This document shows, piece by piece, positions 1-42,931 of a DNA stretch of 42,931 bases. The notes below the pieces were generated by a model. The model made no database searches, was not told the DNA's origin, and was given only the letters and a program-made list of their open reading frames with translations. Position 1 is the stretch's first letter. Every line of letters starts with the position of its first letter. The stretch is from Rikenella microfusus. GTDB taxonomy: Bacteria > Bacteroidota > Bacteroidia > Bacteroidales > DYQK01. The stretch spans positions 2,135 through 45,065 of the forward strand of contig DYQK01000010.1 in the NCBI GenBank assembly GCA_020719385.1. The letters are read 5' to 3'. The position numbers and the translations under genes are program-made.

Positions 1-60
1 AAAGAAAAAAATTACAAAATTTATTCCAAATTTTTAGTTTTGAAAAAATTTTAGAAATAA

Positions 61-95
61 AAACCGTTGTAACCTCAAAAGTTACAACGGTTTTT
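61..95. terminator. Hairpin terminator downstream of the TPR/OmpA lipoprotein gene
   Basis: A 13-bp perfect stem (61-73 pairing with 81-93, arms beginning AAACCGTTGTAAC) closes a 7-base loop. It is followed by a T run on the plus strand, and on the minus strand by a T-rich tract reading towards position 1. It lies 20 bases beyond the stop of the minus-strand lipoprotein gene, so it most likely ends that transcript. It could work in both directions. Confidence 0.85.
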
Positions 96-114
96 TTTCA
101 AAAAAGAGAGAGAA

Positions 115-1899
115 TTAGTTTGTGTAACGTTTAAATTCTTCGTTGTTGAAATATTTTACAAATTCAATGTCTTTTTTTGCATACTCTTTCCAACGAGAAT
201 CTTTTTCGGTAGCAGTTTTCAAATTGTCAAGGACAACGCGGTCTTGTTTTGTGCGAGCCGCAGCAACAGCTTTGAGATAATAAATGGCAGAATGTTGTTT
301 TGTTTTTAACAAATCATCAATAATTCTCATTGCTCCGTTGTTGTCTCCTGTAACGATTTTTGCCAATGCGTTATTGAAAGAAGTGATATTGCCCCAAATA
401 CTTGAAGCGTCAGCATATCGACCTTTTTCGAAATAGAGAACACCTAAGTAATAATTTGCAGGTTCGCCTTTGGTTTTTGCTTTCTCGAAACTACGTTGTG
501 CGTTGTCTTTTTGGTTTAACAAAAAGTAAACGATGCCTAAGTTGTTCAATACTTTTCCATTTTCGTTGCGACTGCTTGCTTTCTCGAAAGCGGTTTTTGC
601 GTCATTGAAATTCTTTTGTTCAACATAACAAATACCCAAATTGTTAAAACCTTCCCAATCGTCTGGATATAAACTGGTGTAAGATTTCCAAATTTGTGCT
701 CTTTTTGCGAGGTCAGTTTCTGTTTGAGCAGCATATTTTAACTCTTCTTGTTTTAAAGAATTTGGGTTGCTCATTGCTGCTTGTCGAATTTCTGCATCAG
801 ATTTTTGTTTTGGAGAATAAACCACGCGAATCTCTGAACGACGAAGTTGAGGAAGAATGTCTGATTTCAATGTGGTATAAGCAGCAGACATATTTTTGAT
901 TTCTCTTTCGCGAACAACAGGGTCGTTGTACATTGACAAAACTCGCAAGATTAAGTCTTTGTCTTTCAACGAAGAATTTTGCGTTACATTGCGAAATCCG
1001 TCCCAGTCTTCGTCAGGAGTTGTCTCTAATGCCATGAATGAAGCGTCTTTAACGTTGGGCAATTTTGCTTTCTCAAATTCTTTTTTCAAATACTCTTGAG
1101 ATGATTTTCCACGACCGTTTACCAAACCACGATTTATCTCCTCTGTACCCTCAGGAGAAGCATAACTTGCAATTTTGATTCCTTTGAAAGTCTTTGTTGG
1201 GTCAGTCGAAGCAACTTTTACCTTTTCGATAAGATTTTTAACCTCATCTTTTTTTGTCTCGCTTGCTTTTACCTCTGTGCGTTGTAAATCAAACAAAACT
1301 TTAGCACTTTCGGTAACATCGCTAACAGGAGGCAATGAAACGGTAGAAGTATTTCCCATTCGTTTGCGGATGTCGTCTAAATCGTTGTCAACACCGCTTC
1401 CATCGGTTGCACAACCTTCTTTTACCAAATTTGGAGTTGTAACGATGCCGTCAGCAAGAACAGAATCGGGCAAATCATAAGGAGTATTGCCGATATAAAT
1501 TTTTCCACTCATAACCAATTTCGAAACTCGCATTGCGTCAGTGTAAGGAATGGTATCTTTTACAACAACGAATGTTCCGCCTTTTTCGAATGGAACTTTA
1601 ATTGGGTTATTTTCCAACACTTCTTCGCCTTGAATAGTGCCTACGGGAGTAACAGCCGTTTCGCCGCCATTGTAAACCAACTTGGGCGTAAGAACGATAG
1701 TTGCATTTTTCGCAAAGAAATTGGCAGGAAAACTAACTGAAACAAGCACAGGAACGCGTCCACCGTGCATTTCGAGAGGTTTGGGAGTAACTTTATACGA
1801 AACCTCTTTGATACGCTTGAGCATATCACTACCGCAGCTGCTGACAATTAATCCTGCTGCTACGAGAAAACTAAGAAATTGAAAAGTTGTTTTTTTCAT
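115..1899 (-). CDS. OmpA-like / TPR-repeat lipoprotein
   Basis: The 594-residue product begins MKKTTFQFLSFLV and has a lipoprotein signal with lipobox IVSSC (Cys22), so it should be lipid-anchored in the envelope. A longer upstream start in the same frame is rejected because a TAAATTTG -7 box (1917-1924) lies inside that extension. After an N-terminal beta-rich part (about residues 25-190), residues about 205-370 look like an OmpA-type domain: a VLFDLQRTEV strand, then YASPEGTEEINRGLVNGRG like the peptidoglycan-binding loop, but with a long insertion. The C-terminal third has TPR-like helices (WEGFNNLGICYVEQKNFNDA and several more). This combination is common in Bacteroidota envelope proteins. 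A role anchoring outer membrane to cell wall or in scaffold assembly is inference. It is a single gene ending in a strong hairpin. Confidence 0.8.
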   Translation of the reverse strand: MKKTTFQFLSFLVAAGLIVSSCGSDMLKRIKEVSYKVTPKPLEMHGGRVPVLVSVSFPANFFAKNATIVLTPKLVYNGGETAVTPVGTIQGEEVLENNPIKVPFEKGGTFVVVKDTIPYTDAMRVSKLVMSGKIYIGNTPYDLPDSVLADGIVTTPNLVKEGCATDGSGVDNDLDDIRKRMGNTSTVSLPPVSDVTESAKVLFDLQRTEVKASETKKDEVKNLIEKVKVASTDPTKTFKGIKIASYASPEGTEEINRGLVNGRGKSSQEYLKKEFEKAKLPNVKDASFMALETTPDEDWDGFRNVTQNSSLKDKDLILRVLSMYNDPVVREREIKNMSAAYTTLKSDILPQLRRSEIRVVYSPKQKSDAEIRQAAMSNPNSLKQEELKYAAQTETDLAKRAQIWKSYTSLYPDDWEGFNNLGICYVEQKNFNDAKTAFEKASSRNENGKVLNNLGIVYFLLNQKDNAQRSFEKAKTKGEPANYYLGVLYFEKGRYADASSIWGNITSFNNALAKIVTGDNNGAMRIIDDLLKTKQHSAIYYLKAVAAARTKQDRVVLDNLKTATEKDSRWKEYAKKDIEFVKYFNNEEFKRYTN

Positions 1900-1916
1900 A
1901 ATTATGAAACAATTTA

Positions 1917-1948
1917 CAAATTTATAGTAAGTTAAATTTAATTGCAAA
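1917..1948 (-). promoter_or_regulatory. Bacteroidota-type promoter of the TPR/OmpA lipoprotein gene
   Basis: On the minus strand TTTG (1945-1948) and TAAATTTG (1917-1924) are separated by 20 bases, matching the Bacteroidota -33/-7 consensus. The -7 box lies 17 bases before the ATG at 1899. This gives a very short leader and rules out the longer reading of the gene. Confidence 0.65.
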
Positions 1949-2045
1949 ACTAATAATTTTTTGAGTAAAAAAAACATTTTTGAGTAAAAAAATTTATTTT
2001 TTGAAAAAAATAAAAAAAAATTATTTTCTCATTTTTACAACAAAC

Positions 2046-2066
2046 ATTTAAAACATTGATTTTCAA
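2046..2066 (+). repeat. Copy of a 21-base motif also present at 34425-34445
   Basis: The core TTTAAAACATTGATTTTCAA lies just downstream of the FIST gene stop and about 150 bases upstream of the TPR/OmpA lipoprotein gene. It may be a regulatory site. It is not followed by a T run on either side. Confidence 0.4.
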
Positions 2067-2070
2067 GGTG

Positions 2071-3177
2071 TTAACTAAAAATCAACATTGTCGAAGTTTG
2101 GTTAATATGTCCGAGATAACATTCGCCATAAGTGCTAAAACCCACCGTTGGAATGTTCCAAAAAATATTTCCATATTGATTTGTGAGATTCTTCTGTCGC
2201 AATTCCAAGGTTCGCAAAATACAATGAAAATCAATAATCCCCGAAATGTTGCCCATTTCACCAAGTTTTTGCAAAACAGCATTTTGCGTATCATCAACAA
2301 TATTGGTCGGCGAGAGCAACTGTAATTCCATACCTTCAAGCATACTGCAAAAGAAAATAATATCCGTATTTTCGATTTTTTGAGGACTTCGCACAAAAGG
2401 CTCCTTGTCGTTCATCAGACCTAAGGGGTTGAAAAACAAATAATTAGACAAATCTTTTTCCTCGACACCTAACATTTCTGCGTAAACTTTTGTGGCAGGT
2501 TCATTATTAAATTCGATGATTCGTCTCTCGGATTCGTTTGCTTTTGTGACGGTCAAAATCTTCCCTGTTGGGACAAAACTTTGCGTTTTCACAAAATTAA
2601 ACGATTTTTGGGGTTTCATTAAAAAAAGTAAAGCAGCATTTGAGTAAACTTTGCCGTTTGCAGAGAGATTCGTTTTTTTAAATTGCAAATCATCTCCCGC
2701 GGAGCCGCCGACAAAAACGACATTTGTTAAATCGCCGATTTTGTCCATAATCTTCTCCTCACATCCCGAAAGTCCGTCAATTAAAATTAAACCGACATAT
2801 TCCTTGTAACTCATTGAATTTAAAGGAATTTTGAAATGTTTCTCGAAAGAATTAAACGCACATTGAACAGCATTTTCATCGAGACAGATATTGGTTAAAA
2901 CTTCGATTTTAAAATCGTTAAAAAAATCCTTGTCAAAACTCATTGCGACAATGGAATTTTGCAACATTTTGCCCGAAATAATTTCGCCTGCAGTTGAACA
3001 TCCAATTGTAACGCTTTGATTAAACGCAAGTTGCATTTCTTCGGCTAATTCTGTTGCGTCAAATGAAGCCGAACCGAAAAATAATACGACAGCAGCATCG
3101 GCAGGTAATTTTTGTCGAAGTTCGGCAATCGCATCTGCTGTTTTTAATTCAGAGGAATAAGCAATTTCGATAGACAT
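2071..3177 (-). CDS. FIST-domain sensory protein
   Basis: The 368-residue product is a stand-alone FIST_N plus FIST_C protein with no signal peptide or transmembrane helix, so it is cytoplasmic. The N-terminal half shows the hallmark strands: AAVVLFFGSASFD, a helix, VTIGCSTAGEI, then VGLILIDGLSGCEEKIM and VVFVGGSAGDD. The C-terminal half has the FIST_C pattern ending with GFSTYGECYL. FIST domains are proposed small-ligand (possibly amino-acid) sensing modules, usually linked to methyl-accepting, GGDEF or kinase domains. Here no output domain is fused and no kinase or regulator gene is adjacent. It follows a 66-residue gene with a 4-base gap, and the two form an operon. How it signals is unknown. 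Confidence 0.85.
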   Translation of the reverse strand: MSIEIAYSSELKTADAIAELRQKLPADAAVVLFFGSASFDATELAEEMQLAFNQSVTIGCSTAGEIISGKMLQNSIVAMSFDKDFFNDFKIEVLTNICLDENAVQCAFNSFEKHFKIPLNSMSYKEYVGLILIDGLSGCEEKIMDKIGDLTNVVFVGGSAGDDLQFKKTNLSANGKVYSNAALLFLMKPQKSFNFVKTQSFVPTGKILTVTKANESERRIIEFNNEPATKVYAEMLGVEEKDLSNYLFFNPLGLMNDKEPFVRSPQKIENTDIIFFCSMLEGMELQLLSPTNIVDDTQNAVLQKLGEMGNISGIIDFHCILRTLELRQKNLTNQYGNIFWNIPTVGFSTYGECYLGHINQTSTMLIFS

Positions 3178-3181
3178 AAAA

Positions 3182-3382
3182 TTAATTGAGTTTAATGTTG
3201 AGCATTGCGGCTATTTCGTAAATCTTCTCGATAATTTTGGGGTCATCTGGCGTCTCGTCATTGATTTTTTTCACATCAATGCCCTTGACTAACAATTTAA
3301 AACGCGTGCTGGTCTCCAAAAAACTATCGCCCTTAGAACGTTCAAAAATCAGTTTATCAATGAGTTTTTTCACTTGTCCCAT
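3182..3382 (-). CDS. Small conserved-type protein upstream of the FIST gene
   Basis: This 66-residue soluble protein begins MGQVKKLIDKLIFERSKGD. The middle reads FKLLVKGIDVKKINDETPDD, followed by a short C-terminal helix (PKIIEKIYEIAAMLNI). The pattern of helix, KG(I)D turn, PDDP and helix resembles small Bacteroidota proteins I recall seeing encoded next to FIST genes, but I cannot name a family. It is translated just before the FIST protein with a 4-base gap, which suggests that the two act together. An accessory or signalling partner is inference. The upstream sequence (3383-3480) is very AT-rich, with no clear promoter match. Confidence 0.65.
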   Translation of the reverse strand: MGQVKKLIDKLIFERSKGDSFLETSTRFKLLVKGIDVKKINDETPDDPKIIEKIYEIAAMLNIKLN

Positions 3383-3577
3383 AAACTTTGCTTTTAAAAA
3401 GTGAATAATTTTAATCTAAATTTTTTTGCAAAAGTAACAAAAAAAATAAAAATAACAATTTCTTTGCCAATTTTTTTTCATTTTTCTCAAAAAATTTTTC
3501 ATTTTTGCAAAAAAAATCAAATTTTTCAAAAATTTTACCGATTTTTATTATTTTTTGTAATTTTATAAAAAAATTTT

Positions 3578-3739
3578 ATGTGGCAAGAGATAATTGTGTT
3601 TATCATTATTTTTTTAGCGGCGTTTTTTGTCATTTTTTCAATTATTCGCAAACTTTTTTTTCCAAAAAAACAAAATTGTTGCAACGGTTGTGCGTTGAGA
3701 AATGTGAATTGTCCGAAAAATTCGCAAAAAAAATGTTAA
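3578..3739 (+). CDS. Small Cys-rich single-pass membrane protein (FeoB-associated type)
   Basis: This 53-residue reading frame starts MWQEIIVFIIIFLAAF. One hydrophobic helix (residues 4-23) is followed by a basic stretch (RKLFFPKK) and a cysteine cluster CCNGCAL with two further Cys, ending in KKC. This matches the layout of the FeoB-associated Cys-rich membrane protein family (PF12669), common in Bacteroidota: one N-terminal helix, then a short Cys-rich tail. A metal-binding role is expected, but none has been proven for the family as far as I know. No feoA or feoB lies in the window. The gene is convergent with truA and the two stop codons overlap (3736-3739). It is distinct from a longer, unrelated-looking frame over the same bases. 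Confidence 0.7.
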   Translation: MWQEIIVFIIIFLAAFFVIFSIIRKLFFPKKQNCCNGCALRNVNCPKNSQKKC

Positions 3740-4488
3740 AATGGATATGGATATTCAATGTTGACTAAAAAAAGTCCTTGCGGAGGAACGGAAGTTCCTG
3801 CGTTATTTCTGTTTTTGCTTTCAATAATTTTGCGAAAATTTTCTATCGACAATTTATTTTTCCCAATTTCTATCATCGTTCCGACTATTGAACGCACCAT
3901 ATTTCGCAAAAATCGATTTGCTTTTATTGTGAAAACCAAATTTTCGTCAGGAAAAACTTGCCATTCGGCGTCATAAATCTCACAAAGATTGGTTTTTACG
4001 TCTGTGTGCAATTTCGAAAAACTTGTAAAATCTTGAAATAAAAATAATTCCTTGCACGCTTCGTTCATTTTTTCAATATTTAACGTTTTTTCGAAAAAAT
4101 ACGAAAACTCTAATAAAAATGGATTTTTTTTCGAGTGAATATTGTACTCGTAAGTTCGAGAAATTGCGTCAAAACGAGAATGATAATTTTGCGGAACATT
4201 TATAATTCGTTGAATAGCAATATCTTGCGAGAGAAAATGATTTAATTTATATTTCAAATTTTCTAACTCTTTGATTTCAAAAAGAGTGTCAAAATGTGCG
4301 ATAAAAAATTTTGAATGCACCCCTGCGTCAGTGCGACCAGCACCTGTAATTTCTATTTCCTCTCGCAAAAGTGTTGAGAGACAATATTCCAAAACACTTT
4401 GTACACTTTTCCCGTTGGGCTGTTTTTGCCAACCAACAAAATTTGTTCCTTTGAAACTTAATTGAACGAAATATCGAAAATTTGACAT
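3736..4488 (-). CDS. truA: tRNA pseudouridine(38-40) synthase TruA
   Basis: The 250-residue protein converts uridines 38-40 in the anticodon stem-loop of many tRNAs to pseudouridine. The N-terminal FVQLSFKGTNFVGWQKQP and the catalytic motif GAGRTDAGVH with the nucleophile Asp54 are intact. FDAISRTYEY and the C-terminal RFLRNMVRSIVGTMIEIG also match TruA. The length is typical of the family. I chose the start at 4488 (MSNFRYFVQ). The longer reading from 4545 adds 19 residues and runs into the terminator hairpin at 4514-4551 of the upstream gene. The stop overlaps by four bases the stop of the convergent small Cys-rich gene. Confidence 0.95.
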   Translation of the reverse strand: MSNFRYFVQLSFKGTNFVGWQKQPNGKSVQSVLEYCLSTLLREEIEITGAGRTDAGVHSKFFIAHFDTLFEIKELENLKYKLNHFLSQDIAIQRIINVPQNYHSRFDAISRTYEYNIHSKKNPFLLEFSYFFEKTLNIEKMNEACKELFLFQDFTSFSKLHTDVKTNLCEIYDAEWQVFPDENLVFTIKANRFLRNMVRSIVGTMIEIGKNKLSIENFRKIIESKNRNNAGTSVPPQGLFLVNIEYPYPF

Positions 4489-4513
4489 GGAATAAAAAAT
4501 TTTCAGAAAAATA

Positions 4514-4551
4514 AAAACTTTGTCAGATTTCGAAAAATTTGACAAAGTTTT
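4514..4551 (-). terminator. Terminator between the tandem secreted-protein genes and truA
   Basis: Arms AAAACTTTGTCA (4514-4525) and TGACAAAGTTTT (4540-4551) form a perfect 12-bp stem. On the minus strand a T-rich tract follows. It sits seven bases past the stop codon of the gene at 4558-5118. The stem resembles that of the hairpin at 29158-29195. Confidence 0.75.
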
Positions 4552-4557
4552 CTCGTT

Positions 4558-5118
4558 TTAATTTTTAATAATTTCTTCGAAAGCACTTTTCACAAAAGGT
4601 TTGTCCTGCACAAAAATTCCGATACAACCCTCAAGAATTCTGCCCGCGTCTGCTTTTCCCACTTCGATGATAATTTGAAGAGTTGTTGCTGACGACCAAG
4701 GCGTAAAATCGTAATATGCGTGAACGAAATTCCCTTCTACTTCCATTTCGGCTAAGGCACCGTATTTGTTTGGGTCGTTTGGGTCAGAATCGCCGTTTGC
4801 GTCAAGAACAACGCGACCTGTTGCTTTGTCAATGATTTTAAAATGAACATTTCGGTCAAAAGCTGCTGACGCATAAAACGAAACGCGATAAATTTTTTTA
4901 CTTTCAATAGGAAGCATAAAAATATACGTTTTTCCTGAAAAGCATTTACCACTTTTGCTTTGAGTGCTTTTGACAAAACCTTCAGCAACGTCGGCGGTGC
5001 GATGTTTCAGAAAATCGAAACAACCATCGTCGTCTTTTTTTTCTTTTTCCTGAGCAAACAAATGTACAGAAAATACGACAAACAAACTTATAAAAATTAT
5101 TCGCACTAAAATAAACAT
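4558..5118 (-). CDS. Secreted protein of unknown function, tandem paralogue A
   Basis: The 186-residue product has a signal peptide (MFILVRIIFISLFVVFSVHLFAQ, cleavage after AQ) and should be periplasmic or secreted. The mature part starts with a charged linker (EKEKKDDDG). It then shares blocks with the neighbouring gene: SKSGKCFSGKTYIF, YASAAFDRNVHF, DANGDSDPNDPNK, a GALAEME turn and EGCIGIFVQDKP. The acidic DANGDSDPND stretch looks like a calcium-binding loop, but this is inference. Conserved cysteines (in FDF-adjacent, SGKCF and EGCIG contexts) may form disulfides. The strand-rich pattern suggests a single beta-sandwich domain like bacterial pre-peptidase C-terminal (PPC) domains. I recognise no named family. 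Confidence 0.75.
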   Translation of the reverse strand: MFILVRIIFISLFVVFSVHLFAQEKEKKDDDGCFDFLKHRTADVAEGFVKSTQSKSGKCFSGKTYIFMLPIESKKIYRVSFYASAAFDRNVHFKIIDKATGRVVLDANGDSDPNDPNKYGALAEMEVEGNFVHAYYDFTPWSSATTLQIIIEVGKADAGRILEGCIGIFVQDKPFVKSAFEEIIKN

Positions 5119-5160
5119 AAAAAAAGTTTTAATGAGTAAAAAAGTTTTATTTTGAGTTTA

Positions 5161-5679
5161 TTAGTCCCAATCGCTTGGAGGAGCAGGCTTTTCTTGCAAA
5201 AAAATCCCGATACAGCCCTCGATGGGTCTTGAAGTGTCTGATTTTTTGACATCAATAACTACCTGCAAAGTTGTTGCTGACTGCGGCTCAAATTCGTAAT
5301 ATGTGTGAATAAATTTGCCGTCTTCTTCCATTTCACCTAATGCTCCAGGCTTGTTTGGGTCGTTTGGGTCGGAATCGCCATTGGCATCAACAAAAACTTT
5401 GCCCGTCGTGGGTTCAATAATTCTAAAATGAATCTCGCGATTAAACGCCGCCGAGGCGTAAAACGTTATCCGATAAATATTTCCTGGCAGAATCGGAAAT
5501 AAAAATTTATAACTCTTGCCCGAAAAACAACGACCACTTTTGCTCATCGAACTCGCTCTAAAACCATCAGACGTTTTGCGAAGTTTTAAAAAATCGGCAC
5601 AAGGATTTTGTGCAACAACATTGAACGAAAATGTTATCGCAAAACAAAGCACTATTCCTATTTTCACAAAAAATTTCAT
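5161..5679 (-). CDS. Secreted protein of unknown function, tandem paralogue B
   Basis: The 172-residue product has an N-terminal signal peptide (MKFFVKIGIVLCFAITFSF, with a likely cut after VVAQ). By eye it aligns over its whole mature length with the gene 43 bases downstream on the same strand. Shared blocks are SKSGRCFSGKSYKF, FYASAAFNREIHF, DANGDSDPNDPNK, GALGEMEEDGKF, SATTLQVVIDV and EGCIGIFLQEKP. The three invariant cysteines are kept, while the C-terminal tail differs (APPSDWD). The pair is clearly a tandem duplication. Both are exported and are probably co-transcribed, this one first. The function is unknown. A small adhesion-like beta-sandwich is a guess from the strand pattern and the acidic Asn/Asp-rich loop. 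Confidence 0.75.
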   Translation of the reverse strand: MKFFVKIGIVLCFAITFSFNVVAQNPCADFLKLRKTSDGFRASSMSKSGRCFSGKSYKFLFPILPGNIYRITFYASAAFNREIHFRIIEPTTGKVFVDANGDSDPNDPNKPGALGEMEEDGKFIHTYYEFEPQSATTLQVVIDVKKSDTSRPIEGCIGIFLQEKPAPPSDWD

Positions 5680-5809
5680 AAAATTAAATTTAAAAAATTC
5701 TGTAAAATTTTTTCATACAAACAAAATTTTTAAAAAATGATAAAAATAAATTTCCATACATCGAAAAAACGAAATATGGCGAGAGAAAATTGTTTAAAAG
5801 ATAAAAAAA

Positions 5810-6049
5810 TTAACTTTCATATTTTTCTTTGAGAGAAAAATAATCTTTTTCAGACAGCAAACAATAATCAAAATAAGCAATTGCTTCAGAAATGCCAAAT
5901 AAAAATGCGTTTAATTCGTTTTCTGTTTCAAATTCATAAATTTTTACTGACTCAAAAACTTCGTCAATGTCTGAATTTTCGCTGCAATTTTCATATAAAT
6001 TGCAAACATCCGAACCCAAAAGTAAATAAACTTTAAATTTTTCACTCAT
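5810..6049 (-). CDS. Small acidic hypothetical protein
   Basis: The 79-residue protein starts MSEKFKVYLLLGSD. It has no signal peptide or membrane helix and is rich in Glu, Asp and aromatic residues. The fold pattern (strand, acidic linker, strand KIYEFETENEL, helix AFLFGISEAIAYFDYCLL) looks like a compact alpha/beta protein. I recognise no family. Its frame is open with a plausible AT-rich leader and no competing frame on the other strand. It stands alone between the secreted paralogues and the glycosyltransferase operon. Confidence 0.55.
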   Translation of the reverse strand: MSEKFKVYLLLGSDVCNLYENCSENSDIDEVFESVKIYEFETENELNAFLFGISEAIAYFDYCLLSEKDYFSLKEKYES

Positions 6050-6123
6050 AAAAAATTCCTATTTAAAAGAGATTCTATTAAAATTTTTTTTGCTCTAAAA
6101 ACTCAAATCGATTCGTTTTAAAA

Positions 6124-6145
6124 AAGAGATAAAAAACTATCTCTT
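6124..6145 (-). terminator. Terminator of the glycosyltransferase operon
   Basis: Arms AAGAGATA (6124-6131) and TATCTCTT (6138-6145) enclose a 6-base loop. Read on the minus strand the hairpin is followed by a T run, as expected for a factor-independent terminator after the gene ending at 6205. Confidence 0.65.
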
Positions 6146-6204
6146 GACAATCGTAAAATGTTGATTATCAATAATATTTTTATTCTAAGTGAGTAAAAAA
6201 TGTT

Positions 6205-6942
6205 TTATTTTTTTCTTTCGTATTTTGTAAACCAACTTCTGATTTTCATTTTCATAACGCCCCAAAGTGCTTCGTTAAAGATTCCGCCGCTCATTTTTGA
6301 CGCACCTTCTTTTCGCTCGGTGAAAATTATCGGAACTTCGGTGATTTTGAAACCAAATTTCCACGCACGAAACTTCATCTCGATTTGAAAAGCATAACCT
6401 TTCAACTTTATCTCGTCAATGCCGATAGTTTGCAACACTTCTCGGCGGTAACATTTGAATCCTGCCGTTGTGTCGCGAATTTTCATTCCCGTAACCACTC
6501 GCACATACATTGACGCATAATAAGACATAATAATTCTGCCGATGGGCCAATTCACCACATTTACTCCGTTCACGTAACGCGAACCAATAGCCACTTCGGC
6601 ACCGTCTTTTGCACACGCATTATAGAGATTCTCTAAATCGTCAGGAGGATGCGAAAAATCGGCATCCATCTCAAAAATATACTCGTAATGTCGCTCTAAA
6701 GACCAATGAAAACCACGAATATATGCCGTTCCAAGACCTAACTTACCCGTACGTTGAACCAAATGCAAACGCCCGGGAAATTCTTGCTGCAAATTTTTAA
6801 CTATCTCGGCAGTGCCGTCAGGCGAACCGTCATCAATAATTAAAATGTCAAATTCTTTTGATAACGAAAAAACTTTGCGGATAATCTTTTCAATATTATC
6901 CTTTTCGTTGTAAGTAGGAATGATGATAACACTATCTCTCAC
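6205..6942 (-). CDS. Polyprenol-phosphate mannosyltransferase-like GT2 (DPM1 type)
   Basis: The 245-residue cytoplasmic or membrane-associated family-2 glycosyltransferase closely follows the DPM1 pattern: VIIIPTYNEKDNI, LIIDDGSPDGT, GLGTAYIRGF, the DxD motif in FEMDADFSHPP, IGSRYVNG, and DTTAGFKCYRR. It should transfer a hexose (typically mannose) from a nucleotide sugar to a polyprenyl phosphate, giving a donor for GT-C enzymes in the envelope. There is no C-terminal membrane domain, so it is the short soluble form. The sugar donor cannot be told from sequence. It follows another GT2 gene with a 12-base gap and ends before a hairpin terminator. The polytopic GT-C-like protein at 23031-24392 could use such a lipid-linked sugar, but this is inference. 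Confidence 0.88.
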   Translation of the reverse strand: MRDSVIIIPTYNEKDNIEKIIRKVFSLSKEFDILIIDDGSPDGTAEIVKNLQQEFPGRLHLVQRTGKLGLGTAYIRGFHWSLERHYEYIFEMDADFSHPPDDLENLYNACAKDGAEVAIGSRYVNGVNVVNWPIGRIIMSYYASMYVRVVTGMKIRDTTAGFKCYRREVLQTIGIDEIKLKGYAFQIEMKFRAWKFGFKITEVPIIFTERKEGASKMSGGIFNEALWGVMKMKIRSWFTKYERKK

Positions 6943-6954
6943 AATATCAATATT

Positions 6955-8019
6955 TTAGAATGATAATTCGTTAAAAAATTTTTTATGTCGAAGAAAAAAA
7001 TCAAACACAATACTTTTGCGATAAATTTCTTTGTGCTGCTGTTGATTATTAAACGGTAACAATTTTTCCCGCTTTTCCTTGAACAATTTTCTCATCGCAA
7101 AGAAATCCAAATACGCTTTCAAAACCGCTTTTGCAAAAGAAAACTCTCGCTTTACCAAAAACATCAATATTGCCAAAAAATCTAAGAAAAATCTTGCGAT
7201 AAGAATTTTTAACAATTTTGAAGACGGTAAATTTTTGTACAAAAGTAATAAATTATTGCGAAAGTTTAACAATATCTTTCGCGGGCTGTTTTGCGGTAAT
7301 GTTCCGCCTCCAACGTGATAAACGCACACTTCGGGGCAATAAACAACTTTATACCCTCGATTTTTCAATCGCCAACACAAATCTATCTCCTCCATATGTG
7401 CGAAAAAATCGCCGTCTAAACCCTCGACTTGGTTAAAATATTCCGCTCGAACAAACATACACGCACCTGTTGCCCAAAAAATCTCAATTTGAGAATCATA
7501 TTGTTGCGAATCTTTCTCGACAACATTCAAAATTCTGCCTCGACAGAAGGGATAACCCAAAAAATCAATGAAACCTCCTGCTGCACCTGCGTACTCAAAT
7601 TTTTCGCGTTCATAAAAAGAACGAATCTTCGGCATACACGCAGAAATAGTCTTGTCCTTGTCCATAAGTGCGATAATAGGCTGAATCCAATTCTCTGTTA
7701 CCTCAACATCGGAGTTTAACAAAACAAAATATTCCGCAGAAAGTTGCGAAAGTGCTTTGTTATACCCCTCTGCGAAACCGTAATTCTTGTCAAAAGACAA
7801 GATTTTTATATTTTGATAATTTTTTTTCAAAAAATGGATAGAATCGTCAGTTGAACCGTTGTCGGCAACAACAATCTCGGTGTCTGCGTTGGCAGAAAAC
7901 TTTGTTACAGAGGGCAAAAAATCCTCTAAAAATTTTTTGCCATTCCAATTTAATATGACTACAGCAACTTTTTTCTCCAAAATAAAATTTTTAGATATGA
8001 AAAATTTTTCAAGCCGCAA
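6955..8019 (-). CDS. Family-2 glycosyltransferase (rhamnosyltransferase-like)
   Basis: The 354-residue protein has a GT-A fold. Motifs are VAVVILNWNGKKF, VVADNGSTDDS, NYGFAEGYNKAL, the DxD-like LLNSDVEVTE, ATGACMFVRAEYF, and the GT2 acceptor-side motif FFAHMEEIDLCWR. This set is typical of Bacteroidota GT2 enzymes that build cell-surface polysaccharide (rhamnosyl- or related transferases). Residues about 255-300 form one or two hydrophobic membrane-associated segments. The ATG at 8019 is used here. A TTG codon just before EKKVAVVILNW would give a more conventional N-terminus, so the true start may lie about 14 codons in. It is first in a two-gene operon with the DPM1-like gene and divergent from the alpha-2-macroglobulin gene. 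Confidence 0.85.
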   Translation of the reverse strand: MRLEKFFISKNFILEKKVAVVILNWNGKKFLEDFLPSVTKFSANADTEIVVADNGSTDDSIHFLKKNYQNIKILSFDKNYGFAEGYNKALSQLSAEYFVLLNSDVEVTENWIQPIIALMDKDKTISACMPKIRSFYEREKFEYAGAAGGFIDFLGYPFCRGRILNVVEKDSQQYDSQIEIFWATGACMFVRAEYFNQVEGLDGDFFAHMEEIDLCWRLKNRGYKVVYCPEVCVYHVGGGTLPQNSPRKILLNFRNNLLLLYKNLPSSKLLKILIARFFLDFLAILMFLVKREFSFAKAVLKAYLDFFAMRKLFKEKREKLLPFNNQQQHKEIYRKSIVFDFFLRHKKFFNELSF

Positions 8020-8083
8020 AAATAACTTTTTTTTTCAATTTTTACAAATTAATTTTTTCGAATATGGGTTTTTTCGCAAAAAA

Positions 8084-8114
8084 TTTGTTTATTTGAGAAA
8101 TATTTGTATATTCG
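8084..8114 (+). promoter_or_regulatory. Promoter of the alpha-2-macroglobulin gene
   Basis: TTTG (8084-8087) and TATATTCG (8107-8114, one mismatch to TAnnTTTG) are 19 bases apart and lie 21 bases before the ATG at 8136. Confidence 0.5.
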
Positions 8115-8135
8115 CATCTTTAAAATTCAATTTTT

Positions 8136-11100
8136 ATGAAACGAATCCATTTATTATTGATTCTGCTGCTCGCAATTTGTTGCGGTGCAGTTGCTCATCG
8201 TTACTTCAAGGACAACATTTCTCTTTCTCCACCAAAAACTAAATTTATGTTTCCCTTTGACAAAAATGACAAATACCCTAAGGAATGGGCAAAAGTCGAT
8301 TCTTTGGAAAAAGCAGGACTTCCCAAATCGGCTCTTGAGGTTGTGGAAAATATTTATTCCTCCGCAAAAAAGGACAATAATCACGACCAAATTATCAAAG
8401 CGTTTATTTTTCGATTAAAATATAAAAATATTATCGAGGAAAATGCTTTCGAGAGACTTTTGCAAGAGTTAAAAACGGAATTGCAAAATACGCCGCCGCC
8501 ACATAATGCAATGATGCACACAATGTTAGCCGAAATGTATTGGTGGTATTATGAAAATAATCGATGGAAATTCTCGCAACGGACTAACACTACCGACAAA
8601 CTCTCTGACGATATTAAAACTTGGACTTTGGACCAACTTGTCTCGCAAGTGATTTTTCATTACAGAAAATCTCTCGAAAACTCACAGAAAGCACAGGAAA
8701 CTAAACTTTCTGTCTATGAGGAAACTATTTGGAAAGGCTCTTTGCCGCAAAGTTTAACCCCAACTTTGTACGACTTTTTGGCAATGAGAGCAGTAAATTT
8801 TTTCGACAATTCCGAAGTTTCTCTCACAAAACCTGCCGATTATTTTGAGTTGAAAGAAGATTTTTACTTCGCCGACGCAGAAAAATTTGCGAAAACTTCG
8901 ATTCAAAGCAAAGACACCCTTTCGCTGCATTTTCACGGAATAAAAGTGTTGCAAGAATGGTTAAATTTTCGACTAACAAACACCTCGCAACCCGAAGCCT
9001 TGATAAATGCGGATTTTCAGCGTTTACATTTCGTTTATAGTTTTTCCGTTCACACCGAAAAAGATTCTTTGTATCTCGCTGCGTTGCAAAATTTAGAGAA
9101 AAAAAATCTTTCTGTGCCTTATTCGTCTTATATTTCGTTTCAAATTGCGAGATTTTATTTCGACCAAAGCACAAAATATGATGCTTTTAACAAAGAAACA
9201 GAAAAATATAAAGATTATCGCAAAAAAGCGTTCGAGATTTGTAAAAATATTATCGCAAACTCAAAAGATTCTATCGCAATTCATTACGCAAAAAATTGTT
9301 TGCCGTCAATAACGACGCGAAACCTTGAATTTCAAGGCGAAAACGCAGTTATTCCGAATGCAAAATTTCAAATGAGAATTTCGTACAGAAATGTTGAGAA
9401 AATTTATTTTCAAATTTCTTCGATTTCAAAAGAGAAATATCTCAATTTGGCTGAAAAACATTACGGCAATGCGTTAGTTTCTGAATTGAAAAAAATTGCA
9501 ATTCCCGTTTACACAGAAAATTATGACGTACCCAAAGACGCAGATTTTAATTATCACAGCATTAAAATTTTGGGAAAACCACTGCAAAACGGTTATTATC
9601 TCGTTTTGATGGCAGATAACAAAGAATTTTCAGGCGACAAAAATCTCGTTTCTTACGATTTTCTCAATGTTACGAATCTTTCTTACACGCAACGAAGTTT
9701 GTCTAACGGAGATATTGAGGGTCAAGTTTTTCACCGCCAAACAGGCGAGACGTTGTCAGATGTTAAGATTCTTGCTTTTATGGAGGAATATTCTTACGTT
9801 ACGCGAAAATATGTTCGAAAAGAAGTGGGAAAATATACGTCTGATAAAAATGGAATGTTCAAAGTTTCTGCTACTTCGAATTATCGCACTTTGTTTTTCG
9901 AATTGTACAAAGAGAAAGATGTGTTTTATGGAAGTTCACATTATCTCTACAAACAAACAGAAAATCGAGAAAAAGAATATAAAACGACATTTTTCACCGA
10001 CAGAGGCATTTATCGTCCGGGACAAACGGTTTATTTTAAAGGTTTAGTTCTAAAAACAGGCAACGATTCTTCAGAAATTGTGAAAAATTATAAACAAACG
10101 GTTCTTCTCTACGATGCAAATTGGCAAGAACAAGGTAAAGTTGAGGTAACATCGAATGAATTTGGTACTTTCGCAGGGAATTTTGTCCTTCCAACGGGTT
10201 TATTGAACGGTCAATTTTGTGTTTATACCGCAACTGGAAGCAAACATTTCTCGGTTGAAGAGTATAAACGACCAACATTCGAAGTTTCGATGCTTCCGTT
10301 TAAGGAAAATTATTTGTTAAACAACGTTGTAAAAGTCAAGGGGAAAGCACAAATGTATTCAGGGGCAATGTTAACTGACGCAAAAGTGCAGTTTCGTATT
10401 ACGAGAGCGCCGATTTGGTGTGGTTGGAGGTATTATTCCTTCGCTCCGAGAGTTGTTGAGATGAAAAATGGCACGGTTCAGACGAATTCACAAGGAGAAT
10501 TTGAGGTAGAATTTCTTGCTATTCCTGATTTAACATTTGCCAAGAACAAAGATATGGCTTTTCGATATGAGATAAAAATCGATGTTACTGATTTGAACGG
10601 CGAAACTCAAAGCACTTCGAAGGCAATAACGGTTGGTTATCGGGCTTTGTCTCTCGGAATTCAATTGTCTGCGGAATGCGAGAAGGACTCAATATCGAAA
10701 GTTAATCTCATTACTCAAAATTTAAACGGCGAATTTCTTGCTTCAGAGGGAGAAATTAAGTTTTTTAAACTCAAATCACCGTCAAATTTGCCGTTAAAAA
10801 GTCAAATTTTTCAGCGAACGGATAAAAATTTGTTTACAAAAGAGGAATGGTACAAAGAATTTGCAGGTAACGAGTTTGATAACGAATCAAAATTCGAAAA
10901 TTGGAATCAAGAAACTGAAGTTTTTTCGAAAAAATTTAACACAAACAGCGAAAAACAACTCGATTTAACGGCGGCAAAAACTTGGGAAACAGGCGTTTAT
11001 TGTGCAGTGTTAACTGCCAAAGATGCTTTTGGAAATGATGTTGAAAATCGAAAATTCTTTGTTTTATTTTCGCGAAACGAGAAAACTTTGCCTTATCCGT

Positions 11101-14100
11101 CAATAAATTTTGCGATTCAGTTAACCGATGAGTGCGAGCCGACAGAAAAAGCGAAATTTTTAATCGGAAGTGCTGAAAATGTGCAGATAATTTATGAAAT
11201 TGAACATCAAAGAAAAGTTGTTTCGCGGGAAATTTTGAAATTAAACAACGAGCAACGTTTAATTGAAATTCCTATTGCGGAGAAACATCGCGGCAATTTG
11301 TCTGTTCATTTTACTTTTGTGCGAGATAATCGTTTTTATAAAAATGATTACACTGTTTTTGTTCCTTACACAAACAAAGAACTTGACATTGAATTTTCAA
11401 CTTTTCGAGATAAACTCCTGCCCGGCGAGAAAGAGAAATGGAATATAAAAATCAAAGGGAAAAAAGGCGAGAAAGCGTTTGCAGAATTTCTTGCCTCGAT
11501 GTACGATGCCTCGTTAGATGCTTTTGTGCGAAACTCTTGGAATATTGATGAATTTTTTGCGAGATATTATGCCAGTTTAGATTGGGAGACTTCAGTTTTT
11601 GGAACAGGAACGAGTACAAATTTGCGAGAAAATGTTGATGAATATTATTCTTGCCCGTCATTTTATCTTCCTACGTTTAATTGGTTTGGTTTTTCGTATT
11701 ATTCAGGCAGATATTATTACGCCACCGAAAGCCCAAGAATGCTTAAATCTCGCAAGAAAAACGGTGGACGAGACGATGAAAAAAGCAAAGCCGTTCGAGA
11801 AGAAGACGCAGAAATGGACGAAGTTGTCGTTACTGCACTTGGTGTAGCGAAAGAAAAAGCAAGCGATGATGCTCCGCCGCCTCCACCACCTCCGCCGCCG
11901 CCATCTTTTGGTGAAAAACCAGAAATTGATGGCAAAAAAGAAAAATCTGACGAAGTGAAAGTTCGGACTAACTTTAACGAAACAGCATTTTTTTATCCGC
12001 AACTTCGCACCGACAAAGAAGGAAATGTGGTTGTAGAATTCACAATTCCTGAAGCATTGACGAAATGGAAAATGATGGGTTACGCACATTCGCAAGATTT
12101 AAAATCGGGTTATATCGAAAAAACGCTCGTTACGCAAAAAGACTTGATGGTCATGCCAAACGCACCGAGATTCTTTCGCGAAAATGATTTTATGGAATTT
12201 CCTGTTAAAATTTCGAATATTTCGACAAAAGATTTGAAGGGAAAAGTTTCGCTCGAATTTTCAGATGCGATAACAACGAAAATTATCTCGAATATTTTTC
12301 AAAACGAGACAACAGAGAAAGATTTCGAGGTAAAAGCAGGGCAAAATTGCGTTGTTGTGTGGAAAATTAAAATTCCTGAAGGCGTTGGGGCAATCGATTA
12401 TAAAGTTGTTGCCAAAGCCGACAATTTTTCTGACGGCGAACAAAAAACGATTCCTGTGATGATAAATCGAATGTTGGTTACTGAATCGATGCCGCTTCCG
12501 ATTCGCAGCAAACAGACAAAAACGTTCGATTTTAAAAAGTTAAGCGAAAATAATTCGACAACATTGCGTCATCATAAATTGACTCTCGAATTTACGTCAA
12601 ATCCTGCGTGGTATGCGGTGCAGGCACTTCCGTATGTTATGGAATATCCGTATGAATGTGCTGAACAAACGTTTAGCCGCGTTTATGCGAATTCTTTAGC
12701 AACGCATATTGCGAATTCTACTCCGAAAATTGCGAAAGTTTTCGATTCGTGGAAAAATTTACCTGATTCGAAATCGTTATTGTCGAATTTAGAAAAAAAT
12801 CAAGAGTTAAAAACTGCGTTGTTGCAGGAAACGCCATGGGTTCTTGACGCACAAAACGAATCTGAACGCAAAAGAAACATTGGTTTACTCTTCGATTTGA
12901 ATAAAATGGGCAAAGAAATGAATTCTGCCATAATAAAATTGGATAAATTGCAATGTTCAAATGGTGGTTTTATGTGGTTCGATGGAATGCCTGACGACAA
13001 ATACATCACTCAACATATTGTAAACGGTTTTGGTCATCTGAAAAAATTAGGAATCAAGACTCTTTTTGATAATTCTCGTGTTGAAAAAATGGTTCGCAAA
13101 GCAATAGAATATCTTGATGAACGAATTGTTGATGAATATCGAGAGTTAAAAGATTATTGTACGCGTTACAAAGTCAGTCTTGATGATAATCATTTGAGTT
13201 ATTCTGCGATTTTGTATTTATATGGCAGAAGTTTTTACAAAGAAATTCGACTTCCAAGTGCAACAGACGAAGTTTCGAAGTATTATCTCGCACAAATGGA
13301 GAAATATTGGTTGACGCAAAGTCAATATATGCAAGGTTTAATTTCTTTAACCTTATTTCGCAACGACAAACAGGTAACTGCAAAGAAAGTTCTTGCTTCG
13401 TTGAAGGAAAAATCGATTCTTTCTGAAGAATTAGGAATGTATTGGAAAGAAAACGAAGGCGGTTTTTATTGGTATCAAGCACCGATAGAAACGCAAGCGT
13501 TGATGGTCGAAGCATTTAACGAAGTGAGTAACGACCAAGAATCTGTCGAAAATTTAAAAGTTTGGTTATTGAAAAATAAACAGACCACAAATTGGAAAAC
13601 AACTAAAGCAACCGTCGAAGCGGTTTATGCGTTATTATTGAAAGGTTTAGATTTACTTGCCAATGACGAATTAGTGAAAATCAAAGTCGGAAATCAAGAA
13701 ATTGACCCTCGCAAAATGGACGGCGTTCAAGTCGAAGCAGGCACAGGTTATTTTAAAACTTCGTGGAGCGGCACCGAGATAAAACCCGAAATGGGAAAAG
13801 TGACCGTTTCAAAAGCAACCGAAGGAGTCGCTTGGGGAGCAATTTATTGGCAATATTTCGAACAATTAGACAAAATCACGCCGCACTCAACACCGTTAAA
13901 GTTAACGAAAAAGTTGTACAAAGAGACAATGACTGACCGTGGTCCCGTTTTAGAAGCGTTAAGCAACGGAGCAATATTGAAAGTCGGCGACAAGGTAAAA
14001 GTGCGAATCGAATTGAGCGTTGACAGAGATATGGAATACGTACATTTGAAAGATATGCGTGCTTCGAGTTTCGAACCAATGAACGTAATTTCGGGCTACC

Positions 14101-14312
14101 GATATCAAGACGGTTTGGGTTATTACGAATCCACAAAAGATGCTTCGACAAATTTCTTTATTGGTTATTTGCGAAAAGGCACTTATGTTTTTGAATATCC
14201 ATTACGAGTAACGCACAAAGGCGATTTTTCCAACGGCATAACATCGATTCAATGTATGTACGCACCAGAATTCGGCTCACACAGCGAAGGAATACGCGTA
14301 AAAGTGGAATAA
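8136..14312 (+). CDS. Alpha-2-macroglobulin-like protein with thioester motif
   Basis: At 2058 residues this is the largest gene in the window. An N-terminal hydrophobic segment (HLLLILLLAICCG) serves as signal or anchor. It has no perfect lipobox. A helical region (about 40-390) precedes the macroglobulin domains. There is a carboxypeptidase-regulatory-like insert near 518-600 and a typical MG2 motif FTDRGIYRPGQTVYFKG near 620. The alpha-2-macroglobulin core (FFYPQLRTDKEGNVVVEF) lies near 1285, and the thioester motif CAEQ is at 1508-1511 in YPYECAEQTF. The thioester domain (GGFMWFDG) runs to about 1850, then a C-terminal receptor-binding-like part. The family traps proteases by bait-loop cleavage and covalent attachment, acting in envelope defence. 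Usually a transpeptidase (PbpC-type) gene is adjacent, and none is here. An odd segment at 1228-1256 combines DEVVVTALG with ten prolines. Confidence 0.92.
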   Translation: MKRIHLLLILLLAICCGAVAHRYFKDNISLSPPKTKFMFPFDKNDKYPKEWAKVDSLEKAGLPKSALEVVENIYSSAKKDNNHDQIIKAFIFRLKYKNIIEENAFERLLQELKTELQNTPPPHNAMMHTMLAEMYWWYYENNRWKFSQRTNTTDKLSDDIKTWTLDQLVSQVIFHYRKSLENSQKAQETKLSVYEETIWKGSLPQSLTPTLYDFLAMRAVNFFDNSEVSLTKPADYFELKEDFYFADAEKFAKTSIQSKDTLSLHFHGIKVLQEWLNFRLTNTSQPEALINADFQRLHFVYSFSVHTEKDSLYLAALQNLEKKNLSVPYSSYISFQIARFYFDQSTKYDAFNKETEKYKDYRKKAFEICKNIIANSKDSIAIHYAKNCLPSITTRNLEFQGENAVIPNAKFQMRISYRNVEKIYFQISSISKEKYLNLAEKHYGNALVSELKKIAIPVYTENYDVPKDADFNYHSIKILGKPLQNGYYLVLMADNKEFSGDKNLVSYDFLNVTNLSYTQRSLSNGDIEGQVFHRQTGETLSDVKILAFMEEYSYVTRKYVRKEVGKYTSDKNGMFKVSATSNYRTLFFELYKEKDVFYGSSHYLYKQTENREKEYKTTFFTDRGIYRPGQTVYFKGLVLKTGNDSSEIVKNYKQTVLLYDANWQEQGKVEVTSNEFGTFAGNFVLPTGLLNGQFCVYTATGSKHFSVEEYKRPTFEVSMLPFKENYLLNNVVKVKGKAQMYSGAMLTDAKVQFRITRAPIWCGWRYYSFAPRVVEMKNGTVQTNSQGEFEVEFLAIPDLTFAKNKDMAFRYEIKIDVTDLNGETQSTSKAITVGYRALSLGIQLSAECEKDSISKVNLITQNLNGEFLASEGEIKFFKLKSPSNLPLKSQIFQRTDKNLFTKEEWYKEFAGNEFDNESKFENWNQETEVFSKKFNTNSEKQLDLTAAKTWETGVYCAVLTAKDAFGNDVENRKFFVLFSRNEKTLPYPSINFAIQLTDECEPTEKAKFLIGSAENVQIIYEIEHQRKVVSREILKLNNEQRLIEIPIAEKHRGNLSVHFTFVRDNRFYKNDYTVFVPYTNKELDIEFSTFRDKLLPGEKEKWNIKIKGKKGEKAFAEFLASMYDASLDAFVRNSWNIDEFFARYYASLDWETSVFGTGTSTNLRENVDEYYSCPSFYLPTFNWFGFSYYSGRYYYATESPRMLKSRKKNGGRDDEKSKAVREEDAEMDEVVVTALGVAKEKASDDAPPPPPPPPPPSFGEKPEIDGKKEKSDEVKVRTNFNETAFFYPQLRTDKEGNVVVEFTIPEALTKWKMMGYAHSQDLKSGYIEKTLVTQKDLMVMPNAPRFFRENDFMEFPVKISNISTKDLKGKVSLEFSDAITTKIISNIFQNETTEKDFEVKAGQNCVVVWKIKIPEGVGAIDYKVVAKADNFSDGEQKTIPVMINRMLVTESMPLPIRSKQTKTFDFKKLSENNSTTLRHHKLTLEFTSNPAWYAVQALPYVMEYPYECAEQTFSRVYANSLATHIANSTPKIAKVFDSWKNLPDSKSLLSNLEKNQELKTALLQETPWVLDAQNESERKRNIGLLFDLNKMGKEMNSAIIKLDKLQCSNGGFMWFDGMPDDKYITQHIVNGFGHLKKLGIKTLFDNSRVEKMVRKAIEYLDERIVDEYRELKDYCTRYKVSLDDNHLSYSAILYLYGRSFYKEIRLPSATDEVSKYYLAQMEKYWLTQSQYMQGLISLTLFRNDKQVTAKKVLASLKEKSILSEELGMYWKENEGGFYWYQAPIETQALMVEAFNEVSNDQESVENLKVWLLKNKQTTNWKTTKATVEAVYALLLKGLDLLANDELVKIKVGNQEIDPRKMDGVQVEAGTGYFKTSWSGTEIKPEMGKVTVSKATEGVAWGAIYWQYFEQLDKITPHSTPLKLTKKLYKETMTDRGPVLEALSNGAILKVGDKVKVRIELSVDRDMEYVHLKDMRASSFEPMNVISGYRYQDGLGYYESTKDASTNFFIGYLRKGTYVFEYPLRVTHKGDFSNGITSIQCMYAPEFGSHSEGIRVKVE

Positions 14313-14330
14313 AAAATATTTTTCTTAATC

Positions 14331-14371
14331 AAAAAATCTGTTTACATCGAAAAATGTAGACAGATTTTTTT
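14331..14371 (+). terminator. Terminator after the alpha-2-macroglobulin gene
   Basis: Arms around AAATCTGTTTACA and TGTAGACAGATTT (with one G-T pair) lie at about 14333-14345 and 14354-14366, followed by a T run to 14372. It could also serve the convergent minus-strand gene ending at 14382. Confidence 0.75.
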
Positions 14372-14381
14372 TGTGAAAAAA

Positions 14382-14744
14382 TTAAATTATTTTCATGAAA
14401 TGTATAATATATTCTTTTGTTATTGGCGAGTGTATTTCTGGCGTAGATAAAATATAAATAATTTCTCTTGTCTGTGGTTCGAAATCAAAATCTGAAAAAT
14501 CTAACGCATTTAACAAATATTCGAGTTCAAAAGTTGTTATTTCGTTGTTCAAAAAACACTCAAATAAAAAAAGTAGTTGTTTTTTTTCAAACAAACAAAC
14601 AAATTCCATATCTTGTATTACAATTTGCGAAGTATTTTTTTGTTTTTGACTTTTATATTCCTGCACTTCGTTTTGTATGGAGGATAAAAACAAATTTTTA
14701 TCTCTTTTGCCGTTTAAAAAATCAATAAATTCGTTGAGTTTCAT
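14382..14744 (-). CDS. Hypothetical acidic protein
   Basis: The 120-residue protein begins MKLNEFIDFLNGKRDKN. It has no signal peptide and is predominantly helical. The middle is hydrophobic (FVCLFEKKQLLFLFECFL) but interrupted by charged residues, so it is more likely a core helix pair than a membrane segment. The C-terminal half is acidic (LDFSDFDFEPQTREI). I recognise no family. It starts four bases after the stop of the broken secreted-protein gene on the same strand, so the two were co-transcribed. The pairing of an exported small protein with a cytoplasmic acidic helical protein is compatible with a toxin/immunity or chaperone pair, but nothing in the sequence proves this. Confidence 0.6.
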   Translation of the reverse strand: MKLNEFIDFLNGKRDKNLFLSSIQNEVQEYKSQKQKNTSQIVIQDMEFVCLFEKKQLLFLFECFLNNEITTFELEYLLNALDFSDFDFEPQTREIIYILSTPEIHSPITKEYIIHFMKII

Positions 14745-14748
14745 ATTT

Positions 14749-15271
14749 TTATGGTTTATAAATTCCTGTTTCGTTAGGTTTTAACATTCTTCTGTGCAAA
14801 AAACGTCCATCAATTCTGTAAGAATCTTTGTACATTCGCAACATTTCACCTTTCGCATTGAAAATTTTAACATAAACTGCTTTTGCTTGTCCATGCAGAT
14901 GCGTTGCGGGTACAATTTTTTCAAATTGATAAAAAGTTTGTCCGAATTTTTTTTGCATAAACGTAACTTTTTCCTGCATTAAAAATTATTCCTGTCGGGA
15001 AAATCGAAAAAACTGCAAATTGCGTATCTTCAATGGTTTCGCTATTGTTAGGTGCATTCCAATCTCGGTAAAATAATTCACTCCATCGTGTAAAACAATT
15101 TCCATTTTCTCCGTACAAAATATATTTCCAGTCGTCAAAAAATTTTTCGTCAATAACTTCTTTTGAATAATTATAAGCTGAATCTGATTTTATAAGAATT
15201 TGCCCTTGCGTGTTGGTTGCTTTGCAAATGGCAAAAACACAAAAAAGAAAAATAAAAATTTGGTTTTTCAT
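14749..15271 (-). pseudogene. Secreted hypothetical protein split by a one-base frameshift
   Basis: The first reading frame (from 15271) encodes a signal peptide (MKNQIFIFLFCVFAICKA) and a soluble domain up to FPTGIIFNAGKSYVYAKK. It then loses homology-like character and stops near 14921. A second frame on the same strand continues with KFGQTFYQFEKIVPATHLHG to GRFLHRRMLKPNETGIYKP, stopping at 14749. The two overlap around a run of eight A on the coding strand (14947-14954 as T on the plus strand). Removing one A joins them into one protein of about 173 residues. The break is either a real inactivating mutation or a homopolymer sequencing error. It was probably an exported protein of unknown function, first in an operon with the gene at 14382-14744. 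Confidence 0.7.
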
Positions 15272-15360
15272 TTTACAAAAAAATTAAAAAAGCAAGATTT
15301 GCAAAGGTAAAAAATAATTTTCAAAAAAGCAATTTTTTTTCTTTTTTCTGTGAAAAATAT

Positions 15361-15391
15361 TTTGTGGTTTAGAAAAAAATGTTTACATTTG
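15361..15391 (+). promoter_or_regulatory. Promoter of the orphan gene at 15436
   Basis: TTTG (15361-15364) and TACATTTG (15384-15391) with a 19-base spacer match the Bacteroidota consensus exactly. A leader of about 40 bases precedes the start codon. Confidence 0.65.
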
Positions 15392-15435
15392 CAGCGTTAA
15401 AAGATTGTTTAACAATTAACGAATAAATTGTGGAT

Positions 15436-15915
15436 ATGAAATATATTTTTTACATTTGTCATCTTGATAAATTTTACGACATTCTTAAAGAGAAGAAATT
15501 AATAGGTAAAAAGGTTTCTGGAAAACACAAACCAATCAATGATGAGTTTAAATGTATCTGGTTTTCGCCAAATACTTTTGGTAGTGCAGGGTCTTTTTAC
15601 GGCAATATTGGATTCTGCTTAGATTTTAGTAAAGTATGGAATGGTAATTTTAGATATTATTTTTACGAAAATACAAAGTATGGAGCACATGATGTCTACA
15701 GGTATATCATATCAAAAAAGAATTGTACATTGAAAAAAAGTAGTATCGAACAAGGCGACATACTTGATATAATAAGAAAATATTTGGTTTATGTAAAACA
15801 TTTAAAACGAGATGATTTACAACTTTGCGAATCAAAACTCTGTCAATTTGATTTTAAAGAATTTGAAAAACTTTTTGATAAATTATTTGAGGAGTTTTAT
15901 GGAATAAATTTGTAA
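15436..15915 (+). CDS. Orphan protein of unknown function (weakly ADP-ribosyltransferase- or Abi-like)
   Basis: The 159-residue soluble protein starts MKYIFYICHLDKFYDILKE. A GTG two codons upstream (15430) is an alternative start. The opening strand followed by H-L-x-x-F-x-x-IL-x-x-x-K-L resembles the start of DarT-like ADP-ribosyltransferases and some abortive-infection proteins, in which a His sits before an IL helix. The next blocks, KCIWFSPNTFGSAGSFYGNI and GFCLDFSKVW, fit an alpha/beta core with an exposed loop. A convincing catalytic Glu motif is not visible, so this is only a hint. It has its own promoter, is transcribed alone, and is followed within 60 bases by an IS605-type end hairpin. 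This suggests accessory or recently acquired DNA. No macrodomain or antitoxin gene is adjacent. Confidence 0.6.
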   Translation: MKYIFYICHLDKFYDILKEKKLIGKKVSGKHKPINDEFKCIWFSPNTFGSAGSFYGNIGFCLDFSKVWNGNFRYYFYENTKYGAHDVYRYIISKKNCTLKKSSIEQGDILDIIRKYLVYVKHLKRDDLQLCESKLCQFDFKEFEKLFDKLFEEFYGINL

Positions 15916-15916
15916 A

Positions 15917-15965
15917 ACCTGTCGGCGTTTGAAAAATGTTAAACTCTGTCAGGTGCTTTCGCACT
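15917..15965 (+). terminator. Inverted repeat downstream of the orphan gene
   Basis: ACCTG and CAGGT ends enclose an imperfect hairpin just after the stop codon. The part from about 15941 to 15967 (AAACTCTGTCAGGTGC onward) resembles the left arm and loop of the hairpin at 29158-29195. It may be a terminator or a copy of a short repeated element. There is no strong T run. Confidence 0.35.
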
Positions 15966-15967
15966 TT

Positions 15968-15987
15968 CCCACGACTAAAGTCGTGGG
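15968..15987. repeat. IS200/IS605-type end hairpin
   Basis: CCCACGACTAAAGTCGTGGG is an 8-bp perfect stem with a TAAA loop (the palindrome extends to 9 bp). Hairpins of this sequence type occur at ends of IS200/IS605-family elements and of their non-autonomous derivatives. No tnpA or tnpB reading frame surrounds it, so it is a remnant or a small palindrome-associated element. The same window ends in a TnpB-like frame at 42840. Confidence 0.5.
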
Positions 15988-16026
15988 TTAAAAATCTAAG
16001 AAAAATCGTTTTTTCGAAAAAAATAT

Positions 16027-16057
16027 TTTGAAAATTTGAAAAAATTGTTTATTTTTG
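16027..16057 (+). promoter_or_regulatory. Promoter of thpR
   Basis: TTTG (16027-16030), a 19-base spacer and TATTTTTG (16050-16057) match the consensus. The transcript would start after an in-frame ATG at 16055, so translation must use 16088. Confidence 0.65.
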
Positions 16058-16087
16058 TCGCAAATAATAATTTTTTTTGTGAAAAAT

Positions 16088-16645
16088 ATGAAACGTTTAT
16101 TTGTTGCAATTCCGATTATTCCGTCACAAAAATTACTCGAAACGGTTGAAAAGTTGAAAAAAACACTTTCATTCGAGAAAATAAAATGGGTGGAAAAACA
16201 AAATATTCATTTTACACTTCATTTCTTCGGTGATGTTTTTGAAAAAAATATTCCAAATTTATGCACGGTTTTTCGAAATATTTCCGCAAAAATTCCTGTT
16301 TTTCAAATTTCTATCAACAATTTGGGGGTTTTTAGAAATTGGAATTCGCCGAATGTTTTGTGGGCAGGAATCGAAAAAAGTGAACACTTTTTAACACTTT
16401 TTAACGAAATTCAAAATGAAATCGAAAAATTAGATTATCAAAGGGAAAATCGTTTCTCGCCGCACCTAACTCTTGCTCGCATGCGTGAGGTAAATGATAA
16501 AATCGCTTTCAAAAATGCAATTTCTCCTGAAATTAACACTCAATTTCAACATTTTGAGGTGAAATATTTTACTTTGTTCGAAAGTATTTTGCGTCATGAG
16601 GGACCAATTTATAAATCTTTGGAGAATTTTAGTTTAAAGAAATGA
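16088..16645 (+). CDS. thpR: RNA 2',3'-cyclic phosphodiesterase (2H family)
   Basis: The 185-residue cytoplasmic protein belongs to the 2H phosphoesterases (LigT/ThpR), which hydrolyse 2',3'-cyclic phosphate ends of RNA to 2'-phosphates. Both catalytic HxTx motifs are present: HFTL starting at His41 (in NIHFTLHFFGDV) and HLTL starting at His126 (in FSPHLTLARM). The N-terminal MKRLFVAIPI and the length are typical. The start at 16088 is fixed by the promoter upstream. Its stop overlaps the start of the next gene (ATGA), so the PD40/OmpA protein is translationally coupled to it. This is an unexpected pairing of an RNA enzyme with an envelope protein. Confidence 0.93.
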   Translation: MKRLFVAIPIIPSQKLLETVEKLKKTLSFEKIKWVEKQNIHFTLHFFGDVFEKNIPNLCTVFRNISAKIPVFQISINNLGVFRNWNSPNVLWAGIEKSEHFLTLFNEIQNEIEKLDYQRENRFSPHLTLARMREVNDKIAFKNAISPEINTQFQHFEVKYFTLFESILRHEGPIYKSLENFSLKK

Positions 16646-18219
16646 AGTACTTTTTTACTTTTTTATTTCTTTTCGCTTCTTTTTCGATATTTTCGCAAAA
16701 AATTCTTGACCACAAAGACAAAATTCGAGTTGTCTGTTTGCAAGAATTGAACACAAAATATCGAGAATGTAATTTATGTCTCACCCCTGACGGCAGATAT
16801 TTGTTTTTTATGTCGATGCGAGGCGGTTTAGAATGGAGCGTTCCGCGAAGAGTTTTTGGAATAACGCAATATGACGGCAATATTTGGTTTTCAAAAAAAG
16901 TAAACGACATTTGGCAAGCACCTAATGTAGTCAATTTGCCTGTCAATTCGAGAGATAACGAGGATGAACCCAATGTTAGTCCCGATGGTCAAAAAGTTTA
17001 TTTTCAAAGTTGGAAAGATGGCTGGGAAAATAACGGTGGTCCTTATTATGTTGCTCAATTAAACGGTGATATTTGGGAGACACCTAAGGGTTTGAGTGAT
17101 AGTATAAATCGATGTTTCGTTGATACGATGCGAACTTTTTTAGAAAACGCCACAGACGGCATTGCTGTGAGTCCCGATGGAAAGCGGTTTATTGTCGCAA
17201 TGTATCACAAATACGAAGAACCAATGGATATTTATCAAAGTTCGCAAGATAAAAATGGGAAATGGGGGAAATTTAAACGTTTGTCGATAAGTACAAAAAA
17301 CGATGAGCGTTCCGTTTTTTTGGCCGCAGACGGGAAAACGTTGTATTTTGCCTCGAATGGTTACGGTGGTTTTGGAAAACTTGACATTTTTAAAACCACA
17401 TTGAACCCTGACGGAACGCACGGCGAGATTTTAAATATTGGAAAACCGTTTAATACTGCAGAAGACGATTACGGTTTTGTGTTAAATGCCGCAGGCACGG
17501 AGGCATATTTTATTCGAAACGGTGATATTTATTTTGCCGATTTAACTGAAGCAAATTTGCAGATTCGCCCGATTCCTACGAAAATTATAAGTGGAAAAAT
17601 TACCGATTCGGAGGGGAAACCTCAAAAAAGCGAGATAATTTTCTACGGAAAAGACAGTTTCGCAATTTCTACGGCACAAAGCAATTCTTTGACAGGCGAG
17701 TATTCGTTGGTTTCTCCCTGCACTTCGGGCAATTTTCGTTTAGAAATAATTTTTAACGGAAAAGAAAAGTTTAATGTTCCTGTTTCGTTTACAAATTCTG
17801 ATAAATTTGAGGAAGTAAAAATCGAATTTCAAAAACCCATTGCGAAACCTATTTTGACAGCACAAAAAGATTCTTTAACATTAAAAAAACTTGAGTTTTT
17901 TGTGTATTTTGATAGCGATAAAGATTTTTTGAAATCGGAATTTTGCGATTCTATACGAAAAAATATTTCGAAGATTGCGAAAACGAATATTGAACGTGTT
18001 GATTTACAAGGACATACAGACAATGATGCGGATTCTGTTTATAATTACAATTTAGGAATTCGTCGTTGTCGTAGCGTTTCGAATTTTTTGGAAAAAGAAT
18101 TTTCAATAATTCCGAAATCAATGGAATCGTTTAGCGAATCGCAACCCAAAGCAACGAATATTTCTGAATCGGGCAAAAAACAAAATCGAAGAGTAAAAAT
18201 TTCTGTTTTTTACAGGTAA
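16642..18219 (+). CDS. PD40 beta-propeller / OmpA-domain envelope protein
   Basis: The 525-residue exported protein has a signal peptide (FLFLFASFSIFSQ). WD40-like PD40 repeats follow (LTPDGRYLFFMS, VSPDGQKVYFQS, VSPDGKRFIVAM, AADGKTLYFASNGYGGFGK). A regulatory-like beta-sandwich begins at ISGKITDSEGKPQ (about 315-395). The C-terminal OmpA domain has FFVYFDSDKDFLK, QGHTDNDAD and NYNLGIRRCRSV. That last domain should bind peptidoglycan in the periplasm. The order PD40, CarboxypepD-reg-like, OmpA matches the PorE-type proteins of the type IX secretion system but lacks the N-terminal TPR domain of PorE, so it is a relative and not PorE itself. It is coupled to thpR by a four-base overlap. Confidence 0.87.
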   Translation: MKYFFTFLFLFASFSIFSQKILDHKDKIRVVCLQELNTKYRECNLCLTPDGRYLFFMSMRGGLEWSVPRRVFGITQYDGNIWFSKKVNDIWQAPNVVNLPVNSRDNEDEPNVSPDGQKVYFQSWKDGWENNGGPYYVAQLNGDIWETPKGLSDSINRCFVDTMRTFLENATDGIAVSPDGKRFIVAMYHKYEEPMDIYQSSQDKNGKWGKFKRLSISTKNDERSVFLAADGKTLYFASNGYGGFGKLDIFKTTLNPDGTHGEILNIGKPFNTAEDDYGFVLNAAGTEAYFIRNGDIYFADLTEANLQIRPIPTKIISGKITDSEGKPQKSEIIFYGKDSFAISTAQSNSLTGEYSLVSPCTSGNFRLEIIFNGKEKFNVPVSFTNSDKFEEVKIEFQKPIAKPILTAQKDSLTLKKLEFFVYFDSDKDFLKSEFCDSIRKNISKIAKTNIERVDLQGHTDNDADSVYNYNLGIRRCRSVSNFLEKEFSIIPKSMESFSESQPKATNISESGKKQNRRVKISVFYR

Positions 18220-18223
18220 AAAT

Positions 18224-18253
18224 TTTGTTTATAAAATTTTTTTACTACTTTTG
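18224..18253 (+). promoter_or_regulatory. Promoter of the outer-membrane barrel gene
   Basis: TTTG (18224-18227) and TACTTTTG (18246-18253) are 18 bases apart, 30 bases before the ATG. It lies directly after the stop of the PD40/OmpA gene and so gives separate expression of the barrel. Confidence 0.6.
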
Positions 18254-18282
18254 CGACATCATTTCTCAATAATTTAAAAGTT

Positions 18283-19770
18283 ATGAAAAAATTTTTAATC
18301 ATTTTTCTCTTAGTTTTTGGTTTTTTCTTTGCGAAGGCACAGGAAAACGACTCAACTTCGGCAAAAGTTGGTGGAGTTATCGGCGCAGTTACCGCTGACG
18401 GGCAAAATTATCAACAAATTGGTTTTCGAGCAGATATTCCGATTTGGAAACTTGGTTTAGGTGTTGATATTCAATTACTTATCGATGCGAAAGGAAATAT
18501 TCGCAAAGCAGATTGGGACGAATGGCAAGATTATCTGGACAAATTATATTACATTCGCTGGGGACACCGCAATGAGCCGCTTTACATCAAAGTCGGCGGA
18601 CTCGATTACAGTTATATTGGTTATTCAAACATCATCAATGGTTACTCAAATATGATTCAGTATCCTTCGGTGAAGCGTTATGGCGGTGAGGTTTCGTTTT
18701 ACATTCCGAAAAGTGAGTCAGGAAATAAGTGGTTTGGTGCAGAGTTGTTTGCGAATAATTTTAAAGAGATGTTTCGCGACAAGGCATCAATGTTGTTTGG
18801 TGCAAGAGTTTTTTATTGCCCCGTTGGTAAACTTGAAATTGGTGCAACTTTTGCTTCGGATTTAAACGAGTACAACGGTCTCAACGACAACGATGACGAT
18901 GGTTTTCCCAACGAGATAGATTTTTATCCTGATGACAAAAATTTGGTGACAGAATATGAATATTATCTCAAAAAGTCAAATAATGACACAGATTTTGTGG
19001 ATAAATCGGTGAATTTTGGTCTTTGCGATGGCACAAAACGAAATCAACTTACGAAATACGGCGATTTAACTTCAGTTTCTCGTGCTTATGGTTTCGATAT
19101 TGGTTATCCGATAATTACATCAGGGTTTTTAAAATGCGATGTTTACGGACATTGGACGCAACTGGCAGGGAAAGATTCGGTTTACGGTTGGGGAATGGCT
19201 CCAGGTTTTCGATTCAAAATCGGCGAAAACTTTTTAACCCTCACCGCAGAATATCGACGTTCACAGAAATATTTCGTTTTTGGGTTTTATAACCAAACTT
19301 ATGAGTTGGAAAGAGCAAAATTTATTCGCAATGTTGATGGAAAATTAGTTGCACAAACGAAGCAGGAAACATTGAAATTTATCAACAGCGAGATGAACGG
19401 TTTTTATGTCGGGGCAACTTGCAACTTCTTCGGTTTTGTTACCGCAACGGCAAATTATCAAGATTTAATTGGAGACGGAAATTTACATTCTCGTTCTTTG
19501 AAGGGCGAAATTGTTCTCGGAGAATCGTTGAAAAAAATTATTCCTTTCGGCGATGTTCGCGGATATTACATTCAAAATAATGTTCAAGATTTTCAGGAAT
19601 GGAAAACCTCAAGCACTTTGTTGGGGTACAAAGTTGGTTACAACTTCAAAGGAGCAATGATAGGAATGGATTTTCGATATACTTTTCAAGATTTAGACGG
19701 AAACGGAAAGATTCGCGGCGACAACGAAACTATTCGAACCATCAGTTTTAACACTTCAATAAGTTTTTAA
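18283..19770 (+). CDS. Outer-membrane beta-barrel protein with calcium-loop-like insert
   Basis: The 495-residue product has a signal peptide (MKKFLIIFLLVFGFFFAKAQ). Many alternating amphipathic strands follow and it ends in a strand finishing with F (ISFNTSISF), the usual signal for BAM-mediated insertion. Between strands, about residue 205, the loop NDNDDDGFPNEIDFYPDD matches a thrombospondin type 3-like Asp-rich calcium-binding repeat. A second acidic turn DLDGNGKIRGDNE lies near the C-terminus. This resembles large Bacteroidales barrel proteins of unknown substrate. It has its own promoter and ends before a strong bidirectional terminator. A porin or structural role is inferred from the barrel only. 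Confidence 0.8.
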   Translation: MKKFLIIFLLVFGFFFAKAQENDSTSAKVGGVIGAVTADGQNYQQIGFRADIPIWKLGLGVDIQLLIDAKGNIRKADWDEWQDYLDKLYYIRWGHRNEPLYIKVGGLDYSYIGYSNIINGYSNMIQYPSVKRYGGEVSFYIPKSESGNKWFGAELFANNFKEMFRDKASMLFGARVFYCPVGKLEIGATFASDLNEYNGLNDNDDDGFPNEIDFYPDDKNLVTEYEYYLKKSNNDTDFVDKSVNFGLCDGTKRNQLTKYGDLTSVSRAYGFDIGYPIITSGFLKCDVYGHWTQLAGKDSVYGWGMAPGFRFKIGENFLTLTAEYRRSQKYFVFGFYNQTYELERAKFIRNVDGKLVAQTKQETLKFINSEMNGFYVGATCNFFGFVTATANYQDLIGDGNLHSRSLKGEIVLGESLKKIIPFGDVRGYYIQNNVQDFQEWKTSSTLLGYKVGYNFKGAMIGMDFRYTFQDLDGNGKIRGDNETIRTISFNTSISF

Positions 19771-19786
19771 CAAAAAACAAAATATT

Positions 19787-19810
19787 TTTCCCCGATTTTA
19801 TTCGGGGAAA
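19787..19810. terminator. Bidirectional terminator between the barrel gene and dtd
   Basis: TTCCCCGA (19788-19795) pairs with TCGGGGAA (19802-19809). T runs flank both sides, which suits the two convergent genes. Confidence 0.85.
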
Positions 19811-19814
19811 TTTT

Positions 19815-20267
19815 TTATTCTTTATTTTGCGTATCAATAACAATAGTCACGGGACCATCATTGACAAGCGAAATGTTCATCATTGCCCCAAAAACACCTG
19901 TTTTCACAGATTTTCCCAAATCTTTTTCCAATTGTTGAACAAATTTTTCGTACAAAGGAATCGAAACCTCAGGTCTCGCAGCGCGAATATACGAAGGACG
20001 ATTCCCTTTCTTCGTACTTGCGTGCAACGTAAACTGACTGACGACTAATATTTCTCCATCAATTTCTTGCACAGAAAGATTCATCACGTCTTGCGAATCG
20101 GGAAAAACTCGAAGACGAACAATTTTTCCACTTAACCACTCAATATCGACTTGAGTATCAATTTCTTCGATTCCGACTAAAACCAATAAACCTTTTTCGA
20201 TTTTCGAAAAAATTTGATTTTCGATTTTCACAGAAGCGGAACTAACACGTTGAATAACGACTCGCAT
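19815..20267 (-). CDS. dtd: D-aminoacyl-tRNA deacylase
   Basis: The 150-residue cytoplasmic enzyme removes D-amino acids (and glycine mischarged on tRNA-Ala) from tRNA. It begins MRVVIQRVSSASV. The active-site motif SQFTL and the cross-subunit NDGPVT motif are both present, and the length is typical. It starts six bases after the stop of the NuoE-like gene and is its operon partner, while its 3' end faces a shared terminator. Confidence 0.96.
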   Translation of the reverse strand: MRVVIQRVSSASVKIENQIFSKIEKGLLVLVGIEEIDTQVDIEWLSGKIVRLRVFPDSQDVMNLSVQEIDGEILVVSQFTLHASTKKGNRPSYIRAARPEVSIPLYEKFVQQLEKDLGKSVKTGVFGAMMNISLVNDGPVTIVIDTQNKE

Positions 20268-20273
20268 AAAATT

Positions 20274-20735
20274 TTACTCCTCTTTTTTGCGATAATAATC
20301 AATTATCTCAAGAATTTTTTCAGAAGTTAAGTGTGTATAAACCTCATTATTGACAGCCATTACAGGCGAATGCGCACACGCACCCATACAAGCAACGGTG
20401 GAAAGCGAAAATAACGAATCCTGCGTAGTATTTCCTGCTTTGATTTTTAATTGATTTTCAATTTCTTGCAAAACCGATTTCATACCCTCCAAATGGCAAG
20501 TTGTTCCTTGACAAACTTGAATATTGTATTTTCCCAAAGGCTCGAAACGAAAATTATTATAATAACTTGCAACACCGTAAACTTTGCTTGTCGGCAAATG
20601 AAAATGTTTACCGATTTCAATAATCGATTCTACCGACAAATAGCCGAAAGTATGTTGAATTTCGTGAAAAACAGACAATAAATTTTCGCGTTCTGCGGAA
20701 TATTTCGTTAAAATTTCTTTTATAACTTGACTCAT
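20274..20735 (-). CDS. NuoE/HndA-like [2Fe-2S] NAD(P)H-dehydrogenase subunit (orphan)
   Basis: The 153-residue protein has a helical N-terminal part (LLSVFHEIQHTFGYLS) and a thioredoxin-like ferredoxin domain. All four cluster ligands are in place: C75-x4-C80 in VCQGTTCHL and C116-x3-C120 in ACMGACAHSP. This is the 24-kDa subunit type of complex I and of bifurcating or NAD-reducing hydrogenases, which passes electrons between FMN and NADH partners. The large subunits (NuoF/HndC, NuoG/HydA) are normally encoded next to it. Here the only operon partner is dtd and a divergent gene lies upstream, so the rest of the complex must be elsewhere. Calling it NuoE and not a hydrogenase subunit would be unsafe. 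Confidence 0.88.
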   Translation of the reverse strand: MSQVIKEILTKYSAERENLLSVFHEIQHTFGYLSVESIIEIGKHFHLPTSKVYGVASYYNNFRFEPLGKYNIQVCQGTTCHLEGMKSVLQEIENQLKIKAGNTTQDSLFSLSTVACMGACAHSPVMAVNNEVYTHLTSEKILEIIDYYRKKEE

Positions 20736-20902
20736 TGTTTAAAAAAATTTCAAAAACGGGGCAAATTTAATAAAAAAATTAAATTTAAACTCATTTTGTC
20801 TAAAAATTTTATTACTCAAAAAAATTAAATTTCAATAACAAGAAATTCTTTGCATATTCAAAAAATATTTTTCCTCAAAAAAAATTTAAAATTTTAAACT
20901 TT

Positions 20903-20932
20903 TTTGTTTTTCTCAAAAATTTTTTAATTTTG
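20903..20932 (+). promoter_or_regulatory. Promoter of the four-gene operon at 20955-24392
   Basis: TTTG (20903-20906), an 18-base spacer and TAATTTTG (20925-20932) lie 22 bases before the ATG of the CoA-binding protein gene. The rest of the 220-base gap from 20736 shows only AT-rich sequence. Confidence 0.55.
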
Positions 20933-20954
20933 TAAAAAAATTTTTAACAGAAAA

Positions 20955-21314
20955 ATGAAAAACGTAATTGTACTTGGAGCAAGCCCGAATGAAAATCGAT
21001 ATTCGTTTTTGGCAGTCAAAATGCTTTGCGAATACGGACATTCCGTTACTGCCATCGGCAAAAACAACGGTTTTATTGAGAAAACTCCTGTCAAGTGGGA
21101 ACTTCCGATTCTTGAGAACATTCACACAATTTCAATTTATCTCAATTCCGAGATTCAGAAACAATATTTCGACAAAATATTGAAAATCAAGCCTTTGCGA
21201 GTCATCTTTAACCCTGGAACAGAAAACGATGAACTCGAAAATTTGTGCAGACAAAATAATATCGCCGTCATCGAAGGCTGTACGTTAGTAATGTTGCGAA
21301 CTAATCAATTTTAA
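20955..21314 (+). CDS. CoA-binding (Rossmann) domain protein
   Basis: The 119-residue protein is a single CoA_binding_2 domain of the YccU type. The start KNVIVLGASPNENRYSFLAVKML holds the nucleotide loop GASPNENRYS. HSVTAIGKNN follows, and RVIFNPGTENDELENLC then VIEGCTLVML close the fold. Such proteins bind CoA, but their cellular role is not settled. It is first in an operon with the DUF4831 lipoprotein (2-base gap), a sugar N-acetyltransferase and a polytopic membrane protein. Confidence 0.88.
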   Translation: MKNVIVLGASPNENRYSFLAVKMLCEYGHSVTAIGKNNGFIEKTPVKWELPILENIHTISIYLNSEIQKQYFDKILKIKPLRVIFNPGTENDELENLCRQNNIAVIEGCTLVMLRTNQF

Positions 21315-21316
21315 AA

Positions 21317-22465
21317 ATGAAAAATTTGTTATATATTTTTGCGATATTTCTCTTTGCGATAATTTCTTGTCGTTCAAAAAAAGAAATGACCCTTCAAGTT
21401 ACGCATATCAATAATATCAAGGAATTCAAGGGAAATGCGTTGCTTTATAGTTTGCCCAAAAATAAGATTCACCTCAAGGTTGAGGTGAAAAAAAATATTT
21501 ACCGCAAAGGACCTTTTTGTGAGTTTGCGGAAAAACTTTTAGGCATCAAAAACACTATTCGACAAGATAAAACCACGTTTGAGATAACTAATATTTCGAT
21601 TTCAACATCTTATTCCGTTGATACAACGCAAATTTATCAAATCGAGGCAGAAAACACAAATTCACCGTTTCAATTAATTCTTTCTCCCGAAGGTTTGATT
21701 CAAAGTGCAGGTTTTTTTTCCAACGAAATGATAGAGAATCAAAATTTTCTCACACAAAATTTTGTGAAAAATAAAGATTCTGTCGAGAAAAAACCCAAAA
21801 TTGATACTTCTTTTATTACCGTTCCTTTTCTGAAACGTTACGATTTGCAATATCCCACGCAGGAAAAAGCCGCCGAGATTGCTGAAAATATTTTTCTCCT
21901 TCGCAAAGACAGAAAAGACCGTCTCGACGTAGATAATCAAAAAACGAATGTTGAGGGGAAAGCATTGGAAGTCATTATTTCGGAATATCAATTTATTGAG
22001 GAAAAATATTTGTCTTTGTTTGTAGGTTTTGTGTTTTCTGAAACGCAAACTTTTCGATTTGAGTTTTTACCTGACGAAAATCGCCCAATTACGCAGAAAA
22101 CGTTGTTTCGTTTCTCGCCCTCGCAAGGAATTTTGTCATCGCAAGATGTAAAAGGTGAACCCATAACTATTGAAATTGCAAAATCGAGCAACACTGCAAA
22201 ATTTGACGAATATAACGACAAGGCTGAACGTTGGCAACGCAACAACAAAAAGAAAAAACCCAAATTTAACGGGCTTTTTTACCGCATTCCCGACAAATCG
22301 ACGGTTCGTTTAATCAAGGGAAAAGAAATTTTGATACAACAAGAATGTTTAATCTCGCAACTCGGCACCATTTTAAACCTTCCTGCTTCGATTTGGAAAA
22401 ACGAAAATTGCGTTGTTGATTTTTATCTCGAATTAGGAAATATTAAGTCAATACGAAAAAAATGA
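21317..22465 (+). CDS. DUF4831-family lipoprotein
   Basis: The 382-residue product has a lipoprotein signal ([18 protein letters not shown], Cys18). The sequence follows the Bacteroidota DUF4831 pattern as I know it: [52 protein letters not shown], and a C-terminal half with [13 protein letters not shown] and a final strand. It is predicted to be a beta-rich envelope protein with no known activity. The charged residues after the Cys (RSKKE) are basic and not acidic, so it does not show the surface-export signal seen in the lipoprotein at 39363. It sits second in a tight operon and its stop overlaps the next start by four bases. Confidence 0.78.
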
Positions 22466-23034
22466 AAAAATACTTTTCTCACGAAACAGCGATTATTGAT
22501 GAAAATTGTCAAATCGGTGAAAATACGAAAATTTGGCATTTCTCACACGTTATGTCGAATTGCGTTATTGGTGAAAATTGTAGTATCGGGCAAAATGTCG
22601 TTATTTCTCCCGAAGTGATTTTGGGAAAAAATGTGAAAGTGCAAAATAATGTCTCTATATATACAGGTGTCGTTTGTGAGGATGATGTTTTTCTTGGTCC
22701 TTCGATGGTTTTCACAAATATAAAAAATCCGCGTAGTGCTGTGATTCGCAAACACTTATATCAAAAAACGTTGGTTCAACGCGGTGCAAGTATCGGTGCA
22801 AACGCAACAATTCTTTGCGGAATAATAATTGGTGAATTTGCGTTTATTGGAGCAGGTGCGGTGGTAACAAAAAATGTTAAACCTTACGCATTGGTGGTCG
22901 GAAATCCTGCGAGACAAATTGGTTTTGTCTCTGAATTCGGACATAAATTAAATTTCAATAACGAAGGAATTGCCATTTGCCCCGAAAGCGGCGAAAAATA
23001 TTTCTGTGAAAACGAGAAAATTATAAAATTATGA
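22462..23034 (+). CDS. Left-handed beta-helix sugar N-acetyltransferase (WlbB/WbpD-like)
   Basis: The 190-residue protein is built of hexapeptide repeats ([50 protein letters not shown]). It has the features of the WlbB/WbpD group: FTNIKNPRS, an [18 protein letters not shown] stretch and a C-terminal [18 protein letters not shown]. Those enzymes N-acetylate UDP-linked 3-amino sugars, for example UDP-GlcNAc(3NH2)A, during surface polysaccharide synthesis. No partner dehydrogenase or aminotransferase is in the window, so the substrate is unclear. It overlaps both neighbours by four bases, which ties it to the polytopic membrane protein that follows. Confidence 0.83.
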
Positions 23035-24392
23035 AAAAATTAATTTCTTTTTCGTCAATTTCGCATTTTGTAATTATCATTTCGATTCTTTGGACAATGT
23101 TTAACATTCGTTTTTGGAAGCAAGAACGAAGAGTTATTTATTGGGATGTGCTTGAATATTACTCGTATTTGCCTGCAGCTTTTATTTACAACGACTTGAC
23201 GATGAAGTTTACAGACTCGAATCCGATTTTTTCAGATAAAATTTGGGCATTTCCGTTGAAAAATGGCAATAAAGTGGTGAAAATGAGTTCAGGTTTGTCT
23301 CTTTTGTACCTTCCATTTTTTCTTACCTCGCATTTGGCAGCGAAAATTCTTAATTATCCCGCAACGGGTTGGGGCGAACCTTACGCATTTGGACTTTTGA
23401 TGAGCAGCGTTTTTTATCTCGCCTTGGGTTTATATTTTTTGCGAAAAGTTTTGCGAAAATATTTTTCAGATTTTATCACTGCGGTAACATTGATTTCTGT
23501 CGTTATTGGGACAAATTTATTTTATTACTCTGCTTTTGAGGCGGCAATGTCTCATTCGTTTAGTTTTTCAATGTTTTGTGCGTTTATTTATTTCACGATT
23601 TTTTGGTACGAAAAACCAACATTCAAAAATTCGTTTATCATCGGACTTTTGGCAGGAATCATTTCTTTGATACGACCAACAAATTCATTAATTATTTTAT
23701 TTTTTCTTTTTTGGAAAATCGATTCGCTTGAAAGTTTAAAATTGAGAGTAAAATTTTTCATTGAAAAGTTTAAATTGATATTTCTCATTATTTTCGGAGG
23801 AATTTTGATTTGGATTCCGCAACTTTTATATTGGAAAATCGTTACGGGACAATGGTTTTTTTATTCTTATATGGATAATAATTTTTATTTCTCAAAACCC
23901 CATGTTCTTGACGGACTTTTTAGTTTTCGCAAAGGTTGGTTACTTTACACGCCGATGATGATTTTTGCAATATTCGGGATAACATTGCTATTCAAGCGGT
24001 TACGAGATTTTTTCGTTCCAACATTGACTTTTTTTATAGTGAATATTTATATAATTTTCTCGTGGTGGTGCTGGTGGTACGGCGGAAGTTTTGGGATGCG
24101 ACCCTTAATTGAGTCTTATGCGTTGCTTGCCATTCCGATGGCGACGGTGTTAGAAAATTTACTTTCGAAAAAAAATGTTATCAAAATTGCGTTTATATTT
24201 TTGATTTTTTTGTTAAATTTACACAGTATTTTTCAAACTGCGAAGTATTATTATGGTTCGATTCATTGGGATGCGATGACGGAGGAGGCGTATTTTCATT
24301 GTATTGACCGAGTTCGCCCTGACGGGGAATTTTATAAATTAATAAAATCTCCTGATTATGAAAATGCAAAAAAAGGTTTACCTGAAAAATAA
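23031..24392 (+). CDS. Polytopic membrane protein, GT-C glycosyltransferase-like
   Basis: The 453-residue protein has about nine to eleven membrane helices (for example [48 protein letters not shown]). An early periplasmic loop contains [19 protein letters not shown], which carries the acidic residues near the first helix typical of GT-C enzymes. [14 protein letters not shown] motif lies in a later loop. GT-C enzymes take sugar from polyprenyl-phosphate carriers and transfer it on the outer face of the inner membrane. The DPM1-like gene at 6205 could make such a donor, but this is inference. It is last in the operon and ends at a hairpin terminator. Confidence 0.75.
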
Positions 24393-24420
24393 TTTTTTGG
24401 GTACACTTTTTAAACAAAAA

Positions 24421-24454
24421 AACCTCGTTAAACAAATTTTAACGAGGTTTTTTT
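24421..24454 (+). terminator. Terminator of the CoA-binding/DUF4831/acetyltransferase operon
   Basis: AACCTCGTTAAA (24421-24432) pairs perfectly with TTTAACGAGGTT (24438-24449) around a 5-base loop, followed by T6. It faces the convergent gene ending at 24485 and may serve both. Confidence 0.9.
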
Positions 24455-24484
24455 ATTTTTCTCAATCAAAAAGAAAAAAATAAT

Positions 24485-25309
24485 TTATTTTTTCTCTTGA
24501 TTTTTATTGTCGGTTTTTTTGTTGTCAGTTTTTTTATTGCCGTCTTTGTTGTCGGTTTTTTTCAACGTAATAGCGCGTTGAGAAACGAAGGTGTAAGGTT
24601 TTTTGGCAATAGTTTTGTCAAACTCGGCTTTTTGTTCGTCAGTGGTGAGTAAAGCACGAAGTTGAGTTTTATGTTCGTTGATTTTCTTTTCGATTTCTTT
24701 TTTCACTTTGTCTTGTTCGTCTTTGGTTTTTGCGGCTTTCATTTTTTCATCAATGACTTTGAGTTCTTTGATGTTTTTGTCTTTCATTCCATTGATTTTT
24801 GCTTTTTGGTCGTCAGTTAAACCTTTGATAGCAAGACAGTCGTTATAAAGAGCGTCGTTGGTTGCTCTTGGAGCGGAGGGTTTAAAATTATAAGGATTTG
24901 GAGCAATTTTTTTGTCAAATTCTGCTTTTTGAGCATCGGTTAACACCTCGCGGAGTTGCGTTTTGTAAGTTTTAATTTTCTCGGTGCGTTCTTTGGTGAG
25001 TTTTTCTTTTGCTGCTGCATCTTTCTCGTTGTTCAACTTTGCTTCGATGGGTTGAAGTTCGGTGCGTTGCGTTTTTTGGAGTTCCATCAACTTTTGACGT
25101 TGTTCTTTGGTGATTCCTGTAAGCGACATAACATCGCGATACAAATCATTTCCGACCTGAGAAGTTTGTTTTTTTGCTCCACCTTTATTGGTTTGTACGG
25201 TGTTTTTTGTGCCTGCGTTTTTCTTGGTTTCTTTGTTTTCTTGTGCAGAAACCGAAATACTTACTAAACAAGCAAGTAAAATTGTGAAAATGAAACTTGA
25301 TTTTTTCAT
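24485..25309 (-). CDS. Periplasmic helical protein with duplicated Spy-like repeat
   Basis: The 274-residue exported protein has a signal peptide (MKKSSFIFTILLACLVSISVSAQ). The start at 25309 gives this signal, whereas the longer frame from 25357 does not. Two internal repeats of about 80 residues follow. Each opens with an LTGITKEQRQKL / IKGLTDDQKAKI motif, passes through a charged helix and ends TYKTQLREVLTDAQKAEFDK / EHKTQLRALLTTDEQKAEFD. These resemble the LTxxQ motifs of Spy/CpxP-type chaperones, here in duplicate. The tail is a run of K-K-T-D-N repeats. A periplasmic chaperone or stress-protein role is inferred from these motifs. TATCTTTG upstream (25347-25354, minus) looks like its -7 box. 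Confidence 0.75.
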   Translation of the reverse strand: MKKSSFIFTILLACLVSISVSAQENKETKKNAGTKNTVQTNKGGAKKQTSQVGNDLYRDVMSLTGITKEQRQKLMELQKTQRTELQPIEAKLNNEKDAAAKEKLTKERTEKIKTYKTQLREVLTDAQKAEFDKKIAPNPYNFKPSAPRATNDALYNDCLAIKGLTDDQKAKINGMKDKNIKELKVIDEKMKAAKTKDEQDKVKKEIEKKINEHKTQLRALLTTDEQKAEFDKTIAKKPYTFVSQRAITLKKTDNKDGNKKTDNKKTDNKNQEKK

Positions 25310-25408
25310 TCGAAATGAGTTTAAAAATTTTAAAATTAAAACGCGGCAAAGATACAAAAAACTTTTTTATGTTGTATGAAAAAAAATGTTAAATTTTCTA
25401 AAATTTTT

Positions 25409-28117
25409 TTAATGTGCTTCGAACCAATTTTTTCCGACTCCAATTTCCACTTTTAAAGGAATATTCAACGAGATTGCGTCTTCCATCGAAGATTTTATGA
25501 TAGGCAAAACCGTTTCTACCTCATTTCTGGGAACATCAAAAACCAACTCATCGTGAACTTGCATAATCATTTTTGCCTTCAGATTCAATGATTTTAACGT
25601 TTCAAAAACTTTTACCATCGCAATTTTCATTACGTCAGAAGCAGTGCCTTGAATCGGAGAATTGATGGCATTTCGCTCTGCTAAACCCTTGATAATACGA
25701 TTCTTAGAGTTAATATCGGGCAAATACCTTCTTCGTCCCAAAAGTGTCTCGACAAAACCATTTTGACTCGCAAAATTGATATATTTCTCAATATAATTTT
25801 TCACCGAAGGGTAAGTTTTGAAATAATTGTCGATAATTTTTTTTGCTTCTTTTTGCGAAATATGTAAATTTTCAGACAAACCAAAAGACGAAATACCGTA
25901 AATGATTCCAAAATTTGCCGATTTTGCTTTATCTCGCATTTCTTTTGTAACGTTTTGAATATCAACGTTATAAATTTTTGCTGCAGTAATTATGTGAATG
26001 TCTTCGTTGTTTTCAAAAGCACGTTTCATTTCAGAATCGTTGCAAAAATGAGCAATGATTCGCAATTCTATTTGCGAATAATCTGCGTCAATTAACACAT
26101 TTTCCTCATTATTTGGCACAAAAGATTTGCGAATTTCTTTGCCCAACGCAGTCCGAATCGGAATATTTTGCAAATTGGGATGATTCGAACTTAATCGTCC
26201 TGTCGCCGTAACTGCTTGATTATACGAAGTATGTATTTTTCCTGTTTTCAAATTTATCAAATTTGGCAACGCATCAACATAAGTTGTGAGCAATTTTTTC
26301 AAAGAACGGAATTCCAAAATTTTCGAAATAATTGGGTGTTTGTCGGCAATTTTTTGCAATTCCTCCTCACCTGTGGAATATTTCTTGGTTTTTGTCAATT
26401 TGGGTTTCGAAATAATTTTCATTTTTTCGAAAAGTACCTCGCCAAGTTGCTTCGGAGAAGACAAATTAAATTCTGTTTTTGACATCGTAAAAACTTCATT
26501 TTCAAGCACTTGCAATTGTTTCTGAATTTCTTTCGCAAAAGATTTTAAAATTTCTTTGTCCAATTTTACACCTGAAATTTCCATATCTGAAAGCACATAA
26601 ATCAACGGCATTTCAACAGAATTAAACAAATTCCACGAATTTTGATTTTTCAATTCTGCTTCGAAAATTGATTTTAACTGAAAATAAATATCGGTTTTTT
26701 CACAAAAAACACTTTTAATTCGGTCTGATGAGATTTGCGGATTTCGAAAATCTACGAAAGGCAAAATATTTCGCTTGAGATAATTCGCTGAAATGTCGTT
26801 TAAAGTGTGCGAAACTTCCGAATGCAACAAATAATGGGCAATCAAAATATCAAATAATTCACCTTGAACATTTATATTGTTGTATTTAAGTACCGAAATA
26901 ATGTTTTTACAGTCATAACTAATTTTTCGAATTTCGGAGTTTTCGAAAATTGGTTTAAATTCCTGCAAAATTTCTTGAGAGGTTGGAACGAAAAAACTTT
27001 TTTCGCTTTGAAAACAAAAACTTATCGCTTTAATTTCGGTGAAAAACGTATTTTCCTGAATCGGCATTATCTCAAAAGCAAATTCTGAAGAGTTTTGCAA
27101 ATTGAAAATTAATTCTTTGCGTTTTTCGAAAGAATCAACGAGAAAATATTGATGTGAAAGAGTGTTAAAATTTGTTAATTGAACTTCTGTTTTTGTGGAA
27201 AATAAATCGACTTGCGAGGTAAATAAATCATTTTTTTTCTCTAAATGCGACAGAAATCTCGTTTTCAACGACTTAAATTCAAGAAAATCGAACATTTCGA
27301 GTAATTTTTCTTTGTTTGGTTCACCGACTAACAAATTTTTCTCTTTCATTTCAAGCGGCACATCAATAACGATGGTGATTAATTTTTTAAATAACAATAA
27401 ATTTTCTTTGGAATTTAACAAATTTTCAGAGATTTTTTGAGGTAAAATTGCCAAATTTTTATACAAATTTTCGATGTTTTGGAATTTTGAAATCAAATTT
27501 ATCGCAGTTTTTTCACCGATTCCTGGCACGCCTGGAATGTTGTCGCTGCTGTCTCCTTGAAGTGCAAGAATATCAACGACTTGCATCGGATTTTCGATGT
27601 GAAATTCTTTTTTCACTGCCTCAAGATTGATAATTTCCTTCTCGCCGCCTGATGATTTCGGTTTATAAATAAAAACGTTTTCAGAAACCAACTGTTTATA
27701 ATCTTTGTCGGTTGTCATTATAAACACTTGAAAATCAAGCGTTTCGAATTTTTTTACGAGAGTTCCAATGACATCGTCTGCTTCAAAACCTTCTTTCTCA
27801 AGAATCGGAATTCCATAATATTGCAAAATATTTTTGATAAACGGAATCGAAATTTTTATATCATCAGGCGTTGCAGGACGTTGTGCTTTATAGGTCGGAA
27901 ACAATTGTTGACGAAAATTTTGTGCGGCAACATCGAAGACGACAGCCAAGTGCGTTGGTTTTTCTTTTTCCAAAACTTCCATCAAAGTGTTGATAAATCC
28001 GAGAATTGCAGACGTATTTAAACCCTGCGAGGTAAAACGCGGACTTTTGATAAACGCATAATAAGCGCGAAAAATCAAATTATAAGCATCAAAGAGAAAT
28101 AATTTTTTCGAAATCAT
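25409..28117 (-). CDS. polA: DNA polymerase I
   Basis: The 902-residue enzyme fills gaps and removes primers during replication and repair. The 5'-3' exonuclease domain (1 to about 290) is intact: LFDAYNLIFRAYYAF, FEADDVIGTL, TTDKDYKQLV, GDSSDNIPGVPGIGEKTA. The polymerase domain has motif A DADYSQIELR (catalytic Asp679), motif B RDKAKSANFGIIYG and motif C QVHDELVFD (His855-Asp856-Glu857). In between, the 3'-5' proofreading domain is degenerate. The DxE of motif I is replaced by EIM (349-351) and the Asp of motif II by Asn405. It therefore probably cannot proofread. The gene is divergent from the DUF29 pair and has no clear partner. Confidence 0.96.
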   Translation of the reverse strand: MISKKLFLFDAYNLIFRAYYAFIKSPRFTSQGLNTSAILGFINTLMEVLEKEKPTHLAVVFDVAAQNFRQQLFPTYKAQRPATPDDIKISIPFIKNILQYYGIPILEKEGFEADDVIGTLVKKFETLDFQVFIMTTDKDYKQLVSENVFIYKPKSSGGEKEIINLEAVKKEFHIENPMQVVDILALQGDSSDNIPGVPGIGEKTAINLISKFQNIENLYKNLAILPQKISENLLNSKENLLLFKKLITIVIDVPLEMKEKNLLVGEPNKEKLLEMFDFLEFKSLKTRFLSHLEKKNDLFTSQVDLFSTKTEVQLTNFNTLSHQYFLVDSFEKRKELIFNLQNSSEFAFEIMPIQENTFFTEIKAISFCFQSEKSFFVPTSQEILQEFKPIFENSEIRKISYDCKNIISVLKYNNINVQGELFDILIAHYLLHSEVSHTLNDISANYLKRNILPFVDFRNPQISSDRIKSVFCEKTDIYFQLKSIFEAELKNQNSWNLFNSVEMPLIYVLSDMEISGVKLDKEILKSFAKEIQKQLQVLENEVFTMSKTEFNLSSPKQLGEVLFEKMKIISKPKLTKTKKYSTGEEELQKIADKHPIISKILEFRSLKKLLTTYVDALPNLINLKTGKIHTSYNQAVTATGRLSSNHPNLQNIPIRTALGKEIRKSFVPNNEENVLIDADYSQIELRIIAHFCNDSEMKRAFENNEDIHIITAAKIYNVDIQNVTKEMRDKAKSANFGIIYGISSFGLSENLHISQKEAKKIIDNYFKTYPSVKNYIEKYINFASQNGFVETLLGRRRYLPDINSKNRIIKGLAERNAINSPIQGTASDVMKIAMVKVFETLKSLNLKAKMIMQVHDELVFDVPRNEVETVLPIIKSSMEDAISLNIPLKVEIGVGKNWFEAH

Positions 28118-28273
28118 AAAAATATATGTTAAAAACTTTCACAAAAGTAAAAAATTTTTCAATATTTTTTTATTTTCGCAAAAAAATTTCACAATATTTT
28201 AAATTTGGAAACAACAAATTTGATTTTTTTTTTTATCTTTGTTGCAAATTTTTTTTTTAATTGAAAAATTGTT

Positions 28274-28774
28274 ATGGAAAACGAGGATTTACAATTGGAT
28301 TATTGGGACGAGATGGCTGCAACGACAAATTTTGCCGTTATTGCTGAAATTAAACGTTTGATGGATTTGGGCGATATCGAAAATCTAAAAATCGGAATCA
28401 ATAAATTTCATCATTATCTCGCCTTGGATGAGCAATCTGCTGTTGAGGATTATTTGTCGGAGTTGATGTATTTGATTTTGAAGGGTACGTATGATTCTCG
28501 TTACCGTATTGGTCGTTGGGCGAATAAAATCGATCAGTTGCGAGATAGTATTGCGTATCGCAAAGAGTTTGCCGCTTGTGTTACTGACGAATACATAAAA
28601 AGTATTTGGGAGAAAACATTTAATTTTGCAAAAAAACAAGCAGAAATTTTTCTTGGAAAAGGGAAAGTTACTTCTCCTTTGACTTGGTACGAGGTTTTTG
28701 AAAAAGAACATCTTTGTCTTTGGCGGGAAAGTAAATTACAAAATCAACAAATAACTTTAGAAAATGGCAAATGA
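28274..28774 (+). CDS. DUF29-like protein 1
   Basis: The 166-residue soluble protein starts MENEDLQLDYWDEMAATTNF. The pattern DYWDEM... IKRLMDLGDIENL... ELMYLILK... IWEKTFNFAKKQAEI... LTWYEVFEKEH follows the DUF29 family (PF01724): a short N-terminal DYxxW helix, a long helical region ending in HLLKW-like, and a C-terminal helix. In this copy the HLLKW-like site is LMYLILKGTY. DUF29 is best known from cyanobacteria and proteobacteria and has no established function. Its last ten bases overlap the start of a second DUF29 gene in another frame. A TATCTTTG -7 box lies at 28234-28241 without a good -33 match. It is divergent from polA. Confidence 0.7.
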   Translation: MENEDLQLDYWDEMAATTNFAVIAEIKRLMDLGDIENLKIGINKFHHYLALDEQSAVEDYLSELMYLILKGTYDSRYRIGRWANKIDQLRDSIAYRKEFAACVTDEYIKSIWEKTFNFAKKQAEIFLGKGKVTSPLTWYEVFEKEHLCLWRESKLQNQQITLENGK

Positions 28775-29144
28775 ACACGGAGCAGTAGAGAGTCAGTTAG
28801 TCCGTTTAATGAAACACATAATTAAATGGTTGACTCAACGTTTTTATTCAGACAAGGGAAGTTGGCAGAAATCAATAGATGATGCTCGCAGCCAAATTGA
28901 AAAGAATCGAAAAATTAGACCTTCAATAACAAAGAATTGGATTCTTTCGCTTTGGGAAAAATGTTTTAAAAAAGCAACCAAAGAAGCAGAAGACGAAATG
29001 CGACAAGATTCTAATGTGGAAGGTTTAACTTGGGATGATGTTTTCGAAAAACCTTTCGATGCAGACAACGATGATTCAAAAAAGGATGATTCTAAAGATT
29101 CGCAAGAACCTGAAAACCCCGAAAAACCACCTGAAAAAACTTAA
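28764..29144 (+). CDS. DUF29-like protein 2
   Basis: The 126-residue protein lacks the N-terminal DYxxW part and starts close to the second DUF29 segment: LVRLMKHIIKWLTQRFY (like HLLKW), then WQKSIDDARSQIEK, RPSITKNWILSLWEKCF and GLTWDDVFEKPF. Blocks WEKxF and LTWxxVFEK are shared with the gene it overlaps, so the two are paralogues. The C-terminal tail is acidic and Pro-rich (DADNDDSKKDDSKD...PEKPPEKT), probably disordered. The overlap of 11 bases implies translational coupling and a possible heterodimer, but that is inference. A hairpin follows at 29158. Confidence 0.72.
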   Translation: MANEHGAVESQLVRLMKHIIKWLTQRFYSDKGSWQKSIDDARSQIEKNRKIRPSITKNWILSLWEKCFKKATKEAEDEMRQDSNVEGLTWDDVFEKPFDADNDDSKKDDSKDSQEPENPEKPPEKT

Positions 29145-29157
29145 TGACATTTTTTAT

Positions 29158-29195
29158 AAACTTTGTCAAGTGCCTTTCTCACTTTGACAAAGTTT
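29158..29195 (+). terminator. Hairpin after the DUF29 pair
   Basis: AAACTTTGTCAAGTG (29158-29172) pairs with CACTTTGACAAAGTTT (29180-29195) with a single bulged base and a 7-base loop. A weak T-rich stretch follows only after about 10 bases, so it may be an attenuator and not a full terminator before the giant secreted protein gene. Confidence 0.6.
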
Positions 29196-29237
29196 AAATT
29201 TACAATTTTTTATTCACTTTTTTTTAAAAACAAATTT

Positions 29238-32200
29238 ATGAGACAATTAAAATTTTTTTTATTATTTATTTCGCTACTTTTTTTTGCAAATCAAATTTTT
29301 TCGCAGCAGTTTAAATTCACTGAACGCGAGAAATATCTTGACGAGTTGAAAGAATTTTTTTCGCGAGTAAAAAATAATAAAATTGAAGATTTTTACAAAG
29401 ATTTCGCAAAATCTTGGGAAAGAGGCGAGTTTACGGAGGATGAGATGAATTTTATTTACAACGAATCGGTGCTTTTAGTGAATAAAAAAGCAATTCCGCT
29501 TCACTTGTATAATTATTTGATGGTAAAAACGTTGTTTAACAGGTCAGGACATTCTCCTTCGAGTTATACGCAGTGGCAAAATTATTTCACAAGAATTTTG
29601 CAAAATAACAAAATTTCATCGACAAAAATCAACGAATTTCTTGATTTTACTTGGAATTTGTTGAAGACGAATCTTTTGTATAAATCTCTTACGACTCGTT
29701 GGCGGGCAGGAAGTCAGCGTTATCGTTTCGAAAATTTTCATCAAGATTCGCTTCGTTTAGTTTTTGATGGACAAACCGATTTAATTTGTTATGCGTATCA
29801 CGACAGCACAATAGTTCACAACACAACGGGTGTTTATTATCCGCAGTTGATAAGATGGGTTGGCGAGGGTGGTCGCGTTACGTGGGAGAGAGTTGGGTTG
29901 GCGGAAAGCGAGGTTTATGCGGATTTGAAAAAATACGAAATCGAGATGACAAAATCGAGTTTTATGGCAAAAGAAGTGAGTTTTATGAATCAGAAATACT
30001 CGCGGAATTTGTCTTATGGTGAGTTAGAAGAAAAGGTTCAGTTTCGCGATACAATACAGAGAAAAGATGATTCGGAAGAGAAAAAGCAGGAACGAAGAGA
30101 ACGAGAAAATACTATGTCTGCGTATCCGAAGTTTAAGTCTTCAGAGAAAACGTTTTTTCTCAAAGATGTTTTTCCCAATATTGACTTCGAAGGTGGTTTT
30201 TCGATGCAGGGGAAAAAGTTTATCGGTATGGGCAACAAAGAGGCTGATGCTCGTTTGTGTATTCGGCGAGGTGTTGAACCGTTTATCATTGCCTCCTCGG
30301 CTTCGTTTACCTTTATTCAAGCCGATGTTGATGAACGAGGAAATTCTAAACAAAAAAAAGAAATTGAGAAGACTATCTCAAGTGTTACGAGTCAGAATGT
30401 AAAAATTACTCTGTATTTGCGTTTAAATGGTCGTTTAGATTCGATTTATCACCCCAATTTAGATTTTCAATATGTTGAGACTAAAAATATTGAGACAAAA
30501 GTTGTTTCGCGAAGAATCATTATGCAACGCGTGAGCGAGGGCGGCGAAAATATTCCGCCATTTTTTAATTCGTTTCACAATTTGGATATGGATTTTGAAC
30601 AGTTGATTTGGAATGTTGACTCTTCAACGGTTACTTTTAAACCCTTGTCTGGAAGTTCGAAAAAAACTGCCAATTTTACTTCTATTGACTATTTTGATAC
30701 TGAATTGTATGATAAATTGCGTTATCTCGGAACGAAACATCCGATGGTGATGATGAAAAATTATGCAGAAGACAGAGTCAAGCAAAGTTTTGGAAAGAAA
30801 AATCCGACCAAAGACGAGATTACTGCGGCTGTTGAGAAAGAGAAATTTTCTCCTGAAGATTTGGCAAAAGGAATCCGGCGAAATCTGGACGAGGTGAAAC
30901 GTTTATTGATAGAATATGCTCAATTTGGGTTCGTTTTTTACGACAGAAAAGCAAATTTAGTCTCGTTAAATAAGCGTCTCTTTGATTTTTTGCGAATGCA
31001 CGGCGGAACACGAGATTTCGACCGTCTGACTGTTGTTTCAGATGCAGAATTTGATAAAAAAAATGCAGACCTGCGTCTCGACAATTTAGATTTAACCATT
31101 TATGGCGTTGAAAGTGTTGTACTAAGTGAAGCACGAGGGACAATTTTTTTCCCAAAAGAAGATACAGTCGCTAATAAAAAAGTCAAAACTAAAAGTTCAA
31201 AAGATAAAGTTCAGCGAATCGTCACGGGACAAAAACGAGTTTTAATGAAAAAAAATCGAGATTTGTATTTCGATGGACTCCTTCGAGTCGGAGCAACAGA
31301 CTTTTTTGGAAAAGATTTTGTGTTTAAATATGACAGTTTTCGCATCGATTTGAATAGTGTTGACTCGGTTTTGTTTTGCATCCCTGCACGAAAAATCCGC
31401 GCAGACTCAATTCTTGCAGACCGCTACAGACTTGTGCCTGTGCTTTCGACATTGGAAAAAGTGAAGGGAAAACTACAAATTGACCATCCACTCAATAAAG
31501 CAGGAAAAGATAGTACAAACTTGAAAATCAAAGAGTTAAAAGCACTTGTAGACTCAAAAGACAAAACAAAAAAGATAAATTTAAAAACTTTTCCCATTTT
31601 TAAAAACGAAGTGAAATCAAGAGTGTTTTACGACCGTTATCCGATGGTGTTTCAAACACAAAAACGCGAAAATTTTATCTTTCACGACCTGGAAAAAACC
31701 AAATATTATAAACGAGACAGTTTTTATTTCGAAACAAATCCGTTTGTGTTAAATGGTTTAGATAGTTTGGGAAAAGTTGGGCGAGACAGCATTAAAATTG
31801 CAGGACGTTTCGTCTCAAGTATATTCCCCGAATTTGACGAATATTTGTCGGTGCAAGGTGATAAATCGCTCGGTTTTACTCACGATTTAAAAACATCAAC
31901 ACCACTTTATGATGGAAAAGGACATTTTAAAGGAAAACTAAAACTCTCACGAGTCGGACTGCAAGGAACAGGTGAGGTTCAATATTTAGTTTCCACTACG
32001 GAGGCCGATAAGAATCGTTTTTACTTCGCCCCAGACTCAATGAACGCATTCTCGCACAATTTCAGAATCGCAAAACAAACCTCAGGAACAGAATTCCCAT
32101 CGTTAAATACCGTCAAAGGTGATACCGCATGGGTGCATTGGGAACCCAAACGCGATATTTTGCTCGCCCGAAATAGTATGTTACCGCCCAATTGGGACAA

Positions 32201-34325
32201 AAAGAAAATGCCTGCCAAAAAAGCAAATCCTTTGCCCTTTGAAATGTTCGACCAAAAAGCAAAAATGAACGGAATAGTGATGTTAAAACCTGAAGGTTTA
32301 ACAGGAGACGGAATAATGGACTTTGTCGGAGCAGAAATGGAATCGGAAAAATATGATTACAAAGCAAATACTTTTGATTCAGACATTGCCTCGTTTAAAA
32401 TTGTGGTTGACACTTCGTTTTCTATTGATAGAGTTGCTGCACATATCAATTTTATCGACTCCATTGGAAGTTTTAAAGCCATTGACACAATTACTGATGT
32501 TCAATTTAAACATAATTTTTACAAATGTTATATGGACAGATTTACTTGGTTGATGAAAAAAGAAGTAATTGGAATTGTTAAACCTTTGACTGCCTCGGCA
32601 AAAAAAGTGTTTAACGAAACTGATATTTTTAAAGTGAACGAAGAAGAGTTAGGCGGCGTAAAATTTATCTCTACGCACCCAAATCAAAACGAGTTAACGT
32701 TTAAATCTGATACCGCACTCTTCGATATTCGCAAAAAAAACATCACGGCATATAATGTTAAACTGATTCACTCTGCCGATGCGTTGATCTTCCCAAGCAC
32801 TGCGGTAGCAATTTATAAAAATGCACAAATGCAGACTCTCGCTGACTGCCGAATTGTCACTGAACCCGAACACAAATTCCACTTAATTTACAATTCTACG
32901 GTCAATATTTCAGGAAGACTTCTTTATACCGCAACAGGAGATTATAATTACGTTACCGTGAGAGATAGTATTGAGAAAGTACACTTTTCGAGTGTTCGTC
33001 CTGACGACAATTTGCAAACCGTTGCTATTGCAAAGATTTCCCCGCAAGATAAATTTACTTTGGGACCAATATTTTCTTTCATCGGAGAAATAAAATTGGA
33101 ATCGAAGCAGAAACACTTAAAATTTACAGGATTCTCGCGAATGGAGCATCCGTGTAAAAAACTTGATACGCTGCAATTTGCCTTCTCTGCGTCAATAAAC
33201 CCCGACACAATTTTTATTCCCGTAATGCACGACACAGCAACATTTACGCAGAAAGAGAAAGTAGTAAAAGTGAATGTCAGCAAAGATATGAAAAATGAAA
33301 AACTTTTTGCAAGTTTATTCCTTACGCAAGACTCCTCGCACATTTACAGCACTTTTCTGACGCGAATGAAAAATTACAGCGACATTGACCTCTTCGATGC
33401 GAAAGGATTTTTGTATTACGACAGCATATCAGATGCGTATATTGTCTCTCGCAAAGAGAAAATTTTAAATCCAACATTTCCAACAACAAAAATTACGAGA
33501 GAGAAAGAAAATTTCAAACGCGGACCAACGTTTAATTATCTAAAACTCAGTCGAAAAAGTTGTGAATTATACGGCGAAGGAATCTTTGATTTGGGTGCAG
33601 ACCTGGGACAAGTAAGTTTAATGCCTGTCGGAAATGTGAAACATTATTTAGACAAAGACATTATTGAGTTTGACCTGATGCTTGGAGTCGATTTTCCTTT
33701 GCCCGATAAGTGTTTTGACCTTGTCTACGAACGCGTTGCAAATGCAACTGGAAATCCTCAACCATTTTTGCCCGAAGAGACAAGTTTTAAACAGTCAATG
33801 ATAGAGTTAGTCGATACGGTGCAAACGAATCGAATGTTATCTGATTTGACTGTTCCCAATAGAGCAAGAGTGTTCCCCGAAATAATGCAACATAAATTTT
33901 TGTTCGGAAATGTTAAACTAAAATGGAACACAAAAACGCATTCTTATCGCACTTTTGACCGTTTTGCGATGGTCGGAATCGGAAATCGAGGTTTATACAA
34001 ATATATCAACGGCTACATTGAGTTAATAAAAAAACGTAGCGGCGAGACACTATATATATATCTCGAACCAAGCGAAAGAGAATGGTTTTTCTTTGTTTAT
34101 TCAAAAGGACAGATGAAAACTTATTCGTCAAATGAGGAATACAATTCTGTTATCTCGAAGACGAAGGCGAAGAATCGAAAAATTGTTGACAAAAATCGTC
34201 CTGATGTTCCTTATTCTTTCGATTTGAGTAACGAAAAAGCAAAAGAAACATTTTTGCGAAGTTTCAGAAATACAGACGAAGACGAGGAGGAAAAAGACAA
34301 AGAAGAGAAAGAAGATAAAGATTAA
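29238..34325 (+). CDS. Giant secreted protein of unknown function
   Basis: The product has 1695 residues. The start at 29238 gives a clean signal peptide (MRQLKFFLLFISLLFFANQIFSQ). The longer frame from 29163 reads through the hairpin and is rejected. Residues about 25-150 are helical and charged. A segment near 520-590 is helical with a winged-helix-like feel (PEDLAKGIRRNLDEVKRLLI). The rest is strand-rich, with recurring blocks such as GKGHFKGKLKLSRVGLQG and MNGIVMLKPEGLTGDGIMDF that recall stacked beta-jellyroll or OstA/AsmA-like repeats. The last 20 residues are almost all Asp, Glu and Lys. No catalytic motif or membrane barrel end is visible. Similar very large secreted proteins occur in Bacteroidota. 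An envelope lipid or assembly role is only a guess. Confidence 0.78.
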   Translation: MRQLKFFLLFISLLFFANQIFSQQFKFTEREKYLDELKEFFSRVKNNKIEDFYKDFAKSWERGEFTEDEMNFIYNESVLLVNKKAIPLHLYNYLMVKTLFNRSGHSPSSYTQWQNYFTRILQNNKISSTKINEFLDFTWNLLKTNLLYKSLTTRWRAGSQRYRFENFHQDSLRLVFDGQTDLICYAYHDSTIVHNTTGVYYPQLIRWVGEGGRVTWERVGLAESEVYADLKKYEIEMTKSSFMAKEVSFMNQKYSRNLSYGELEEKVQFRDTIQRKDDSEEKKQERRERENTMSAYPKFKSSEKTFFLKDVFPNIDFEGGFSMQGKKFIGMGNKEADARLCIRRGVEPFIIASSASFTFIQADVDERGNSKQKKEIEKTISSVTSQNVKITLYLRLNGRLDSIYHPNLDFQYVETKNIETKVVSRRIIMQRVSEGGENIPPFFNSFHNLDMDFEQLIWNVDSSTVTFKPLSGSSKKTANFTSIDYFDTELYDKLRYLGTKHPMVMMKNYAEDRVKQSFGKKNPTKDEITAAVEKEKFSPEDLAKGIRRNLDEVKRLLIEYAQFGFVFYDRKANLVSLNKRLFDFLRMHGGTRDFDRLTVVSDAEFDKKNADLRLDNLDLTIYGVESVVLSEARGTIFFPKEDTVANKKVKTKSSKDKVQRIVTGQKRVLMKKNRDLYFDGLLRVGATDFFGKDFVFKYDSFRIDLNSVDSVLFCIPARKIRADSILADRYRLVPVLSTLEKVKGKLQIDHPLNKAGKDSTNLKIKELKALVDSKDKTKKINLKTFPIFKNEVKSRVFYDRYPMVFQTQKRENFIFHDLEKTKYYKRDSFYFETNPFVLNGLDSLGKVGRDSIKIAGRFVSSIFPEFDEYLSVQGDKSLGFTHDLKTSTPLYDGKGHFKGKLKLSRVGLQGTGEVQYLVSTTEADKNRFYFAPDSMNAFSHNFRIAKQTSGTEFPSLNTVKGDTAWVHWEPKRDILLARNSMLPPNWDKKKMPAKKANPLPFEMFDQKAKMNGIVMLKPEGLTGDGIMDFVGAEMESEKYDYKANTFDSDIASFKIVVDTSFSIDRVAAHINFIDSIGSFKAIDTITDVQFKHNFYKCYMDRFTWLMKKEVIGIVKPLTASAKKVFNETDIFKVNEEELGGVKFISTHPNQNELTFKSDTALFDIRKKNITAYNVKLIHSADALIFPSTAVAIYKNAQMQTLADCRIVTEPEHKFHLIYNSTVNISGRLLYTATGDYNYVTVRDSIEKVHFSSVRPDDNLQTVAIAKISPQDKFTLGPIFSFIGEIKLESKQKHLKFTGFSRMEHPCKKLDTLQFAFSASINPDTIFIPVMHDTATFTQKEKVVKVNVSKDMKNEKLFASLFLTQDSSHIYSTFLTRMKNYSDIDLFDAKGFLYYDSISDAYIVSRKEKILNPTFPTTKITREKENFKRGPTFNYLKLSRKSCELYGEGIFDLGADLGQVSLMPVGNVKHYLDKDIIEFDLMLGVDFPLPDKCFDLVYERVANATGNPQPFLPEETSFKQSMIELVDTVQTNRMLSDLTVPNRARVFPEIMQHKFLFGNVKLKWNTKTHSYRTFDRFAMVGIGNRGLYKYINGYIELIKKRSGETLYIYLEPSEREWFFFVYSKGQMKTYSSNEEYNSVISKTKAKNRKIVDKNRPDVPYSFDLSNEKAKETFLRSFRNTDEDEEEKDKEEKEDKD

Positions 34326-34333
34326 TTTTTTTC

Positions 34334-34370
34334 AATTCTGTCGGTTTAATAAAAACTGACAGAATTTTTT
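34334..34370 (+). terminator. Terminator of the giant secreted protein gene
   Basis: AATTCTGTCGGTTT (34334-34347) pairs with AAACTGACAGAATT (34352-34365, one G-T pair) and is followed by six T. The 250-base region up to susC otherwise holds the repeat at 34425-34445 and the susC promoter. Confidence 0.8.
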
Positions 34371-34424
34371 TAACGTAAAAAGTTAATTTTTATTAAAAAA
34401 TTTTTGATGAAAAAAAAGATGAGA

Positions 34425-34445
34425 ATTTAAAACGTTGATTTTCAA
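34425..34445 (+). repeat. Copy of a 21-base motif also present at 2046-2066
   Basis: The core TTTAAAACGTTGATTTTCAA lies about 130 bases upstream of susC. The copy at 2046-2066, upstream of the TPR/OmpA lipoprotein gene, differs at a single base (A for G). The motif holds a short inverted repeat TTGA-TTT-TCAA. Confidence 0.45.
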
Positions 34446-34500
34446 TGAGATAAAATTTTTGAAAAATAAAAAAAATATTAAAAAAAAGTAAAAAAAAATA

Positions 34501-34531
34501 TTGCATAAAATGAAAATTATGTATATCTTTG
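34501..34531 (+). promoter_or_regulatory. Promoter of the SusC/SusD locus
   Basis: TTG (34501-34503, one base short of TTTG), a 20-base spacer and TATCTTTG (34524-34531) match the consensus, 44 bases before the susC start. No extracytoplasmic sigma or anti-sigma gene is adjacent. Confidence 0.5.
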
Positions 34532-34575
34532 TCATCGAAATAATTTAGTGTTTAATCGTTCAATTTTAAGATGTT

Positions 34576-37500
34576 ATGACAAAAAAACTGATGTATTTGC
34601 TTGCATTTTTGGGGCTATTCAGTGTGCAGGCATACTCGCAACGGACAATTACAGGAGTTGTTACCGACGCCGGAGACGGGACAACAATCCCTGGGGTTGC
34701 CGTTCAAGTAAAAGGAACAACTATCGGTATTGTAACAGGTATCGATGGCGATTATTCCTTGAGCGTTCCCAATGACGCAACAATTTTGATTTTTAAGTAT
34801 GTTGGGAAGAAGACTCAGGAAGTTGAGATTGGTTCACAGACGAAAATTAATGTCGTTATGGAAGCCGAATCTCAAGAACTAGGTGCAACGGTTGTTACTG
34901 CTGTGGGCATCAAAAAAGATGAGAAAAAACTTGGTTACTCCGTAACTCAGGTTAATAGCGAGAATTTAACACAGGGACGCGACAAGAGTCTTGTTAACTC
35001 GCTTCAAGGGAAAGTGGCTGGTGTCAATATTACCTCTTCTTCGGGTGCGCCTGGTGCTTCTACGCGTGTTATTTTGCGAGGTTTTTCCTCATTGGGCGGC
35101 AGTAACCAACCTCTTTTCGTTGTTGATGGTGTACCTATTGACAACAGTTCTTCCGCAGACGGCGATATCAACGGTGGAGTCGATTACGGCAACCGTTCCA
35201 ACGACTTAAATCCTGACGATGTTGAGTCTGTTTCAGTTTTGAAAGGTGCTTCAGGAACTGCATTGTATGGTTCAAGAGCATCAAACGGTGTAATTATTAT
35301 CACGACGAAGAAAGGGAAATCCGCTTCCAACAAAGCAAAAGGAACGGATGTGATTTATTCAGGTTCAATGACTTTCGAAACGCCCTTACGACTTCCCGAA
35401 TTTCAAGGACGTTATGGACAAGGCATTTACGGCAACAAAGACCTTCGCGAAAACACCAGTTGGGGACCAATCTTTGACGGCAAATATCACGAGTGGGGAG
35501 CAATTGTTGACAACGCACAAAAAATCAAAAAATATGAGGATATACCAGATAACGTTAGAGATTTTTTTGAAATAGGAACAACATTTAACAATTCTGTTTC
35601 TATCGCAGACGGAACAGAAAAAATGAGTTATTATTTCTCTTACTCAAACGTTACCGCTGACGGTATTTTCCCTTATGACGTTGACAGTTATAAACGAAAT
35701 ACGGTTGCCCTTCGTGGGATGGTAAAATTGTCAAATAAACTTGTGAGTTCGGGTTCGTTAAATTATGTGAATAAACGTAATAAATTCGTTCCAACAGGTC
35801 AGGGAACAACGGTTTATAATCAAATTCTCCAAACACCTCGCGATATTGATTTGAAAGATTTAGAGGATTATAATTCAGAATTCAACAACGTTAACAATTA
35901 TTATTCTCCTTATACGAATAATCCTTACTTCATTTTAAAAGAATTTGGAAATGACAATGAGGAAAATCGTATTTATGGGAATATGCAATTTGAATACGAG
36001 TTCACAAAATGGTTCAAGGCAACTTGGCGAATGGGTGCTGACATATCCAATCGTTTCACAAAAGATTGGAAAGCCGTTGTTGCGACATCTGAAAACACAT
36101 CAAATGGTCAATACAATGATTATGCCAACAAAGGCGACGAGCCTGGCAGCGTTGCAATAACAAACGAAACTTCTACGGTTTACAACAGTGACTTCATTCT
36201 TGCGTTTAATAAAAAGTTTTTTAATGACGAATTAGAAGCAAGTTTAATTATCGGTCATAACGTGAACGCAACAAGTTTGAAACAGTCTTATTCCTCGATT
36301 TCAAAGTTGAGTGTTCCTGAATTTTATGTACTCTCAAATTCTCCAGATAAACCTTTTGTTTCTGAATATACTCAACAACACAGAATTGTGGGTTTGTTTA
36401 CAAACTTAGATTTATATTACAAAGGTTTCTTAAATTTGACGTTGAGTTTTCGTAATGACTGGTCGTCAACATTGCCTTATGAAGAAGAACGTACTTGGTA
36501 TTCACCTGGCAAATCCTTTTCTTACCCCGCAGCAAGTCTTGCGTTCATCTTTACTGACGCATTTCCTGTTTTGCAAAAATACATTAATTCAGGAAAAATT
36601 CGTGCAGGTGTTGGACAAACAGGTAATGACGCTAATCCTTATTTAGTGTATTCTGCTTTTGTTCGCGAGGCTTATGGAGATGGTTTTACCGCATTAAGTT
36701 TTCCATTATCTGTTGGTGGTATCAATGGTTTTCGTACTTCGACAAGAATTGGAAATGGAAGTTTACAACCTGAAATTACAACCGAATTTGAATTAGGTAC
36801 TGATTTGCGATTTTTCAACAACCGAATCGGCGTAGACCTCACTTGGTACACAAAGACCGTTACCGATATGATTTGGAATGCCACTTTGCCCTCTTCTACA
36901 GGTTATAGTTCGCAAACTTTAAACCTCGGCGAGATGACAAATTCAGGTATTGAGTTGCTTTTGACTTTTACTCCTGTTAAAAAAGAAGATTTTTCTTGGA
37001 CATTCTCAATAAACTTCTCGAATAACAAAAATAAATTAGTTAAACTGAAATCAGGAATGACTAACATTGACTTTAGTCCTGTCGGTGGAGCCAATAGCCC
37101 GAAATTCATGGCATACGAAGGCGAGGCATTGTATATTTTTGAAGGTGCTTCTGTCGTAAGAGATACGGTGAAGGACGCAAAAGGAAATCCCATTCTTGAT
37201 AAAAGTCGTGTTGTTGTAGATTCAAAAGGTATTCCTGTTGAAACAACAGAGAAATATCGTTATGGAAGTTCGCAGTATAATTTTATTGCTGGTTTAGCAA
37301 ATACTTTTGAGTTCAAAGGAATATCATTTGGATTTACTTTTGACTGGCGTCAAGGTGGTTTGATGTATTCAAGAACAGCAAGCATGTGTTATTTTTCAGG
37401 AATTGTTCCTCATACTCTTTATAATGACCGTCAGCCGTTTATTATTCCCAATTCAGTAGAAGACGTTGGAGGTATTGACCCAGCCACGGGCAAACACGTT

Positions 37501-37851
37501 CCTGTTTATGTTGAAAATACACATATCATTACTTCATCAACAGTTTACGATCACGCAGGAAAAGGTTATATGAATTTTGAAAAAGCTTTCGTTCTTGATA
37601 AATCCTTTGTCAAATTGCGAGAAATAAGTTTTGGTTACAAAGTTCCGCGAAAATATTTAGCAAATTTACCCGTTGGACAAATTGAAGTTGGTGTTGTCGG
37701 AAGAAATTTGTTCATCTGGACTCCCGAAGTAAATCGCTTCATCGACCCTGAGGCAACAACCTTTGGCAACGACAGCGGCGCAGACTACGGCGAATTCGGT
37801 GCAACTCCAAGCACAAGAAGTTTTGGTTTCAGTTTAAAATTCTCATTCTAA
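34576..37851 (+). CDS. SusC/RagA-family TonB-linked outer-membrane transporter
   Basis: The 1091-residue protein begins MTKKLMYLLAFLGLFSVQAYSQ, a signal peptide. A carboxypeptidase-regulatory-like domain follows (RTITGVVTDAGDGTTIPGVA to about 100). The SusC signature after it is the TonB-box-like VVTAVGIKKDEKKLGYSV. The plug domain includes GKVAGVNITSSSGAPGASTR and PLFVVDGVPIDN. A long 22-strand barrel ends FGFSLKFSF. SusC proteins import oligosaccharides or peptides captured by SusD, powered by TonB. The gene is followed by a SusD-like lipoprotein and two more lipoproteins but by no glycosidase, so a peptide or other non-glycan substrate is possible. Confidence 0.95.
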   Translation: MTKKLMYLLAFLGLFSVQAYSQRTITGVVTDAGDGTTIPGVAVQVKGTTIGIVTGIDGDYSLSVPNDATILIFKYVGKKTQEVEIGSQTKINVVMEAESQELGATVVTAVGIKKDEKKLGYSVTQVNSENLTQGRDKSLVNSLQGKVAGVNITSSSGAPGASTRVILRGFSSLGGSNQPLFVVDGVPIDNSSSADGDINGGVDYGNRSNDLNPDDVESVSVLKGASGTALYGSRASNGVIIITTKKGKSASNKAKGTDVIYSGSMTFETPLRLPEFQGRYGQGIYGNKDLRENTSWGPIFDGKYHEWGAIVDNAQKIKKYEDIPDNVRDFFEIGTTFNNSVSIADGTEKMSYYFSYSNVTADGIFPYDVDSYKRNTVALRGMVKLSNKLVSSGSLNYVNKRNKFVPTGQGTTVYNQILQTPRDIDLKDLEDYNSEFNNVNNYYSPYTNNPYFILKEFGNDNEENRIYGNMQFEYEFTKWFKATWRMGADISNRFTKDWKAVVATSENTSNGQYNDYANKGDEPGSVAITNETSTVYNSDFILAFNKKFFNDELEASLIIGHNVNATSLKQSYSSISKLSVPEFYVLSNSPDKPFVSEYTQQHRIVGLFTNLDLYYKGFLNLTLSFRNDWSSTLPYEEERTWYSPGKSFSYPAASLAFIFTDAFPVLQKYINSGKIRAGVGQTGNDANPYLVYSAFVREAYGDGFTALSFPLSVGGINGFRTSTRIGNGSLQPEITTEFELGTDLRFFNNRIGVDLTWYTKTVTDMIWNATLPSSTGYSSQTLNLGEMTNSGIELLLTFTPVKKEDFSWTFSINFSNNKNKLVKLKSGMTNIDFSPVGGANSPKFMAYEGEALYIFEGASVVRDTVKDAKGNPILDKSRVVVDSKGIPVETTEKYRYGSSQYNFIAGLANTFEFKGISFGFTFDWRQGGLMYSRTASMCYFSGIVPHTLYNDRQPFIIPNSVEDVGGIDPATGKHVPVYVENTHIITSSTVYDHAGKGYMNFEKAFVLDKSFVKLREISFGYKVPRKYLANLPVGQIEVGVVGRNLFIWTPEVNRFIDPEATTFGNDSGADYGEFGATPSTRSFGFSLKFSF

Positions 37852-37889
37852 GATGAGTAATGTTTAACTTTTTTAACACAAAAAAAAAT

Positions 37890-39341
37890 ATGAAAAATTT
37901 AAAATGGAAAATCGTTACTCTTTGCATCGCTATTGTGACGGTATATACTGCCTGCACAAAGGACTTTTTGGATGTCAATAAAAATCCAAATGCTTTGCAA
38001 AATGCAAACTCACAAGAAATGCTTTCTCCTGTCTTAGCATCCGTTTGTTATACAATGGGAATGGCTGCCTCACAAGTACTTGGCTGTTATTGGTCGCAAT
38101 ACTGGACCCTAGCTCCCGGCGGTCCTCAGTACAAATCTTACGAGGAATACAACATTGAACCCGATGATTTTGACAACAGATTTTGGGGCTATTTTTATAG
38201 TCGAACCTTAATGAACGCCAAAACTATGAAGTTAAAAGCAAAAGCAGATGAGAAATATTCTTTGTATTTGATGGGTGCGGTAATGGAAACTTACGCTTAC
38301 CAAATTCTTGTTGACCTCTTTGATAATGTTCCTTATTCGCAAGCATTGAAAATGAACGATGCTGTTGACCAACCCAAATTTGATGAGGGAAAATCTGTTT
38401 ATGAAGGAATGATTAAAAATCTCAACGAAGCATTACAAACTCCTTATAAAAAAGGATTCAGACCAGGCAAAGAAGATATTTTCTTTGAAGGCAATATGGA
38501 CAAATGGGAACAATTTGCCAATACGCTCAAACTCAAAATTTATCTTCGTCAGTCGAAAAATAATTTGATGAAAGATTCTATCGCTGCTCTCTTTGCAAAA
38601 AATAATTTCTTAACCGTAGATGTCGCCATTACACAATTCACCGACCAAGGCTCGCAGCGAAATCCTCAATATGAAACCGATATTTTCCTTCACGGAAATA
38701 ATGATAATGTAGCAAGTGAAACCGTTGTTGAATTTTTGAAAACCAACAAAGACACAGCAAGACTCGCCAAATTATTTTATTTGCCCAAAAAAGGAACTGA
38801 TTTTAAAGGTTTAAAACAAGGAAATTATATGAAGGCAAACGAAGACCTTTTGACCGCAGATAATTTCTCTCGTCCCATTGTTACCGCAACAACACCTGTT
38901 TACTTAATGACCGCCGCCGAAAGTTATTTCCTCCAAGCAGAAGCAGTTGCTAGAGGTTACGCAACAGGCGATGCAAAATCACTCTACGAAAGAGGAATTG
39001 TTGCCGCTTTTGCACGTCTTGGTTTAAGTGCAGCTAAAGCCGATGAAGTTTATGCAGACAACAATGCTCCATACAATTTTGACAAAGCCGCAGACAAAAT
39101 CCAAGCAATTGCCACGCAAAAATGGTTATCAATGACTAACATTCAAGGAATTGAATCCTTCATTGAGAACGTCAGATTAGGTTTTCCGACTTTCCAGTCA
39201 TCAGTTTCTTCAAAATTCCCTGCAGGTTTATTGCCAAAACGTTTACCTTATCCTAAATCCGAAGTTGACAACAACCCTAATATCAGTCCGTATAAAAACA
39301 ATGCTAACATTGTTTTCGAGCCTGTATGGTGGGCAAAATAA
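37890..39341 (+). CDS. SusD/RagB-family substrate-binding lipoprotein (SusD-like_2 type)
   Basis: The 483-residue surface lipoprotein has the signal MKNLKWKIVTLCIAIVTVYTAC. The mature start CTKDFLDVNKNPNALQ is typical of SusD. The pattern MLSPVLASVCYTMG... YWSQYWTLAPGGP... YQILVDLFDNVPYSQAL and the C-terminal QAEAVARGYATGDAKSLYERG fits the SusD-like_2 group. It caps SusC and hands over substrate. The start at 37890 is chosen over 37860 because it gives a clean lipoprotein signal. It lies 38 bases after susC and shares its transcript. Confidence 0.92.
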   Translation: MKNLKWKIVTLCIAIVTVYTACTKDFLDVNKNPNALQNANSQEMLSPVLASVCYTMGMAASQVLGCYWSQYWTLAPGGPQYKSYEEYNIEPDDFDNRFWGYFYSRTLMNAKTMKLKAKADEKYSLYLMGAVMETYAYQILVDLFDNVPYSQALKMNDAVDQPKFDEGKSVYEGMIKNLNEALQTPYKKGFRPGKEDIFFEGNMDKWEQFANTLKLKIYLRQSKNNLMKDSIAALFAKNNFLTVDVAITQFTDQGSQRNPQYETDIFLHGNNDNVASETVVEFLKTNKDTARLAKLFYLPKKGTDFKGLKQGNYMKANEDLLTADNFSRPIVTATTPVYLMTAAESYFLQAEAVARGYATGDAKSLYERGIVAAFARLGLSAAKADEVYADNNAPYNFDKAADKIQAIATQKWLSMTNIQGIESFIENVRLGFPTFQSSVSSKFPAGLLPKRLPYPKSEVDNNPNISPYKNNANIVFEPVWWAK

Positions 39342-39362
39342 ACTTTAAAAACAGAATGTTTT

Positions 39363-40283
39363 ATGAAAAAAATATTAATTCTTTCAATTTTGCCGATGTT
39401 TTTGGCAACTTGTTGGTTTCTTAGCAGTTGTAGCGAAGAGAAAGACCCCATTTCGAAAACGATGTATTACCCCGTTTTGAAAATGAAAAGTGATACAATA
39501 GTCGCAGTAGTAAAAGGAGCATCCATTCCCGCCGCTGACATCACTGCACTCGAAGGAGAAAAAGCAACAGAAATTTTTATTTCTCCAAAAGACAATGAAA
39601 TCAGAAATGATACCATATTTTTGCAATATCAAGGTTATAATGCAAAAAATGAGTACGGCTATTATTCTCGCGAACCTTTACGCAGAATCGTCTGTGTGCT
39701 TGAATCTACTCCACAACAAGGAATTGACCTCAGCGGAAGATATGCTTTTAACGACCCATCGTTTAAATGGATTTTTACAAACATCTCTAAAACCATGGCA
39801 AACGGCGTATTTGTTTCTTCTAATTCCGATGCAGGACAAGCCTTAAAAAGTGGATATATTTACAGCGTAGACGGAATAAATGTCGCGATACCAAAACAAA
39901 CTGCATTACCCTTGGGCGGAAAAGGAACGGTTGCTAACGACAAAATTACATTGCAACTTATTAGAATTGATGCTGCAGGTAATATCTTAACAAGAGATAT
40001 TGTATGGACAAAGTATGTTGAAGCAACCGAACTTAAAGCAGACAAAGACTCGCTTAGACTGAAGAAAAAAGAAAAGGTCAGAGTAACCATCACTGTATTG
40101 CCTGAGAATGCCACCATACAAGAAATGGAATGGAAATCTTCGGATATGGATGTTGCAAGACCTAATAAAGTATCTACTATGGTGTACGACATAACCGGAA
40201 GAAACAATGGAAAAGCAGAAATTGTTATTTCTTCTATCTACTGGAAAGCGAAAAAAGTCATTTATGTTGAAGTAACTGACTAA
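39363..40283 (+). CDS. Surface lipoprotein with C-terminal Big-like domain
   Basis: The 306-residue product has a lipoprotein signal ending FLSSC (Cys23). CSEEKD after it matches the acidic export signal of Bacteroidota surface lipoproteins. An N-terminal strand-rich part (to about 200) has a DUF-like layout seen in accessory proteins of SusCD loci. Residues about 225-305 look like a bacterial Ig-like (Big_2) domain: ELKADKDSLRLKKKEKVRVT, VLPENATIQEMEWKSSDMDV, KAEIVISSIYWKAKKVIYV. It is third in the SusC/D operon (21-base gap) and is probably a ligand-binding accessory lipoprotein. The substrate is unknown. Confidence 0.75.
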   Translation: MKKILILSILPMFLATCWFLSSCSEEKDPISKTMYYPVLKMKSDTIVAVVKGASIPAADITALEGEKATEIFISPKDNEIRNDTIFLQYQGYNAKNEYGYYSREPLRRIVCVLESTPQQGIDLSGRYAFNDPSFKWIFTNISKTMANGVFVSSNSDAGQALKSGYIYSVDGINVAIPKQTALPLGGKGTVANDKITLQLIRIDAAGNILTRDIVWTKYVEATELKADKDSLRLKKKEKVRVTITVLPENATIQEMEWKSSDMDVARPNKVSTMVYDITGRNNGKAEIVISSIYWKAKKVIYVEVTD

Positions 40284-40294
40284 ATTTTTTATTT

Positions 40295-40326
40295 GTATAG
40301 TCTATTTAACTTTAAATAGGCTATAC
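40295..40326 (+). promoter_or_regulatory. Long inverted repeat upstream of the last SusC/D-locus gene
   Basis: GTATAGTCTATTTA (40295-40308) pairs with TAAATAGGCTATAC (40313-40326), 14 bp with one G-T pair, around a 4-base loop. No T run follows. A TAACTTTG box (40336-40343) begins nine bases downstream, so the repeat covers the expected -33 region of a promoter for the gene at 40361. It is an operator or a processing/attenuation hairpin. Confidence 0.6.
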
Positions 40327-40360
40327 AAAAATTCTTAACTTTGTAAAATTTTTTTGAACA

Positions 40361-40906
40361 ATGAAATATAAATCTTTTTTCTTTGTTTTTTTACTTGGAA
40401 TAGCATTATTTTGGGCCGCTTGCGGCGGAAGAGATTATCTTTACGGAGATTATGAAGTTGAATATCTCCCAACATATCCCATTTCAGGAGACTGGAGAGT
40501 CAAACAGGTAACACTAAGCAGCACAGGACAAGACTCTATCATTGCTGCCAACTATTCTAAATTGTACATCTCAAACACTGCTTTTAATACAAAAGACACC
40601 ATTTGGGTAGAATTGGATTTATTCAAAGCAAAAGTATTTGCAGCCGTATCAGCAAAAACATTTGGCTCGGAAAGTGTAAAAAACTGGAACGCATATGACA
40701 ACATCAAACGAGACTCCGTCATATCAGCAGCAGGAGACTCTATTGTGTCCGTTCAAAATGGAAAAATCCTTAATCTCGTGCCGAAAGGACCATTTGGAAA
40801 AGATGACAGTATTTATTTTGAGGTAAAAATCTCTGCTAAAAAAAATAATGCAGTTTTTTTCAAAAATTACAAATTTTACGGTCACAGATACAACGGCTAC
40901 AATTAA
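40361..40906 (+). CDS. Lipid-binding-like lipoprotein (PF12888-type) of the SusC/D locus
   Basis: The 181-residue protein has the signal MKYKSFFFVFLLGIALFWAAC (Cys21). The mature part reads ISGDWRVKQVTL, then FNTKDTIWVELDLFKAK. This is the pattern of the Bacteroidales family annotated as lipid-binding putative hydrolase (PF12888), in which a TyNT-x-D-x-IW motif is conserved. No hydrolase triad is evident. The family commonly closes SusC/SusD-like_2 loci, as in the BT2261-BT2264 locus of Bacteroides thetaiotaomicron if my recall of that gene order is right. It is fourth here, behind a long hairpin, and ends before a bidirectional terminator. Confidence 0.72.
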   Translation: MKYKSFFFVFLLGIALFWAACGGRDYLYGDYEVEYLPTYPISGDWRVKQVTLSSTGQDSIIAANYSKLYISNTAFNTKDTIWVELDLFKAKVFAAVSAKTFGSESVKNWNAYDNIKRDSVISAAGDSIVSVQNGKILNLVPKGPFGKDDSIYFEVKISAKKNNAVFFKNYKFYGHRYNGYN

Positions 40907-40913
40907 AAAAATC

Positions 40914-40942
40914 AAAATCGCACTTCAAAAGTGCGATTTTTT
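40914..40942. terminator. Bidirectional terminator between the SusC/D locus and arginine deiminase
   Basis: AAAATCGCACTT (40914-40925) pairs with AAGTGCGATTTT (40929-40940) around a 3-base loop, with T/A runs on both sides. It separates the two convergent transcripts. Confidence 0.9.
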
Positions 40943-40958
40943 ATTTCTCAATAACTTT

Positions 40959-42218
40959 TTACAATAATTTCCTTCTTACAGGCATTGTCATGCAACGACA
41001 ACCACCACCACCACGAGATAATTCTGAACCTTCAATCGTTACAACGCATTTTTTGTACTGAAAAATGTCAATTTGTTTTGAGATAACATCATTTGCTCTC
41101 ATCACCTCGAAACCGTTTTTGTTTAATTCCTCTATTGTATGAGTATTTCTGCCGTAACCAATTATTTTGCTCGGTGCAAGACAGAAAAAATTTGCTCCAC
41201 TGTGCCATTGCTCGCGTTCTTGAACAAAAATATCATCCCGACCTCCACAAAATAACGGTTTTAAGTCAAAATTCAGATTATTCAAGCAAGATAATAAATT
41301 CTTCTCTTGAGAAATCGAAGTAACCTCGCCGTTCTCGATGTCAATGCGAATAGTTAAATATCGAGCAGGAGTCAAAATCAAAGGGGCAAAAATCATACAC
41401 GTTTCCGAATCTAAAAACGTAAAAACCATATCCAGATGAATAAACGACTCAGGAGAATAAGGCAATTCTTGTGCGATAAGATGAAATTTCCCACCTTCTT
41501 TTTTCAAATGTTCGATTAAAAAATCTATACCATAAGACGAAGTGCGACAACTCACTCCGACAAGCAAAACATCCTCGCGCGGCACTAAAATATCGCCGCC
41601 TTCCATCGTACAAAGCGGAGAAAACATCACAGAATTTTCAGGATTAAACGTTTTGGCAAGAAAATTCGGGTGATAATTAAAAATTGTCTCCATAATTATT
41701 GACTCCCGCTGACGCACTTTGTTTGCCATTGAGGAAATTAAAATGTTGTTAAACATCGCAACGGAAGCGTCTCGCGTGAAGAAAAAATTCGGAATGGGCT
41801 GCAACGCATAACGTTCTTTGTCCAAAAACTTCGTGAGATTGTCTTTTTTCAACAAAACGCCCTCGATTAACTGATGCGAAAGTTCCTCGTTTGAGAGAGA
41901 AAGTAAAAAATCTTGAATCTCTGTAACATTCTCATTTTTACAAATTTTTTCCACTAAAACGTTTTTTACCTTGTCAATAGTCAAAACGTCAGATAACAAT
42001 TCGCGCACCTGAAAAGTTTTGGTAAAAAGATTCAAAACGCCACTTAACTGCTGATATTCGCTGCGGGCAACTGCGAGATTCAAAATGTCGCTATACAAAG
42101 CTCGCTTTGCCGTCTCGGGAGTCATATTTTCCACCTCATTATTGGGGGCATGCAAAATAACTGCTTCTAACTCACCGACTTCTGAAAATAATTGAACAGG
42201 AATTTTTCCGTTGTACAT
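40959..42218 (-). CDS. arcA: Arginine deiminase
   Basis: The 419-residue enzyme hydrolyses L-arginine to citrulline and ammonia. The motifs are complete: the early LEAVILHAPNNE, FFTRDASV (substrate Asp), CTMEGGDIL (Glu), FIHLDMVFT (His and Asp), and the C-terminal GGGGCRCMTMP in which Cys409 aligns with the nucleophile. Length and order are typical of ArcA. No carbamate kinase or ornithine transcarbamylase gene is next to it. It ends at a shared terminator opposite the SusC/D locus and is divergent from the DUF502 gene. Confidence 0.95.
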   Translation of the reverse strand: MYNGKIPVQLFSEVGELEAVILHAPNNEVENMTPETAKRALYSDILNLAVARSEYQQLSGVLNLFTKTFQVRELLSDVLTIDKVKNVLVEKICKNENVTEIQDFLLSLSNEELSHQLIEGVLLKKDNLTKFLDKERYALQPIPNFFFTRDASVAMFNNILISSMANKVRQRESIIMETIFNYHPNFLAKTFNPENSVMFSPLCTMEGGDILVPREDVLLVGVSCRTSSYGIDFLIEHLKKEGGKFHLIAQELPYSPESFIHLDMVFTFLDSETCMIFAPLILTPARYLTIRIDIENGEVTSISQEKNLLSCLNNLNFDLKPLFCGGRDDIFVQEREQWHSGANFFCLAPSKIIGYGRNTHTIEELNKNGFEVMRANDVISKQIDIFQYKKCVVTIEGSELSRGGGGCRCMTMPVRRKLL

Positions 42219-42240
42219 TTTTTTGAAAAATTAATTTTTA

Positions 42241-42266
42241 CAAAATTAAAAAAAATATTAATTTTG
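42241..42266. promoter_or_regulatory. Facing -7 boxes of arginine deiminase and the DUF502 gene
   Basis: CAAAATTA (42241-42248, TAATTTTG on the minus strand) and TAATTTTG (42259-42266) are separated by 10 bases, one for each divergent gene. No convincing -33 match was found for either, so the assignment rests on the -7 boxes and their spacing to the start codons. Confidence 0.4.
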
Positions 42267-42291
42267 CCTCGATTTTTTAAAAAAATAATGT

Positions 42292-42837
42292 ATGAAAAAA
42301 TTAATAGAATATTTTTTTCAAGGAATAATCTTAGTTGGTCCCTTGGCATTGACAATTTATATTTTTATTTGGGGATTTCAACTCATTGACGGAATTATTG
42401 ATGTTCCGATTCCTGGTATTGGTTTTGTCCTTGTCTTTGCGATAATTACATTTGCAGGGTTTATGAGTGCGACCATCGGAATACAGCCTGTTTCGGCACT
42501 CATCGGATGGTTTATTAATCGAACTCCACTTGTAAAAATGGTTTATACCTCAGTGAAAGATTTATTTTCCGCTTTTATGGGCAAAGACAGAAAGTTCAAT
42601 AAACCCGTTTTGGTAAAACTTTATAAGGGCAGTAATGTTGAAAAATTCGGTTTTATCACTCAAGAAGACCTCACTGATTTAGGAATTTCTGCCGACAAAA
42701 TTACGGTTTATTGTCCGCATTCGTATGCTTTTTCGGGAGAATTGTTTGTAGTCTCGAAAGACGATGTTACTCCTCTTGAGGCAACATCAGCTGAAATAAT
42801 GAAATTGATTGTCTCCGGCGGAATAACAAGAATTTAA
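42292..42837 (+). CDS. DUF502 membrane protein
   Basis: The 181-residue protein starts MKKLIEYFFQGIILVGPLALTI, with two membrane helices (residues about 8-33 and 42-66). The PLVKMVYTSVKDLFSAF motif typical of DUF502 follows, then a soluble domain ending SAEIMKLIVSGGITRI. DUF502 is widespread in bacteria and has no established function. The C-terminus looks complete. A TnpB-like frame begins immediately after its stop codon, so a mobile element may have landed there. Confidence 0.85.
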   Translation: MKKLIEYFFQGIILVGPLALTIYIFIWGFQLIDGIIDVPIPGIGFVLVFAIITFAGFMSATIGIQPVSALIGWFINRTPLVKMVYTSVKDLFSAFMGKDRKFNKPVLVKLYKGSNVEKFGFITQEDLTDLGISADKITVYCPHSYAFSGELFVVSKDDVTPLEATSAEIMKLIVSGGITRI

Positions 42838-42839
42838 CA

Positions 42840-42931
42840 AAATGCACATATAGAATTTATCCCACAAAATCACAAGTCGAAATGTTTGCGAAACATTTTG
42901 GTTGTGTGCGTTTTGTCTACAATTATTTTCT
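42840..42931 (+). mobile_element. 5' part of a TnpB/OrfB (IS605-type) gene, cut by the window end
   Basis: Reading from 42840 the translation is KCTYRIYPTKSQVEMF followed by AKHFGCVRFVYNYF, a close match to the N-terminus of IS605-family OrfB/TnpB proteins (typically K-T-Y-x-x-R-I-Y-P-T and H-F-G-x-x-R-F-V-Y-N). The rest lies beyond the window. No ATG, GTG or TTG precedes it in frame down to a stop at 42792-42794. The nearby ATG at 42842 is in another frame and ends after three codons. The gene therefore seems damaged at its start, or uses a rare start codon. Confidence 0.8.

Follow-up and report, generated by a model that had tools for sequence, protein, structure and literature searches.

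Here we describe an alpha-2-macroglobulin (A2M) whose bait region carries a peptide closely resembling the TonB box of SusC receptors, encoded in a 42,931-nt stretch of Rikenella microfusus DNA (hereafter the window, meaning this whole stretch), and we place it within a pattern that recurs across the Bacteroidota. Pieces similar to TonB-dependent receptors sit in the baits and rarely elsewhere in these proteins, read in a single frame, correspond to a single part of the receptor and, in one genus, are conserved at the peptide level. Judging from this pattern, the reading that we rate highest, albeit at slightly under an even chance, is that the bait serves as an integrated decoy substrate imitating segments of the TonB machinery.

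The window protein belongs to the full-length subfamily of Bacteroidota A2Ms (subfamily A; Table 1). Its MG2, A2M and bMG10 matches all exceed the Pfam cut-offs, and the CxEQ thioester is present as CAEQ, with C, E and Q invariant or near-invariant among relatives. The best fold-search matches of the modelled part are the A2Ms of Salmonella and E. coli; the A2M fold, the bacterial MG10 domain and the CxEQ thioester are indeed common to the window A2M, ECAM (E. coli YfhM) and Salmonella A2M, from which it differs as a 2058-aa protein of a Bacteroidota subfamily. Relatives are present in 190 of the 295 genomes of the order. A signal-peptide-like N-terminus suggests a periplasmic location; lipoprotein anchoring of these A2Ms was rejected, with a lipobox in just one of the 39 N-termini scored. 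A pbpC gene neighbourhood has been noted for other bacterial A2Ms (PMC3328433); none was found among the checked neighbours at seven loci or among the scanned window genes. The window also holds an ORF of 1720 residues with a TTG start and without a Pfam match (29163-34325, + strand).

Table 1. Features of the A2M gene and of the SusC/RagA receptor gene in the window.
Feature	Residues	Window position	Strand	Basis
A2M family protein of 2058 aa, full-length (type A) subfamily of Bacteroidota		8136..14312	+	ORF, Pfam MG2/A2M/bMG10
MG2 domain	619-699	9990..10232	+	Pfam PF01835, E 2.6e-13
Bait region, predicted disordered, hypervariable	1150-1274	11583..11957	+	AlphaFold2, alignments
Bait peptide MDEVVVTALGVAKEK				A2M bait region
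SusC-like segment MDEVVVTALGVAKEKA	1227-1242	11814..11861	+	Sequence, PSSM, SusC profile
TonB box MDEVVV within the SusC-like segment		11814-11831	+	Likeness to Bt1763 VDEVVV
DDA and ten prolines, like the proline-rich linker of the own TonB (DEDAPPPPPPPPPPP)	1244-1256	11865..11903	+	Weak, low complexity
Alpha'NT anchor VRTNFNETAFFY	1276-1287	11961..11996	+	Profile alignment with A2ML1/A2M chains
A2M domain (PF00207)	1283-1373	11982..12254	+	Pfam
Thioester motif CAEQ	1508-1511	12657..12668	+	Sequence
Bacterial MG10 domain (bMG10)	1921-2045	13896..14270	+	Pfam PF17973, E 1.6e-31
SusC/RagA receptor, member of the family whose segment is mimicked; TonB-box region LGATVVTAVGIKKDEKKLGYSV		34576..37851	+	Domain search, sequence

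The bait region (model residues 246-370) was predicted by AlphaFold2 with pLDDT <50 and almost no secondary structure. In a profile of 19 relatives, the human counterparts of VRTNFNETAFFY are VRQYFPETWLW (A2ML1) and VRKYFPETWIW (A2M), with R1277 and F1280 opposite R732 and F735 of human A2M, residues of the alpha'NT region, which follows immediately behind the bait and threads a channel (PMC9352918). The arrangement of the human proteins, in which an R-x-x-F-x-E-T anchor lies right behind a disordered bait, thus recurs in the window A2M, and since the disordered stretch directly precedes this anchor, the SusC-like segment sits in the bait region. An earlier, sequence-only reading of the window had taken the low-complexity stretch for the bait loop and proposed a structure prediction of residues 1195-1280 as an exposed loop; the predicted disorder and the position before the anchor agree with it. 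The human A2M bait is a broad-spectrum cleavage sequence, and we know of no receptor-derived motif in it; likewise, we found no report, and know of none, that places TonB-system peptides in the baits of ECAM and Salmonella A2M, the relatives with solved structures.

Residues 1227-1256 read MDEVVVTALGVAKEKASDDAP10 (nt 11814-11903), that is, MDEVVVTALGVAKEKASDDA followed by ten prolines. The sequence-only reading had given DEVVVTALG at 1228-1236, AKEKASDD at 1238-1245 and the prolines at 1247-1256 (nt 11817-11903), exact save for the omission of V1237 and A1246; it had also likened the segment to the SusC at 34576-37851, which does carry the motif (VVTAVGIKKDEKK). A different SusC in this genome comes nearer (GEVVVTALGIAREKKALGY / EVVVTALGIAREKK); over 15 codons compared between the bait and an own-genome SusC, 11 specify the same residue, three of them by the identical codon. 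SusC/RagA receptors (TIGR04056, Bt1763) have in common with the window A2M a [VM]DEVVV TonB box and a subsequent TALGxxxEKK; unlike them, the A2M carries the peptide only, with no barrel and no complete plug, and neither a Plug nor a beta-barrel domain was found in it by Pfam or family-level libraries. The VDEVVV TonB box of Bt1763 (residues 81-86) is flexible by NMR, and its deletion or alanine replacement impaired growth on levan as severely as did loss of SusD (PMC7782687). The identification of the bait segment as a SusC-type TonB box is upheld by MDEVVV itself and by profile and PSSM scores, over a match that is short: its 8-residue TonB-box score of 21.6 is the third highest among 162 baits, whereas of 2152 stretches taken from elsewhere in these proteins none scores >14, and of shuffled baits 0.04% do; the SusC profile detects it at an i-E of 0.0038 (among 164 baits). 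Because family-level libraries give no significant match to the segment alone, the window case rests on this short segment together with the phylum-wide pattern.

The prolines that follow recall TonB itself. DDAP10 in the bait corresponds to DEDAP11 in the TonB of the same genome and may have been copied from its linker; the likeness of DDAPPPPPPPPPP to DEDAPPPPPPPPPPP is a low-complexity match, weak alone, and unlike TonB the window A2M has no TonB C-terminal domain (TonB_C, Pfam). Across the family, seven of the 164 baits contain at least five consecutive prolines, and no such run lies outside the baits in the 305,109 residues that these proteins comprise. The genome of L052 has PPPPP-V-[IM]-[DE]-[DE] at two places, its A2M bait and its TonB, with PPPPPPPPVIEEV in common; a Saprospiraceae bait (L045) reads EPPRTAEPP, as in a TonB linker. 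Shared words of six residues number 15 in baits vs 2.5 in shuffles, several of them proline-dominated. These observations are no more than suggestive of copying of the TonB proline-rich linker into some baits. A proline run alone was rejected as a diagnostic, since the Rikenella genome has at least seven prolines at six places, TonB being one; at the loci L351, L348, L356 and L362 (C34, C29, C39, C130), such runs were seen, besides TonB and the A2M, in three similar membrane-anchored proteins. Elsewhere, a 103-residue ORF with a lipoprotein-like signal (L376, G555:C33) has as its C-terminal part a proline-rich linker of TonB (EPPRTAEPPPPPPVIEEVPEEEIVEEIE) that its genome's TonB also carries; it is possibly another decoy or a truncated TonB.

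The sequence-only reading had also called for a search of A2M baits in the Bacteroidota, and among some 160 relatives receptor pieces do recur across the phylum. The sample comprised 132 loci and 40 further relatives, from whose alignments 164 baits were cut (two near-duplicates being omitted in some tests). PSSMs built from 27 SusC N-termini were run over 124 baits, 30 shuffles of each and other regions of the same proteins. The 22-residue TonB-box pattern exceeded the 99.9% level of the shuffles in 21 of the 124 baits, QGRVAGV in six, IRG in six and the signature in two, with 0.1 expected for each; similarly, 25 of 162 baits had an 8-residue TonB-box score >12, a level that shuffles reached in 0.12% and other regions in 0.23% of cases. 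When 146 baits were scanned against all Pfam and NCBIfam families, SusC (11 baits, best 4.2e-33) and Plug (four baits) were the only recurrent families with strong E-values. All 16 matches to the full-length SusC profile with i-E <0.05 fell on its TonB box and plug (positions 96-253 of 751), and no bait matched the barrel part at that level; matches of shuffled baits scatter over the model. In six-frame translations of bait DNA, all 21 TonB-box matches belonged to the coding frame; the five others, in which SusC DNA is open 17-55% of the time, had none, and random capture in any frame was rejected on this ground. The short IRG pattern is not decisive by itself because it gave three weak out-of-frame matches.

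The pieces vary in extent and order. Near-complete plugs occupy the baits of a Winogradskyella (L063), whose plug-like insert reaches just low confidence in the structure model, and of a Chitinophagales MAG (L082), and in three baits (L084, L098, L089) the order is reversed, GRVAGVQ standing ahead of the TonB box; by eye, the bait of L286 reads MDEVAV and then a CarboxypepD_reg-like stretch (DNMIEIKGESFQLNNVETNDGAYKFKNIPEEGDYSV). About 75-85% of baits hold no detectable receptor piece, and on a FastTree phylogeny of 161 A2Ms from which the bait was excluded, the 25 positives require 18 changes, a count that merges gain with loss on a tree with long branches. Five relatives labelled Cloacimonadota, Acidobacteriota or Thermoanaerobaculia (L034, L042, L051, L072, L107) fall among the Bacteroidota in this tree, through either mislabelled MAG contigs or transfer. 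The sequence-only reading would have abandoned the receptor analogy had close homologues lacked the motif and varied randomly: among the nearest homologues, at about 50-54% identity, the majority do lack it at that position, whereas family-wide it lies far above chance and within the genus tested it is conserved.

That genus is Algibacter, to which L098 belongs. Receptor pieces are kept in the genomes of nine of the ten species compared; in eight of these GRVAGVQ precedes the TonB box, the reverse of the SusC order, and several have a decaying TonB box and a retained GRVAGVQ. The ninth (L337, G546:C1) has in its bait a complete CarboxypepD_reg domain, a TonB box and the start of a plug instead. 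Across eight Algibacter species, pN/pS is 0.28 for the SusC-like pieces, 0.63 for the remaining bait and 0.24 for the structured flank; these values are supportive and not independent, because the piece boundaries were picked by SusC likeness after the alignment had been viewed.

We suggest that the A2M would act as an envelope protease trap, its disordered bait carrying a copy of a SusC TonB-box peptide and then a TonB-linker-like proline run. In both A2M subfamilies with such baits, the recruited pieces (CarboxypepD_reg, TonB box and plug, and apparently at times pieces of TonB) would represent flexible, periplasm-exposed parts of the cell's own transport machinery. A protease inside the envelope able to cut those parts would presumably cut the bait as well; cleavage would release the alpha'NT strand, the A2M would collapse and its thioester would bind the protease covalently. 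Because cutters of exposed transport parts would in this way trigger the trap, the bait may be an integrated decoy, and a decoy segment, one of the functions floated in the sequence-only reading, is what the sequence pattern most favours. Somewhat more tentatively, we propose that selection and turnover keep Bacteroidota baits similar to the TonB machinery, so that its attackers spring the trap. Integrated decoys are known from plant NLR immune receptors, where the attacker's target is likewise copied into a sensor; the likeness is one of analogy and not of homology.

Alternatively, the pieces could be neutral or nearly neutral remnants of a receptor-type module (CarboxypepD_reg, TonB box, plug) that once stood at the bait site and has been eroding and replaced as flexible filler, their descent from receptors merely reflecting that this gene family is the most abundant. 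Such modules exist: in subfamily B, A2Ms of about 1900 residues found with L196 as query, 18 of 20 bait regions have a CarboxypepD_reg domain immediately ahead of the A2M domain and six of 20 match Plug, several members combining CarboxypepD_reg with TonB box and plug. The SusC signature region is complete in L196, and other members have the general receptor form (e.g., IRGARGDATVYYIDG in L238, read by eye). This module may be one ancestral insertion, which would entail in-frame retention without repeated recruitment. In subfamily A, too, L337 holds a whole module, and SusC genes are very numerous. A single ancestral remnant fits subfamily B well; it fits less well the pieces of subfamily A, whose order is permuted, whose peptide is conserved though silent sites are saturated, and which include nothing of the barrel; the lineage-matched pieces of the TonB linker in some baits and the patchy distribution on the tree also speak against it. 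We regard this account as unlikely overall, though as the most probable of the alternatives. In a third A2M type (YfaS-like), 11 proteins examined had no plausible pieces, one TonB-box and one signature score slightly over threshold both lying outside the bait; these proteins are a limited control because their bait appears short.

A direct role in TonB coupling seems to us doubtful. Here the bait's TonB box would be a ligand of the TonB C-terminal domain, and through this contact TonB would tether, sense or mechanically load the A2M close to receptors. Such coupling would suit the TonB box being the commonest piece in baits, the resemblance of MDEVVV to an experimentally tested type and the flexibility shared by SusC TonB boxes and the bait (PMC7782687). 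However, GRVAGVQ, IRIRG and the signature, plug pieces unrelated to TonB binding, have been recruited and conserved too, GRVAGVQ outlasts the decaying box in several Algibacter species, and the copying of TonB's own proline linker into the bait would be left unexplained. The coupling of protease sensing to receptors through TonB, as the sequence-only reading had envisaged it, therefore finds no support in that form.

Diversification of the bait through recent gene conversion by susC copies, or recombination with them, is very improbable. Each genome offers many possible donors, and L337 resembles a wholesale capture; yet the bait pieces tested (window genome, G298) are no closer at silent sites to susC of their own genome than susC copies are to each other, and no close donor for the L337 insert was found in its own genome (G546), on which grounds recent copying was rejected. 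Scarcely credible, finally, is that a hydrophobic-acidic, low-complexity linker reads DEVVVTALG by accident: the bait is hypervariable and the segment short, but the shuffle, other-region, frame and position controls tell against chance, and the full stretch EVVVTALGVAKEKA of the window bait can be aligned with an own-genome SusC.

In the literature searched, TonB-box or plug sequences in A2M baits are nowhere described, a weak indication of novelty because most subscription journals lay outside the search; database annotation of such A2Ms as plug or CarboxypepD_reg proteins probably exists. Even on the neutral account, the insertion of a receptor module where the bait lies, in two subfamilies of A2M, seems to be undescribed there. 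If baits do imitate segments of the TonB system, their sequences would point both to the defended targets and to the kind of protease that attacks them. Baits could in that case be read as a record of the envelope proteins under proteolytic attack, and would offer a bacterial example of decoy-based defence inside a protease inhibitor.
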